Below are positions 1 to 64,000 of a stretch of 64,000 bases of DNA, in pieces. Source of the stretch: Alphaproteobacteria bacterium (GTDB lineage Bacteria > Pseudomonadota > Alphaproteobacteria > Caulobacterales > Parvularculaceae); assembly GCA_030433215.1 (NCBI GenBank), contig JAUIMC010000010.1, positions 62,001-126,000 of the forward strand. Reading direction: 5' to 3'. Position 1 is the stretch's first letter, and the number at the start of each line of letters is the position of its first letter. Under the pieces are notes generated by a model. The model was not told where the DNA came from and did no database searches. It saw only the letters and a program-made list of their open reading frames with translations. The position numbers and the translations under genes were made by a program.

Positions 1-292
1 TGGCCTCGAGCGTGATCTCGGCTTGCGGCTCGAAGCCCCACAGGCGGTCGCAAGTTTCGATGACGCTTTCGATGACGGGCAGCGGCGCCAGCGAGGGCGT
101 GCCGCCGCCGAAATAAAGGCTTGTCAGTTTCCGGTCCTGCGTTCGTTCAGCATAGCGTTCGAGATCGCGGGTCAGCGCGGTCGTCCACGCGCCCGCGTCG
201 GCGGGACGGTTCTTATAGACGTTGAAATCGCAATAGGGGCAGATGCGGGCGCAATAAGGCCAGTGAACATAGACCCCGAGGGGCTTGCTCAT
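1..292 (-). CDS. hemW: HemW-like radical SAM protein (oxygen-independent coproporphyrinogen III oxidase-like), truncated by window edge
   Basis: Minus-strand translation from ATG at 292: MSKPLGVYVHWPYCARICPYCDFNVYKNR...LTSLYFGGGTPSL; CxxxCxxC radical SAM motif. Absent from the ORF track because it runs off the window. Confidence 0.93.
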   Translation of the reverse strand, partial: MSKPLGVYVHWPYCARICPYCDFNVYKNRPADAGAWTTALTRDLERYAERTQDRKLTSLYFGGGTPSLAPLPVIESVIETCDRLWGFEPQAEITLEA

Positions 293-1044
293 TGCTTTGC
301 GGCCGCTGCTTCGGCGAGGCCGATGGTGTGATCCAGAAGCGCGCGCCCGCCCATGGGCCCGTGGCTCGGGATGACGATCTCGGCTTCCGGAAAGGCTTCC
401 GCGACATTGCGCGCAGCCTCGGCCCAATGGCCGACATCGCCGTCGGCGGTGTTGCCGAGATTGCCGCTGTCGCCGGGGCGGATCAGGCAGCCGCCGAACA
501 GCACCTTCGCCGGCGCGTAATAGACGACGATATTGTCGCGCGTATGGCCGGCGCCAGGATAAAAGACTTCAAGCGGCACGCCGGAATAGCCGGCGAAGAC
601 AAGCTGTTTGCCTTTTTCCGAAATGTACATGGGAACTTGCGCAGGCGTCAGGCCGCGCACCGGCGCGTCTTCATTTGAAAAGCGGTGCGCGGCGGTTTCA
701 ACGCCATGCGCATGCAGGGCTTTCATGCCGCCCATCTTGTCGTCATGGGCGTGGGTGACGATGGCCTTGACCGGCATGGCGCCGGTTTCTTCCTCGATCA
801 GCGCCAACAGTTTTTCCGTATCCGCATCGGTCCAGGCGGTGTCGACGAGAACGACGCCGGTGTCGACTTTGACGACCAGCCCCTGCGACAGGACAAGGCC
901 CCAGCCGTCCACATGGCGCCAGCTTTTGTGAACCCAGACATCCTCGGCGATCTTTTCGAGAACGGGGGCTTGCTGTCCTTCTTCAGCGGCGCGCGCGGGC
1001 GCGGCGGCGAAAACCAGAAACGCGGCGAGAAAAAACTTCCACAT
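289..1044 (-). CDS. Subclass B1 metallo-beta-lactamase with signal peptide
   Basis: THAHDDKMGG (H116/H118/D120), PGAGHTRDN (H196), FGGCLI (C221) and IPSHG (H263) motifs in B1 order; N-terminal [19 protein letters not shown] signal peptide; stop overlaps hemW start (ATGA). Confidence 0.88.
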   Translation of the reverse strand: MWKFFLAAFLVFAAAPARAAEEGQQAPVLEKIAEDVWVHKSWRHVDGWGLVLSQGLVVKVDTGVVLVDTAWTDADTEKLLALIEEETGAMPVKAIVTHAHDDKMGGMKALHAHGVETAAHRFSNEDAPVRGLTPAQVPMYISEKGKQLVFAGYSGVPLEVFYPGAGHTRDNIVVYYAPAKVLFGGCLIRPGDSGNLGNTADGDVGHWAEAARNVAEAFPEAEIVIPSHGPMGGRALLDHTIGLAEAAAAKQ

Positions 1045-1652
1045 CAAAAATGCGCTTTCATCAGTTTACGGAAGGCGTCGGCCCGGTGAGAGATCGCATG
1101 CTTCTCCTCCGGCTCCATCTGCCCAAAGGTGATATGATAGCCGTCGGGCGTGAAGATGGGATCATAGCCGAAGCCTTTTTCGCCGCGCCCCGGAAAGACG
1201 AGGACGCCCGTCACCTCGCCCTCGAAGGTTTCGGTGTGGCCGTCGGGCCAGGCGAGGGTGAGGGCGCAGACAAAGCGGGCGGAGAAATCCTCCGTGCCGG
1301 TGTCGAAAACCGCCGTCTCGACCTTTTTCATGGCCAGCCCGAAATCCCGGGGCTCGCCGGCCCAGCGCGCGGAGAAAATCCCCGGCGCCCCCGCGAGCGC
1401 GGTCACCGAAAGCCCTGAATCGTCTGCGAGGGCGGGGAGCCCGGAGGCCTTCGCGGCGGCCAGCGCCTTCAATTCGGCGTTCTCGGCGAAGGTCGTTCCG
1501 GTCTCTTCGGGGTCGGAAAGCCCCAGGTCCTTCGCGGAGATCGCCTCGACCCCAAGTGGGGATAGTAAATCATTGATTTCTCTTACTTTTCCATCGTTAT
1601 GCGAGGCGATGACCAGCCGTCCCGGCCCTAATTTGCGCATCGTTTCGCTCAT
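1044..1652 (-). CDS. rdgB: dITP/XTP pyrophosphatase (RdgB/HAM1)
   Basis: [51 protein letters not shown]; start chosen at MSETMRKL rather than the longer ORF. Confidence 0.95.
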
Positions 1653-1662
1653 GGTTTTATCC

Positions 1663-1735
1663 CTTATCGAAAAAAAATTATCGTTTTTCGGCAAAAAAGA
1701 CTTGCATCGTTTTTCGATAAGTGTATATCGATAAT
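1663..1735. promoter_or_regulatory. Putative operator region: 12-bp perfect inverted repeat plus repeated ATCGTTTTTCG / TATCGATAA motifs
   Basis: CTTATCGAAAAA (1663-1674) and TTTTTCGATAAG (1710-1721) are perfect reverse complements; ATCGTTTTTCG occurs at 1680-1690 and 1706-1716; TATCGATAA at 1726-1734; plus-strand TTGCAT-N16-TATATC at 1702-1729. Confidence 0.6.
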
Positions 1736-1975
1736 CAACAAGACGGCGATCAGCGCCGCACCCGAAAAACCGCAAAGGCTCCATAGCAGCCGACGGGATT
1801 AAAGGAAAAGGGCCGGGAAAAAGGCCCGCGCCAAAAACTGAAAAGGGCAAGGCCGCCCCTCTCGAAACCCTCCGGGGCCCCGAGGAAAAAGGCCGAAAAA
1901 AAGAGCGGCAGGAAGAACCTGACCGCTCAAGAAGATCAAACGAGCCGCTAACACAGGAAAGAAAAGGAGAAACCC

Positions 1976-2110
1976 ATGCGCTTTGCTAACTCACCATTTA
2001 GTTTCGATAAATTCGGCGCTCTTGTCAATGGACTGGCCGTCGTCGTCACCGTCACCCTCATCGCCTCCGGCTACGTTTCGGCCCTCGGCGCCTTTGCGGG
2101 GACGGCGTAA
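1976..2110 (+). CDS. Small predicted membrane protein (44 aa)
   Basis: Read directly: [50 protein letters not shown] upstream; one TM segment; stop overlaps next ATG (TAATG). Below the ORF-track length cut-off. Confidence 0.65.
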
Positions 2111-2277
2111 TGTCGAAACTACTCCAGATCGTTTCGGCAGGTCTTTTCGCGAGCGTCGCGGCGGCCTGCCTCTACTCTCTGGCTGTCGCGGCGCCGGCCG
2201 GCGCCGCTGCAAAAGAATTGACCGACGGAGCCCGCCAGGGGTGCCAAAAGGCTTTCTGTCTGGTCGCGTTTTTCTAA
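2110..2277 (+). CDS. Small predicted secreted/membrane protein (55 aa)
   Basis: [55 protein letters not shown]; coupled by TAATG to the preceding small ORF. Confidence 0.6.
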   Translation: MSKLLQIVSAGLFASVAAACLYSLAVAAPAGAAAKELTDGARQGCQKAFCLVAFF

Positions 2278-2365
2278 GATGGCGCGTCCGCGCTGAGCAA
2301 GGCGCGCCATCCACGCCGCCGCGCCCGTTTCTTCCCGGCGGCGCGCAATAACGGAGATCCCCGTC

Positions 2366-2860
2366 ATGAAAGCGATAGGCAAAGGCTCGCTCGCCTCCAT
2401 TCTCGCCATGGGGCTGCATTTCACGCGCGTCATCATGTGGATCGCTTTTGTCGGCGTCAGCATCGCGCTGATTATTCTGCCGTTCTTTTCCACGCTGGCG
2501 AGTCTTTTCGGGGAATCCCTGGATGTCAGCAAGGAAGACTTTTTCAATGTGGCGCTCACCTTCACGACGATCGCGGTGATGTTGTTCGTGGTGAACCGGC
2601 TTCTTGAAATTCTCAAAACGCTGCGCTTCGGCTCGCCTTTCGTGAAGGAGAACGCCGACCGGTTTCGCGGCCTCGGCTATGCGCTCCTGATCGGGGAAGG
2701 GGCGAAAGTCGCTTTCGGTTTGCTGTCGCTCATTTTCGATGTGGATGTGGCCGGCAATTCCTCTTTTATCGCCTGGATCGCGATCATTGCGGTTTTTGTC
2801 CTGGCGGAAGTTTTCCGCGAGGGCGCGCGCATGAAGGAAGAACAGGATCTCACTGTATAA
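2366..2860 (+). CDS. DUF2975 family membrane protein
   Basis: Four hydrophobic segments, LRFGSPFVKENADRFRGLGYALL motif, immediately followed by a small XRE regulator. Confidence 0.8.
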   Translation: MKAIGKGSLASILAMGLHFTRVIMWIAFVGVSIALIILPFFSTLASLFGESLDVSKEDFFNVALTFTTIAVMLFVVNRLLEILKTLRFGSPFVKENADRFRGLGYALLIGEGAKVAFGLLSLIFDVDVAGNSSFIAWIAIIAVFVLAEVFREGARMKEEQDLTV

Positions 2861-3084
2861 TGTCGATTTCGGTCAAACTCGATCGTGTGCTTCTCGACCG
2901 CGGCATGTCGCTGACGGAGCTTTCCGAGCGCGTCGGGGTGACCATCGCCAATCTCTCGATCCTCAAGACCGGCAAGGCCAAGGCCATCCGCTTTTCGACG
3001 CTCGAGGCGATCTGCAAGGAGCTCGACTGCCAGCCGGGCGACATTCTTTTCTTCGACGACGACGGCGCTCCCTCTCCCGACTGA
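2860..3084 (+). CDS. XRE/YozG-type helix-turn-helix regulator
   Basis: LDRVLLDRGMSLTELSERVGVTIANLSILKTGKAKAIRFSTLEAICKELDCQPGDIL; overlaps DUF2975 stop. Confidence 0.9.
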   Translation: MSISVKLDRVLLDRGMSLTELSERVGVTIANLSILKTGKAKAIRFSTLEAICKELDCQPGDILFFDDDGAPSPD

Positions 3085-3085
3085 T

Positions 3086-4408
3086 CTACTGATACGGCGC
3101 CGCAGCGCTTTCATTCCCCGCCTCGTTCACCGCTTCATCCAGGTCGTCGTCATTGAGCGGCGGCAAGGCGGCGGCGACGCCCGGGCTCATCCAGGCGAAA
3201 ATGAGAAGCGCGAGCGCCGCCCCGGCGGTGAACATGAAGGGCGCGGCGGGCGCAACGGCGTAGAGCGCAAAGCCGAGAACCGGCGAGACGATAAAGCCCA
3301 CGGCGCCGAAAGAGCTCGCAATGCCGATGGCGCCGCCCTGCTCCTCCGGTTCGACCGCGAGCGACGTCGCCGCTGTCGCCGCCGGCACCGCAAGCCCGGC
3401 GCCGAAACCGCTCACCGCCATGCCGATCGCCACCGGCCAGACATGATCGTTAAGGAAGATCAGGCTGTGGCCGACGACCATCAGGCCCGGAGCGATGCGC
3501 ATCAGCGTCGCCGGCGGCAGGCGCATGCGTTGAACCACGACGAGCTGGGAGAACAGCGAACACATGGCGCCGGCGGTGAGGCCGATGCTGACATAATGAG
3601 GCGCGTCCGCGACCGAGTAGCCGAGCCGGTCGATGAAATAAAACGCGATGGCCTGCATTGGGATCGCGTTGATGATCCCGAAAGATAGCGCGAACAGGAA
3701 ATACGGCGCGAGGCGCGCATCGAGCAGGCGCACATTCACAGAGCGGCTGTGATGTTTCGGTCCCGTGCGTTCCGGCAGGAAGAAATAGACCGCGCCCGCC
3801 ATCACCGCGCCGATGGCGGCGACAGCGTAAAACGGCGCCGCAGGACTGATGAGGGAAGTCGCGGCGCCGAAGCCCGGCCCCAGCATGGCGCCGAAGCCGA
3901 AGGCGGCGGAGAAACTGGCGATCCCTGCGGTGCGTTCGCGCTTCGAGGTGCGGTCCGCGATATAGGCTTGCGCGGCGGGCGGGCTCGCCGAGCCGATAAT
4001 GCCATAAAGGGAGCGCATGGCGACCATCAGCGCATAGAGCGGCATGCCGGACAACGCGCCGGCGAGACCGAGTTCGAGAGAGGCGCCGAACAGGATCGCC
4101 GAAAGGGTGAAGCCGAAAAGGCCGATCAGGATGAAAGGCTTGCGTCCCCGGCTGTCGCTCAATTTTCCCCAGCGCGGGCCGCAGAAGACCCAGGCCGAAG
4201 CGGAGATCGCGAAGATCGCGCCGACCTGGAAATTCGACAGGCCAAGCTCGCGGCCCAGCGGCGGCAGCACCGAGAACACGATGGTCTGCCCCATGCCGGC
4301 GCAGACCGCGCCCACAAGCAGCAGCATGATGGCGAGCCGCCGTTGCAAGGGACTCGTGACGGCGCGCGCGGACTGATCCGGCGCAGGCGAAGGCGCGTTT
4401 GTGTTCAT
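3086..4408 (-). CDS. MFS transporter, TetA-like drug efflux subfamily
   Basis: 12-TM pattern, GKLSDSRGRKPFILIGLFGFTLSAILFG motif; start at MNTNAPSPAPDQ. Confidence 0.85.
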   Translation of the reverse strand: MNTNAPSPAPDQSARAVTSPLQRRLAIMLLLVGAVCAGMGQTIVFSVLPPLGRELGLSNFQVGAIFAISASAWVFCGPRWGKLSDSRGRKPFILIGLFGFTLSAILFGASLELGLAGALSGMPLYALMVAMRSLYGIIGSASPPAAQAYIADRTSKRERTAGIASFSAAFGFGAMLGPGFGAATSLISPAAPFYAVAAIGAVMAGAVYFFLPERTGPKHHSRSVNVRLLDARLAPYFLFALSFGIINAIPMQAIAFYFIDRLGYSVADAPHYVSIGLTAGAMCSLFSQLVVVQRMRLPPATLMRIAPGLMVVGHSLIFLNDHVWPVAIGMAVSGFGAGLAVPAATAATSLAVEPEEQGGAIGIASSFGAVGFIVSPVLGFALYAVAPAAPFMFTAGAALALLIFAWMSPGVAAALPPLNDDDLDEAVNEAGNESAAAPYQ

Positions 4409-4542
4409 AGGCTCCGGCGGATCGGGGGCTCGGGTGATGGGGCACACACACCACGCCGCGAGGCGCTTGGCAATCAGCAATGGCGCCTTGCGGCTTTGCC
4501 GCTTCCCGGTAAGCTGCAAGGGCTTGGGAAGGAGGGACGGTG

Positions 4543-5043
4543 ATGACCGGGTCTTTTTCTGCTGAAGGCGGCTGCGCCTGTAAAACCGTTCGGTATCGCC
4601 TGACGGCGCCGCCGCTTTTCGTTCATTGCTGCCATTGCCGATGGTGCCAGCGCGAGACGGGCTCTTCCTATGCGCTGAACGCCATGATCGAAATGGAGTG
4701 CGTCGAGATGCTGAGCGGGGAAACGGTGCAAATCGAAACGCCGTCGGAAAGCGGGCGCGGCCAGAAGGTGCACCGCTGCCCGGCATGCCATCTCTCTTTG
4801 TGGAGCCATTATGGCGGCGCGGGGCCCGCTATCGCATTCATCCGTGTGGGAACGCTTGACGAGCCGGACGCCTTTCCCCCGGACATCCAGATCTACACGG
4901 AATCGAAACAGCCCTGGGTGACGCTCTCCCACGACATGCCGGCGGTCAAAGGCTATTACAAGATGAGCGAATACTGGCCGGAAGAGGCGCTCGCCCGGCT
5001 GAAAGCCGCGAAGGAAGCCTTCGCGGCGAAGAGCGGCGCCTAA
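4543..5043 (+). CDS. GFA family (CENP-V/GFA fold) protein
   Basis: GGCACKTVRYRL...HCCHCRWCQRETGSSYALNAMI...CPACHLSLW zinc-ligand cysteines. Confidence 0.88.
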   Translation: MTGSFSAEGGCACKTVRYRLTAPPLFVHCCHCRWCQRETGSSYALNAMIEMECVEMLSGETVQIETPSESGRGQKVHRCPACHLSLWSHYGGAGPAIAFIRVGTLDEPDAFPPDIQIYTESKQPWVTLSHDMPAVKGYYKMSEYWPEEALARLKAAKEAFAAKSGA

Positions 5044-5159
5044 AAGCCCTCTTAACCCTGCTGCATTAAAACCTTTTCAAAGCCCTATTTCCGGCTGGCC
5101 TGTCGCTTATCCGCAAAGGAGAGGCGCGGGCGGCGGCTTTCGGAGAGGAGCGTTGCAGC

Positions 5160-7586
5160 ATGAAAAGAGTACTCATCGCCTTTTTCAGCGCGGCCTCGGC
5201 GGGCGCCGCCGCCGCGCAGGATGTCTGCACGCCGGCCGGCTGGACTTATCCGGTGACGGAACAACAAGAGCGCGCCGTCATTCTCGGCCGCGACTTCGCC
5301 GACGGCCGCCACCCGCCGCGCCCTCATTATTCCACCTATTCCAACTTCAAGGATCTGCTGGCGACGCTGGGGCTGGGCGCGTTGTGGCCGGACGCGCCCC
5401 GGTACGGCGGCGCGCAGTGCACCGGCTATTCGACAAACATTCTTCTCGACCGGGCGCGCGAGCTCGGGCCCGATCATCCCTATCTCGCCGCGCTCGCCGA
5501 GGTGCAGGTGAAACTGGTGCGCGCCTGCACGCACCGGTCCGAGCCGATCGGCGCCCTGACGGAGTTCTGGCGCGGCGCAGCCGATCCTGACGGCCGGCTT
5601 GATGTCATCGGCAGGCAGGACCTCGCTTATCTTTCTGCGATCCGGGATTTCCATGCGCGCCGGTTTGCTGAAGCGCGCGAGGGTTTCGCCGCAGTCGCGG
5701 CGGACGCCGCCTCGCCCCATCGCGACGCCGGTCGTCTGATGGAAATCCGCGCCCTGCGCGAGATGAAGGAAGACCGCGCCGCCCACGCCCTCGTCAAAGG
5801 CTACGCCAGGCAAGCGCAAGGCCGGTTCAAGGAATGGCTCGACCAGCAGGAAGACCTGATCGCGCGCAAGTCCGACATTCCCGAATTTCGCGCCGCGCAC
5901 TTGGAAAAGGTTTTCCGCCGAACCTACGGGCTGCCGATTGAGGGCGAGCCGGCCGGGTTCCGGCGCGAACAGGCCGCTTACGATCTCGAGACCTATTTTC
6001 TCTATGAGCACGACCGCCAGCGCCGCTTTGCGCCGAGCGTCATGCCCGCCGACTGGTGGCTGCACAAGGAGACGCCGGCCGGCTCCACGGCGTTTGCGGC
6101 CGTGCAGGCGGCGGCGAAGACATATGACGACATCGACTGGATCGTCGCCCGCCATGCGAGTCGCGCCTTTGCGCGCGACAATAGCTGGTTCGCGGGCCCC
6201 GATTTCGACATCGCCGACCCTGCCTATCAGCGTGTGACCGACCACGCCTACGCCAAGTGGAAGGGCGAAGGCCGCGTCCGCTGGGCGGCGATCGTCGCCG
6301 CGCGGATTGACGAGACATCGCCCTATGCGCCAGACATCATCGCGTTCATCAGCGACATGCAAGAGCGCGCGCAGACCTGCGGCCTCTCTGTCTCCGAATA
6401 CGCTGTCTATTCGTCGGCCTTTCGCGACGCCGTGCGCCTGGCCGCCGCCGGCGGGGATTACGATACGGCGTTCACGCTGATGAAGCAGGCCTTTCAGAAC
6501 AGATTTTATCCGTATACGCTCGATGAACACAGCGTGCGCCGGGCGTTCGTCAATCTGTTGATGATCCGGGGCGATTATGACGCCATGCGCCGTTTCCAAA
6601 CGGAGATCGGCAATGATTCCGCCCTCGATCTGTGGTTGGCGCAAACGCCCGAAGAGCTCGTGAAATACGGCCAGAACCGCCTTCTCGAATTCGCCAATAT
6701 GCTCGATGAGGAAGCGATCCTCGGCCTTATGGCGCTCAAGGATGAGCATGGGCGCAACCTTCTTTCCCGGCAAAACGAGATGGATTTCGCCCGCATCCTG
6801 TGGACGCGGGGCTATGTGTTTCACGATGCGGCGCTCATGACGCGGACAGAGCCGATAGTGCGGGCGCGCTATCCTCAGTTGAAGCCCTATTTCCGGCATG
6901 CGGAGGCCGCGAAATCCGAAACGGCGCGCCGGCGCATTTTCACCCATATGATCCTGAAATATCCGGGCCTGTCGCCGTTCGCCTATGTGGGCTCGCACAA
7001 GCGCCGCAACGATCTCGCGACGGTTCTCGGCAAGGACCCCATCGAGGGCAACTGGTGGTGTTCGGGCGAGGACCGCGCGCGCGTTCAGGACGATGAAGAC
7101 GCGCTGGCGGACGCGTTTTTTCGTTGGCGGTTTGATTATCAAGCGCCGGTTGAGCGTTATGCAGCGGGGCGGCGCTACCGCATGTACCCGCCGGCGGCGG
7201 ACAGCGACGAGCGCCGGATGATCGAGGCGGCGTGGCGGCGCTTCCGCGCGGACTATCCGCCCTTCGCCATGATCAGTGAACAAACGCAGAAGCGTCTCGC
7301 CGCCCTGCCGCGCGCCTCCGCTTATCTCTGGGACGAAGTGCGCGGCTGGGCGAGAAGCCCCGCCGGCTACGCCGACTGGGCGTTGCAGCGCGACGACCGC
7401 CTGCCTGAAAGCCTGCACCGGGTCGTTTTCACTACGCGCGTCTCCTGCCACTTGCTGGAAGAAGGCAACAAGGAGACATCGCGGGGCGCCTATGTGATGC
7501 TGCACCGGCGCTATGGCGGCGCGTTCTGGGCGGCGCAAACGCCCTACTGGTTCGATAATTTCGGGTACGGGGCGCGGCGGCGCTAG
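5160..7586 (+). CDS. Large secreted protein of unknown function, predicted all-alpha/TPR-like
   Basis: 808 aa, signal peptide MKRVLIAFFSAASAGAAAAQD; aromatic-rich globular composition; the antisense 817-aa ORF is Arg-rich and artefactual. Confidence 0.8.
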   Translation: MKRVLIAFFSAASAGAAAAQDVCTPAGWTYPVTEQQERAVILGRDFADGRHPPRPHYSTYSNFKDLLATLGLGALWPDAPRYGGAQCTGYSTNILLDRARELGPDHPYLAALAEVQVKLVRACTHRSEPIGALTEFWRGAADPDGRLDVIGRQDLAYLSAIRDFHARRFAEAREGFAAVAADAASPHRDAGRLMEIRALREMKEDRAAHALVKGYARQAQGRFKEWLDQQEDLIARKSDIPEFRAAHLEKVFRRTYGLPIEGEPAGFRREQAAYDLETYFLYEHDRQRRFAPSVMPADWWLHKETPAGSTAFAAVQAAAKTYDDIDWIVARHASRAFARDNSWFAGPDFDIADPAYQRVTDHAYAKWKGEGRVRWAAIVAARIDETSPYAPDIIAFISDMQERAQTCGLSVSEYAVYSSAFRDAVRLAAAGGDYDTAFTLMKQAFQNRFYPYTLDEHSVRRAFVNLLMIRGDYDAMRRFQTEIGNDSALDLWLAQTPEELVKYGQNRLLEFANMLDEEAILGLMALKDEHGRNLLSRQNEMDFARILWTRGYVFHDAALMTRTEPIVRARYPQLKPYFRHAEAAKSETARRRIFTHMILKYPGLSPFAYVGSHKRRNDLATVLGKDPIEGNWWCSGEDRARVQDDEDALADAFFRWRFDYQAPVERYAAGRRYRMYPPAADSDERRMIEAAWRRFRADYPPFAMISEQTQKRLAALPRASAYLWDEVRGWARSPAGYADWALQRDDRLPESLHRVVFTTRVSCHLLEEGNKETSRGAYVMLHRRYGGAFWAAQTPYWFDNFGYGARRR

Positions 7587-7652
7587 GGCGGCGCGCAGGC
7601 CGGTTGCGGGCTGATTGCGGTATCGGCCTCAAAGTCCTATATCCCGGCCCTT

Positions 7653-8804
7653 ATGGCGACGCTCGACCTCTCTCAACGCCCTGAAACAGCGGGCCCTCTC
7701 AATCTTGCCGGGATGACCCGCGGCGAGATCGCGGGGGTTTTGCGCGAGACCTTCGGGCTCGACGAGAAAAAGGCGAAGATGCGCAGCGTCCAGCTCTGGC
7801 GCTGGATCTATCATTACGGGCAGACCGACTTCGCGGCGATGACCGACATCGCCAAGGAGATGCGCGCCGGCCTCGCCGAGCGCTTCGTGGTGGCGCGTCC
7901 CGAAGTGACCGAACGCCTCGTCTCCGTCGACGGCACGCGCAAATATCTGATCAAACTCGGCCCGGGAACGGAAGTCGAATGCGTCTTCATCCCCGATGTG
8001 GGCCGCGCCGGGGCGCTCTGCGTTTCGTCCCAGGTCGGCTGCACGCTCGCCTGCACCTTCTGTCATACAGGGACGCAGAAACTCGTCCGTAATTTGACCT
8101 CCGCCGAGATCGTCAATCAGGTGATGGCGGTGAAGGACGATCTCGAGGAATGGCCCTCGGGCAAGGAAGACCGGCGGTTGTCGAACATCGTTTTCATGGG
8201 CATGGGCGAGCCGCTTTATAATCTCGACAATGTCGCAAAGGCGATCGAGGTCATCGCCGACGGCGACGGAATTTCCATCTCGCGCCGGCGCGTCACCGTC
8301 TCGACCTCGGGCGTCGTTCCGGAAATGCATCGCCTCGGCGAGGAAACCGCCGCCATGCTGGCGATCTCGCTTCACGCCACCAACGATCCCCTGCGCAACG
8401 AGCTGGTGCCCATCAACAAGAAATACCCTATCGCCGAGCTGATGGAGGCGTGCCGGAATTATCCGGGCGTCGGTAATGCGCGGCGCATCACCTTCGAATA
8501 TGTGATGCTGAAAGACGTCAACGACTCTGACGCCGAAGCGCGCGAACTGGTGCGGCTCTTGAAAGGCGTTCCGGCGAAGATCAACCTGATCCCGTTCAAC
8601 CCCTGGCCCGGGGCGCCTTACGAATGTTCAAGCTGGGAGCGCATTGAAGGCTTCGCCGACATTCTCTCCCGCGCCGGCTACGCCTCGCCCATCCGCACCC
8701 CCCGCGGCCGTGACATCTTCGCCGCCTGCGGACAGTTGAAGTCGGAGAGCGTCAAAAAACGCGCGAGCGAAGTCCGCAAGGAGCGGATAGCGGCGGAGCA
8801 GTAA
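7653..8804 (+). CDS. rlmN: 23S rRNA (adenine(2503)-C(2))-methyltransferase RlmN
   Basis: [13 protein letters not shown] radical SAM motif, [30 protein letters not shown]. Confidence 0.97.
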
Positions 8805-8833
8805 GCAAGTAGGTCTTGCGCTTTGCTCACCTC

Positions 8834-8903
8834 CCGCTCATCCCCGCGAATGCGGGGATCCAGAAAAGCCGCGATGGATTCCCGCCTGCGCGGGAATGAG
8901 CGG
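8834..8903. repeat. REP/BIME-like palindromic intergenic repeat
   Basis: CCGCTCATCCCCGCGAATGCGGGGATCCA ... TGGATTCCCGCCTGCGCGGGAATGAGCGG; each arm is itself a hairpin and the arms are inverted copies. Confidence 0.85.
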
Positions 8904-8917
8904 AGAAGGCGGGGCGT

Positions 8918-9220
8918 TTATTTTTTCCCTCTCGCCTCAAAGGCCGCCATCTGCTCCGGCGTCGCTTCTTTCTGATATTTCGATTTCCACTCTGAATAGG
9001 GCATGCCGTAGACGCGTTCGCGGGCTTCCTCCTTGCTGAGAGAAACGCCTTCGGCTTCCGCCGCTTCGCGCCACCAGTCGCCGAGGCAGTTGCGGCAGAA
9101 ATCGGCGAGGATCATGAGCTCGATATTCTGCACGTCGGTGCGGTTCCGGAGATGCGACACGAGGCGCCGGAAGGCGGCGGCGTCGAGCTTGTCCTGAAGC
9201 TCCGGCGAAATCTCGGTCAT
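8918..9220 (-). CDS. DUF1244 family protein
   Basis: AAAFRRLVSHLRNRTDVQNIELMILADFCRNCLGDWWREAA. Confidence 0.93.
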   Translation of the reverse strand: MTEISPELQDKLDAAAFRRLVSHLRNRTDVQNIELMILADFCRNCLGDWWREAAEAEGVSLSKEEARERVYGMPYSEWKSKYQKEATPEQMAAFEARGKK

Positions 9221-9276
9221 GGGGCGGCTCCTCGAAATGCGTTTCCGTTATCTGCGAGTGAAGTGTATGGAGCCCC

Positions 9277-9702
9277 ATGGCGATTTCAATCGGCGACATA
9301 ACGATTCCCGACTGGGAGCTGGTGGAGACCTTCATCCGCGCTTCCGGGCCCGGCGGGCAGAACGTCAACAAGGTTGCGAGCGCGGTGCAGCTTCGCTTCC
9401 AGGTGAAAAACTCGCCCTCGCTGCCCGACGCCGTGAAGGCGCGGCTGAGGCGCATCGCCGGCAAGCGCATGACCGCCGAGGGCGAGTTGCTGATCGAGGC
9501 CAAGCGCTTCCGGACCCAGGAGCGCAACCGCGCGGACGCCCGCGACCGCCTCGCCGCGCTGATCGAAAAGGCCGCGACGCCGCCGAAAAAGCGCATCAAG
9601 ACCAAAGTCTCCGCTAATCAGAAGCGAAAGCGCGTGGAGGAAAAGCGCCGCCGGGCCAAGGCCCTGGCGGCGCGTAGAAAACCCGGCCTTGACGAGACTT
9701 GA
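9277..9702 (+). CDS. arfB: Alternative ribosome-rescue factor / peptidyl-tRNA hydrolase ArfB
   Basis: RASGPGGQNVNKVASAVQLRF GGQ motif with basic C-terminal tail. Confidence 0.95.
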   Translation: MAISIGDITIPDWELVETFIRASGPGGQNVNKVASAVQLRFQVKNSPSLPDAVKARLRRIAGKRMTAEGELLIEAKRFRTQERNRADARDRLAALIEKAATPPKKRIKTKVSANQKRKRVEEKRRRAKALAARRKPGLDET

Positions 9703-9733
9703 CATAATTCGGTGATTTCCTAAATACCGAAAC

Positions 9734-10036
9734 ATGAACGATGTCTATAAAGCTTTAGCGCACCCTGTGCGCCGCAAGATCCTCGCGCTGCTGCGCGAGC
9801 GCGCCCATACGGCGGGCGAGCTTGCCGACGCCTTCGATCTCGCCAAGCCGACGCTGTCCGGTCATTTCGCGGTGCTGCGCGAGGCGGGGCTCGTCGATTC
9901 CGATCGCGACGGAACCACCATCATCTACCGCCTCAACTTGTCCGTCGCCGAAGAGGCGCTGTCGGGACTTATGGAATTGCTGCGCGTCGGCGACAAGGCG
10001 CCGGACGCCCTGCCAAAAACGGAGACACCGAAATGA
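9734..10036 (+). CDS. ArsR/SdpR-family autorepressor
   Basis: MNDVYKALAHPVRRKILALLRERAHTAGELADAFDLAKPTLSGHFAVLREAGLV; paired with an SdpI homologue. Confidence 0.92.
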   Translation: MNDVYKALAHPVRRKILALLRERAHTAGELADAFDLAKPTLSGHFAVLREAGLVDSDRDGTTIIYRLNLSVAEEALSGLMELLRVGDKAPDALPKTETPK

Positions 10037-10707
10037 TCAAAAAAGGGCTTCTCTACAGCGCGCCGGTGCTGGCGCTGATCGCCGCATTGACCGCCTACGG
10101 ATGGTTCGTGATCGAACCCGGCGATCTCATGCCCGTTCATTTCAACATCGACGGCGAGGCCGACGGCTATATGCAAAAGGAGAAATATCTGCTCTTGCAC
10201 GCCGGGCTCGCCTTCGGCCTGACGGCGTTTTTCGCTTTCCTGCCGCTGATCAGTCCGCGGCGGGACAATCTCTATAAAAGCGCCGCGTTCTATCTGTCGG
10301 GATGGGTTGGCGTCCTGATCATTCTCGCCGGCGTTGAAGCCGTGGTTCTCCACGCGGCGCTGACCGGCGCATCCCCTTCCATGAAAGTCGTCAGTTTGCC
10401 TGTCGCCGCCTTGCTGATCGTCATTGGCAACTTCATGGCGAAGACGCGCTCGAACTGGATCGCGGGGGTCCGGACCATGTGGACCCTGTCGAGCGAACAT
10501 GCGTGGAAAGCGGCGAACCGCACCACGGGCTGGCTGTTCGTGCTCGCCGGCCTCGCGTCCATCGCCGCGACTTTTTTCATTACAGAAAAGACAGGACTGA
10601 TCGTGCTTCTCGCCGGGGCGCTGACGGCGGGGTTTGCGGGCGTCATCGTTTCCTATTTCGCCTGGCGCGCGGACCCGGAGCGCCATGGCGCGAACGGCGA
10701 TTCGTGA
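10033..10707 (+). CDS. SdpI family (DUF1648) membrane protein
   Basis: DUF1648-like PVHFNIDGEADGY and SdpI C-terminal TRSNWIAGVRTMWTLSSEHAWKAANRTTGWLF. Confidence 0.92.
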   Translation: MIKKGLLYSAPVLALIAALTAYGWFVIEPGDLMPVHFNIDGEADGYMQKEKYLLLHAGLAFGLTAFFAFLPLISPRRDNLYKSAAFYLSGWVGVLIILAGVEAVVLHAALTGASPSMKVVSLPVAALLIVIGNFMAKTRSNWIAGVRTMWTLSSEHAWKAANRTTGWLFVLAGLASIAATFFITEKTGLIVLLAGALTAGFAGVIVSYFAWRADPERHGANGDS

Positions 10708-10750
10708 TAGGCTTCTCCCGTCAAATTACAGCACAGGCGGGAGACCTCAC

Positions 10751-11320
10751 ATGCTTAAACACGCCGCGATCATTGCGGGATCGTTTTTTCTTTTCATTTC
10801 CGGCGCCGTCGCCGCCGATGCGGCGCTGACCGTCGACGCGGCCAAGCGCTTCGTCGCCAGCCTCGACTCGGTGAAGACGCTGGGCGACCGGCTCGAGGCG
10901 GAAGGCAAGGCCGCCGAAATGCAGATCGAAATGCAGCCCAAGCCGGGCGAACCCTTCGAGCCTTATTCGAAATCGGTGACGGTGCTGAAGGACAAATATC
11001 CGGACGAGTACGGCAAGCTGAAATCGGCGGTGAAGGCGCACGGCTTCAGCGCCGAGGAATGGGGCGCGACCGGCGACAAGGTGATGATCGCCTATTTCGC
11101 GCGCAAGATGGAAAAGGAAAATCCGGGCGCCATGGCGCAGATGCAGGCCATGGACCCGGCGATGCTCGAACAGATGCCGCCGCAGATGAAAGAGCAGATC
11201 ATGCAGGCGAAAGCCATGATGGAGACCATCTCCGACGTGCCGCCCGAGAACAAGAAAGTCGTGGCGGAAATCGAGGACGATCTCGACGCCTATATGGAAG
11301 CCGAACAGGCCGCCCGGTAA
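10751..11320 (+). CDS. Secreted protein of unknown function
   Basis: Signal peptide MLKHAAIIAGSFFLFISGAVAADA, helical charged body; followed by terminator. Confidence 0.8.
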   Translation: MLKHAAIIAGSFFLFISGAVAADAALTVDAAKRFVASLDSVKTLGDRLEAEGKAAEMQIEMQPKPGEPFEPYSKSVTVLKDKYPDEYGKLKSAVKAHGFSAEEWGATGDKVMIAYFARKMEKENPGAMAQMQAMDPAMLEQMPPQMKEQIMQAKAMMETISDVPPENKKVVAEIEDDLDAYMEAEQAAR

Positions 11321-11345
11321 GGGAACGGCGTTTTTCGAAATGATG

Positions 11346-11379
11346 GCCCGGGCGCTTCTCGCGTCCGGGCTTCTTTTTT
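11346..11379 (+). terminator. Rho-independent terminator
   Basis: GCCCGGGCGC-TTCTC-GCGTCCGGGC followed by TTCTTTTTT. Confidence 0.85.
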
Positions 11380-11442
11380 GAGCGAAAGACGCAACAGGTG
11401 CGGGCTTGAAAGCGCGCGCAAGGCCCCGCACTCTCGCTTTCC

Positions 11443-12531
11443 ATGGAACGGGCGGGGGTGATGATGAAAGTCCGATGGATTTTACTGGCGTCTTTCCTGA
11501 TGCTCGGGGCCTGCGCAACGAGGGAGGCCGGAATGGAACATAGCCGCTGGCCGACGCTTGACGGCGAAGCGCCGCTGATCATCGCCCATCGCGGCGCCAG
11601 CGGTTATCGCCCCGAACACACGCTTGCAGCCTACGACCTCGCCATCGGCCAGGGCGCCGACGTGATCGAGCCCGATCTCGTCATCACCAAAGACGGCGTT
11701 CTCGTCGCGCGCCATGACCGCTATCTCTCGACCACGACGGATGTGGCGGACCATCCCGAATTTGCGAACCGTAAAAAGCCCAACGCCGACCCGAATGACA
11801 GTCCCCGCGAAGACTGGTGGGTGGAGGATTTCACGCTGGAAGAGCTGAAAACCCTGCGCGCCGTGCAGCCCTTTCCGGGCCGCTCGGACGCGTATGACGG
11901 GCAATATGAAATCCCGACTTTCGAGGAGATATTGGCGCTCGCCGCGCGGCGCGCCAGCGAGGCCGGCCGGCCCGTGGGCGTCTATCCGGAAACCAAGCAT
12001 CCGGGTTATTTCGAATCCATCGGCATGGATTTCGAACAGCCCTTGCTCGCCGCGCTTGAAGCGTTCGAGGCGGGGCCGGTCTTCATCCAGTCCTTCGAGC
12101 CGGAAATTTTGAAACGCCTCAAGGGCAAGACCGATGCGACGCTCGTGCAGCTTGTCTTTGAAGAAGCCCCCGGCGCCGGGTCGAATATTCCGCTTACGGA
12201 GATTGCGGACTATGCGGACGCAGTCGGACCGTCGAAGTTTCTTATTCTCACCGATGACGAAGACTGGACGTCTTTCGTTAAGGACGCGCACGCTCTCGGA
12301 TTGAAAGTGCATCCCTGGACCTTCCGGAATGATCAGCCAAGTTCAGTGGTGCATTATTTTTTGGATACGGCTTATTTGGTCAATATGCGGGGCGAAGAGG
12401 TGAGTCTTGATCCGGAGTCGCCGGATGCGGAATATTTTATGTATTTCTCACTGGGCGTCGACGGCGTCTTCACCGATTTTCCCGATACGGGTGTGAAAGC
12501 ACGCGCTGAGTATATCGAGAGCGAGCGCTGA
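11443..12531 (+). CDS. glpQ: Glycerophosphodiester phosphodiesterase (lipoprotein-type signal)
   Basis: IIAHRGASGYRPEHTLAAYDLAIGQGADVIEPDLVITKDGVLVARHD; lipobox MLGACA. Start could be 11461/11464. Confidence 0.93.
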   Translation: MERAGVMMKVRWILLASFLMLGACATREAGMEHSRWPTLDGEAPLIIAHRGASGYRPEHTLAAYDLAIGQGADVIEPDLVITKDGVLVARHDRYLSTTTDVADHPEFANRKKPNADPNDSPREDWWVEDFTLEELKTLRAVQPFPGRSDAYDGQYEIPTFEEILALAARRASEAGRPVGVYPETKHPGYFESIGMDFEQPLLAALEAFEAGPVFIQSFEPEILKRLKGKTDATLVQLVFEEAPGAGSNIPLTEIADYADAVGPSKFLILTDDEDWTSFVKDAHALGLKVHPWTFRNDQPSSVVHYFLDTAYLVNMRGEEVSLDPESPDAEYFMYFSLGVDGVFTDFPDTGVKARAEYIESER

Positions 12532-12594
12532 TCCGCCGCCTTGCCCGGCCCCGTCGCATCCCCTAGCCTCCCGGCCAGCAACCCGGAGTGCTTC

Positions 12595-14478
12595 ATGATT
12601 TCAGCCCGCAAATCCCTGTTCGCCGCCGCCGCCCTGTCCGCCCTTATAGCCGCCTGCGGCGAGGAGACGGCGACCCAGCCTGAAGCCGCTGCGCCCGCCG
12701 CGCCAGCCGCAAGCGAGACCGAAACCACGCCATCGCAAACCGAGGCGCAAACGCAAGCAATCAACGCCTGGTTCGAGGAACAGTTCGAAGCGGACGTCGC
12801 CCGCTCGCCCATGACGCAGACGTTTCTGGGGCGCAAAACCGATTACGGCCAGTGGGACAACGCCACCGACGAATATGCGCGCGAAAGCTTCGAGCTGAAG
12901 ATGGCCTCGCTGGCAGAGATGCGCGAGCGCTTCGACTACGACCAACTCGATCCCTCGGCGCAGCTTTCCTATCGCCTCTACGAATATGAAATGGAGCAGG
13001 AAGAGCGCGGTTTTAAATGGCGCAATCACTGGTACGAGTTCAGCCATTTCCGCGGGCCGCATACGCAGGTCCCGACCTTCCTCGCGAATCAGCACAGCGT
13101 CGCCACTGTCGACGAGGCTGAGGCCTATATCTCCCGTCTCGCCGGGGTTCAGACCTTTCTCGGCCAGCATCAGGAAGTCGCCGAAGACCAGTTCGCGAAC
13201 GGCGTCTATCCGCCGAAATGGTCGATCGCGCAGATGATCGTCACCTCGCAGAACATCATTTCCGGCGCGCCTTTCGACGACAGCGGGGAAAAATCCACCA
13301 TTCTCGCCGACTTCGAGAAAAAGGTGAGCGCCCTCGACGCGGGCGACGACGTCAAGGAAGACCTCATGGCGCGCGGGATCGAAGCCATGGAGACGTCGGT
13401 GAAGCCCGCTTACGAGTCGCTGATCGCGATGTTCGAGACGCAGATGGCGGAAGCGAGCGACGATGACGGCGCCTGGAAGCTGCCCGACGGCGCGGGTTAT
13501 TACGCCAACCAACTCCGGCAGATGACGACGACCGGGATGAGCGCGGAAGAGATCCACAATCTTGGCCTTTCGGAAGTCGACCGTATTCATGAAGAGATGA
13601 ACGCCATCAAGGACGCGGTGGGCTTCGAGGGCACGCTGCAGGAATTCTTCGTCTATATGCGCGAGGATCCCGATGAGCGCTTCACCTATCCGAACACGGA
13701 TGAAGGCCGCGCGGATTATCTCGCGGAAGCAACGGCGATCATCGACAATATGCGCTCGCGCCTCGACGAGCTTTTCCTGACCAAGCCGGAAGCGAAGCTG
13801 ATCGTCAAACGCGTGGAGCCGTTCCGCGAACAGGCGGCCGGCAAGGCGTTCTATCAGCGCCCGGCGCCGGACGGCTCGCGCCCCGGCATTTACTACGCCA
13901 ATCTCTACAATATGGCCGACATGCCGATCTATCAGATGGAGGCGCTCGCCTATCACGAGGGCATTCCGGGCCACCATATGCAGCTCGCCATCGCGCAGGA
14001 GCTTGAAGGCGTGCCGAGCTTCCGCCGTTTCGGCGGCTTCACCGCCTATACCGAGGGCTGGGGGCTCTATTCGGAGTATTCGCCCAAGGAGATGGGGCTT
14101 TACGAGGACCCCTATTCGGATTTCGGGCGCCTTGCGATGGAGCTGTGGCGCGCGGCGCGTCTCGTCGTCGACACGGGGCTTCACGACAAACACTGGACCC
14201 GCGAGGAAGCGATCGACTATCTCCTCACCAACACGCCGAACCCTGAAGGCGACTGCGTCAAGGCGATCGAGCGCTATGTGGTGATGCCGGGCCAGGCGAC
14301 GGCCTACAAGGTCGGCATGCTGAAAATCCTCGAGCTTCGAGAACGCGCCGAAACGGCGCTCGGCGACGGGTTCGACATTCGCGCTTTCCATGACGTGGTG
14401 TTGCGCGACGGGGCGGTGCCGCTCTCGATCCTCGAGGAAAATGTCGACGCCTGGATTGCAGACAGCCAAGCGGGCTAG
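12595..14478 (+). CDS. DUF885 family lipoprotein, putative metallopeptidase
   Basis: Lipobox LIAACGEE; YHEGIPGHHMQLAIAQE; GGFTAYTEGWGLYSE; MPGQATAYKVG. Confidence 0.93.
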   Translation: MISARKSLFAAAALSALIAACGEETATQPEAAAPAAPAASETETTPSQTEAQTQAINAWFEEQFEADVARSPMTQTFLGRKTDYGQWDNATDEYARESFELKMASLAEMRERFDYDQLDPSAQLSYRLYEYEMEQEERGFKWRNHWYEFSHFRGPHTQVPTFLANQHSVATVDEAEAYISRLAGVQTFLGQHQEVAEDQFANGVYPPKWSIAQMIVTSQNIISGAPFDDSGEKSTILADFEKKVSALDAGDDVKEDLMARGIEAMETSVKPAYESLIAMFETQMAEASDDDGAWKLPDGAGYYANQLRQMTTTGMSAEEIHNLGLSEVDRIHEEMNAIKDAVGFEGTLQEFFVYMREDPDERFTYPNTDEGRADYLAEATAIIDNMRSRLDELFLTKPEAKLIVKRVEPFREQAAGKAFYQRPAPDGSRPGIYYANLYNMADMPIYQMEALAYHEGIPGHHMQLAIAQELEGVPSFRRFGGFTAYTEGWGLYSEYSPKEMGLYEDPYSDFGRLAMELWRAARLVVDTGLHDKHWTREEAIDYLLTNTPNPEGDCVKAIERYVVMPGQATAYKVGMLKILELRERAETALGDGFDIRAFHDVVLRDGAVPLSILEENVDAWIADSQAG

Positions 14479-14536
14479 GCGCCGGCTCTTTCCGAAAGCG
14501 AACCGGCGGCGCTTTGCGCGCGCGCCGGTTTCTTTT

Positions 14537-15328
14537 ATGCCTAAGGTCATGACCGAAACGCCGCCGCCGCGCCCGCCGATCTCCGCCTATATCCGCACCC
14601 TCAACGAGGCGCGGATGATCGCCGATGTGGTGCGCGCGGCGTTGCAGGTTGCCGACGAAGTGGTGGTCGTCGATTCAGGCTCCACGGACGCAACGCGCGA
14701 CCTCGCCCGCACGGCCGGCGCCCGGGTGATAGAACAGGCATGGCTCGGCAATGGCGGGCAGAAACGCGCGGGCGAAGAGGCCTGCCGCCATGACTGGCTC
14801 CTCGATCTCGACGCCGACGAGATCGTCACGCCGGCGCTGGCCGAGGAAATCAGGGGGCTTTTTGCGGGCGGCGCGCCGTCTCATAAAATCTACCGCACCA
14901 TGCTGGCGCTGGCCCCGCCCGTGGGCGCGCCCTGGCGCGATTTCGGCCTCCAGACCCGCCACAAGCTTTACGACCGGCGCACGGTGCGGGCCCCGGATCA
15001 CAAGGCCTGGGACCAGTTCGAGATCCCGGCAGGGGCTGCGGTCGGTCGTCTGAAAGAGCCGATCCTCCATTACGCCTTCACCGGCGCCGACCAGTTCATG
15101 GCGAAGCTCAACCGCAATTCCTCGGTGCGCGCCGAGGCGCTGCCGCTGAAGCCGAAGCCTTATCTCGCCTTGCGCATCCTCTTCGGCATGCCGTTCTACA
15201 TCGCCAAGAAATATATCCTGCAGCAATATTTCCGCGGCGGGGTTTACGGGCTCGCGCTTGCGGTGATGTCCGGCTACGGACGATGGCTGAGAGACGTGAA
15301 AATGTGGGAGCGCGCGGCCCGCAAATAG
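14537..15328 (+). CDS. Glycosyltransferase family 2 (LPS-core WaaE/KdtX-like)
   Basis: ISAYIRTLNEARMIADVV...VVVDSGSTDATRDLA...WLLDLDADEIVTPAL. Confidence 0.88.
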   Translation: MPKVMTETPPPRPPISAYIRTLNEARMIADVVRAALQVADEVVVVDSGSTDATRDLARTAGARVIEQAWLGNGGQKRAGEEACRHDWLLDLDADEIVTPALAEEIRGLFAGGAPSHKIYRTMLALAPPVGAPWRDFGLQTRHKLYDRRTVRAPDHKAWDQFEIPAGAAVGRLKEPILHYAFTGADQFMAKLNRNSSVRAEALPLKPKPYLALRILFGMPFYIAKKYILQQYFRGGVYGLALAVMSGYGRWLRDVKMWERAARK

Positions 15329-15363
15329 CGAACCGCGCGCTCCGTTTGTCCTGGAAATAGTTC

Positions 15364-15834
15364 TTAGTAGCGCCCGCCGCGCGTGTAAGTCAGCACTTCG
15401 CGGGCGTCATAGACGCTGGCGCTGCGCGGCGGCGGGTTGTTGCCCATCACCACCTCGATCACGACCATGGCGTCGTCATTGTAACGGGTGTCGTCATAAT
15501 AACGCGGGCGCTCGTAATAGCGGTCGTTATAGCTGCGATAGGGTTCGTAGCGCTGGAAATCGTCGTCGCGGAAGGTTGAGTTCCGGTTCAGGATCTGGAA
15601 CCAGTCATAACGCTGGTCGCGGGTGATTTCCGCCGCGCGCCGCAAGGCCCAGTCCTGGGCGAGGCGCGTGTCGCCGTTCTCGACGCGGTACTCGATCCGG
15701 TAGCGGTTGTCGTCGAGGCGATAATCCGTATAGCCGCTGTCATATTGCGAACTTGCCGGTCCGTAGGTCGGTTCGTAGCCTGTCGCGCAGCCCGCCATCG
15801 CGAGCGCCGCAACGCCTAGTATTCCGTATTTCAT
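15364..15834 (-). CDS. CC0125/CC1285-type lipoprotein
   Basis: Lipobox AMAGCATG; YRIEYRVENGDTRLAQDWALRRAAEITRDQRYDWFQILN. Confidence 0.82.
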   Translation of the reverse strand: MKYGILGVAALAMAGCATGYEPTYGPASSQYDSGYTDYRLDDNRYRIEYRVENGDTRLAQDWALRRAAEITRDQRYDWFQILNRNSTFRDDDFQRYEPYRSYNDRYYERPRYYDDTRYNDDAMVVIEVVMGNNPPPRSASVYDAREVLTYTRGGRY

Positions 15835-15926
15835 GGCGTGTCTCCCTGTTCCGGTGCAAAAACAGCAGGCGCGCGAAAGCGTTCCGTTTTGAAACGCGGA
15901 TTACCGGCGGGAAGCGGCTAAGCCGT

Positions 15927-16715
15927 TTAATTCGCGTAATAATCTTTTACGAGATTGAGCTCTTCAAGGTCCGGCTCGTCATAGCCGCCCTCTTCGATTT
16001 CGGGGCGCGAGGGCAATTCGATAGGCTCGAACGCGTCTTCGTTGAACTCGTAAGGCACGCGGTCGAGGATGGCGCGGATGAGGTTGAGCCGCGCCTTTTC
16101 CTTGTCGTCGCCGTCGACGACGAGCCAGGGCGCATGATTGGTGCTCGTCAGCGCGAACATCTGGTCACGATATTGCGTCGCCTCGATCCAGCGCTCGCGG
16201 CCTTTAAGGTCCATGGGCGAGAGTTTCCAGCGCTTGCGCGGGTCGCAGGCGCGGTCCTGAAAGCGTTTTTCCTGCTCTTCCGGAGAGACGTGAATCCAGA
16301 ACTTGATGAGGATGATGCCGCTGTCGGCCAGCATTTTCTCGAATTGCGGGACCTCGCGCATGAACAGGCCGTATTCTTCCTGCGTGCAAAAGCCCATCAC
16401 CGGCTCGATGACGGCGCGGTTGTACCAGGAGCGGTCGAACAGCGTGATTTCCCCGCCGGACGGCAGGTGTGATACATAGCGCTCGAAATACCATTGCGTT
16501 TGTTCGCGGTCGGACGGTTTCGGGAGCGCCGCGATATGCCAAATGCGCGGGTTCATGCGCCGCATGATGGTCTTGATGGCACCGCCCTTGCCGGCGGCGT
16601 CGCGGCCCTCGAAGATCACCGCGACTTTCAGCCCCTTGCGGGCGACGGTTTCCTGGAGCTTGGCGAGTTCAAATTCGAGATCTTCGAGCTCTTTCTTGTA
16701 CTGCTTCTTTTTCAT
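15927..16715 (-). CDS. ppk2: Polyphosphate kinase 2
   Basis: VIFEGRDAAGKGGAIKTIMRRMNPR, FDRSWYNRAVIEPVMGFC. Confidence 0.96.
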   Translation of the reverse strand: MKKKQYKKELEDLEFELAKLQETVARKGLKVAVIFEGRDAAGKGGAIKTIMRRMNPRIWHIAALPKPSDREQTQWYFERYVSHLPSGGEITLFDRSWYNRAVIEPVMGFCTQEEYGLFMREVPQFEKMLADSGIILIKFWIHVSPEEQEKRFQDRACDPRKRWKLSPMDLKGRERWIEATQYRDQMFALTSTNHAPWLVVDGDDKEKARLNLIRAILDRVPYEFNEDAFEPIELPSRPEIEEGGYDEPDLEELNLVKDYYAN

Positions 16716-16753
16716 TCGGCCTCTTTTTCCGGCCGCGCGTTACTGGGCGGGCG

Positions 16754-17647
16754 TTACTGGGCGGGCGCGCCTTCCGGCGTGAAGGTGTAAGCCTTACGGC
16801 AGAATTCGCAGGTTACGGTGATGACGCCGCCCTCTACCATATCGCGTAAATCCTCTTCGCTGTAGCGCGAAAGCACCGCCTCGATCTTGTCGCGGTTGCA
16901 CGAACACTCGGCGCGCAGGGGAGAGGGCTCGAACACCCGAACGCCGTCCTCATGGAAGAGGCGGTAGAGCAGGGTTTCGGCGCTGATCGACGGGTCGAGC
17001 AGCTCGTCATCCTGGGTGGTTTCGATAAAGGCGCGGGCGCGCTCCCAGCTTTCGCCGTCCGCGCCCGAGAGCAGCGCCGCCTCGCCGCGCTCGCGGCTTC
17101 CCCCTTCCCGGGGGACGAACTGGGCCATCAGCCCGCCGGCGCGCCAGCGTTCTTCCTCGCCCGGCGCCTGGATGCGTCCGACAGCGAGCTTCACGATGGT
17201 GGGGATCTGTTCGGACTGCATGAAATAGGCGACGGCCGCGTCGGCGAGGGTCTCGCCTTCGATAGGCGTCACGCCCTGATAGCGGTCCATGTCAGGGCCC
17301 TGATCGATGGTCATGACGATGGCGCCCTTGCCGAGAAGATCTTTCATGGAGCGGGGCAGCTCCCCGGCCTCGGCCTTGGCCGTGCCGCGCAGGGCGCCGC
17401 CAGTGGAATAATCCGCGACCACCATGGAGACGGGGCCGTCGCCTTGCGCCTGGAAGATCAGCTTGCCGTCGAATTTGAGCGACGCGCCCATCATCGCCGT
17501 CAGCGCGACCGCCTCGCCCAGAAGCGCGGACACCGGATCGGCGTATCCGTGTGCGGACAATATCTCGTCGACGGCGCCGGACAGGCGGACGATCCTGCCT
17601 CTCACGGCGGTTTCGTCGATCTGGAACGGAACGATGACGTCATCCAT
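16754..17647 (-). CDS. hslO: Hsp33 redox-regulated chaperone
   Basis: CSCNRDKIEAVL...VTCEFCRKAYTF zinc-binding redox switch; Hsp33 N-domain. Confidence 0.96.
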   Translation of the reverse strand: MDDVIVPFQIDETAVRGRIVRLSGAVDEILSAHGYADPVSALLGEAVALTAMMGASLKFDGKLIFQAQGDGPVSMVVADYSTGGALRGTAKAEAGELPRSMKDLLGKGAIVMTIDQGPDMDRYQGVTPIEGETLADAAVAYFMQSEQIPTIVKLAVGRIQAPGEEERWRAGGLMAQFVPREGGSRERGEAALLSGADGESWERARAFIETTQDDELLDPSISAETLLYRLFHEDGVRVFEPSPLRAECSCNRDKIEAVLSRYSEEDLRDMVEGGVITVTCEFCRKAYTFTPEGAPAQ

Positions 17648-17686
17648 GACGTGCGGGCTTTCTGGCGTAAGGCAAAGCTGGAACGC

Positions 17687-18571
17687 CTATTCTTTGATGT
17701 TGTAGCCGGAGCGGATCAGGAGATAGGCGGCGAAGGAAATCAGCGCGGAAATCCCCACGGTCGCGGCGATGGAGGCGGCGAGGGGAGCCTCTGCGACGCC
17801 GGTGAAGCCGGACCGAAAGCCGTCGATCAGGTAATAGACCGGGTTGTAATGGCTGATGGTCCGGAACGGCTCCGGCAGGTTGTTGATGGAATAGAACGTG
17901 CCCGACAGAAAGGTCAGCGGCGTGATGACGAAATTGGTGATCGCCGCCATCTGGTCGAATTTTTCCGCCCAGATGCCGCCAATGACGCCGATGGCGGCGA
18001 AGATGATCGACGCCGCCGCAGCGTAAAACAGGATCGCCCAGACCGACGCGATCGCCATGGGCGCGCCATAGACGGCCATGTAAACGGCGCAGGTCGCGGC
18101 GGTGACCGCGCCGACCAGAAGCCCGCGCGTCGCGGCGCCGGCGATGAACGCGATGGTCAGCTCGCCTGCGGACAGGGGCGGCATCAGGACGTCGACGATG
18201 GAGCCTTGCACTTTCGAGATCATGATCGACGACGAGGAATTGGTGAAAGAGTTCGTAAGGATCGCCATCATGGTCAGGCCCGGCGCGAGAAACTCCACGA
18301 AGGGAACGCCGTTGACGTCGGGGCGGACGCCGCCGAAGGCCTGGGTGAACACCACGAGGAACAGCAGCGTCGAAATCACCGGGGCGACGACGGTCTGCGT
18401 CACGACCTTCAGGAAGCGGCGCACTTCCTTGACGTAAAGCGTCCACAGGCCGAGCCAGTTCACCGCGCCGAAACGCCGGACGCCGAAGGCGTAAGCGCCG
18501 ACGGGCGCAGCGTTTTGGGCCGCGGTTGGGGCGGCGGGGGCGTTCTGGCTGTCCTGATGGGCAAGCGTCAT
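17687..18571 (-). CDS. ABC-2 type transporter permease
   Basis: ABC2_membrane pattern: LYVKEVRRFLKVVTQTVVAPVISTLLFLVVF...LSGTFYSINNLPEPFRTISHYNPVYYLIDGFR. Confidence 0.9.
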   Translation of the reverse strand: MTLAHQDSQNAPAAPTAAQNAAPVGAYAFGVRRFGAVNWLGLWTLYVKEVRRFLKVVTQTVVAPVISTLLFLVVFTQAFGGVRPDVNGVPFVEFLAPGLTMMAILTNSFTNSSSSIMISKVQGSIVDVLMPPLSAGELTIAFIAGAATRGLLVGAVTAATCAVYMAVYGAPMAIASVWAILFYAAAASIIFAAIGVIGGIWAEKFDQMAAITNFVITPLTFLSGTFYSINNLPEPFRTISHYNPVYYLIDGFRSGFTGVAEAPLAASIAATVGISALISFAAYLLIRSGYNIKE

Positions 18572-18827
18572 GAGAAAGATCTTTTTTGCGTTGCGGGAGA
18601 TGTCTCGCGCCTCGTCCGGCGCCCGTCAAGTCAACAGCTTGTGCGTCTGCGAGGAGTTATCAACATATGGTGGGCAAAAATTTGTTATGGCGCCATGTTG
18701 TGTTTCGGGTCTTATTCGATACTATATTTAGGCGCCAGGGAGATGGCGTACACAGACAATACCAAATATTGAGATTTTAGCTGGCGCAGGCAAGCGCAAT
18801 CCGGAAAAAAGCGAGGAGACGGGCGAC

Positions 18828-19334
18828 ATGGCTTGGACGGATGAGCGGGTAGAGCTTTTGAAAACCTTGTGGGCCGAGGGCCTTTCGGCGGCGCAGATCG
18901 CCAACAAGATGGGCGGGGTAACCCGCAATGCGGTGATCGGCAAGGTCCACCGCCTCGGTCTTTCGGGCCGCGCCACCCCGGCGAAGCCCCAGCGCGGCTG
19001 TGGCGCCGCCCAGCCGCGTCAGGAAGAAGCCCCCGTGGCGAAACCGGCGCGCCAGGAATACAAGACGATGATCCCCGAGCCGGAGTCGATCAGCGCCGTG
19101 GTGCTGGACTCGGGCGATCTGACGACCGTCTCGACCATCAAGAACAATATGTGCAAATGGCCCATTGGCGATCCCGCGAAGGACGATTTCCATTTCTGCG
19201 GCCAGCCCTCGGCGACGGGCAAATCCTATTGCACCCATCACGCCCGTCTCGCCTTCCAGCCGCCGCAGCGCCGCGAGCGCGAACCGGCGCGCCGTCCGGC
19301 CGCCCAGATCGCCCAGCGCCGGGCAGCGGGGTAA
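18828..19334 (+). CDS. gcrA: GcrA cell cycle regulator
   Basis: MAWTDERVELLKTLWAEGLSAAQIANKMGGVTRNAVIGKVHRLGLSGR; C-terminal CKWPIGDP...FCGQPS. Confidence 0.97.
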   Translation: MAWTDERVELLKTLWAEGLSAAQIANKMGGVTRNAVIGKVHRLGLSGRATPAKPQRGCGAAQPRQEEAPVAKPARQEYKTMIPEPESISAVVLDSGDLTTVSTIKNNMCKWPIGDPAKDDFHFCGQPSATGKSYCTHHARLAFQPPQRREREPARRPAAQIAQRRAAG

Positions 19335-19400
19335 TCCTTGCCGCGCGAGCAGGGTAAAACCTGCCGCGCGAGCGGGGCAAATCACCTGATCTCGAACTTG

Positions 19401-19429
19401 AAAAAGCCCGCTGAAAAGCGGGCTTTTTT
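19401..19429 (+). terminator. Rho-independent terminator after gcrA
   Basis: AAAAAGCCCGCTGAAAAGCGGGCTTTTTT. Confidence 0.9.
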
Positions 19430-19464
19430 GCTGCCCCTTTAGCTGTCTCTGGGGGGGCTTGCGC

Positions 19465-20154
19465 CTATTTGACGTCGAGGGCGTAGCCGGCGGAGCGCAC
19501 GGTGCGGATGGCGTCGCCCTGCTTGTATTTGTTGAGGGCTTTTCTCAGGCGCCCGATATGAACGTCCACGGTCCTGACTTCGACAAAAACGTCCGATCCC
19601 CAGACCGCGTTCAACAACTGTTCGCGCGAGAACACCCGCCCCGGATGCTGCATCAGATGATCGAGCAGGCGGAATTCAGTGGGGCCGAGATGGATCTCCT
19701 TGCCGCCGCGCATCACCTTGTGGGAGACGCGGTCGATGGAGATATCGCCATGCTCGACAATGTCGTCGGCGAGCCCCGGGCGGATGCGACGCAGGATGGC
19801 CTTGAGGCGCGCGATCAGCTCGGCGGTGGAAAAGGGCTTGGTGAGATAGTCGTCGGCGCCGGTCTCGAGCCCGCGAATGCGGTCCGCCTCTTCGGAGCGG
19901 GCGGTCAGCATGATGATCGGGATGTTGCGGCTTTCCGGTTTTGAGCGGATGCGCCGGCATACCTCGATCCCGGACACCTTCGGGAGCATCCAGTCGAGGA
20001 TGATGATGTCAGGCGCGAATTCCTCGACTTTCAGAAGTCCTTCCTCGCCATCGGTGGCGATGGCGACTTCGAATTTCTCCTTGGCGAGATTGTATTCGAG
20101 GATGGTTGAGAGGGCGTCCTCGTCCTCGACGATCAGAACCTTGGTCTCAGGCAT
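19465..20154 (-). CDS. phoB: Phosphate regulon response regulator PhoB
   Basis: Receiver (ILDWMLPKVSGIE) plus winged-helix output domain (LGPTEFRLLDHLMQHPGRVFSREQLLNAVWG). Confidence 0.95.
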   Translation of the reverse strand: MPETKVLIVEDEDALSTILEYNLAKEKFEVAIATDGEEGLLKVEEFAPDIIILDWMLPKVSGIEVCRRIRSKPESRNIPIIMLTARSEEADRIRGLETGADDYLTKPFSTAELIARLKAILRRIRPGLADDIVEHGDISIDRVSHKVMRGGKEIHLGPTEFRLLDHLMQHPGRVFSREQLLNAVWGSDVFVEVRTVDVHIGRLRKALNKYKQGDAIRTVRSAGYALDVK

Positions 20155-20180
20155 CTCACGCGTCCGTTCGTTTCCAGCCG

Positions 20181-20912
20181 TTAGCCTGCGGCCGACCCGG
20201 ACTGCTTAGGCGGCGAAACCACGGTTGTCGAGGTCTTGTCTCCCTTCGGCCGGTTCTCGATGATCCGAGAGCCGGTGAGCAGGAAATGCAGGGCCTCGGC
20301 GATATTGGTGGCGTGGTCGCCGACGCGCTCGAAATTCTTCGCGGTGAAGACGAGATGGGTGCAGGCGTTGATGTTCGAGGAATCGTGCATCATGGCGACG
20401 AGGATTTCCTCGAAAACCGAGTTGTAAAGCTGGTCGAGGTCGTCATCGCCGCTCCAGACCGCGATGGCGGCCGACAGGTTGCGCGCCGCATAGGCGTTCA
20501 GGATGTCGGAGAACTGTCGGAGGCTCGCGCGGCCCATGCGCGCGACGCCTGAGGTCGGGCGCGCCGGGGCCTCGAGGCTGACGACGAGGGTGCGTTTGCC
20601 GACATTCTTGGCGAGATCGCCGACCCGTTCGAGTTCGCCGGCGAGTTTTGAAACGGTCATCACTTCGCGCAGCGCGTCTTCCGGCAAGGGGCCTTTTTGC
20701 AGGAGCTCCATCACCTTGCCCTCGATGGCGTGGTCGAGGGCGTCGATGCGCGCATCGCCATCGATCACCTTCTGCGCGGCGGCGAGATCGCGGCGCTCGA
20801 AGGCCGTCACGGCGTTCGCTAGCTGGCTTTCAACCTGGGCGGCCATGCGCGACAGCGCGGTCTCGAGATCAAGGCGCTCCTGGTAGGATGATTTTGGCGA
20901 GGGGGCCGCCAT
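20181..20912 (-). CDS. phoU: Phosphate signalling complex protein PhoU
   Basis: Tandem PhoU domains: MTVSKLAGELERVGDLAKNVGKR; FTAKNFERVGDHATNIAEALHFLLTG. Confidence 0.95.
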   Translation of the reverse strand: MAAPSPKSSYQERLDLETALSRMAAQVESQLANAVTAFERRDLAAAQKVIDGDARIDALDHAIEGKVMELLQKGPLPEDALREVMTVSKLAGELERVGDLAKNVGKRTLVVSLEAPARPTSGVARMGRASLRQFSDILNAYAARNLSAAIAVWSGDDDLDQLYNSVFEEILVAMMHDSSNINACTHLVFTAKNFERVGDHATNIAEALHFLLTGSRIIENRPKGDKTSTTVVSPPKQSGSAAG

Positions 20913-21049
20913 GGTTCGTCTTTCTCCGCAGCTGCGGTTCAAGGGATCGCTTACTTGCCCAATTTTTATGACATATTCTTGTCGGGCAAAAAGAGAAGGC
21001 GCAATTTTTGCGCCCGGGGAGCGTTAATATTTTTCCCCCGGCCTGAAAG

Positions 21050-22438
21050 TCAAGGGGCCTTTTGAAAATAGCAGGTGAAGGCCGCGCCGCCGGCGAGCCG
21101 GCTCTCGATCTGAAAGCCGCCTTTGTGGCGGTTCATGATGTGTTTGACGATGGCGAGGCCGAGCCCCGTGCCGCCGCTTTTGCGGCTGCGTTCCACATTG
21201 ACCCGGTAGAAGCGCTCGGTGAGGCGCGGCAGGTCGGCCCGTTCGATGCCGGGGCCGAAATCGCGGATCTGGACATAGACGAGGTCGTCCACAGTGACCC
21301 CGAGCCGGGCGGCCACCTGTTCGGCGCTGTCGCCGGACCGGTGGGCTGGCGGACCGTCGGCGAAAGGCGTCTGGGCGGCGCCGCGTCCGACGCGGATTTT
21401 CACCATGGCGGGCTCGCCGCCATATTTAACCGCATTGTCGATGAGATTCTGGATCGCCTGGAAAATCTCGTCGCGCTCGGCGCGGATGGTCGCGTCGTCG
21501 GCGTCCTTGGTGAAATCGACGATCGCCCCGGCGGCTTCGAACAAGGGGGCGAGGCTGTCGATGACGTCTTCGGCGATTTCGGCGAGATCGATGCTCTGGC
21601 GCGGCGGCACATGTTCGTTGAGTTCGATCCGCGACAGCGACATCAGGTCCGCGACGAGGCGCTGCATGCGTTCGGCTTGGGACTGCATGGTGGAGAGGAA
21701 TTTCTCCTGCGCTTCGGGGTCGTCCTTGGCGTGTCCGCGCAGGGTTTCGATGAAGCCGAGCAGCGAGGCGAGCGGGGTTCTGAGTTCGTGGCTGGCGCTG
21801 GCGATGAAGTCCGCGCGCATCTGTTCGACGCGCCGTTCGCTGGTCAGGTCGCGGATGAAGACGAGCGCGCGCGGCTGCGTCGCCGCCGCGTCTCCGGCGT
21901 CGATCGGCGTGATATAAGCGCGGCAGGTGCGCTCGACGGCGCCCGCCGTGGTGAATTCGACGCTTTGCGGCTCCTGGGTCGAGAGCACCGTTTCCGCCGC
22001 CTCGAACACGTTCGGCGCGCGCAGGACGGAAGCGAAGTGACGGCCCGTGACTTCCGTCAGCCCCACAAGCTCAAGCGCCGCCGGATTGGCGTGCTCGACG
22101 ACGCCCTGCGAGTCCAGGATGAACAACGGTTCGGGCAGGGCGCGGGCGACGCCCTGCGCCATGCGCAAATGCGCCATCTCCGATTCCTGCGCATTGAGTT
22201 CGGTTTCGACGATGCGCTGCACCGGCGCCGCCCAGACGCGGCCCGACGAAAACCGGTAGCGCACCGCGAGGGCCGCCATGAAGGCGATCCAGGCGAGGAG
22301 CGCGATGCGCCAGTCGGCGATGCCGGCGATGATGAGCGCCGCGCCGACCCCGGCGCTGATCCCCGCCGCCCACATGAAATCGCGCCCGCGCACGCGCGCG
22401 GCCGTATTGCGAATGAGACTGGCGAGATCTTCCTGCAT
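21050..22438 (-). CDS. phoR: Phosphate regulon sensor histidine kinase PhoR
   Basis: PAS plus HisKA (FIASASHELRTPLASLLGFIETL) plus HATPase; upstream of phoU/phoB. Confidence 0.93.
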   Translation of the reverse strand: MQEDLASLIRNTAARVRGRDFMWAAGISAGVGAALIIAGIADWRIALLAWIAFMAALAVRYRFSSGRVWAAPVQRIVETELNAQESEMAHLRMAQGVARALPEPLFILDSQGVVEHANPAALELVGLTEVTGRHFASVLRAPNVFEAAETVLSTQEPQSVEFTTAGAVERTCRAYITPIDAGDAAATQPRALVFIRDLTSERRVEQMRADFIASASHELRTPLASLLGFIETLRGHAKDDPEAQEKFLSTMQSQAERMQRLVADLMSLSRIELNEHVPPRQSIDLAEIAEDVIDSLAPLFEAAGAIVDFTKDADDATIRAERDEIFQAIQNLIDNAVKYGGEPAMVKIRVGRGAAQTPFADGPPAHRSGDSAEQVAARLGVTVDDLVYVQIRDFGPGIERADLPRLTERFYRVNVERSRKSGGTGLGLAIVKHIMNRHKGGFQIESRLAGGAAFTCYFQKAP

Positions 22439-22450
22439 GAAGGGTGGGTT

Positions 22451-22885
22451 TTAGCGCGGGCGCGCAAAAGCGAAAGCCGTCCCGCCCAAAAATCCGGCGA
22501 GCGCCTGCAGCGCCTGGCCCGTAGCGGTCCGCGCGCCGCCGATAACGCCGGCGCCGCCGCCCAGTTGCTGTTCGATCAGGATCAGGAGGACCAGCATGGC
22601 CGCCGCGCCGGCGACGGGATAGGCGACCGGCGCGAGAGGCTTCAGGACGCGTTTGACGAGATAGGCGACGCCGAAGCCAACAAGCAGGGCGATGGCGATC
22701 ATCGCGCCGAGCAGGGCAAGACCGGTCAGATTGGCCAGAAAGGTGTCGATTTTTTGCGATGCGGAATAAACCGCGCCCACAGCCTCCATTTTGGCGATGA
22801 TCTGCTGGGTGTTGAACAGGACCGAGAACACATAGGTCACAGCCAGGGCGAGCAGATAGGCGATGGCGGTGCGGGCGATTTTCAT
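22451..22885 (-). CDS. Membrane protein of unknown function
   Basis: Three to four TM segments, adjacent upstream of phoR on the same strand. Confidence 0.7.
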   Translation of the reverse strand: MKIARTAIAYLLALAVTYVFSVLFNTQQIIAKMEAVGAVYSASQKIDTFLANLTGLALLGAMIAIALLVGFGVAYLVKRVLKPLAPVAYPVAGAAAMLVLLILIEQQLGGGAGVIGGARTATGQALQALAGFLGGTAFAFARPR

Positions 22886-23013
22886 TTCCTGACCCCTCTT
22901 TATTCCCGGCGCGACGGGCTGGCGCGCGCCTTATAAGGCTGACTGGCGATATTGACGGCGAATGTCCGGCCCGCCTACCCATGTTGGCGATGTCTTATTG
23001 CAAATGAAAGGGC

Positions 23014-24246
23014 GTGACCATGGGAAGACACCCCCGGACCAAATTCCACCGATATCTGGCCTACGGCGCTTATGCGGCCATAGGCATGGGCCTGACCGCA
23101 GCGTGCTCCGGCGGCGGCGAGGCCTCATCTGCGGCGCCGAAAGGCGGCGGCGACGCCAGCTTGCAGGAAACCCTGGCCGATCCGGCGCCGGCCGGCGAAA
23201 CCGCTCTCAATGTTGAGGTGCTGGCCGAGGGGCTCGTCAATCCCTGGTCGATCACCTTCCTGCCTGACGGCGCGATGCTGGTCGCGGAACGCGAAGGGCG
23301 TCTGCGGATCATTCGCGACGGCGTGCTTGCGCCTGAGCCCGTGGCGGGCGTGCCGGAGGTGCTTGCCTGGAACCAGGGCGGGCTCTTCGACATTCTTCTG
23401 CACCCGGACTTTGAAGAAAACGGCGTTCTTTATCTCAGCTATGCGCACGGGACGCGCGACGCCAACGGAACCCGCATCGCCCGCGCCGTCTTCGACGGGG
23501 CGTCGCTGTCCGATCTCGAAGTGCTCTACGACGCCAAGCCGCCCAAGGACACCGGGCACCATTTTGGCGCGCGCATGGTCTGGGGCGCTGACGGCAAGCT
23601 CTACATGACCATCGGCGAGGGCTCGAAATACAAGGAAAAAGCCCAGGACATGTCCACGAGCTACGGCGCCGTCATTCGCCTTAATGAAGACGGCTCGATC
23701 CCGGAAGACAATCCGACCTTCGGCGAGGGCGAGCGGCCCGAGCTTTACACCAAGGGCCATCGCAACCCGCAAGGCTTCGCCTATGACGCCGAGCGCGACA
23801 TTCTCTGGTCGCACGAACACGGCGCCCGCGGCGGCGACGAGATCAACATTATCGAAGCCGGCAATAATTACGGCTGGCCGCTCGCCACTTACGGCATCGA
23901 TTACAGCGGCGCGAAGATTACGCCGTTCACGGAATATGAGGGCACGACCCAGCCGGTGAAATACTGGACGCCGTCCATCGGCCCGTCGGGGCTGGCGGTC
24001 TATCGCGGCGCCATGTTCGAGGACTGGGACGGCGATCTTCTGGTCGGCGCCATGTCCGGCCAGGCCTTGCACCGGGTGATCATGGACGGCGCCGAGCCCG
24101 CAGGCGAAGAGCGTTACCTGCTTGATCGCGAGGAGCGCGTTCGCGATGTGGAGGTCGGTCCGGACGGGGCGATCTATGTCGCGACGGAAATCGACAGCAC
24201 CGGCGCCCAGAAAGCGGGCAAAGTGTTGCGTCTGACGCCGCAGTAA
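23014..24246 (+). CDS. PQQ-dependent sugar dehydrogenase (YliI/Asd-like), lipoprotein
   Basis: LVNPWSITFLPDGAMLVAEREGRLRII, SYAHGTRDANGTR, GHRNPQGFAYD, HEHGARGGDEINII. Confidence 0.93.
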   Translation: MTMGRHPRTKFHRYLAYGAYAAIGMGLTAACSGGGEASSAAPKGGGDASLQETLADPAPAGETALNVEVLAEGLVNPWSITFLPDGAMLVAEREGRLRIIRDGVLAPEPVAGVPEVLAWNQGGLFDILLHPDFEENGVLYLSYAHGTRDANGTRIARAVFDGASLSDLEVLYDAKPPKDTGHHFGARMVWGADGKLYMTIGEGSKYKEKAQDMSTSYGAVIRLNEDGSIPEDNPTFGEGERPELYTKGHRNPQGFAYDAERDILWSHEHGARGGDEINIIEAGNNYGWPLATYGIDYSGAKITPFTEYEGTTQPVKYWTPSIGPSGLAVYRGAMFEDWDGDLLVGAMSGQALHRVIMDGAEPAGEERYLLDREERVRDVEVGPDGAIYVATEIDSTGAQKAGKVLRLTPQ

Positions 24247-24278
24247 GCCCTGCGCTTAAGGGCGGGACAACCGTCCGT

Positions 24279-24803
24279 TTACGGAATGAGCGGCGCGGCG
24301 AAGGCCCGCGCCGCCGCCTGCCGCGCGAAGCGCAAGGTCACCGCCTTGCGCCGCGCGGCGTTCAGGGGCCGCTCCTCCGCGGTCCGGGCGATAGCCGCCC
24401 CGTAATCGTCGGCGATGATCAGCCCTTCGGTTTCCGGCAGGAGCGCGCGCGGAAAATCCGGGTCGACGGCGAAATAAAACTGATCGCAGAAATCGAGATA
24501 GTCCGGCCATTTCTGGTCCACGTCGAAATCGGCGCGGCAGGATTTCACCTCGGCGATGACGAACTTGCCGCGCCGGTCTATGCCGGCGACGTCGGCGCGC
24601 CGGCCATTGGCGAGACGGAACTCGCACAAGGGCGACAGGCCGAGATCAATGAACAGGCGCGTGACGCCGCGGGTCAGCGCCAGGGTGCGGTCCGGCCGGC
24701 CCGGCTCATCGCTGGCGGGATCGGACGGGACGGGACCGGGCAAGGGAAAGACGTTCTGCATTTGTTCATTGAATCCCGCGAAAAGCGCGAGCGTCAAGGT
24801 CAA
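24279..24803 (-). CDS. mmcB: MmcB family DNA repair protein
   Basis: RGVTRLFIDLGLSPLCEFRLANGRRADVAGIDRRGKFVIAEVKSCRADFDVDQKWPDYLDFCDQFYFAV. Start may be 24761. Confidence 0.9.
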   Translation of the reverse strand: MTLTLALFAGFNEQMQNVFPLPGPVPSDPASDEPGRPDRTLALTRGVTRLFIDLGLSPLCEFRLANGRRADVAGIDRRGKFVIAEVKSCRADFDVDQKWPDYLDFCDQFYFAVDPDFPRALLPETEGLIIADDYGAAIARTAEERPLNAARRKAVTLRFARQAAARAFAAPLIP

Positions 24804-24821
24804 ATGCGTTAACGGGGGCGT

Positions 24822-25157
<336 letters not shown>

Positions 25158-25267
25158 TCACTGACGGCTGGCGGCTGGATTGCTAAATGAAGCTGTCGAT
25201 GTAAGCGATCAGGCCGAGAGGGCAAGCCTTTTCTGTCTGGAAACCCCTGAGCGGAAGCGCGAGGCCC

Positions 25268-25726
25268 ATGGCGATCAAAGAGACGGATCTTCCGGACGAA
25301 GCGGCGACCAGGGCGCTGGGCGCAAGGCTGGCGCGCGCGCTTGGCGCGGGTGACGTGGTCCGGCTCGAAGGCGATCTCGGGGCCGGCAAGTCGACCCTCG
25401 CGCGCGCCCTCATCGCGGCGCTGACCGGCTTTGAAGAGGCGCCGAGCCCGACTTTCACCCTGGTGGAGACCTATGAAAGCCCGGATTTTGCGCTCTGGCA
25501 TTTCGATCTTTACCGGCTGGAAAAACCGGAAGAGGTCTATGAGCTTGGGCTCGAAGAGGCCCTCGACGGCGGGGCCGCGCTCATCGAATGGCCGCAGCGC
25601 GCGGAAGGGCTGCTCCCGGCCGATGCGCTGACCGTGCGGCTGGAGATCGCCGGCGCCGGGCGGCGCGCCGTGATGGAAGGAAACGAAGCCTGGGCGGCGC
25701 GCCTTAAAAAGGCGGGAATCGCGTAA
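25268..25726 (+). CDS. tsaE: tRNA t6A biosynthesis ATPase TsaE
   Basis: LEGDLGAGKSTLARALI, SPTFTLVETYE, HFDLYRLEKPEE. Confidence 0.96.
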   Translation: MAIKETDLPDEAATRALGARLARALGAGDVVRLEGDLGAGKSTLARALIAALTGFEEAPSPTFTLVETYESPDFALWHFDLYRLEKPEEVYELGLEEALDGGAALIEWPQRAEGLLPADALTVRLEIAGAGRRAVMEGNEAWAARLKKAGIA

Positions 25727-25729
25727 ATA

Positions 25730-26812
25730 ATGGATCCGATGACAAAGACAGAAGACAGAGACGAAGCGCGGCGGACTTTCCTGGAAAAAGCCGGCTGGGG
25801 GGGCGCAGAGGCTGCGCCGCTGGCGGGCGACGCCTCGACGCGGTCCTATCAGCGTCTGAAACTGAATAACCGCCCGGCGGTGCTGATGATCGCGCCTCCG
25901 GGCGCCGAGGCGCCGGCCTGTCCGCCGGGCGCGAACGAGGCGGCGCGCCGGGCGCTGGGCTATAACGCCATGGCGCGGCTGGCGGGACCCAATCTCAACG
26001 CCTTTACCGCCCTTTCCGACGCGCTGCGCGGCGCGGGGCTTTCCGCGCCGGAGGTCTACGCCGCCGACGCGGCTGCGGGTCTGGCGCTGATCGAGGATCT
26101 CGGCGACGATCTTTTTGCGCGGGTCGTGGGGCGCGTCGAGGAAGAAAAGCTTTACCGCGCCGCTGTCGACGCGCTGGCGGCGCTGCACGCCCAGGCGCCC
26201 GCGAAGCCTTCGAGCGGCGATTATGAGATGCTCGATTACGATGCGCTCGCCATGGAGGCCGAGGCGGGGCTCCTCATCGACTGGTACTGGCCTTTGCAAA
26301 AAGGCGCGCCCGCCGATGACAGTCTTTCTACGGAATATTTCGCTCTGTGGCGCGCGACGCTTGCCGGGCTATCCGCGCCGCACGCCTTTGTCCTGCGCGA
26401 TTATCATGCGGAAAATCTGTTATGGCTGCCGGGCCGGAAGGGCGTCGAACAGGTCGGCGTCATCGACTTTCAGGATGCGCTGTTCGGGTCGGCGGCTTAC
26501 GATCTTGTCTCGCTTCTGGAAGACGCGCGGCGCGACGTCGACCCCGGTCTCGCCGAGGCGATGATCGCCTATTATCTTTCGGCCTCGGGCGCGGATGAAG
26601 AGGCTTTCATACACGACTATGCGATCCTCGCCGCGCAGCGTAACGCCAAGATCCTCGGCATTTTCGCCCGCCTCGCAAAACGCGACAACAAGCCCCGCTA
26701 TCTCGATCTTCTCCCACGCGTCGAAGCGCATTTTGCGCGCGATCTCGCGCGCCCCGAGCTTGAGCCCTTGCGCGGGTTTTTCGCCAGACACCTGCCGGAT
26801 CTCGTTTCATGA
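25730..26812 (+). CDS. amgK: Phosphotransferase, AmgK-like (N-acetylmuramate/N-acetylglucosamine kinase)
   Basis: APH-type kinase: FVLRDYHAENLLWLPGR, GVIDFQDALFG; next to murU-like gene and tsaE. Confidence 0.88.
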   Translation: MDPMTKTEDRDEARRTFLEKAGWGGAEAAPLAGDASTRSYQRLKLNNRPAVLMIAPPGAEAPACPPGANEAARRALGYNAMARLAGPNLNAFTALSDALRGAGLSAPEVYAADAAAGLALIEDLGDDLFARVVGRVEEEKLYRAAVDALAALHAQAPAKPSSGDYEMLDYDALAMEAEAGLLIDWYWPLQKGAPADDSLSTEYFALWRATLAGLSAPHAFVLRDYHAENLLWLPGRKGVEQVGVIDFQDALFGSAAYDLVSLLEDARRDVDPGLAEAMIAYYLSASGADEEAFIHDYAILAAQRNAKILGIFARLAKRDNKPRYLDLLPRVEAHFARDLARPELEPLRGFFARHLPDLVS

Positions 26813-27543
26813 GCGAGGGATCGAACAGCATGCCCAAAACGGCGATGGTGCTCGCCGCCGGGCTCGGCACGCGCATGCGCCCGCTGACCGATGCGACTCC
26901 CAAACCGCTTATCGATGTCGATGGCAGGGCGCTGATGGATTACGCCCTCGACCGTTTTGCGCGCGCGGGCGTTGAACGCGCGGTGGTGAATGTCCACTAC
27001 CTTGCTGACAAGGTCGAACGTCATGTGGAAGGCCGCCCCGCGCCGGAGATTATTATTTCTGACGAGCGTGAGCTCCTGCTCGAGACCGGCGGTGGTCTCA
27101 AAAAAGCGCGGGACCTCCTCGGCGATGAGCCTGTCTTTTGCACCAACACCGATGCGATCATGATCGACGGCGGCGGCGCCGAAGCCTGCACGCTGCTGGC
27201 GGATGCATGGGACGGCGCCGCGATGGACGCGCTGTTGCTGCTTGTGCCGATCGAACGCACCAGCGGCTATGACGGGCGCGGCGATTTCGACCGCGCCGAG
27301 GACGGACAGATCTCTTTGCGCGCCGGCGAGAGCGCCCCTTATGTCTTCACCGGGCTTCAGATCATCTCGCCAGCGCTCGTGGATGAAGGCCCGGAGGGGC
27401 CGTTCTCGACGCGGATCCTGTGGGACAAGGCCGCCGAACGGGGCCGGCTTTTCGGCGCGGTCTATGGCGGCGAATGGCTGCATGTGGGCGATGCGGCGGG
27501 CCTCGCCGCCGCCGAAGCGCGGCTTGCCGGGCCGTTTCTGTGA
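26809..27543 (+). CDS. murU: Nucleotidyltransferase, MurU-like
   Basis: AMVLAAGLGTRMRPLTDATPKPLIDVDGRALMDYALDRF. Confidence 0.9.
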   Translation: MSEGSNSMPKTAMVLAAGLGTRMRPLTDATPKPLIDVDGRALMDYALDRFARAGVERAVVNVHYLADKVERHVEGRPAPEIIISDERELLLETGGGLKKARDLLGDEPVFCTNTDAIMIDGGGAEACTLLADAWDGAAMDALLLLVPIERTSGYDGRGDFDRAEDGQISLRAGESAPYVFTGLQIISPALVDEGPEGPFSTRILWDKAAERGRLFGAVYGGEWLHVGDAAGLAAAEARLAGPFL

Positions 27544-30500
27544 TGGCGGGCGGGGTTTTCAGCACGCCCGGCCCCCGGATTTACTCAATCGCGTCGGGCC
27601 GGCCCTTTCTCGTCGATCTCGCGCAGGAACTGACGGCCTCGCTCAAGGCCGCCGGGTTCGCGCCGCCCGAGGCGACCGTCTATCTGCCCACCCGGCGCGC
27701 GGCGCGCGCGCTCGCCGCCGCTTTCCTCGAGGCCTCAGGCGCGACCGCCGCGCTGACGCCGCATATCAAGACCCTCGGCGATATCGACGAGGACGAATTC
27801 GCCCTCGACGGCGAGGACGTTGCGGCGGCGCTCGAAGACGAGCTGGCGCTGGCGCCGTCTGTTCCGTCCGCGGAGCGGCGTCTCCTTTTGGCGCGGCTGA
27901 TCGCGGAAAAGGAAAAGAATTATTTCGACGGTCAGCGTCACTGGGCGGGCGCCATCGCCGCCGCCGACGAGCTCGGGCGTCTGCTCGATTCTCTTTATAC
28001 GGAGGAAGTCGATCCGGCGGCGCTGCAAGGCCTGACGCCGGAACATCTCGCGAAACACTGGCAAGATTCGCTCGAATTTCTCGAGATCGTCACGCAGCTC
28101 TGGCCGGCGCATCTCGCCGCCGAGGGCCTCAGCGATCCGGCCGCGCGGCGCATCGCCCTCATCGACGCGCAGAAAAAGCGCTGGGAGGCCGAGCCGCCGC
28201 AAAAGCCGGTGATTATTGCGGGCACCACCGGTTCGACCCCGGCGGTGGCGCGGCTGATGAAGCTCGTCGCCGGGTTTGAGTGCGGCTGCGTCGTTCTCCC
28301 CGGTCTCGATCTCGCCGCGAGCGCCCATGTCTGGGGGGCGGTGGACGAGCCTCACCCCCAGAGCGGGCTGAAGGCGCTCATCGAGGCGCTCAAGATTGCG
28401 CGCGATGACATCAGGCCCTGGCCCGGCAGCGAAACCCCGGGAGACCGCGCGGGGCTCGTCACGGTTGCGCTGCGGCCCGCCGGCGCCTCTGACGACTGGC
28501 GCCAATGGGCGGAAGACGCGAAGGCGGCGGGACCGGAGATCAAGTCAGCGCTCAAGGGCCTCTCGCTCATCGAGGCGCGCGACGAGGACGAGGAAGCAAG
28601 CGTCATCGCGCTGAAATTCCGCGAGGCCATCGAAACGCCGGAGATGACGGCGATGCTGGTGACGCCGGACCGCGATCTCGCGCGCCGCGTCTCCATGAAG
28701 ATGCGCCGCTGGGGCGTCGCCGTCGACGATTCCGCCGGCGCGCCTTTCGCCAACACGCCCTGCGGTGTTTATCTGCGCCTCGTTGCGGCCTGGCTCTGCG
28801 ATCCGACAGACCCCGTAAAGCTGACGGCGATGATCGATCATCCGCGTTTCGGCGGCGGGCTCGACGAAGCGGGCCGTCACAAGGCGGCGCGGCGCATCGA
28901 TCTTGGCCTGCGCGGGCTGCGTCCCCGCAACGGCTTCGCCGGCATGCGCGCGAAGCTCGCGGCGGAGAAAAAACTTTCCGAAGAGGTGTCGGCGCTCGTC
29001 GATCTTCTGGAGCAAGTCGCGGCGGACTGGCCGCCAGCGGGAGCGCGCTACGCCGAGCGGTTCGAGGCGCATCTGGCGGCGGCGGAAGCGTTAAGCGCCG
29101 GCGCGGAGGAAACCGGCGCCGACAGGCTCTGGCGCGGCGAGGACGGCGAGGCGGGCGCCGCCCTGATGGCGCAATTGCGCGCCGGGCTGGCGCTCATCGT
29201 TCATGACGCCGCAAACGAATATGCCGACATTTTCGCGCGGCTCATCGCCGGGGGCGCCGTGCGCCGCCGCGCGCCCGCGCATCCGCGCCTGTCGGTTCTC
29301 GGGCCCCTGGAAGCGCGCCTTCAAAGCGCCGACCTCGTCATTCTCGGCGGGCTCAATGAAGGCGTCTGGCCCCGCGACGCCGCCATCGACCCGTTCCTGT
29401 CGCGGCCCATGCGCAAGGATCTGGGGCTGCCCTCGCCGGAACGGCGCATCGGGCTTGCCGCCCACGACTTCGCGCAGCTCGCCGCCGCGCCGGAGGTCGT
29501 CTTGACCCGCGCCGGCCGCGCGGCGGGCAAACCGACCAAGCCGTCGCGCTGGATCGTCCGCCTCAAGAATATTCTCAAGGGCGCCGATCTTTTAAAAGAC
29601 GTCGAGGAAACGCAAAGCGCCTGCGCGCTCGCCGCGCAACTCGACAAGCCGGAAAAGATCACCCAGATCGGGCCGCCGCAGCCGAAACCGCCCGTGGCGG
29701 CGCGGCCGACCTCCCTGTCGGTGACCCAGGTCGAAAAACTCCTGCGCGATCCCTATTCGATCTATGCGCAGAAAATTTTGCGCATCAGAAAGCTCGACCC
29801 GCTGGGCGAGGATTTCGACCGGCGCCATCTCGGCAATCTCTTCCACAAGGTTCTCGAAGATTACGCGCGAGAAGCGCCGCCTGCATCACAGGAAGAAAGG
29901 GTCGCGCGTCTCGCCGATCTCTACGCATCGCACGCGGAAAGCTTCGGCCTCGACGCCAGCCACGAAGCCTTCTGGCGCGCCCGCGCCGAAGATGCGTTCG
30001 TCTTCCTTGCGGACTGGGACGCGGCCCGGCGCGAAAAAGGTGTGCCCGCCGTCACCGAAGGCAAGGGGGCGACGCAAATCCCCCTCGACGGCGCGAGTTA
30101 TGAACTGACGGCGCGGGCCGACCGCATTGATCGTCTCGAAGATGGCTCGGCCTTCATTGTCGATTACAAGACGGGAACGCCGCCTTCGCTCAAACAGGCG
30201 CAGGCCTTCAGCCCGCAATTGCCGCTGACGGGCCTTATCGTCCAGGCGGGCGGGTTTGAAGCGCTCGGCGCGGCGCGGGTCGCCGGCTTTGAATATGTGC
30301 GCGTCATTTCCCGCGGCGCCAAAGACAGTTTCGCGGGCGCCGAAGGCGATGAGGCCGCGGATCACATCGCCGAGGCGCGCGACGGGCTCGTGAAACTCTT
30401 CGGTCATTTCGCGAACGCCGATCAGTCCTATCCCTCGCAACCGCGTCCGCACTTCACGAATGATTTCGGCGATTACGATCATCTGGCGCGCCGGCGCGAA

Positions 30501-30548
30501 AGGAGCGCGCAAGGCGAAGGCGGCGCTGGAAGCGGGGAGGGCGAATGA
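27543..30548 (+). CDS. addB: Double-strand break repair protein AddB
   Basis: Large helicase/nuclease-like protein upstream of addA; PD-(D/E)XK nuclease end ELTARADRIDRLEDGSAFIVDYKTG. Start overlaps murU stop. Confidence 0.95.
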   Translation: MAGGVFSTPGPRIYSIASGRPFLVDLAQELTASLKAAGFAPPEATVYLPTRRAARALAAAFLEASGATAALTPHIKTLGDIDEDEFALDGEDVAAALEDELALAPSVPSAERRLLLARLIAEKEKNYFDGQRHWAGAIAAADELGRLLDSLYTEEVDPAALQGLTPEHLAKHWQDSLEFLEIVTQLWPAHLAAEGLSDPAARRIALIDAQKKRWEAEPPQKPVIIAGTTGSTPAVARLMKLVAGFECGCVVLPGLDLAASAHVWGAVDEPHPQSGLKALIEALKIARDDIRPWPGSETPGDRAGLVTVALRPAGASDDWRQWAEDAKAAGPEIKSALKGLSLIEARDEDEEASVIALKFREAIETPEMTAMLVTPDRDLARRVSMKMRRWGVAVDDSAGAPFANTPCGVYLRLVAAWLCDPTDPVKLTAMIDHPRFGGGLDEAGRHKAARRIDLGLRGLRPRNGFAGMRAKLAAEKKLSEEVSALVDLLEQVAADWPPAGARYAERFEAHLAAAEALSAGAEETGADRLWRGEDGEAGAALMAQLRAGLALIVHDAANEYADIFARLIAGGAVRRRAPAHPRLSVLGPLEARLQSADLVILGGLNEGVWPRDAAIDPFLSRPMRKDLGLPSPERRIGLAAHDFAQLAAAPEVVLTRAGRAAGKPTKPSRWIVRLKNILKGADLLKDVEETQSACALAAQLDKPEKITQIGPPQPKPPVAARPTSLSVTQVEKLLRDPYSIYAQKILRIRKLDPLGEDFDRRHLGNLFHKVLEDYAREAPPASQEERVARLADLYASHAESFGLDASHEAFWRARAEDAFVFLADWDAARREKGVPAVTEGKGATQIPLDGASYELTARADRIDRLEDGSAFIVDYKTGTPPSLKQAQAFSPQLPLTGLIVQAGGFEALGAARVAGFEYVRVISRGAKDSFAGAEGDEAADHIAEARDGLVKLFGHFANADQSYPSQPRPHFTNDFGDYDHLARRRERSAQGEGGAGSGEGE

Positions 30549-33500
30549 CCCCGCTTCAGGAGACCACCAAGAACCAGCGCCGCGCGGCGGACCCGGCGCG
30601 CTCGGTTTTCGTCATGGCGAATGCGGGCTCGGGCAAGACGCGCGTCCTGACGAACCGCGTGGCGCGGCTCCTCCTTGCGGGATCGCCGCCGGAGAAAATC
30701 CTCTGCATCACCTTCACCAAAGCCGCGGCGGCGGAAATGGCCGAGCGGCTTTTCTCCGTGCTGGGCGAATGGGCGCTCGCCAGCGATGACGAACTGGTTG
30801 AAGCGCTGGCCGAACTGGAAGGACCGGACGGGCCTCAGAAATCCGCCGACGATCTCGCCCATGCGCGCCGGCTCTTCGCGCGCGCGCTCGAAACGCCGGG
30901 CGGGCTCAAAATCCAGACCATTCACTCCTTCTGCGAAAGCGTCTTGCGGCGTTTTCCGATCGAGGCGGGGGCGCCGCCGGGTTTTGTCGTCGCCGAAGAT
31001 GCGCAGGCGATGGCGCTGTTGAATGACGCGCTCGACTGGCTTGCCGCGACAGCGCGCGAGGACGCTGCGATCTGCGCCGATTTCGACCGCCTGTCCCTTA
31101 AGCGCACCGAAGACGATCTGCGTAAGCTTTTGATGTCTGCTTCGAAGGTCCCCGACAATCTCGAAGCCGCCGCCGCCACGCTGGCGCAATCGCTTGCGGT
31201 CAATCCGGAGGAAACGCCAGGCGACATCAAGCGCAAATTGCTAAGCGAGATTTCCGTCGACGATTTGCGCCGCGCCCATGACGGGCTCGCCGCGGAAGGC
31301 AAGCAACCCCAGGCGGCGGCGAAACGGCTTTCGCCTTTCTTTACGGCGCAAACCGACGAGGAGCGCTGGGACGCGCTGGTCAGAACCTTCCTCGTGGCCG
31401 ACCAGTCGAAAACCGTCGACAAGATTGCGTCCAAAGCCACGGACAAGCACGACCCGTGGGTCGGGCCTTTCGTGAATACGCTGAAAGAACTTGTTTTCGA
31501 CGAGGTTCAGGCGCTGCGCGCCCATGCCATCTATGAAGACACGCTCGCCCTTTGCCGCCTTTCGGGCGCCCTTCGCGCCCGCTACGCAGAGGCGAAAGCC
31601 GCGCGGGCGCTGCTCGATTTCGACGATTTGATCGACCGCGCGGACCGGCTGTTCCGGCGCACAGACGCGCAATGGATCATGTACAAGCTTGATTATGGCA
31701 TCGATCACATCCTGATCGACGAGGCGCAGGACACTTCTCCCGGCCAGTGGGCGGTGGTTGAAAATCTGTTTACGGACTATTTCTCCGGCGCCGGGTCGCG
31801 CGACGCCTTGCGCAGCTTTTTCGCCGTTGGCGACATGAAACAGTCGATCTATTCCTTTCAAGGCGCCGATGTCAGCCTCTTCAAGGAAAAGGAGCAGCTT
31901 CTCAGCAAGCAACTGTCGGCGGTGACGGCGTATGACAACATTCCGCTGACGCTTTCTTTCCGCACTACCGAGCCGGTGCTGTCTTTCGTGGACGCGGCGT
32001 TTGCCGACCGCGAGGCGGCGGAAGGGCTCGGCGAGGATGAAACGCTGCGGCACGGCGTCTGCCGCGAAGGCGCCGCCGGGCTCGTGGAGCTCTGGCCCCT
32101 GACGCCCCGCCCCGACAAGCCAGAGGTCAATCCCTGGGACGCGCCGGTGGATGCGCCGGAAGCCGACCATCCGGTGCGAGTGCTGTGCGACCGTGTGGCG
32201 GCGACCATCAAGGGCTGGCTGACGACCGGCGAGCACCTGGAATCGCGCGGGCGTGCGATGCGCGCCGGCGACATCATGATCCTTGTGCAAAGCCGCGGGG
32301 CTCTTTTCCGCGATGTTATCCAGCGCCTGTCGGCGGCGGGCGTGCCGGTCGCCGGGCCCGACCGGCTGAAACTCGCCGACGACCCGGCGGTGGAAGATCT
32401 GTTGTCCTATGCGCGCTTTGCGCTGTCATCTGACGACGATCTTTCGCTGGCGGAAATCCTCAAAAGTCCGCTCTTCGGTTTTGATGACGATACTGACCTT
32501 TTTCCGCTCGGTTTTGAGCGCGGGAAAAATCAATCGCTATGGTCGGCCTTGCGCGAACGGGCGAATGAGAACGCGCGCTGGAAAAAAGCGGCGGAGGAGA
32601 TTGCTGACGCGCGGAGCATGGCGCGCGCGCAAGGGCCTTACGCGTTCTTTTCCCACATTCTCGAGACCGGGTCTCCTTCCGGACGCAAGCGGTTTTTCTC
32701 GCGGCTGGGCGAAGCATCGTCCGACGCGATTGCGGAGCTGTTGCGTCAGACGCTCGATTTTGAAAACGGCAATCCGCGCAGCCTTCGCGACTTCGTCGCC
32801 TGGTTCGAGGCGGCCTCGGGCGACATCAAGCGCGAGATGGAACGCGAGAACACTTCCGTGCGGGTCATGACCGTGCACGGCGCCAAGGGGCTCGAAGCGG
32901 ATATCGTGTTTCTGCTCGACGCGCATCGCGAGGTTGACGTCAAGACCATCGGCCCCTTGCTGGCGCCGCCGCCGGATGCGGGCTTGCCGGACACTCTCCC
33001 GCTCCTCGCCTGGTCGAAAGCGGGCGATGCGCTGCTCACCGAAACGGCGCGCGAAGAGGAAACGCGCCTTGCCTATGAGGAATACCGGCGCCTGTTTTAC
33101 GTCGCCGCGACGCGTGCGCGCGACCGGCTTTACATCTGCGGCGTCGAACAGGGGAACAAGAAAGACCCGCAGGCGAAGCCTATCAAGACAAAGTCATGGC
33201 ATTCGCTGGCGCTCGATGCATTCGAGCGTTTGGGAACCAGCATCGAGGCCGGCGAGGCGCCGTTCTGGACCGGCGGCGCGGCGCCTGCCTTGCGGCTTTC
33301 CTGCGCGCAGACGGCGCCGGCGAAACCGGATGAAGACGCGGCGCCTGCGCCCGCTGCGGTTGAGCCTGCATGGCTGCATCAGGCTGCGCCGGCGGAAGCG
33401 GCGCCGATGCGTTTTGCGCCGTCGAAACTCGAAGGCGAACAGGAAAATGAATGGCGCGGCGATACCAAAGGCGCCGCTTATTCGCCGGTGGCGGGCGGCG

Positions 33501-34024
33501 ACCGCTATTTTCGCGGGCGGGTTCTGCACCGGCTTCTGGAGCTGTTGCCCGAAGTCGTGCCGGACAAGCGTGAAGCGGCGGCGGATCGTCTTCTCGCCCG
33601 GCTCGCGCCCGAGGTGGCGGAAGACGAGCGCGCGCGCTGGCGCGCGGAAGTAATGCGTGTGCTGAGCGATCCGCAATTCGCGGAAGTTTTCGCGCCCGGC
33701 TCCATGGCCGAAACGCCGATCGTCGGACGGCCCGGCGGCGCGCCGGCGCATTTCATGGTCAACGGCGAGATCGACCGGCTGGCGGTCGGCGAGGCGCGCG
33801 TCCTGGTTGTGGACTACAAAACCAATCGCCCGCCGCCGGCGCGCGCCGAAGACGCCGACCCCGCCTATATCGCTCAGCTTGCCGCCTATCGCGCCTTGTT
33901 GCAGGAAATCTATCCGGGTCGTGAGATCGTCTGCGCCTTGTTATGGACCTATGACGCAAGGCTCATGGACATCCCCGCCGAAATGCTCGATCACGCTTTT
34001 GCGCGGTTGAAAATGGCGGGTTGA
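30545..34024 (+). CDS. addA: Double-strand break repair helicase/nuclease AddA
   Basis: [73 protein letters not shown]. Confidence 0.97.
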
Positions 34025-34077
34025 AACCGGCCTCGCGCGCGCTATCTTCGGGGAAATCGCATTCAGGAGTATGCCTC

Positions 34078-34413
34078 ATGGCCACGAAAACCGTTACCGA
34101 CGCCAGCTTCGCCGCCGACGTGCTCGACAGCGGCGAGACCGTATTGATTGATTTCTGGGCGGAATGGTGCGGGCCCTGCAAGCAGATCGCTCCGGCGCTC
34201 GACGAGATCGCCAAGGACTATGAAGGCAAGCTCACCGTCGCCAAGGTCAATATCGACGAGAATCCGGAAACGCCGGGCAAATATGGCGTGCGCGGCATCC
34301 CGACGCTGATGATTTTTTCCGGCGGCGAGCATGTGGCGACCCGCGTCGGCGCGGCGCCGAAAAGCCAGCTCGCGGCCTGGGTCGAGGAAGTGCTGAAAGA
34401 AGCCGCGGCCTAA
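34078..34413 (+). CDS. trxA: Thioredoxin
   Basis: [23 protein letters not shown]. Confidence 0.97.
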
Positions 34414-34469
34414 GCGCGTTTTAGGAAAAGTGGGTTCCGGTTTTCCGTTAAAAAAACGCGCAGGGAAAA

Positions 34470-35771
34470 CTAGCCGTTCTCGCTTAGGATTTCGCCCGCC
34501 AGATAGAGCGAGCCGCTGATGAGCAATCTCGGCGGCTCGTTTTGCGTTTCGGCGCAGGCCTTTTTCATGGCCTCTTCAACGGAGTCGCAAATTTCAACCT
34601 CGAGACCGCCCTTCTTCGCCGCCGCGGCGACGTCTTTCGGGGCGAGAACGCCGTCATGATCGGCGGCGACGCAGAACACCTTGCGCGCGAGGCCCGCGAA
34701 GGGCGCGAAATAGCCCGCCGCGTCCTTGTTCGCCTGCATCCCGGAAATCATCACCAGCGGCTTGGGGCTGCGCGCCTCGAGATCGGCCATCAGCGCGGAA
34801 ATCGCGCGGCCCGCATGGGGGTTATGGCCGCCGTCGAGCCAGACTTCCGGCTCCTCGCCGAGCGCGCCGCGCGCAAGCTCGATGAGCGGGCCTTTTGTAA
34901 GGCGCTGCATGCGCGCCGGCCAGCTTGCGCTCGCCAGCCCTTTTGACAGCGTCGCATCGTCAAAGCCCAATCCTGCCGCGCGGATCGCGGCGATGGCGGT
35001 TCCGGCGTTTTCGATCTGGTGCGCGCCGGGAAGGCGCGGCGGGTCGAGATCGCACAATCCGTCATCGTCCTGATAGATCAGCTTTCCGTGTTCGGAATGA
35101 ACGCTCCACTGTTCGCCGAAAGCGCGAATGTCGGCGCCGGTTTTCTGTGCATGAGATTGCAGCGCCGCCATGGCGTCCGGGCCTTGCGGTGAGATCACCG
35201 CCGGGGCGCTGCGGCGGAAGATCCCCGCCTTTTCGCCCGCGACTTCAAGGAGCGTGTCGCCCAGAAACGCCTGGTGATCGAGATCGACGGGCGTGACCAC
35301 GGCGGCGAGCGGCGTTGCCATGACATTGGTGGCGTCGAGACGCCCGCCAAGGCCGACTTCGATCACGGCGTAATCCGCTTTCGTTTCGGCGAAGGCGAGA
35401 AACGCCGCGCAGGTCGTCGTTTCGAAATAGGTGAGCATGTCCTCGCCCATGGCCTTGTCGACACGGCGCAGGGCGTCGATCAGCGCGGCGTCAGAGATTT
35501 CTTGTCCGGCGACGACGATGCGTTCGTTGAACCTGACGAGATGCGGCGAGGTGTAGACGTGCACCGACTTGCCGGCGGCCTCGAGGATCGCGCGCAGGAA
35601 CGCGACGGTCGAGCCTTTGCCGTTGGTGCCGGCCACATGAAAGAAGGGCGGGAGTTTTTCTTGCGGATCGCCGAGCCGCGCGAGCGCCCGTTTGATGCGG
35701 TCGAGCGATAAATCGATTACGATCGGGCGTCGGTTCGCGATTTCCGCGAGCACGGTTTCAACGTCGCTCAC
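34470..35771 (-). CDS. folC: Folylpolyglutamate synthase/dihydrofolate synthase
   Basis: FHVAGTNGKGSTVAFLRAIL, VEVGLGGRLDATNV. Confidence 0.96.
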   Translation of the reverse strand: MSDVETVLAEIANRRPIVIDLSLDRIKRALARLGDPQEKLPPFFHVAGTNGKGSTVAFLRAILEAAGKSVHVYTSPHLVRFNERIVVAGQEISDAALIDALRRVDKAMGEDMLTYFETTTCAAFLAFAETKADYAVIEVGLGGRLDATNVMATPLAAVVTPVDLDHQAFLGDTLLEVAGEKAGIFRRSAPAVISPQGPDAMAALQSHAQKTGADIRAFGEQWSVHSEHGKLIYQDDDGLCDLDPPRLPGAHQIENAGTAIAAIRAAGLGFDDATLSKGLASASWPARMQRLTKGPLIELARGALGEEPEVWLDGGHNPHAGRAISALMADLEARSPKPLVMISGMQANKDAAGYFAPFAGLARKVFCVAADHDGVLAPKDVAAAAKKGGLEVEICDSVEEAMKKACAETQNEPPRLLISGSLYLAGEILSENG

Positions 35772-35810
35772 GCGCGTGTTCCTTTGTCCAAGATGGCGGA
35801 AGTGTTGCGC

Positions 35811-36791
35811 CTATTCCGCGGCCTTGTCGAGCTTCGGCGCGTCGTCGGTCTTTTTCGCCGCCGGCTTCTTTTGGGCCGGGATGGCGGCGGGCTCGGCTTT
35901 CGGGGCCGGGGTCGCGGCGGGCAGTGAAACGGGCGCCTGGCGGCGCTCTTTCATGAGCACGCGAATGAGTTTCGACAGCGTCGATTTCAACTGCGAGCGG
36001 CCGACGACCATGTCGACCATGCCTTTTTCCAGGAGGAATTCGGCGCGCTGGAAACCGTCGGGCAGTTTTTCGCGGATCGTTTGTTCGATGACGCGGGGGC
36101 CGGCAAAACCGATCAGCGCGCCGGGCTCGGCGAGATTGACGTCGCCGAGCATCGCATAGGATGCGGTGACGCCGCCGGTCGTCGGATTGGTGAGGACGAC
36201 GATATAGGGAAGACCCGCTTCCTTCACCATCTGCACGGCGATGGTGGTGCGCGGCATCTGCATCAGGGAGAGGATGCCTTCCTGCATCCGGGCGCCGCCG
36301 GACGCGGCGAAAACGACGAGCGGCGCGCGTTTTTCAACGGCGGTCTCGGCGGCCTTCAGCATCGCCTCGCCGAGGGCCATGCCCATGGAGCCGCCCATGA
36401 AGCGGAAGTTCTGGACCGCGGCGACGACGCCGACCCCGTCAATCGTTCCGTAGGCGGCGCGCATGGCGTCATGCTGGCCGGTCTTGCGGCGGTTTTCTTT
36501 CAGCCGGTCGGTGTATCTTTTCTCGTCGCGGAATTTTAAGGGGTCCGTGACCGGATCGGGCAGCTCGATGTCCTGATAATCGCCATTGTCGAAAATCAGC
36601 GCCAGGCGTTCGCCCGGGCCGATGGCGAGATGGTGGTCGCAGGAGGGACAGACCTGATGCGCGGCGTCGAGATCGCGCTGGAAAATCATTTCGCCGCAGC
36701 CCGGACATTTCGTCCACAAGGTGTCCGAATTGTCGTCCTTGGGCTTGAAGATGTTCTTGATGCCCGGGGGGATGTTGGAGAGCCAGCTCAT
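35811..36791 (-). CDS. accD: Acetyl-CoA carboxylase carboxyltransferase subunit beta
   Basis: [49 protein letters not shown]. Confidence 0.97.
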
Positions 36792-36847
36792 GTCCGACAG
36801 TGCTTTCTACTTGCCTGCTACCGTGTCGTGGTTCGGGCCGTCGCGCT

Positions 36848-37672
36848 TTACGCGCGCGCGGCGCGGATCGCCCCCGATATTTCCTGCGCCAGCCTCAAAA
36901 CCGCGTTAACGCCATTATTAGACTCGCCGGGGTTTGCTTCAAGGGCTTTAGCAAATTCGTCCACCAGAGCGGAGCCAACCACTACCGCATCCGCGAAGGC
37001 CGCGAATTCGCCCGCTTTTTCGCCCGTTTTGATGCCAAAACCGACCGCGGCGGGCAAGCCCGACGCCGTTCTGAGACGCTCAAGGGCGTCCTTGACGGCC
37101 TCAGTCTGGCCAGCCGCCTTGCCGGTGATGCCGGCCACGGAAACGTAATAGACGAAGCCCGAGGTATTGCGTACGACCGCCGGCAGGCGCTCGTCATCGG
37201 TGGTCGGGGTCGCGAGGCGAATGAAATCAAGCCCTTGGGCGCGCGCCGGCAGGCACAGTTCGGCGTCTTCTTCCGGCGGCAGGTCGACGATGATCAGTCC
37301 GTCGACCCCGGCCTCCCTGGCGTCGGCGACGAATTTTTCCGGCCCGTAGGAATAGAAAGGGTTGTAATAGCCCATGAGGATGATCGGCGTCTCATCGTCT
37401 CCAGCCCGAAACGAGCGCACCATTTCAAGGGTTTTGCGCAGGGTCTGGCCGGATTTGAGGGCCCGGAGGCCTGCCGCGGCGATCGCCGGGCCGTCGGCCA
37501 TGGGGTCGGTGAAGGCGACCCCGAGTTCGATCAGGTCGGCGCCTGCCCCGGGGAGTTTTTTCAACAGCTCAAGGGAGAGCGCCTCGTCCGGGTCCCCGGC
37601 CATGATGAAGGGGATGAAGGCGGCGCGGTTCTCGGCCTTCAGCTTGTCGAAACGGGCTTTGATGCGGGACAT
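36848..37672 (-). CDS. trpA: Tryptophan synthase alpha subunit
   Basis: [46 protein letters not shown]. Confidence 0.97.
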
Positions 37673-37794
37673 GGGAGCGCGCGCCTGACGGGTCTTATGG
37701 GCTTGTGGAAATCGAAGCCGCCTGCCTAACGCGCTGGCGGCGGATTGCAAGGAAAAGCTTGAGGGCGCCGGTCCGCCCCGGCATTCAGGAAGAG

Positions 37795-38157
37795 ATGAGC
37801 AGCGCGAAATCAGGACTGGCGGGACGGGCGGCGCTTGGGGCGATCTGGGTTTACCGGCGCAGCCTCTCGCCCTTTCTCTATGCGCTGGGCGTCCGGTGCC
37901 GGCACGAGCCGAGCTGCTCGCAATACGCCGCCGAGGCTTTCCGCAAGCACCGCTTCGCCCGCGCCTTCTGGCTTTCGCTGTCGCGGTTCAGCCGCTGTCA
38001 TCCCTTCGGCTCCCACGGTTTCGATCCCGTGCCGGAGGATGTCCCGCAGGCCGGCTGGCGTTTCTGGAAACTCGGCGACTGGGCGTGGACCGAGAGAGAA
38101 GGTCCGCAACAGAGAACGGAGCGGCGCCCTCATGCCGCTCCGTCTACGGAAGATTAA
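37795..38157 (+). CDS. yidD: Membrane protein insertion efficiency factor YidD
   Basis: [36 protein letters not shown]...[15 protein letters not shown]. Confidence 0.95.
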
Positions 38158-38161
38158 TCGG

Positions 38162-39088
38162 TTACTTGCGCAGATAGCGCATGGACGGATCGGGCCGGCC
38201 CACAAAGCAGGACTTCGTGAAACCGTAAAACTGGATCGCCTTGATGACGGTTTGCGCTTCCTCCTCGCTCGGCGCGGTGAAGGCGTAGTGGTTGCCGTTC
38301 GAGACGATCGTGTAATGGCTTCCGGAATTTTTGACGGAAAGGCCGTTCGGATTGATATTGACGCAATCCTCTCCGTAAAGCCCGCCCGAGGGCGCGGCGC
38401 TGTCGGTCAGCCAGTATTCCAGCGACGCATCGGGACGGCCGATAAAGCACTGCTTGTTCATCCCGTAATGCTGGACGATGGTCTTGGCGCGGTCCATTTC
38501 GGATTTGTTCGGCCCGGCGTCGAGCATCCACATGGAGCCTTGAACGAGTTTCCAGCGTCCGTTCTTCTGCGCGACGGAAACCGCGTCCGGATTGAAGGAA
38601 ATGCAGTCTTCTTTGAACGGTTTCAAAGGCTGCGCGATGATCGGGCCGCCGGGCAGGGGGCGGGCGATGAGCGCTTTTTTCTTCAGCGAAACATGGTTCA
38701 CATAATCGCTGCGCCCGCTGTTGTCGGTGAAGCGCGTATATATATGCGCGCGCAAGGTCTCGCCGGCGCGCCCGTCAAGCACGATCGTCTTGGTCGCAAA
38801 GCCCTGATCGTAAACGGCGGTGATCGCTTCGGTGTTCGACGACGCATCGCCGCCCGCGCTGTCGGCATAGGCGACGGCCGGCGCCGCGCCCCAGTCGCAA
38901 GGATTGGGCGTGCATTCGCCCTTGACGGAAATCTCTAAGCTTCCGCCGCTATTGGTAATCGACAGGCTGTGCAGCCCGTCGGTGTTTTTCTCGTAAGTGC
39001 CGAGCCATGCGTTCAGCGGCATGCCGGCCTGTGCGGATGTGATGGCGACAAGAGCTGCGGCGCCCGCAGCGAGTGCGTGTTTGATCAT
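38162..39088 (-). CDS. Secreted protein with DUF2147-like N-terminal region and two tandem 'EDC..NP..CFxGRPDxSxxY' repeats
   Basis: Signal peptide MIKHALAAGAAALVAITSAQA; repeats EDCISFNPDAVSV...QCFIGRPDASLEYWL and EDCVNINPNGLSV...SCFVGRPDPSMRYLRK. Confidence 0.78.
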   Translation of the reverse strand: MIKHALAAGAAALVAITSAQAGMPLNAWLGTYEKNTDGLHSLSITNSGGSLEISVKGECTPNPCDWGAAPAVAYADSAGGDASSNTEAITAVYDQGFATKTIVLDGRAGETLRAHIYTRFTDNSGRSDYVNHVSLKKKALIARPLPGGPIIAQPLKPFKEDCISFNPDAVSVAQKNGRWKLVQGSMWMLDAGPNKSEMDRAKTIVQHYGMNKQCFIGRPDASLEYWLTDSAAPSGGLYGEDCVNINPNGLSVKNSGSHYTIVSNGNHYAFTAPSEEEAQTVIKAIQFYGFTKSCFVGRPDPSMRYLRK

Positions 39089-39228
39089 GGTATTCCCCCT
39101 GTTGATCGCGGCGGCGTCTCTCCCACGCCGCCCGCGAAATGAGTCTCGCCGTCAAAGGTGACGCAATTTGGACTTTTAGGGGGAGATTTCCCGGCTCCCT
39201 GTGACGGGGGTCACAACAAGGCTCACAT

Positions 39229-39260
39229 GAAAAACAGGACGGCCCGTGAAGGCCGTCCTG
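39229..39260 (-). terminator. Rho-independent terminator for the slipin gene
   Basis: CAGGACGGCC-CGTGAA-GGCCGTCCTG hairpin followed by TTTTT on the minus strand. Confidence 0.8.
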
Positions 39261-39284
39261 TCCAGTTTCATCTTCTCCCGCTTG

Positions 39285-40430
39285 TCAGTCGCGGGCTTTG
39301 AGGCTCACCAGCTTGTCCACAAGCACGTTCAGGCCTTCGCCCGAAGAGGCGTGGACGTCGATGCGGCCGATGCGTTCGGTGACGCGCTCGAGCGCTTCCA
39401 GTTCTTTCAAACGCAGAAGCGTCGGGTTGTCTTCCATCAGCTTGGCCGTGTTCAGAAGCGACCGCGTGGCGGCCGTTTCTTCACGCCGGCGAATGAGGTT
39501 GGCCTGGGCGGTTTTTTCCGCCTCGACCACCCGGTTGATGAGCTCGCGCATGTCGCCCGGAAGGATGACGTCCTTGACGCCAAGCTCCGTCACCGCGACC
39601 CCGATGTCGCCAAGCTCGCGGCGGACATGGGCGGCGATTTGCCCATCGACCGTCTCGCGGTCGTTGAGCACTTCGTCGAGCGTGCGCCCGGCGATCGCCT
39701 CGCGCACCGCGAACTGAACCAGCCGGTAGACATGGTTCTTGTAGTCCGGCGTGGCGAGCGCGGCTTTCGGCGCATCCGTCACCTGCACGAACGAGGTCAG
39801 CGTGACGCGCAGCGAGACCCGGTCCTTGGTCAGGATCTCCTGCGCCGTAACCTCGACCGGCAGGGGACGCATGTCGAACGTCCGGGTCGTGACGGTCCGG
39901 CCGACCTGCCAGTAGCCGTAACGGCCGGGCTTCAACACGTCGGCAAGCTCGCCGTCGAAGAAGACGACGCCCGTCTCGGTCTCGCCGACCGTGACGAGCG
40001 CGATCGGCGCATTCGTCCGGTCGCTCGTCGGCACGGCTTTGCTGTAGGCGACGAGCTGCGGCTTCGTCAGGCGCGGATTGTCCTCGACATTGAGGCGAAG
40101 CACCTCGACCTCTTGCAGGACTTTCCAGACATGGACCGCCTGTCCCGGGCGGACGACATAGTTCGCCCGGCCGTCGATCATGACGATGGCGACCTCGCCT
40201 TCCCCGACGCGAACCGTCTCGAAATAGTTCTTCGCCAGAACCGGGTGACGCTTTTCCATGATCTCCGCCCAGGGCGAAGCGAATACGCCCTGCGCGTAGT
40301 AGGTTTCCACGCTCATCCGGTTGAGCACGTCGACATAAACGTGACGTCCCGGGTCGAGCACGTCGATCAAGCGGCCATCCTTGATGAGGAGGCCGCGTTG
40401 GTTCTCAGCGATTACGAAATGTTTCAACAT
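39285..40430 (-). CDS. Slipin / SPFH (band 7) family protein
   Basis: VIAENQRGLLIKDGRL, LTKDRVSLRVTLTSFVQV...YRLVQFAVREAIAGRTLDEVLNDRETVDGQIAAHVRRELGDIGVAVTELGVKDVILPGDM. Confidence 0.88.
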   Translation of the reverse strand: MLKHFVIAENQRGLLIKDGRLIDVLDPGRHVYVDVLNRMSVETYYAQGVFASPWAEIMEKRHPVLAKNYFETVRVGEGEVAIVMIDGRANYVVRPGQAVHVWKVLQEVEVLRLNVEDNPRLTKPQLVAYSKAVPTSDRTNAPIALVTVGETETGVVFFDGELADVLKPGRYGYWQVGRTVTTRTFDMRPLPVEVTAQEILTKDRVSLRVTLTSFVQVTDAPKAALATPDYKNHVYRLVQFAVREAIAGRTLDEVLNDRETVDGQIAAHVRRELGDIGVAVTELGVKDVILPGDMRELINRVVEAEKTAQANLIRRREETAATRSLLNTAKLMEDNPTLLRLKELEALERVTERIGRIDVHASSGEGLNVLVDKLVSLKARD

Positions 40431-41101
40431 CGCTTCGCCTCCTCTTTCCGCCCGATTGCCAGACAGCGCATATGCGCGTCGACCGGACGGTCCGTTCGGC
40501 GAACAGGGCCTTTCAGGCCCGTTTTCAAAGGAAAAGAGAGCCCTAGCGGCGGCAGTCGCCGGACATGCGTCCGGTCAAACTCATATGTAGATCGCCAGCT
40601 TTCAAGTCAGGCTCTTTTGCATTGTCGCCGACCCCGTGCCGGCGAAAGGACGGGCGATGTAGCCGCCTCATTCCTCTGTGTAAAGAGAAAAAGGAAAAAT
40701 AATTGAAGAAAATTTCCGTGTGCTTCTTTTTATCCAAACGACAAAAGGCGATGCGCGCCGATTGCAGAGTTGCGTCAAGCCGGCAGTCATGTCGCGCGAG
40801 TGCTAAGGTCTTGGGATGAAAAGAGAGGTCGGCCGGGTTCATTCCCTGAAACAGAAGCGGGCCGGGGCTTGAGGCGAAAATTTCCGGCGGTCGGCGTCCA
40901 TCCGCAGCATCGGAGCCGTGGCTCCTTTCTGTCAGACGGCGCGTCGCGCCTTCGATTTTCGCCGGTATCCGCGCCGGCGCAGAGCCTGTTTCCAGGCGCC
41001 GTCCGGGTTTTGCGGCTGGGCCGTAGCCTTCCCCGCATCGCCCTTCGGGCTGAATGTCCCCGGCCTTCCCCGTCATTCTGGAGACGGTGTTTGGCCGTCG
41101 T

Positions 41102-41174
41102 TTCTGGTGCGGGAATCGAACCCGCGACAGCTACATTCGTAGTGTAGTGCTCTACCTTACTGAGCTAACCAATT
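41102..41174 (-). tRNA. tRNA-like gene, anticodon ACG (Arg-type), weak distal acceptor stem
   Basis: AATTGGT-TA-GCTC-AGTAAGGTA-GAGC-A-CTACA-CTACGAA-TGTAG-CTGTC-GCGGG-TTCGATT-CCCGC-ACCAGAA: full cloverleaf, D-loop GG, TTCGA loop; two terminal acceptor mismatches; no encoded CCA. Confidence 0.65.
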
Positions 41175-41178
41175 GCGG

Positions 41179-41248
41179 TATCTATGAAGGATTTGAACCT
41201 TCGCCTTCCGGCGATGAACCGGACGCTCTCCCGTTGAGCCAATAGACC
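41179..41248 (-). tRNA. tRNA-like gene, anticodon CAT, atypical anticodon loop (TTCATCG)
   Basis: GGTCTAT-TG-GCTC-AACGGGA-GAGC-G-TCCGG-TTCATCG-CCGGA-AGGC-GAAGG-TTCAAAT-CCTTC-ATAGATA; 4-nt variable loop; pyrimidine at position 37; no encoded CCA. Confidence 0.6.
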
Positions 41249-41382
41249 TGTGGTCGGATCATCGTGGAACACGGCGTCGGCAGCGCCGCCCGCGCCCGCG
41301 GGGCGGACAAACCCCAGCGAAACGATGAAAACCGGCGGCGGCTTATAAAGGCGCAAAAAAGAATGTCCACCCGAAGGCGGAA

Positions 41383-41883
41383 TTATTTTTCCGCGCGCTC
41401 GAGCGTGATGGTGAGGCCGCTTTCCTCGCCGTCACGCAAGAGGCTGATATCGGCCTGCATCTTATCCGCGCCGGTCATCCGGAAACGGATGGATTTGATG
41501 GCTTGAGACGGCGGATCGGCGCTGAAGGTGACATCGTTTTCGCCCGCCTCGGTCAGCGGCAGCGCGATCGGGCCTTCCTGCTCCCAGGTCGAGTAGTCGG
41601 GGTTGAAATGCTTGTAGCGCAGGACGAGGCCGTCCTCTTCCTCGGCGATGATGAGATATTCGAGCACGCGCAGCGCGCCGTCGGCTGTTCCCCGGGCCAT
41701 GCCGGTCATGACGCCCGCTTCCGCCGCATACCAGGTTTCCTCGAAGTCGAAACCGTCGCCGCCGCCTTCCCAGTGGCCTTCGAGAAAGGCGACGTCGTCA
41801 AAGGCGCTCTCCTGCGCCGCGGCTCCGTTCAGCGAGGCAAAGGCGCACAGCGCCGCGGCCAGACCTGTCAGGCATTTCGTCAT
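41383..41883 (-). CDS. DUF6265 family secreted protein
   Basis: Signal peptide; VAFLEGHWEGGGDGFDFEETWYAAEAGVMTGMARG. Confidence 0.8.
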   Translation of the reverse strand: MTKCLTGLAAALCAFASLNGAAAQESAFDDVAFLEGHWEGGGDGFDFEETWYAAEAGVMTGMARGTADGALRVLEYLIIAEEEDGLVLRYKHFNPDYSTWEQEGPIALPLTEAGENDVTFSADPPSQAIKSIRFRMTGADKMQADISLLRDGEESGLTITLERAEK

Positions 41884-41943
41884 GGGTTTTCCTTCCCTTT
41901 CAATCCGGCCTAAGAAGGGCGCGATCCGCGCCGTCCCGCTCGC

Positions 41944-42834
41944 TTGAGCCTGAAAAAATTACGCCAGATGCAAATGATTGTCTTTGCAACCTGCGCCGCC
42001 GAACCGGCGCTTCAGGGAAGCGACCGGGTGCTCGCAGCGGCGCTCGAGGCGCGCGGCCATGCAGTGCGCCCCGCGCCCTGGAACGGGCCGCAGGAGGCGT
42101 TCGAGGGGGCTGACGCGATCATCATCCGCTCGACCTGGGATTATCAGAAAACGCCGGCCGCCTTTGCGGACTGGCTGGGGCGGCTCGAAGCTCGTCCGAA
42201 CGTCTTCAATCCGCCGGCCCTGATGCGGGCCACGATGTCGAAGCGCTATCTCCTGGATCTCGCGGAAAAGGGCGCGCCCCTGCCGCCGACGCGCGCCGTA
42301 GAGCCAGACGCGGACGCCATCGCAGCGGCCATGGACGCGCTGGGGCTCGAAGAGGCCGTGGTGAAGCCTGAATATGGGGCGACGGCAAGCGGGCTTTCCC
42401 GCGTCCGCCGGGAGGACCGGGACGGGCTCGCCGCGGCGGCGGCGAAAATGGCCATGCCCGGCCTTGTCCAGGCGCTGGTCCCTGAAATCGCCGAGGCCGG
42501 GGAGACCTCCTTCATTTTCGCTGGCGGCGCCTTTACCCATGCGGTGACGAAGCGCCCGAAATCCGGGGATATCCGCTGCCAGAGCGAGCATGGGGGCGTG
42601 AACCGGCGGGCCGACCCGCCGGCTGCGGCCATCGCCGAGGCCCGGCGCATTCTGGGGCTCGTCGGGGGCGATCCCGTCTATGCGCGCGTCGACGCCATTC
42701 TTCCGGCGATCGGCGCGCTTGACGGGACAATGCGGCTTATGGAAGTCGAACTCATTGAGCCTGAACTGTTTTTCACCTATGCCCCGGAAGCGGCGGCGCG
42801 CCTCGCCGACGCCCTCATCGAACGTCTGAAGTAA
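41944..42834 (+). CDS. ATP-grasp (glutathione synthetase/RimK-like) protein
   Basis: STWDYQKTPAAFADWL, VVKPEYGATASGL, FIFAGGAFTHAVTKRPKSGDIRCQSEHGG, MEVELIEPELFFTYAP. Confidence 0.82.
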   Translation: MSLKKLRQMQMIVFATCAAEPALQGSDRVLAAALEARGHAVRPAPWNGPQEAFEGADAIIIRSTWDYQKTPAAFADWLGRLEARPNVFNPPALMRATMSKRYLLDLAEKGAPLPPTRAVEPDADAIAAAMDALGLEEAVVKPEYGATASGLSRVRREDRDGLAAAAAKMAMPGLVQALVPEIAEAGETSFIFAGGAFTHAVTKRPKSGDIRCQSEHGGVNRRADPPAAAIAEARRILGLVGGDPVYARVDAILPAIGALDGTMRLMEVELIEPELFFTYAPEAAARLADALIERLK

Positions 42835-42849
42835 CGAAGTCTGAAAGCC

Positions 42850-44814
42850 ATGGTCGCCATTACTCTTCCCGACGGGTCCGTTCGCCAGTTTGACGGCGCC
42901 GTGACGGGCCTCGACATCGCCGGGGATATCTCGAAATCGCTCGCCAAAAAGGCGATCGCGGTGAAGGTCGACGACGAGCTGCGCGATCTCGGCGAGCCCA
43001 TCGGCGCCGACGCGACAGTCGAGATCGTCACCCGCGACCACCCCGACGCCCTCGACCTTGTGCGCCATGACGCGGCGCACCTTCTCGCCCAGGCCGTGCA
43101 GGAGCTTTATCCGGGCACGCAAGTCACCATCGGCCCGACCATCGAGGACGGGTTCTATTACGACTTCGCCCGCGACGAGCCTTTCTCCACCGACGACCTT
43201 GAGGCCATCGAACGGCGCATGATGCAGATCGTCGACGAGGACCGGCCGACCCGCAAGGAAGTCTGGGACCGTGACGAGGCGATCAGGCGCTTCAACGAGA
43301 TCGGTGAAAAATACAAAGCCGAGATCATCGCCGATCTGCCGAAAGACGAGGACGTCAAAATCTATTTCCACGGCGACTGGCACGATCTGTGCCGGGGCCC
43401 GCACCTGCCCTCGACCCGCCATATCGGCAAGGCCTTCAAGCTGATGAAGGTCGCAGGCGCCTATTGGCGCGGCGATCACAGAAATCCCATGCTGCACCGG
43501 ATCTACGGCACCGCTTGGCTCAGCGACAAGGATCTCAAAGCCTATCTGACAAGGCTCGAAGAGGCCGAAAAGCGCGACCACCGCAAACTCGGGCGCGAAA
43601 TGGACCTCTTCCATTTCCAGCAGGAGGCGCAAGGCTCGGTCTTCTGGCACCCCAAAGGCTATCTCATCTGGCGCCAGCTCGAGGCGTATATTCGCCGCCA
43701 GCTCGACGCTGACGGCTATGAAGAGGTGAAAACCCCGCAGCTTCTCGATTCTGTCTTCTGGGAGCAGTCGGGCCACTGGGCGAAGTTCCGCGAGAACATG
43801 TTCGTGGTGCCGGACGAAATTCCGTCTACGGATGAAGAAGCGCCGGTGCTGTCCGGCAAGGCCGACCTCATGGCTTTAAAGCCCATGAACTGCCCGGCGC
43901 ATGTGCAGATCTTCAAGCAGGGCATCAAATCCTATCGCGACCTGCCGATCCGCATGGCGGAGTTCGGCTGCTGTCATCGCAACGAGGCCCATGGCGCGCT
44001 CCACGGGCTGATGCGCGTGCGCCAGATGACCCAGGACGATGCGCATATCTTCTGCCGCGAGGACCAGATCACCGACGAGACCCGGCGTTTTCTCGATCTT
44101 TTCAGCCGCGTCTATGAAGACATGGGCATGACCGAGATCGCCTATAAGCTCGCGACCCGGCCCGAACAGCGCGCCGGCGACGACGCCACCTGGGACCGCG
44201 CAGAAAAAGCGCTCGCCGACGCGCTTACCGCCGCGGGGCTCGACTTCGAATACGCCGAGGGCGAGGGCGCCTTTTACGGGCCGAAGCTCGAATTCCACCT
44301 CACCGACGCCATCGGGCGCACCTGGCAGGCGGGCACCTATCAGCTCGATTATGTGCTGCCGGAACGTCTCGACGCGACCTATGTGGACGAAAGCGGCGCG
44401 CGCCAGCGTCCGGTGATGCTGCACCGCGCGGTCTTCGGGACCTTCGAGCGCTTCATCGGCTTGCTGATCGAAAACTACGCCGGGCGTCTGCCGCTGTGGC
44501 TGTCGCCGGTGCAGGCGGTGGTCACCACCATCACCTCGGCGGCGGACGAGTATGCCAAAGAGGTTGCGGATGCGTTCGCCGCTGCGGGGCTTCGCGTCGA
44601 TCTCGACATCCGCTCGGAGAAAATCAATTACAAAGTGCGCGAACATTCCCACGCGAAAATCCCGGTGATTGCGGTGGTCGGCGCCAAGGAGGCGGAGGAA
44701 AGGGCGGTGTCTTTGCGCCGTCTCGGCTCGAAGGATCAGGAAACGCTGTCCCTCGACGAGGCCGCATCCATGCTGGCGCGCGAGGCGCTGGCGCCGGACC
44801 TGAAACGCGCCTAG
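42850..44814 (+). CDS. thrS: Threonine--tRNA ligase
   Basis: TGS domain, [64 protein letters not shown]. Confidence 0.98.
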
Positions 44815-44824
44815 CCTTCAACGC

Positions 44825-46090
44825 ATGGCGGCGAACTGGCGCAAGATTCGGGACAAGGCGAGCCGGCGCTGGTTTTATGCGCTGTTTTTTCTCCTGCCTT
44901 TGACCGTGGTGTTCGGCCATCGTGGGCTGGCGCCCTGGCTGTTGCTGGCGAGCCTGCCGGCCTTCGCGCGCGGCGATTTCTGGCAGGGCGCCTTTGGCAA
45001 GCTTTTCGACAATCCTTCCCTGTCCGATCCGCGCTTTGCGAGTTTCGTCGCGCTCCTGTTTTTGTGTTTGTGGATTTTCCTTTCCGCCTTCTGGTCGCCG
45101 AAACACCAGTATGATCTGTTTTTATATGTGCTTGCGCCGGCGCTGGTCGGCGGCAGCATTGTCTGGTTTTCCCTGAACCTGTCGCGCGAATGGGCGTGGC
45201 GTCTGGGCCGCGCCTTTTTGCTGGCGGTGGCCGGCGGGATGATCATTCTCGCTTTTGAAGGCGTCACCGACGGGTTTTTGCGCCGCGCGCTGCCGCCTTA
45301 CGACAATCCCGGCTCGCGCGACATCATCGCGCTCGGGCGCGGCGTCACCGCGCTGGCGCCGGCTCTGTTTCCGGCGGCGGCGATCGCCGTGCGCCAATGG
45401 TCCCGCATGGCGGCGCTGTTCGTTCTGGCGCTCGGCGTGGCGGCGGCGGTCAGCAACGACGTGCTCGCCAATGTGGTCGCGCTGGGCGCCGGGTTCGTTG
45501 TGGTGATCGTGGCGTTTTTCACGCCGCGCGCCGCGCTGCGCATGACCGGCTGGGGTGCGATCGCGCTCTTGTTGACGGCGCCCTTCCTGGCGGCGGCGAT
45601 TCCTGTGGAGGCGGTTTACGCCTGGGCCGAAGCCGCGATGACGCCGGACATGCTGAGCGCGTCGGCTTCCTCCCTGCACCGTCTCGCCATCTGGAATGCG
45701 ACGGCGCATGAGGCTTTCGCCTGTCTTCCCGCCGGCTGCGGCGCCGACTATGCGCGGATGTGGAATGACGCGGCGCCCATGGTCGCCGTGCCGGGCGCGC
45801 GGGAGGCGCTCTCGGTCATCCCCGTTCATCCCCATAATATTTTCCTGCAAATCTGGCTCGAGCTGGGGCTCCCCGGCGTCGCGGCGGCGGCGCTGTTTCT
45901 CTATTTCTGCGTCGCGGCGCTCTTGCGCGCGCAATTGTCGAAAGCGGTGAGCGCGGCGGCGGCCGGCGCCTTTGTCGCCATCATCGTCTCGGTGCTGGTC
46001 GAGGGCAGTCTCTGGCAGGTCTGGCGCCTCGCCGCCATGGCCTTGGCGGCGTCGGGCGTCGCGCTCGCTCACTCCCTGGAGAAGAAATGA
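44825..46090 (+). CDS. O-antigen ligase/polymerase family membrane protein
   Basis: About 10 TM segments; Wzy_C-like RLAIWNATAHEAFACLPAGCGADY...VHPHNIFLQIWLELGLPGV. Confidence 0.85.
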   Translation: MAANWRKIRDKASRRWFYALFFLLPLTVVFGHRGLAPWLLLASLPAFARGDFWQGAFGKLFDNPSLSDPRFASFVALLFLCLWIFLSAFWSPKHQYDLFLYVLAPALVGGSIVWFSLNLSREWAWRLGRAFLLAVAGGMIILAFEGVTDGFLRRALPPYDNPGSRDIIALGRGVTALAPALFPAAAIAVRQWSRMAALFVLALGVAAAVSNDVLANVVALGAGFVVVIVAFFTPRAALRMTGWGAIALLLTAPFLAAAIPVEAVYAWAEAAMTPDMLSASASSLHRLAIWNATAHEAFACLPAGCGADYARMWNDAAPMVAVPGAREALSVIPVHPHNIFLQIWLELGLPGVAAAALFLYFCVAALLRAQLSKAVSAAAAGAFVAIIVSVLVEGSLWQVWRLAAMALAASGVALAHSLEKK

Positions 46091-47070
46091 CCGCGCCCCA
46101 TCAACAGGGCGCGCTCCACACGGCGCCTTGCGTTACCGCTGTGGTCGTCAGCTATTTCACCGGGCCTTTATTGGGGCGGTCGGTCGCCTCCCTGCGGGCG
46201 CAGCCGGAAATCGCGGAAATCATCATCGTCGATAATGGCAATCTGCCTGGCGAGGTCGCGGCTGCGGCGAAAGACGGCGGCGGCGCGGTCCGCGTCCTGT
46301 CGGGGCATGGCAATATTGGCTTCGCCGCCGGCTGCAATCTCGGCGCGAAAGCCGCGACGGGCGAGTATCTCCTGTTTTTCAATCCCGACGCGGTGATGCC
46401 CGAAGGCGGGCTTGGGCGGCTGCTTCAGGATGGGGCGTCCCTTCAGCGGCCCTGGCTCATGGGCGCCAAGCTTGTCGGTCCCGACGGCGTTGAGCAACAG
46501 GGCTCGCGCCGGCGCGTGCTCACCCCCTGGCGCGCTTTCGTCGAAGCCGCGAGGCTGTACCGGCTCGCGCCGAACCACCCCTATTTCCAGCGCTTTAATC
46601 TTCATACAGATGATTGTCCGGCGGCGCTCACCGAAACGCCGACGCTCTCGGGCGCGGTGATGTTCCTGCCGCGCGGGGATTACGAAGCGGTCGGCGGCAT
46701 GGACGAGCGCTATTTCCTGCATTTGGAGGATGTGGACTTCTGCCTGCGCTTTGCGAAGGCGGGCGGCAGGGTCTGGTTCAATCCGCATGTAGCGGTCACC
46801 CATTACAAAAGTTCGAGCCGCGCCAATCCCGTGAAGATCGAGGCGCGCAAGACCGCCGGAATCATCCGGTATTTTCACACCCATTTCGAGGATTCATACC
46901 CGAAGCCTTTTTTGTGGCTCGTCGACGGCGCGCTTTGGGCGATCTTCGGCGTTCTTTTTGTGAAGCGCGCCCTCGCCAAGGCGCTGCGGATGGCGCGGTT
47001 TGCCATGAAAGCGGGGCGGCGCGGGCTCGCCCGGGCGGCGGCGCTCGGCCGGCGGCGTTCGCAGCGCTAG
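46087..47070 (+). CDS. Glycosyltransferase family 2 (rhamnosyltransferase WbbL-like)
   Basis: TAVVVSYFTGPLLGRSVASL...NIGFAAGCNLGAKAATGEYLLFFNPDAV...GGMDERYFLHLEDVDFCLRF. Confidence 0.9.
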   Translation: MTAPHQQGALHTAPCVTAVVVSYFTGPLLGRSVASLRAQPEIAEIIIVDNGNLPGEVAAAAKDGGGAVRVLSGHGNIGFAAGCNLGAKAATGEYLLFFNPDAVMPEGGLGRLLQDGASLQRPWLMGAKLVGPDGVEQQGSRRRVLTPWRAFVEAARLYRLAPNHPYFQRFNLHTDDCPAALTETPTLSGAVMFLPRGDYEAVGGMDERYFLHLEDVDFCLRFAKAGGRVWFNPHVAVTHYKSSSRANPVKIEARKTAGIIRYFHTHFEDSYPKPFLWLVDGALWAIFGVLFVKRALAKALRMARFAMKAGRRGLARAAALGRRRSQR

Positions 47071-48536
47071 TCCTTGTCCGCCGCGCCGGGCCCGTAATAA
47101 TCCGACAGGGCGTATAGCGCATAGCGCCGCTTCTCGCCGCCGGCCTCGGCTTCGACGGCGCCGAGGCGTTCGATGTTGCGAAAGCGGTAATTCACATGGG
47201 CGTCGTCGTCGCGCGTCGTCACGAACAGGACGCGCTTCATGCGGGCCGGATCGAACGGCATGACGACTTCATAATAGGTGTCGATGACCGGCGTCGGGCT
47301 GAGGGCCGCGAATTCGACCGGGCTTTTGGGCTGGTGATAGAGCATTTCGCCCATGAGATAGCGATCGTCGATGACGACGGCGTCATAACCCGGCGCATAG
47401 GCCATGATGGCGCCGGTCTGGTCCTTCCAGCCGCGCAGGTCGGCGACGGCGCGGGATAGGCCGAGCCCGTCCAGGATCGCCGGCGCCATGGTTGCGGCGG
47501 TGAAGGCGGCGAAGAATGCCGCGTGAAGCGCGGCGTTTGCTTTCACCCAGAAAGCGCGGCCTTGATCGAGCAAAAGGCCGGTGACCAGGAGCGTCGCCGC
47601 CGGATAGGCGGTCGCCGCCCAGTTGGCGTGCGCGCGGGAAAGGAACGCCTGTCCGGCGACGATGACGAGCGGCGTCAGCGTCAGGATCAGCAACATGATT
47701 TGCCGTTCGCCGAGCCGGCGCCCTTGCGCGCCTGCATAGATAAGGGCGGCGAAAAAGACGGGACCGAAAACCGCGAACTGTCCGCCGAGAAATTCCACAA
47801 GGTTCAGCGGCTTGAAAAGCGCGTCGTCCCAGTCGGCGTTGGCCGCCGTATGCGAGACGGTCTGAAAATCGTTGGCCGCGTTCCAGAGAAGATTCGGCAG
47901 GAAAAGCGCAATGGCGAGAAGCCCGGTGATGAGGAGCGGCGGCCTTAAAAGCCGGCGCCGGATTTCCGGCAGCGCCAGCATCAGGGCGAGGGCGATGGGA
48001 AAATAGATCATCGCATATTTCGACATCATTCCGAGTCCGATCACCGCGCCGAGCCCGGCGAAGTCGGGAAGCCGGGCCGCGTCCGTTTCGGTGATCCGGA
48101 TGAGGAAGAAAAGCGCCCCGGCCCAGAAGAAAAGGAGCGGCGCATCGGTTGCGATAATGAAGGAGGACAGGACGACGCCGGGCATCACAAGCCAGGCAAG
48201 GCCGACCCAGAATCCCGCGCGCGCGCCATATAGGCGCCTTGCTGCGCAGAACAAAAAGGTCGCCGCGCCGAGATGGAACAGCGGCGCCGACAGTCTTGCC
48301 GCCCAGTCGGCGTTGCCGAACGCGCCGGTCGTCAGCGCAATCGCCCAGGCGATGACCGGCGGCTTCGAGAAATAGCCGAAATCGAAATGGCGCGACCAAA
48401 CCCAGTATTGCGCCTCGTCCGGGCCGAGCCCCAAAGGCGTGACCATGAGCGTCACGATGCGCAGCGCGGTGATCGCGGCGGCGGCGATCCAGAAGGCTTT
48501 CGCCGTTTCAAATTTGTGTTGAGCGGCGGCGGTCAT
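47067..48536 (-). CDS. GT39/ArnT-like dolichyl-phosphate-sugar-type glycosyltransferase
   Basis: PMT_2 pattern: LRIVTLMVTPLGLGPDEAQYWVWSRHFDFGYFSKPPVIAW. Confidence 0.88.
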   Translation of the reverse strand: MTAAAQHKFETAKAFWIAAAAITALRIVTLMVTPLGLGPDEAQYWVWSRHFDFGYFSKPPVIAWAIALTTGAFGNADWAARLSAPLFHLGAATFLFCAARRLYGARAGFWVGLAWLVMPGVVLSSFIIATDAPLLFFWAGALFFLIRITETDAARLPDFAGLGAVIGLGMMSKYAMIYFPIALALMLALPEIRRRLLRPPLLITGLLAIALFLPNLLWNAANDFQTVSHTAANADWDDALFKPLNLVEFLGGQFAVFGPVFFAALIYAGAQGRRLGERQIMLLILTLTPLVIVAGQAFLSRAHANWAATAYPAATLLVTGLLLDQGRAFWVKANAALHAAFFAAFTAATMAPAILDGLGLSRAVADLRGWKDQTGAIMAYAPGYDAVVIDDRYLMGEMLYHQPKSPVEFAALSPTPVIDTYYEVVMPFDPARMKRVLFVTTRDDDAHVNYRFRNIERLGAVEAEAGGEKRRYALYALSDYYGPGAADKD

Positions 48537-50227
48537 GACCCTCCGGACGTTTCCGCTGGCGCGAGCACGTAAATCGTTAGCGTCACCTGATGGCCCTTGG
48601 AGTAGTTGAGCCCGTCTATCACCGCAAGCGGCGTGACGGCGGCGCCCTTGAGAGAGGCTCTAAACGCGGCCTCTTCGCGCTGTTCGATGATCGCCGCGCT
48701 GACCGCGCCGGCGCGCAGGCGCGCCGCGGCGTCTTCCGCATCGATCAGCATTGTGTCCGCGCCGAGAAGGAAGACCGCCGACGGCTCGGAATAGCCCGCG
48801 AGCGCGACGGGCGCGCGGGCGTCGTGGATCGGGCGCCGGTCGGTCAGTTCCAGCGCTGCGGAAAGGCGCGGCGCGATGGCGAGGGGCGCGAGGCCGGGCA
48901 GGATCGCGCCCAGCAGCGTCCAGGCGTAAAGCGCGGCGAGGAAAGAGGCCGCGATGGCGCCTTTGACCGCGCGGCCGCGCCAGAAAAGGACGGCGATCGC
49001 GAGCGCCGCGAGGCCGGTGATCCCGGCGGCGGCGAAACAGAGCGCGCGCAGCGGCGTGTCGCTGAAGACGAAAGGCGGCAGCGCAAGGAGCGCCGCCATC
49101 GCCAGTCCCGCGACGGCGTAAAGGAGCGCGCTCGCCCGGCGGACCCAGCCGGGGCGAACGCCGCTCGCCGCCGCCCGCGCCGCCATGATCGCCAGCGCCG
49201 GATAAAGCGGCATGACGTAATGGGGCAGTTTCGTTGCGGCGATTTCGAACACGATCCAGGCCGGGACCAACCAGGCGAGGAGGAAAGCGGCGCGCCAGTC
49301 CGCCCGCTCGCGCCAGATCTGAATGAGGCCGGGCAGGATCAGCGCCGCCGCCGGCCAGAATAAAAGCGCCAGCAGCAAGGTGTGATAGCCCGGCGGGCCC
49401 ACATGGCCTTCCTGCGCGTCGCCGACCTTGCCGAGCATGTCGCCGCCGAGGGCTTCTGCGAAAAACCGGCCGTCGGTCGCCAGCCCGATGGCGAAGCCCC
49501 ATGGCAAAACCATCAGTATAAAGAGGATAGACCCGGTGACAGGACGAAGGGCGCGAACCCAGTCGAGGCGCCATCCGCTAGAGGCGAGGCCGGCGCCGGT
49601 GAGGAAAGAGATCATCAGCGCGATCGGGCCTTTGACGAGCGCGGCGGCGCCGTGTGCGCCCCAGAACGCCAGGGCCATCGGCCAGCCCGGTTTTCGTCCC
49701 TCGCGGACTGCGCCGAAGAGATGCAGGAAAGCGTATTGCGCCATGGCGACGAGGCCCAAGAGCACGCCGTCGGTCTTGGCGATGGTGGCTTCTGCGGCGA
49801 CCATGGGCGCGCTTGCGAGGAGAAGCCCGGCGATGAGCCCGGTGCGCGCGTCATAGGCGCGCGCGCCCGCGAGGAAGGTGAAGATCGCCGCGATGACGGC
49901 GCCGATTACCGAGGGGATGCGATAAGCCCAGATCTCGCGCGCTTCCACCGATGACAGGGTCGTTACGCTCGCCGCCTGGAGCCAGTGGATGCCGGCGGGC
50001 TTCTTGTTGCGCTCCCGGTCCTGAAAGCGGATCGTCACATAGTCGCCGCTCTCGATCATCTGCGCGGTCGCCTGCGCGAAACGCGCCTCGTCGCGGTCGA
50101 GCGGCGGCAGGGCGAAAAGCCCCGCAAGCGCTGTGACGAGCGCGAAAGACGCAACACAAAACAGGGAAAGGCGCCATGTCATCGGCGCGCCCGGCTTCAT
50201 GCGCGGCGCCGCGTTTGTGTCGGACAT
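48533..50227 (-). CDS. GT39/ArnT-like glycosyltransferase
   Basis: LFALPPLDRDEARFAQATAQMIESGDYVTIRFQDRERNKKPAGIHWLQAA; multi-TM. Confidence 0.9.
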   Translation of the reverse strand: MSDTNAAPRMKPGAPMTWRLSLFCVASFALVTALAGLFALPPLDRDEARFAQATAQMIESGDYVTIRFQDRERNKKPAGIHWLQAASVTTLSSVEAREIWAYRIPSVIGAVIAAIFTFLAGARAYDARTGLIAGLLLASAPMVAAEATIAKTDGVLLGLVAMAQYAFLHLFGAVREGRKPGWPMALAFWGAHGAAALVKGPIALMISFLTGAGLASSGWRLDWVRALRPVTGSILFILMVLPWGFAIGLATDGRFFAEALGGDMLGKVGDAQEGHVGPPGYHTLLLALLFWPAAALILPGLIQIWRERADWRAAFLLAWLVPAWIVFEIAATKLPHYVMPLYPALAIMAARAAASGVRPGWVRRASALLYAVAGLAMAALLALPPFVFSDTPLRALCFAAAGITGLAALAIAVLFWRGRAVKGAIAASFLAALYAWTLLGAILPGLAPLAIAPRLSAALELTDRRPIHDARAPVALAGYSEPSAVFLLGADTMLIDAEDAAARLRAGAVSAAIIEQREEAAFRASLKGAAVTPLAVIDGLNYSKGHQVTLTIYVLAPAETSGGS

Positions 50228-50323
50228 GGTGAAGGACCCCTCATGGCGGCGGACCGTAACGGCATCCGCCTGACTTGTCTCGCCTGCGCGCAAAGACGGG
50301 TGACCCCCGCGGCGGCTTCGTTT

Positions 50324-51076
50324 ATGAGCGTTGTCATGACTGATGCGCCGTCTCTTACGCCAGCGATCAGCGTTGTCGCGCCCATGCATAACGAGGCCGG
50401 CGGCGCCGGCGCCCTTGCGGCTGAAATTGCAGCGGCGCTCGACGGGGTCGATCACGAGATCATTCTCGTCGATGATGCGTCGACCGACGGCACGCTGGCT
50501 GTGTTGAAAGCGGCGCGGGCCGAACTGCCGCAGCTGCGCATCCTGCGTCATGAAAAGAACGCCGGACAAAGCCGCGCGGTGCGGACCGGCGTCCTGGCGG
50601 CGCGGGGCGCAGTGATCGCAACCCTCGACGGCGACGGCCAGAACGACCCGGCGGACATTCCCGCGCTCTATCGTCTGCTCCGGGAATCGAACGGGCGCCT
50701 CGCCATGGTCGCCGGGGAGCGGCAGGGGCGCCAGGATTCGGCGGCGAAGAAATCCGCCTCGCGCGCCGCCAACGCCATCCGGAAGTCGCTCCTGAAAGAC
50801 GGCGCGTCGGATACGGGATGCGGCCTCAAGGTTTTCCGCCGGGATGCGTTTTTGCGCCTCCCCTATTTCGACCACATGCACCGTTATTTGCCGGCGCTGA
50901 TGGCGCGCGAGGGCTTTGGCGTCGGCTTCGCGCCGGTGTCCCATCGCGCGCGCGCGCACGGGACCTCGAAATATACGAATATCGGGCGCGCGCTCGTGGC
51001 GGTGCGCGATCTCATGGGCGTCATGTGGTTAAGGGCGCGGGCCAGGCCGCCTGGCGACATCAGCGAGGAGGCGTAA
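50324..51076 (+). CDS. Glycosyltransferase family 2 (DPM1/ArnC-like)
   Basis: ISVVAPMHNEAGGAGALAAEI...ILVDDASTDGTLAVL...ATLDGDGQNDPADIPAL...DTGCGLKVFRRDAF. Confidence 0.9.
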   Translation: MSVVMTDAPSLTPAISVVAPMHNEAGGAGALAAEIAAALDGVDHEIILVDDASTDGTLAVLKAARAELPQLRILRHEKNAGQSRAVRTGVLAARGAVIATLDGDGQNDPADIPALYRLLRESNGRLAMVAGERQGRQDSAAKKSASRAANAIRKSLLKDGASDTGCGLKVFRRDAFLRLPYFDHMHRYLPALMAREGFGVGFAPVSHRARAHGTSKYTNIGRALVAVRDLMGVMWLRARARPPGDISEEA

Positions 51077-51207
51077 TGGATGCGCTTGATATTGTGGCCG
51101 GATTTCCATTTTGGTCCCGGCGCGCGCCCGTGTTAAGCTTAAGGCCGGTAGGGGCCGCCGGGCAGGGTATGCCGTGGGGAGCGGCGTGAGGAAGGAACGG
51201 TAATTCC

Positions 51208-51621
51208 ATGTATCAGATGTTTCCATTGCTGGCGTTCAGCCTTGTTGTTTACGCCGTTCTGTCCCTGACAGGCGCGGCGGGCCAATTTTGGTACGATACG
51301 GTGGTCCTTGAGCTGACCATGGTGTCCGGCGAGATCTGGACGGTCACCGGCGGCGACATTTTCCTGCTGGTGAGCATGGGCCTCCTCTTTGTCGAGCTTT
51401 TGCGCTCCACCAAGACCGGCTCCGAATCGATCATGAATCACGCCCTGTCCGTGGTCGTGTTCATCGTTTCCCTGCTTTTGTTCATTATCGTCAAAGGCTT
51501 CGGGAATTCGGTCTTCTTCCTGTTCATGACCATGACCTTCCTCGATTTCATGGCCGGCTTTATCGTCACCACGGTGACGGCGCGGCGCGATCTCTCAGTG
51601 GGCGGCGGCCTTTCCGCTTAG
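51208..51621 (+). CDS. Conserved membrane protein of unknown function
   Basis: Four TM segments; 137 aa; downstream of the GT2 gene. Confidence 0.75.
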   Translation: MYQMFPLLAFSLVVYAVLSLTGAAGQFWYDTVVLELTMVSGEIWTVTGGDIFLLVSMGLLFVELLRSTKTGSESIMNHALSVVVFIVSLLLFIIVKGFGNSVFFLFMTMTFLDFMAGFIVTTVTARRDLSVGGGLSA

Positions 51622-51678
51622 CTGGCGTCACGCCTCGATTGAGGCGCCAAGACCGGCAAAACGGATCGGCGTCAGGAT

Positions 51679-51939
51679 CTAGGCGTAAAGGTCCAGGGTT
51701 TGCGGCCCGTCAGGGCGCGCCAGAAGGCGCGTTTGCCCATAGGCATTGTGCGCCAGGAGGGCGGCAAGGCTGCTTGAGGGCCGCGCCGGGGAAACAGCCA
51801 GGACCGGCGTAGAGGCGGCTTCCGGGGCCAGAGATGGCGCCGGGGCATGCCGCACGAGGGCGGGAAGGTTAAGACTTCGTTTCACCCCCGCCGCCAAGGC
51901 AAGTTTCGCGCCGGAAGTATTGCTTAATGTGCGGCGCAC
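51679..51939 (-). CDS. Small hypothetical protein, Ala/Pro-rich, GTG start
   Basis: 86 aa ORF in an otherwise empty gap; C-terminal RLLARPDGPQTLDLYA is non-low-complexity. Confidence 0.35.
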   Translation of the reverse strand: MRRTLSNTSGAKLALAAGVKRSLNLPALVRHAPAPSLAPEAASTPVLAVSPARPSSSLAALLAHNAYGQTRLLARPDGPQTLDLYA

Positions 51940-52001
51940 CCTTCAAATTTTATTTACGGCTTTGCGCCTAATCTTCGGACCCAGACAGGTGAGTGGGTTT
52001 G

Positions 52002-53789
52002 ATGGCTGACAACGCGAAGGCGTTTTCCTTGAAGCATGGGCAGGACTCCGTGACCAACGGAACGACCGGTTCTCCGGCCGCCCGGACGGCGCGCGGCCTT
52101 TCCGAAGCCGATTATGAGGCAGGCGAAAGCGGCGAGCGCGGCCTTCAGACCATGTTCGAATATGATCCAGAAGGCGGCGGGCTGAAATGGTCCGACGACG
52201 ACGCTGCGGCGCGCATTTTCGGCGTGACGTCTGGCGAGGTCGCGGCCACGGTCGACGCCTTCTCCGCGCGCATCATGGGCCAGGAGGACGAGGCCCGTGC
52301 TGCGGCTTTCGCCGGCGATCGCCCCAGCTATTCGTGCGAATACCGGCTGAAACGTCCCGACGGCGAGGGCCATTGGGTCGAGGAGCGCGGCGGCTGGATC
52401 GGCTACGGCTCGGGACGGCGCCTCATCAGCATCATTCGCTCTATCGAGAGCCGCAAGCGCCGCGAGCAACAATTGTCCTGGCTTGCGGTCAATGACGAAC
52501 TGACCGGGCATCTCAACCGCGCCCATCTCAGGAAGGCGCTCGAAGAGACCATTGCGGAACTGATCGCCGAAGGCAGGGCCGGCGCCTATTTCATGGTCGG
52601 CATCGACGATCTTGGCGCGGTCAACGCGGATTTCGGTTTTGAAGCCGCCGACAAGGTGATCGCCGAAGTCGGCGCGCGCCTCGCGAGCGTACTCGGCCCT
52701 GAAGATAAGATCGGCCGCGTCGCCGGCACCAAATTCGGCATCGTCATCGCCGAAAGCGACGCCGACTATATGCGCCAGATCTGCGTGCGGCTGTTGAACG
52801 TCGTGCGCGAAAGCGTGATCGAAACCAAGGGCGGCGCCGTCGCCGCTTCCGTTTGCCTCGGGGCCGTTCATCTGCCGGAGCAGGCGGACGCCTCCAACAT
52901 CGCCATGACCCGCGCGGAGGCCGCGCTCGATGCGGCCAAGCGCATCGGCAAATCGAGCTGGGCGGCTTTCACCGACAAGACCGACGTCGTCTCCCAGCGC
53001 CGGCGCAACACCCACATGTCGGACGTGATCCTGACCGCGCTCAATGAACGCCGGGTGCGGCTCGCCTTTCAGCCGATCGTTTCCGATCTCGACGAGGCGC
53101 CGAAAAAATTCGAATGCCTTATCCGCATGAACGGCGTCGACGGCCAGAATATTCCGGCCCCGGAATTCATTCCGGCTGCGGAGCGTCTCGGTCTTGTCCA
53201 CCTTCTCGACCGGCGCGTTCTCGAGCTTGCGCTCAATACGCTCGCCATCTGCCCGAACATCCATCTCAATGTGAACATCTCCATGGAGACGGTGAAGGAT
53301 TTCGTCTGGGCGGAAGGCTATATCGCGCTGTTGCGCTCCAATCAGGAGCTGGCCCGACGGATCACGGTGGAGCTCACCGAAACCCAGGTCATCGACGCCA
53401 TCGACGCGTCCATCGAGTTCGTGTCGGAGATCAAGAAGCTGGGATGCTGCTTCGCGATTGACGATTTCGGCGCGGGGTACACCTCGTTCCGCAATCTCAA
53501 GGCCATGGACATCGACATCCTGAAGATCGACGGGTCTTTCGTGACCGGCGTTTCCTCGTCGCGCGAAAATCAGCTTTTCGTCCGCACGCTTCTCGACCTC
53601 GCCCGCAATTTCGGCATGCAGACCGTGGCGGAATGGGTCGACAACGAGGCCGATGCGATGCTCCTGAAAGGCCTTGGCGTCGACTATCTGCAAGGCTTCC
53701 TGATCGGCAAGCCGGAGACCAATCCGGACTGGCTGCCGGACGGCGCGCCGAACGATCCGCCCCAGCGCATCGAGCGCAATCAGTCCTAA
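52002..53789 (+). CDS. PAS + degenerate GGDEF + EAL domain cyclic-di-GMP protein
   Basis: AGTKFGIV in place of GGDEF; EAL motif as FECLIRM; NVNIS, ELTETQ, FAIDDFGAGYTSF, ILKIDGSFV, DYLQGFLIGKP retained. Confidence 0.92.
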   Translation: MADNAKAFSLKHGQDSVTNGTTGSPAARTARGLSEADYEAGESGERGLQTMFEYDPEGGGLKWSDDDAAARIFGVTSGEVAATVDAFSARIMGQEDEARAAAFAGDRPSYSCEYRLKRPDGEGHWVEERGGWIGYGSGRRLISIIRSIESRKRREQQLSWLAVNDELTGHLNRAHLRKALEETIAELIAEGRAGAYFMVGIDDLGAVNADFGFEAADKVIAEVGARLASVLGPEDKIGRVAGTKFGIVIAESDADYMRQICVRLLNVVRESVIETKGGAVAASVCLGAVHLPEQADASNIAMTRAEAALDAAKRIGKSSWAAFTDKTDVVSQRRRNTHMSDVILTALNERRVRLAFQPIVSDLDEAPKKFECLIRMNGVDGQNIPAPEFIPAAERLGLVHLLDRRVLELALNTLAICPNIHLNVNISMETVKDFVWAEGYIALLRSNQELARRITVELTETQVIDAIDASIEFVSEIKKLGCCFAIDDFGAGYTSFRNLKAMDIDILKIDGSFVTGVSSSRENQLFVRTLLDLARNFGMQTVAEWVDNEADAMLLKGLGVDYLQGFLIGKPETNPDWLPDGAPNDPPQRIERNQS

Positions 53790-53814
53790 GCAGGAACGAA
53801 AAGCGGTTTGCCGC

Positions 53815-54429
53815 TTACTCGTCGCCGCCTTCAAGTTTGTCGAGCTTGCGTTGCAAGGCTTCGACCTGCGCCTTCAACGCATCGATATTGGGATCTTCCT
53901 TGGCCTCGTCGCCAGGCTTCGGCGCCGGCGTCGCGCGTTGCGGCGAATAGGAAGGCCCGAGCGGCGAGAACATTTTCATCGCCTGCTCGTAAAGCTCCAT
54001 ATTCTTCCTGACGCTCTCTTCGAACATCGCATAGCCCGGCGCGCCGCCGAAGGCGTCGCGCATGCGCCCGCGCATTTCTTCCTGATTGCGCGAGAACGCA
54101 TCCATGCTCATTTCGAGATAGGACGGCACGAAGGTCTGAAGGCTGTCGCCATAGAATTTGATCAGTTGGCGGAGGAACTGGATCGGCAGAAGGTTCTGCC
54201 CCTTGCTCTCTTCCTCGAAAATGATCTGGGTCAGCACCGAGCGCGTGATGTCGTCGCCGGACTTGGCGTCAAAGACGACGAAGTCCTCGCCTTCCTTCAC
54301 CATGTCGGCGAGGAAATCGAGCGTCACGTAAGACGAGGTCGCGGTGTTGTAGAGACGACGGTTTGCGTATTTCTTGATGACGACCGCGTCGCCGTCGTTT
54401 TTGGTGCGTCCTTTGGTCTTTTCAGTCAT
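53815..54429 (-). CDS. phaR: Polyhydroxyalkanoate synthesis repressor PhaR
   Basis: VVIKKYANRRLYNTATSSYVTLDFLADMVKEGEDFVVFDAKSGDDITRSVLTQIIFEEE. Confidence 0.96.
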   Translation of the reverse strand: MTEKTKGRTKNDGDAVVIKKYANRRLYNTATSSYVTLDFLADMVKEGEDFVVFDAKSGDDITRSVLTQIIFEEESKGQNLLPIQFLRQLIKFYGDSLQTFVPSYLEMSMDAFSRNQEEMRGRMRDAFGGAPGYAMFEESVRKNMELYEQAMKMFSPLGPSYSPQRATPAPKPGDEAKEDPNIDALKAQVEALQRKLDKLEGGDE

Positions 54430-54577
54430 ACGAGCCTTCCCTCCCGCGCTTTTGCGGCGCCGCCGAAAAACTGCGGCGCTGCAGCGCAGATTTTGTGCGC
54501 TTGCTAATCCTGCTATACCATGAAATTAAGATTTGCCCACGCGTTAACGTCAAGTTTTCCGCGCGGTAAGTCTTTGA

Positions 54578-55837
<1,260 letters not shown>

Positions 55838-55885
55838 GACGCATCACGGCGAAGACGCGGTAAAAAACAAGAGGGAGAAACCAAG

Positions 55886-56611
55886 ATGACGAGGACGGCG
55901 ATCGTTACCGGCGGCACGCGCGGCATCGGCCATGCAATCTCGCTGGCGCTGAAGGAAAAAGGCTGCAAGGTCGCGGCGACCTATGCAGGCAATGACGAAG
56001 CGGCGGCGAAGTTCAAGGAAGAAACGGGCATCGCGGTCTTCAAGTGGGATGTGGGCGACTATGAAGCCTGCAAGGCCGGCGTCGCCGAAGTCGAGGCGGC
56101 GCACGGGCCCACCGACATACTCGTCAACAACGCCGGCATCACGCGGGACGCCATGTTCCACAAGATGACCCCGGATCAGTGGTCGCAGGTGATGCGCGCC
56201 GATCTCGACAGCGTCTTCAACATGGCTCACCAGGTGTTTCCGGGCATGCGCGAGCGCGGCTTCGGGCGCATCATCAACATCGCCTCCATCAACGGCCAGA
56301 AAGGCCAGATGGGCCAGGCCAACTACTCCGCGGCGAAAGCGGGGATGATCGGCTTCACCCGCGCGCTCGCCCAGGAAGGCGCGCGCAAGGGCGTCACCGT
56401 CAACGCCGTCGCGCCGGGCTATATCGCAACGGACATGGTCGCGGCGATGGAGGAGAAAGTCCTGCAGTCGATCGTCGCGCAGGTGCCGGTTGGCCGCCTC
56501 GGCGAGGCCGGCGAGATCGGCCATTGCGTCGCGTTCCTCGCGGACGAGAAATCGGGCTTCATCACCGGCTCGGTCCTGACCGCCAATGGCGGCCAGTATA
56601 TCGCCGCCTGA
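55886..56611 (+). CDS. phaB: Acetoacetyl-CoA reductase
   Basis: SDR: TAIVTGGTRGIGHAISLAL, NNAGITRDAMFHKM, YSAAKAGMIGFTRALAQE. Confidence 0.95.
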   Translation: MTRTAIVTGGTRGIGHAISLALKEKGCKVAATYAGNDEAAAKFKEETGIAVFKWDVGDYEACKAGVAEVEAAHGPTDILVNNAGITRDAMFHKMTPDQWSQVMRADLDSVFNMAHQVFPGMRERGFGRIINIASINGQKGQMGQANYSAAKAGMIGFTRALAQEGARKGVTVNAVAPGYIATDMVAAMEEKVLQSIVAQVPVGRLGEAGEIGHCVAFLADEKSGFITGSVLTANGGQYIAA

Positions 56612-56635
56612 CGGGCCGTGCGCCCTGGAATCAAA

Positions 56636-56675
56636 GGGCTCCGGACCGGAAAATCCCGGTCCGGAGCCCTTTTTT
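56636..56675 (+). terminator. Rho-independent terminator after phaB
   Basis: GGGCTCCGGACCGG-AAAATC-CCGGTCCGGAGCCC-TTTTTT. Confidence 0.93.
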
Positions 56676-56707
56676 CACCAAAATCCGCCTGTAGGATGCG
56701 CAGGATT

Positions 56708-57613
56708 ATGGTTCGTGCGCATCCTTTGACCCGTTCCTTCCGGGGACGGCTGGCTGGTGTTGCGCTCGCCGCGCTGGCGGCGGGCGGGTTTGCGCATGCT
56801 CAGGATCCTCAAGCCGGGGATGCGTCGGAGGAAACGGTCTCGCAGCTGTCGCTGCTTGCTCAGAGCGCTGACAATCCGTTTTCCGCGCTGGTCGGCAAGC
56901 GCCGCGAGCGCAGCACTTTCGAAGACCAGACCCCGCACGGCGTCGAGCGCTATGTGCTGACCAGCGACGACCGCGCCTTTCTTTTCGAGGAACGCGGAAG
57001 GACAGCGCGCGTGCGCTTCTTATGCCCGCCGGGCGATGCGCGCATCGACTGCCGTCTCGACGCGTCGGGCCCCTCGCCGGAAATTTATCTCCTGACCGCG
57101 ACGCGGGGGCCGCGCGGCGATGTCATTTACAAGACGGACGAAGGCGAGACCCTGCTCCGCATCGCCGCTTATGGCGGGGCCACGGTGTTCTGGCCCGGCG
57201 AGACCCAAGGCATTGCGGCGTCGAAATCCTTTGGCGACGACGAGCCCCTGATGCTGGCGCCGCAAAGCTACGACACGGCGCAGCGGCGCGCCCAGAGCGC
57301 CTCGGCGCAGGTCAGCGCGATTGTGGGCTCGGCGATCTCTTTCGACGTCCGGGCGGGCCAGCGCGCCGCCGGCGCGGCGGTGCTCGCCGACGCCGTGCTC
57401 ACCGCCGCCAAGGGGATCGCCGAGGTCGCCGACGACCCGATCGGCGCGCGCATCATCGCCGAGCGGGTCAGGCGCGTGGCGTTCCTGCCCGGGGCCGCGC
57501 CCGGGGTCGCGCTCAACGGCTCTGTCCTGGAAATTCTCTATGTTCCGAAGCAGGACGTCCGGGGCCGGCCGTCTTCGGCCAAGGTGGCGCATTATCTCGA
57601 ACAGACGCTCTGA
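56708..57613 (+). CDS. DUF4908 family secreted protein
   Basis: RVRFLCPPGDARIDCRLDASG...ATRGPRGDVIYKTDEGETLLRIAAYGGATVFWPGETQGIAASKSFGDD. Confidence 0.85.
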   Translation: MVRAHPLTRSFRGRLAGVALAALAAGGFAHAQDPQAGDASEETVSQLSLLAQSADNPFSALVGKRRERSTFEDQTPHGVERYVLTSDDRAFLFEERGRTARVRFLCPPGDARIDCRLDASGPSPEIYLLTATRGPRGDVIYKTDEGETLLRIAAYGGATVFWPGETQGIAASKSFGDDEPLMLAPQSYDTAQRRAQSASAQVSAIVGSAISFDVRAGQRAAGAAVLADAVLTAAKGIAEVADDPIGARIIAERVRRVAFLPGAAPGVALNGSVLEILYVPKQDVRGRPSSAKVAHYLEQTL

Positions 57614-57702
57614 CCCGGCGCTGGCGGGAATTCGCCCGCCTGTTTAGAAAGTTCGCAGATTTCGGTCTTAAAACAGCCGCATTGAAGGGGAACAGTGACC
57701 GA

Positions 57703-58107
57703 ATGACGAGATCCGCGCCCATAAGGAACCGCGCCAGAGCAAGGGCGTTTTGCGCCCTGCTGGCGGGAGCGGCGCTCGCCGGCGGCGCGGCCGGGCCGGC
57801 GCTCACCGCCCAGTCCTTGAAAGAAATCCGGGCGCAGCGGGCCGAAGAGTCCATGCTCGAAGACCAGGCCGGCTACACCCAGGAGCTGTGCGGCATCCGC
57901 TTCAGCGTTACGATCGACTGGTCGAGCTTCGATCACTGGCCGGAAGGGGCCGATGTGGCGCGCGCCTGCGACCGCGGGCTTTCCGAAATCGAAATGGCGT
58001 GCCGCAATGGCGAGACCCCGCGCGTGTCGCGGTTCATCTGCACCGGCGACGGGTCGGGCTCCCGCTCTAGCGGCGGCGCCATCGAATACGGCGCGAGCCA
58101 GAATTAA
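57703..58107 (+). CDS. Secreted protein of unknown function
   Basis: Signal peptide ARAFCALLAGAALAGGAAGPALTAQS; conserved-looking cysteines CGIRFSVTIDWSSF...ACDRGLSEIEMACRNG. Confidence 0.7.
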   Translation: MTRSAPIRNRARARAFCALLAGAALAGGAAGPALTAQSLKEIRAQRAEESMLEDQAGYTQELCGIRFSVTIDWSSFDHWPEGADVARACDRGLSEIEMACRNGETPRVSRFICTGDGSGSRSSGGAIEYGASQN

Positions 58108-58117
58108 GGCGCGTTTC

Positions 58118-58762
58118 TCACGCGCCGCTGAATTTCTCCAGAATGCCGACACGCACGCCGTCGAACACATATTGCGTCGACAGCGCCATCAACAGCATGC
58201 CGAGGATGCGAGTGATGGCGTTCATGCCTGTGCGCCCGAGAACGTCGCCGATGCGGCTCGCAAAGCCCATGGTGATCACCGCCATGATCAGTACAAGGAT
58301 CATGGCGACGAGCGCCGCCAGCTTGTGCTCGAGATTGGCGCCCGGTCCCATCAGGAGCATGACCGTGGCGATGGCGCCGGGGCCGGCGAGCATCGGGATG
58401 GCCAGCGGAAAGAAGGCGATGCTGTCGCGCGCCGAGGCGCGGGGGCCGGGCGTTTTCGCTTCGGTTTCGCCATCCGGATCGAAGAACATCCGGAAGCCCA
58501 TGATGAACAGGATAATGCCCATGGCGGCCCGGAACGCCGCGAAGCTGACGCCCAGATGATGCAATAGCGCGTTCCCCGCGAGACCGAAAAATAAAAGGAT
58601 GCCGACGGAATAAAGCGCCGCCATCAGCGCGATCTTGAGGCGCGCGCGCGGCAGTTCGCTCTTTGTCAGGGACGCGAAAATCGGCGTCACCAGGATCGGA
58701 TCGATGACGATGAACAGCGTCACGAAAGCCGTTGTGAAAGCGGGCAGGATATCGCCGAGCAT
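58118..58762 (-). CDS. MarC family membrane protein
   Basis: FVTLFIVIDPILVTPIFASLTKS...FPLAIPMLAGPGAIATVMLLMG. Confidence 0.93.
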   Translation of the reverse strand: MLGDILPAFTTAFVTLFIVIDPILVTPIFASLTKSELPRARLKIALMAALYSVGILLFFGLAGNALLHHLGVSFAAFRAAMGIILFIMGFRMFFDPDGETEAKTPGPRASARDSIAFFPLAIPMLAGPGAIATVMLLMGPGANLEHKLAALVAMILVLIMAVITMGFASRIGDVLGRTGMNAITRILGMLLMALSTQYVFDGVRVGILEKFSGA

Positions 58763-58934
58763 GGGGGCTCCTTTTTCCCGCCTTCTGCACAAGTCCCGGC
58801 GCAGAGGCAACCCGCCTTGGAACAAACGCCGGGCGCGCCTGTTAACCAACGAACAGCTTGTGATGAAAAGCTGATTCGCAAGCTTTTTTGGAAGAATTAA
58901 CCGCACTGACTGTAACGCCAGACAGGGGTGACCT

Positions 58935-60764
58935 ATGACGCGTCCCAGACCCTTAAGCTTATTCAAATTCGCCGGCGCCGCCAGCCTGATTGCCATGAGC
59001 GCGGCCTGTGCGAGCAAAGACGATCGCTATTATTCGACTTATCAGTCCGGATATAGCGGGTATGCCGACGCGACTTATAACGACCGTTACGACGGCCGGC
59101 GCGACGGCTATGTCAATGCCGATTACCGCGGCGGCATCGACGAAGCGCGCGAAGCGCATCGCCGCTACCGGGAATATGAAGCCGAACGCCGCGACGGCGA
59201 TTGCGAGCGCACAGTGCGCATCCGCCGGGGCGAAACGCTCTCCGACATCGCGGAATATTGCGACGTGCCGGTCGCCGCGCTGATCAGCGCCAATCCGAAC
59301 ATTCGCAATCCGCGCGCCGTCGCCGCCGGCGAGACGCTGCGCGTGCCCGCCGTTCGCGGCGAGGTTTACGAAGGCTCCTACCGGTACGCCTATCGCGACG
59401 CGCTTTACCGCGACGCTTCCTACAGGGAAGACTATGCGGCGGCGAAATGGATTCACGATCACGAAGGCCGCGACGCCTATACGATCCGCCGCGGCGACAC
59501 GCTGGCGGATATCGCCTGGCGGTTCGACGTGCCCTTGCGCACGCTTTACCGGATGAATCCGGGTGTCGAGCCGCGCCGTCTCGACGTCGGCCAGCGGATT
59601 TACCTGCCGGACTACGCCGAGACCTCGCCGCGCGACCGCGATCGCCGCGACTATGTCTATTACGAGGACGAGCCGCCGCTGATCTCGATCACCCCTGCGC
59701 GCGGCCCCCGCGACGGCAAGATTCGCGTCATCGGCGACAATTTCCGCCAGGGCGAAAAGGTGACGGTCTATTTCGGCGACAGCCAGGACAGCCTGAGCGA
59801 GCTGAAAATCGTCGAAACCGATGGCGACGGCCGCATCAACGAGCTGGTGACGCTGCCGGACACATACGGCCATGACGAAGCCTATTTCGCGTTTCGTCCG
59901 TCCAACAAGGACAGCTACATCCTGAGCGAGGCCTATGCGGTGGAGCGGGCGCAGGCTCAAGCTCAGGCCCGGGCCGCCGCCCAGGCGCGGCTTTCCAATA
60001 GCGCTTCCGGGCGCGCCGAGCAGGTGAGCGAGCGCTATAACGGCGCCGAGATGCGCGCCATGCAGGACAGCGTCTACTGGGGCGACAAGATCACCCTGCG
60101 CGCGGAAGGCTTTCCGCCCGACACGCCGGTGGCGATCTATGGCGGGCCGAACCGCAATGAGCTCGTGAAACTTTCGGAAATCCGTTCGGGACCGCGCGGC
60201 CGGTTCTCCGCCGATGTGGGCGCGCCCGAGAACGGGCGCGGCGGCGAAGTGCTCTTCGTCGCGGCGATTGAAGACGGCCCCCGCACGATCTTTTCTGAAC
60301 GCGTGCGCGTTCTCGACCGCAATGGCGGCTACTCCGACAGCGGCTATATCCGCGAAGGCCGCCAGAGCAGCGGCTATTCCGACGGCTATCTCGGCGCCAA
60401 TTACGCCGACCCCGCCGCGCAATCGCCGCGCCGTCTCGAGCGCGGCGTCGAGAACGATCGCGGCTGGTTCAGCCGTTTCCGTCGGGACCGCAATGACGAC
60501 TATGTCGGCTCCAAGGTGTCGAACGCCGTCGGCGGCGTCGACGCCGCCGGCAGCGCTGCAATTGTCGGCATCCTGACCGATGAAGGCCAGCAATGCCCGG
60601 CGCTGCGCGACGACGCCGGCAATCTCTACACGCTGCTCGGCGACCTTGAAGGCTTCGACGACGGCGACCGCGTTCTGATCCGCGGCTCGGTTCAGGCCGA
60701 CGACCGCATCTGCGGCCAGGCCGAGACCGTGCAGCTTTACGAAATCGAGGAAGCGCCCTGGTAA
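58935..60764 (+). CDS. LysM-repeat lipoprotein with Ig/IPT-like and C-terminal DUF5818-like domains
   Basis: Lipobox SAACAS; LysM copies VRIRRGETLSDIAEYCDVPVAALISANPNI and YTIRRGDTLADIAWRFDVPLRTLYRMNPGV; C-term GILTDEGQQCPALRDDAGNLYTLLGDLEGF. Confidence 0.88.
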   Translation: MTRPRPLSLFKFAGAASLIAMSAACASKDDRYYSTYQSGYSGYADATYNDRYDGRRDGYVNADYRGGIDEAREAHRRYREYEAERRDGDCERTVRIRRGETLSDIAEYCDVPVAALISANPNIRNPRAVAAGETLRVPAVRGEVYEGSYRYAYRDALYRDASYREDYAAAKWIHDHEGRDAYTIRRGDTLADIAWRFDVPLRTLYRMNPGVEPRRLDVGQRIYLPDYAETSPRDRDRRDYVYYEDEPPLISITPARGPRDGKIRVIGDNFRQGEKVTVYFGDSQDSLSELKIVETDGDGRINELVTLPDTYGHDEAYFAFRPSNKDSYILSEAYAVERAQAQAQARAAAQARLSNSASGRAEQVSERYNGAEMRAMQDSVYWGDKITLRAEGFPPDTPVAIYGGPNRNELVKLSEIRSGPRGRFSADVGAPENGRGGEVLFVAAIEDGPRTIFSERVRVLDRNGGYSDSGYIREGRQSSGYSDGYLGANYADPAAQSPRRLERGVENDRGWFSRFRRDRNDDYVGSKVSNAVGGVDAAGSAAIVGILTDEGQQCPALRDDAGNLYTLLGDLEGFDDGDRVLIRGSVQADDRICGQAETVQLYEIEEAPW

Positions 60765-60790
60765 GCCGGGCACTAAAAACCACGAAAATA

Positions 60791-60824
60791 AAAAGGGCGG
60801 CTCCGAGGAGCCGCCCTTTCTTTT
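60791..60824. terminator. Bidirectional Rho-independent terminator
   Basis: AAAAGGGCGGCTCCGAGGAGCCGCCCTTTCTTTT between convergent genes. Confidence 0.9.
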
Positions 60825-60873
60825 ACATGCTGACAGGCCTTGGAGGCCGGGCCATGCAATCGCCTGGGGGCGA

Positions 60874-62538
<1,665 letters not shown>

Positions 62539-62562
62539 TTAAAACTGGGGGGTGCTGATGAA

Positions 62563-62850
62563 CTAGTCGATGATCCCGAGGATGTCCGACTCTTTCATGA
62601 TGAGAAGGTCCTCGCCGTCGATCTTCACTTCCGAGCCCGACCATTTGCCGAACAGGATTTTATCGCCGGCTTTCACGTCGAGCGGGACCACTTCGTTGTC
62701 GTCGCCGCGCGCGCCGGAGCCGCAAGCGACCACTTCGCCCTGTTGGGGTTTTTCTTTGGCGGTGTCGGGGATAATGATGCCGCCGGAGGTTTTCTGGTCT
62801 TCTTCGATGCGGCGGACCAGCACGCGGTCATGGAGAGGCCGAAAAGCCAT
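62563..62850 (-). CDS. groES: Co-chaperonin GroES
   Basis: [42 protein letters not shown]. Confidence 0.99.
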
Positions 62851-62925
62851 GGTCTACGTCTCCCTGGGTCGTGTTTTTCAATAAAAACAACCGGTTAATC
62901 TGAAAAAGCAGGCTTGGACGGCCTG

Positions 62926-62952
62926 CTGGCACTCACTGAGGGCGAGTGCTAG
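62926..62952 (-). promoter_or_regulatory. CIRCE element (HrcA operator) upstream of groES
   Basis: CTGGCACTC-N9-GAGTGCTAG versus consensus TTAGCACTC-N9-GAGTGCTAA. Confidence 0.92.
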
Positions 62953-63202
62953 CGGCGATTTAGGATGGGGGAGGCGTAGCGTCAAGGGGCGGCGCCATGC
63001 GGGTTTCAGCGGTTTTCCCCGCCGGCGCTGACGCGCTTGTGATGAGAGTTCGCGGTCCGGGCGAAACTTCCGCCGCAATTACCTGTTTTTAATGATGCTA
63101 CGCCCTTAATCGGCCCATATTCCGGCCGATATTGGCCCGGCGACGGGGGGACCTGCCGCCATACCGGACGTCACATTGCAACGCCTGAAAGGAGCTTCAG
63201 CA

Positions 63203-63871
63203 ATGCGGAAAATGCTCATTCTTGCGGTGGCCGCCATCTTTGCGGTCGGCTGCACCACCAATCCTTACACCGGCGAAAAGCGCGCGAGCCGCACGGTGAC
63301 CTCTGGCGCTGCGGGCGCGGGCGCGGGCGCGGCGGCCGGCGCGGTCATCGGCGCGATCGCGGGCGACGCCAAGAAAGGCGCGATCATCGGCGCGGGCGTC
63401 GGCGCGGCCACGGGCGTCGGCATCGGCGTCTATCAGGACCGCCAGCAAGCCAAACTGCGCGAACGCCTCGCCGCGAGCGGCGTCTCCGTCACCCGCCAGG
63501 GCGACAACATCATTCTCAACATGCCCTCCGACATCACCTTCCCGGTGAACCAGTCGGACATCAATCCGGGCTTTTACGAAACCCTCAACTCCGTCTCTGT
63601 CGTCCTCAAAGAGTTCGACAAGACGACGGTCAGCGTTTACGGCCACGCCGATTCCACGGGCTCCGACAGCTACAACCAGCAGCTTTCCGAAAAGCGCGCC
63701 TCTTCGGTGGCGACCTATCTCGCCGGTCAGGGCGTCGCCCCGGCGCGCCTGAGGGCCATCGGTTTTGGCGAAAGCAATCCGATTGCGGATAATTCGACCG
63801 AGGCGGGCCGCGCTGCGAACCGCCGCGTCGAGATCGTCATCGATCCGGTCGACAGCGCCTTCAACAGCTAA
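63203..63871 (+). CDS. OmpA-family lipoprotein (YiaD-like)
   Basis: Lipobox FAVGCTT; Gly-zipper AGAGAGAAAGAVIGAIAGDAKKGAIIGAGVGAATG; OmpA domain VYGHADSTGSDSYNQQLSEKRASSVATYL...NRRVEIVI. Confidence 0.95.
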   Translation: MRKMLILAVAAIFAVGCTTNPYTGEKRASRTVTSGAAGAGAGAAAGAVIGAIAGDAKKGAIIGAGVGAATGVGIGVYQDRQQAKLRERLAASGVSVTRQGDNIILNMPSDITFPVNQSDINPGFYETLNSVSVVLKEFDKTTVSVYGHADSTGSDSYNQQLSEKRASSVATYLAGQGVAPARLRAIGFGESNPIADNSTEAGRAANRRVEIVIDPVDSAFNS

Positions 63872-63896
63872 AGACCGGCTTCATACCGGTTATCCG

Positions 63897-63928
63897 AACC
63901 GCCGGGCGGCGCCGCCCGGCGGTTTTTT
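63897..63928 (+). terminator. Rho-independent terminator
   Basis: AACCGCCGGGCGGC-GCCGCCCGGCGGTTTTTT. Confidence 0.9.
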
Positions 63929-64000
63929 CATGTCCCGTTTTGGAACGCCCGTCCCGCTCTGGTTTCCTCGCTTTGGAAAAGAACAAAGTTAAGCGCTTTT

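Follow-up and report, generated by a model that had tools for sequence, protein, structure and literature searches.

Described relatives and the rdgB-bla-hemW locus

ElBla2 of Erythrobacter litoralis HTCC 2594 is a biochemically proven subclass B1 metallo-beta-lactamase, encoded on the chromosome, that raises carbapenem MICs and gives carbapenem resistance in E. coli (PMC5770381; MBL structure 6v73). Nitrocefin is not cleaved by ElBla2. Its gene lies away from mobile elements, and the flanking genes are conserved in relatives that do not carry it. Other described enzymes of this kind are FIM-1 of Pseudomonas aeruginosa (6v3q), the Hirschia baltica MBL (HBA; 6v54, 6v5m), which comes from the same order as the organism studied here, and NDM-1, a mobile lipoprotein. 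Berglund et al. 2017 placed NDM and FIM in a B1-1 group together with alpha- and deltaproteobacterial chromosomal genes, and, of 21 predicted B1 genes put to the test, reported imipenem hydrolysis for 18, the other 3 being inactive (PMC5637372). Parvularcula, Hyphomonas and Caulobacter are not mentioned in the main text of that study.

Here we describe a gene, bla, that is related to the ElBla2 gene (PMC5770381) and, like it, is chromosomal, without mobile elements among the neighbors examined and flanked by genes that are conserved where it is absent. It lies in a stretch of 64,000 nucleotides (the window). Among named organisms Hyphococcus luteus SY-3-19 (Parvularculaceae), formerly Marinicaulis flavus, is the closest to its host and carries an 86% identical copy of bla. 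With a probability of about 0.83, in our estimate, bla encodes a chromosomal, exported di-zinc B1 enzyme that hydrolyses beta-lactams, is intrinsic to its lineage and is co-expressed with rdgB and hemW. The kind of enzyme is already known; its fixed address in the rdgB-hemW operon is the unusual point. The features discussed are the following.

1..292, minus strand: N-terminal part of hemW, radical SAM haem chaperone (TIGR00539 and Radical_SAM matches on the fragment)
289..1044, minus strand: bla, subclass B1 metallo-beta-lactamase ORF, 251 aa (NF033088, solved relatives, AlphaFold model)
361..363, minus strand: zinc ligand H263 (residue 228, SHG motif; alignment)
487..489, minus strand: zinc ligand C221 (residue 186, GGC motif; alignment)
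544..546, minus strand: zinc ligand H196 (residue 167; alignment)
739..753, minus strand: HAHDD motif with zinc ligands H116, H118 and D120 (residues 98-102; invariant alignment columns, positions counted from the ATG at 1044)
1044..1652, minus strand: rdgB, XTP/dITP diphosphatase (Ham1p_like 204 bits; TIGR00042 165 bits, cut-off 145)
1657..1744, minus strand: conserved non-coding element of 88 nt that contains repeats of ATCGAAAAACGAT and immediately precedes rdgB (conservation over 23 genus genomes)

The bla frame runs from its ATG at 1044-1042 to its TGA at 291-289 (251 codons). It has one base in common with the rdgB stop at 1046-1044 (TGATG), and its own stop overlaps the hemW start at 292-290 by 4 nt (ATGA); the remainder of hemW precedes the window, and the complete ORF, completed from the genome, has 373 aa. 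An earlier reading of this DNA, made from the sequence only, had proposed an intact B1 gene within the rdgB-hemW operon, overlapping both neighbors and with no mobile element nearby; the strand, which that reading left unstated, is minus. The uninterrupted frame and the curated models for bla and both flanking genes bear this out, the two overlaps are exact, and no transposase, integrase or cassette structure was present among the near neighbors of bla examined. Because the reading frames overlap, we infer co-translation of bla from rdgB. According to this mechanism bla would share a transcript with rdgB and hemW, its translation would depend on stop-start coupling to rdgB, and the protein would consequently be made constitutively or under the controls of the operon. 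Resistance genes are not usually lodged in housekeeping operons, and this counts against our explanation.

Family, zinc ligands and predicted fold

The bla protein scored 234.2 bits against the curated subclass B1 model NF033088 (cut-off 200), and the E-value of 1.3e-69 excludes a chance match. Residues H98, H100, D102, H167, C186 and H228 correspond to BBL positions H116, H118, D120, H196, C221 and H263, of which H116, H118 and H196 are the Zn1 ligands and D120, C221 and H263 the Zn2 ligands. The alignments thus agree with the earlier reading in that all six B1 ligands are there in the right order, and they are invariant among NDM-1, VIM-1, IMP-1 and the 13 copies that lie between rdgB and hemW in the genus and its neighboring genus. 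D84 is also kept, as are R224, N233 and W87, which place the substrate in B1 enzymes. The N-terminus displays a hydrophobic stretch ending in ARA (approximately residues 1-19), which by eye resembles a Sec-type signal peptide.

None of the cut-offs of the named allele families (FIM, NDM, AFM, VIM, IMP) was reached, the nearest being FIM with 195.6 against 590 bits, and by the 70% clustering rule that PMC5637372 applies, the bla protein would count as a family of its own. By sequence, the closest solved structures are those of FIM-1 (best), the Erythrobacter enzyme, the Hirschia baltica enzyme and NDM, all of them B1 beta-lactamases. The AlphaFold model (pLDDT 88.5) adopts the alpha-beta/beta-alpha MBL fold; its best match is the Hirschia baltica MBL, followed by FIM-1, the Erythrobacter MBL and NDM (TM ~0.9, normalised to the target), and among the matches listed the top 50 in the PDB are B1 enzymes. 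FIM-1 has R224 and the GGCLIRP...LGNTAD stretch in common with bla, but identity is only 44% and the FIM family cut-off is far from reached. Identity to the Hirschia enzyme is 43%; HBA, whose sequence equals that of genome G133 over the aligned region, has a lipobox and sits elsewhere than between rdgB and hemW. The Erythrobacter litoralis MBL is ~44% identical to bla in the fold match. NDM-1 (~42%) shares with bla the B1 ligand set, a deep clade and the THAHxDKMGGM motif.

In a 50-row tree, which had no B2/B3 outgroup and no BcII, CcrA or SPM references, bla grouped with its own genus and one neighboring genus (support 97/93). This clade adjoins, with support of 93/82, a group made up of NDM, FIM, Hirschia-type enzymes and the Erythrobacter enzyme; VIM and IMP lie elsewhere in the tree. 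The clade that holds NDM and FIM gains with it a coherent set of chromosomal B1 enzymes. A position outside the B1 enzymes, named beforehand as the outcome that would speak against a B1 beta-lactamase, was thus not observed in this tree without B2/B3 sequences. The Erythrobacter structure sequence pairs with NDM-1, on another branch than bla.

Beta-lactam hydrolysis by the bla protein is likely, since the substrate-placing residues are kept and published relatives work; judged from its sequence, bla is very probably a working zinc-dependent beta-lactamase of the NDM/FIM type. The enzyme would be loaded with zinc and would hydrolyze beta-lactams, most likely including carbapenems, in the periplasm as an intrinsic enzyme of the lineage, and a resistance phenotype would be expected to follow. 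It could instead be hypothesized that bla is a B1-fold hydrolase whose native substrate is something other than a beta-lactam (e.g. a cell-wall or lactone metabolite), beta-lactamase activity being a side reaction. The location in a housekeeping operon, with coupled codons and maintenance by selection, would fit such a role, and the host bacteria are not known to meet the drugs. However, the protein passes the B1 equivalog model and not merely the superfamily model, R224 and N233 are retained, and over half of the genomes in the genus have kept rdgB and hemW but lack bla. We therefore regard a non-beta-lactam hydrolase as unlikely.

For the three closest pairs of bla genes dN/dS was 0.12-0.20, which shows that the protein sequence is under purifying selection. 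This bears on whether bla is decaying or inactive, as its repeated loss within the genus and the B1-like homologues without ligands elsewhere in the order might suggest. Against this stand the intact frame, the full set of ligands and a dN/dS well below 1, and we give a decaying gene hardly any credence compared with a working beta-lactamase.

The ligand-less homologues were observed in another family of the order: G212 carries H116A/H118T/C221G/H263N, G273 H116N/H118Q/C221G and G350 H196Y/C221S. With zinc ligands lost in some of the more distant B1-like homologues, at least some relatives cannot be active enzymes, and this, like the 3 inactive genes of PMC5637372, counts against our explanation; the three homologues possibly form a non-catalytic or rewired branch.

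Gain, loss and probable exchange at the rdgB-hemW junction

A B1 gene of the window clade was found in 12 of 28 genus genomes, in all 12 between rdgB and hemW, with rdgB/bla overlaps of 1, 4 or 8 nt (plus one 1-nt gap) and bla/hemW overlaps of 4 or 8 nt. The same gene order, with a 76-nt gap before bla, recurs in a second Parvularculaceae genus (G113). In a genome from a different family of the order (G155) a divergent B1 gene occupies the junction. The junction is empty in approximately 10 genus genomes, and in 23/23 further genomes sampled across the order rdgB lies next to hemW on the same strand without bla, mostly within ~50 nt; bla is consequently an insertion into an older operon. A scan of genome contigs brought up only three close relatives. 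In the literature covered, which was incomplete, no relevant description of the rdgB-bla-hemW address, or of a beta-lactamase in the genus or family, was found.

The junction accepts other cargo besides bla. In sister genomes, with genes named by eye, it holds an IS-type transposase (G021), two NUDIX genes (G002) or an AAA ATPase (G020 and G026).

On the rpoB+gyrB species tree the presence and absence of bla requires at least 5 changes. Distances between bla genes correlate with those of core genes (Mantel r 0.45, p 0.004), whereas the species topology is rejected by the bla alignment (p-AU ~0.004), chiefly through one taxon; when a single genome (G003) is moved, the species tree becomes acceptable (p 0.11). 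The G155 gene stands apart on a very long branch in the best tree, but its joining to the genus clade is not rejected by the AU test (p 0.20), so that the rdgB-bla-hemW arrangements of the different families may go back to one origin or to more.

These data also bear on recent horizontal acquisition, with the operon position due to chance. The site is empty order-wide, the cargo of the junction varies in relatives and includes a transposase, and the bla tree differs from the species tree, all of which could be taken in its favor. On the other hand, the copies in the 12 genus genomes and the second genus share the same junction, form one clade and are 47-86% identical to the window gene, their distances track those of core genes, and the near neighbors are without transposase, integrase or cassette structure. 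We consider such a chance arrival highly unlikely, and reject a recent mobile acquisition on the shared synteny and the divergence of the copies. With approximately half of the genus having bla at the same spot, it looks like an old, built-in enzyme.

An ancestral, vertically inherited gene, as the sequence-only reading suggested, does not agree with the 23/23 order-wide genomes without bla, its presence in only 12/28 within the genus, the other cargo in sister genomes and the p-AU of ~0.004. "Purely vertical" is too strong, since loss or replacement of bla is scattered over the genus and the bla and species trees disagree locally. Rather, bla is an old, clade-specific insertion that has since been lost, replaced and, to some extent, exchanged locally; we read its descent as mostly vertical, interrupted by repeated losses and by one or more local exchanges. 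According to our explanation, bla would have arrived between rdgB and hemW early in the history of this part of the family and selection would have kept it in about half of the lineages, with loss or replacement in the others. This patchy presence fits a dispensable function and, as such, counts against our explanation.

The idea of a reservoir for clinical genes fared no better: among 72,556 plasmid records no copy exceeded 43% identity, the best matches being NDM at ~43%. As there is no sign of mobilisation, the gene is of no immediate clinical concern. A single address with empty, occupied and replaced states makes the gain and loss of a carbapenemase-type gene traceable.

Lipidation and the upstream element

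The window protein has no lipobox at its N-terminus, unlike NDM-1. By motif matching, a lipobox-like LxxC was present in 34 of 41 order-level B1 proteins scored, a few non-canonical ones counted; those without it are the window protein, G023, G003, G113, G155, G136 and G204 (the last two from one genus). On the tree, the lipobox is gained or lost at least 4 times. Most of these alphaproteobacterial B1 enzymes thus appear to carry a lipobox, and this distribution suggests that the lipidation of NDM may have been inherited from such enzymes. The pattern bears on an open question, as the origin of NDM's lipidation was called unknown in a 2025 paper (PMC12326980).

A broader reading, which we find doubtful, would have the beta-lactamase settled semi-permanently in a housekeeping operon, with translational coupling to it, and the junction possibly entered more than once by B1 genes; the genus clade and the divergent B1 gene of G155 are candidates for such repeated entries. 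Linked to it is the idea of an ancestral lipoprotein form, of the NDM type, in alphaproteobacterial B1 enzymes, with the window lineage among the few that turned soluble. If true, the operon membership would point to a physiological role connected with how the operon is regulated.

The 88-nt element upstream of rdgB has a mean identity of 89% over 23 genus genomes (window + 22), compared with 70% in the rdgB coding DNA and 47% in the sequence farther upstream, and from this conservation is presumed to be the promoter/operator of the rdgB-bla-hemW operon. It has no match in Rfam. A genome-wide regulon built on the repeat found no support, the 13-mer occurring once in the genome.

In other families single-copy look-alikes such as TTACCGAATAACGATATA were seen ahead of rdgB. 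The window further contains an 808-aa ORF (5160-7586, plus strand) that has a signal-peptide-like start and no Pfam match. Approximately 600 bp beyond the element, on the strand opposite to rdgB, a DUF2975 membrane protein is followed by an HTH_26 regulator (2366-3036, plus strand), and the two are a candidate regulator pair.
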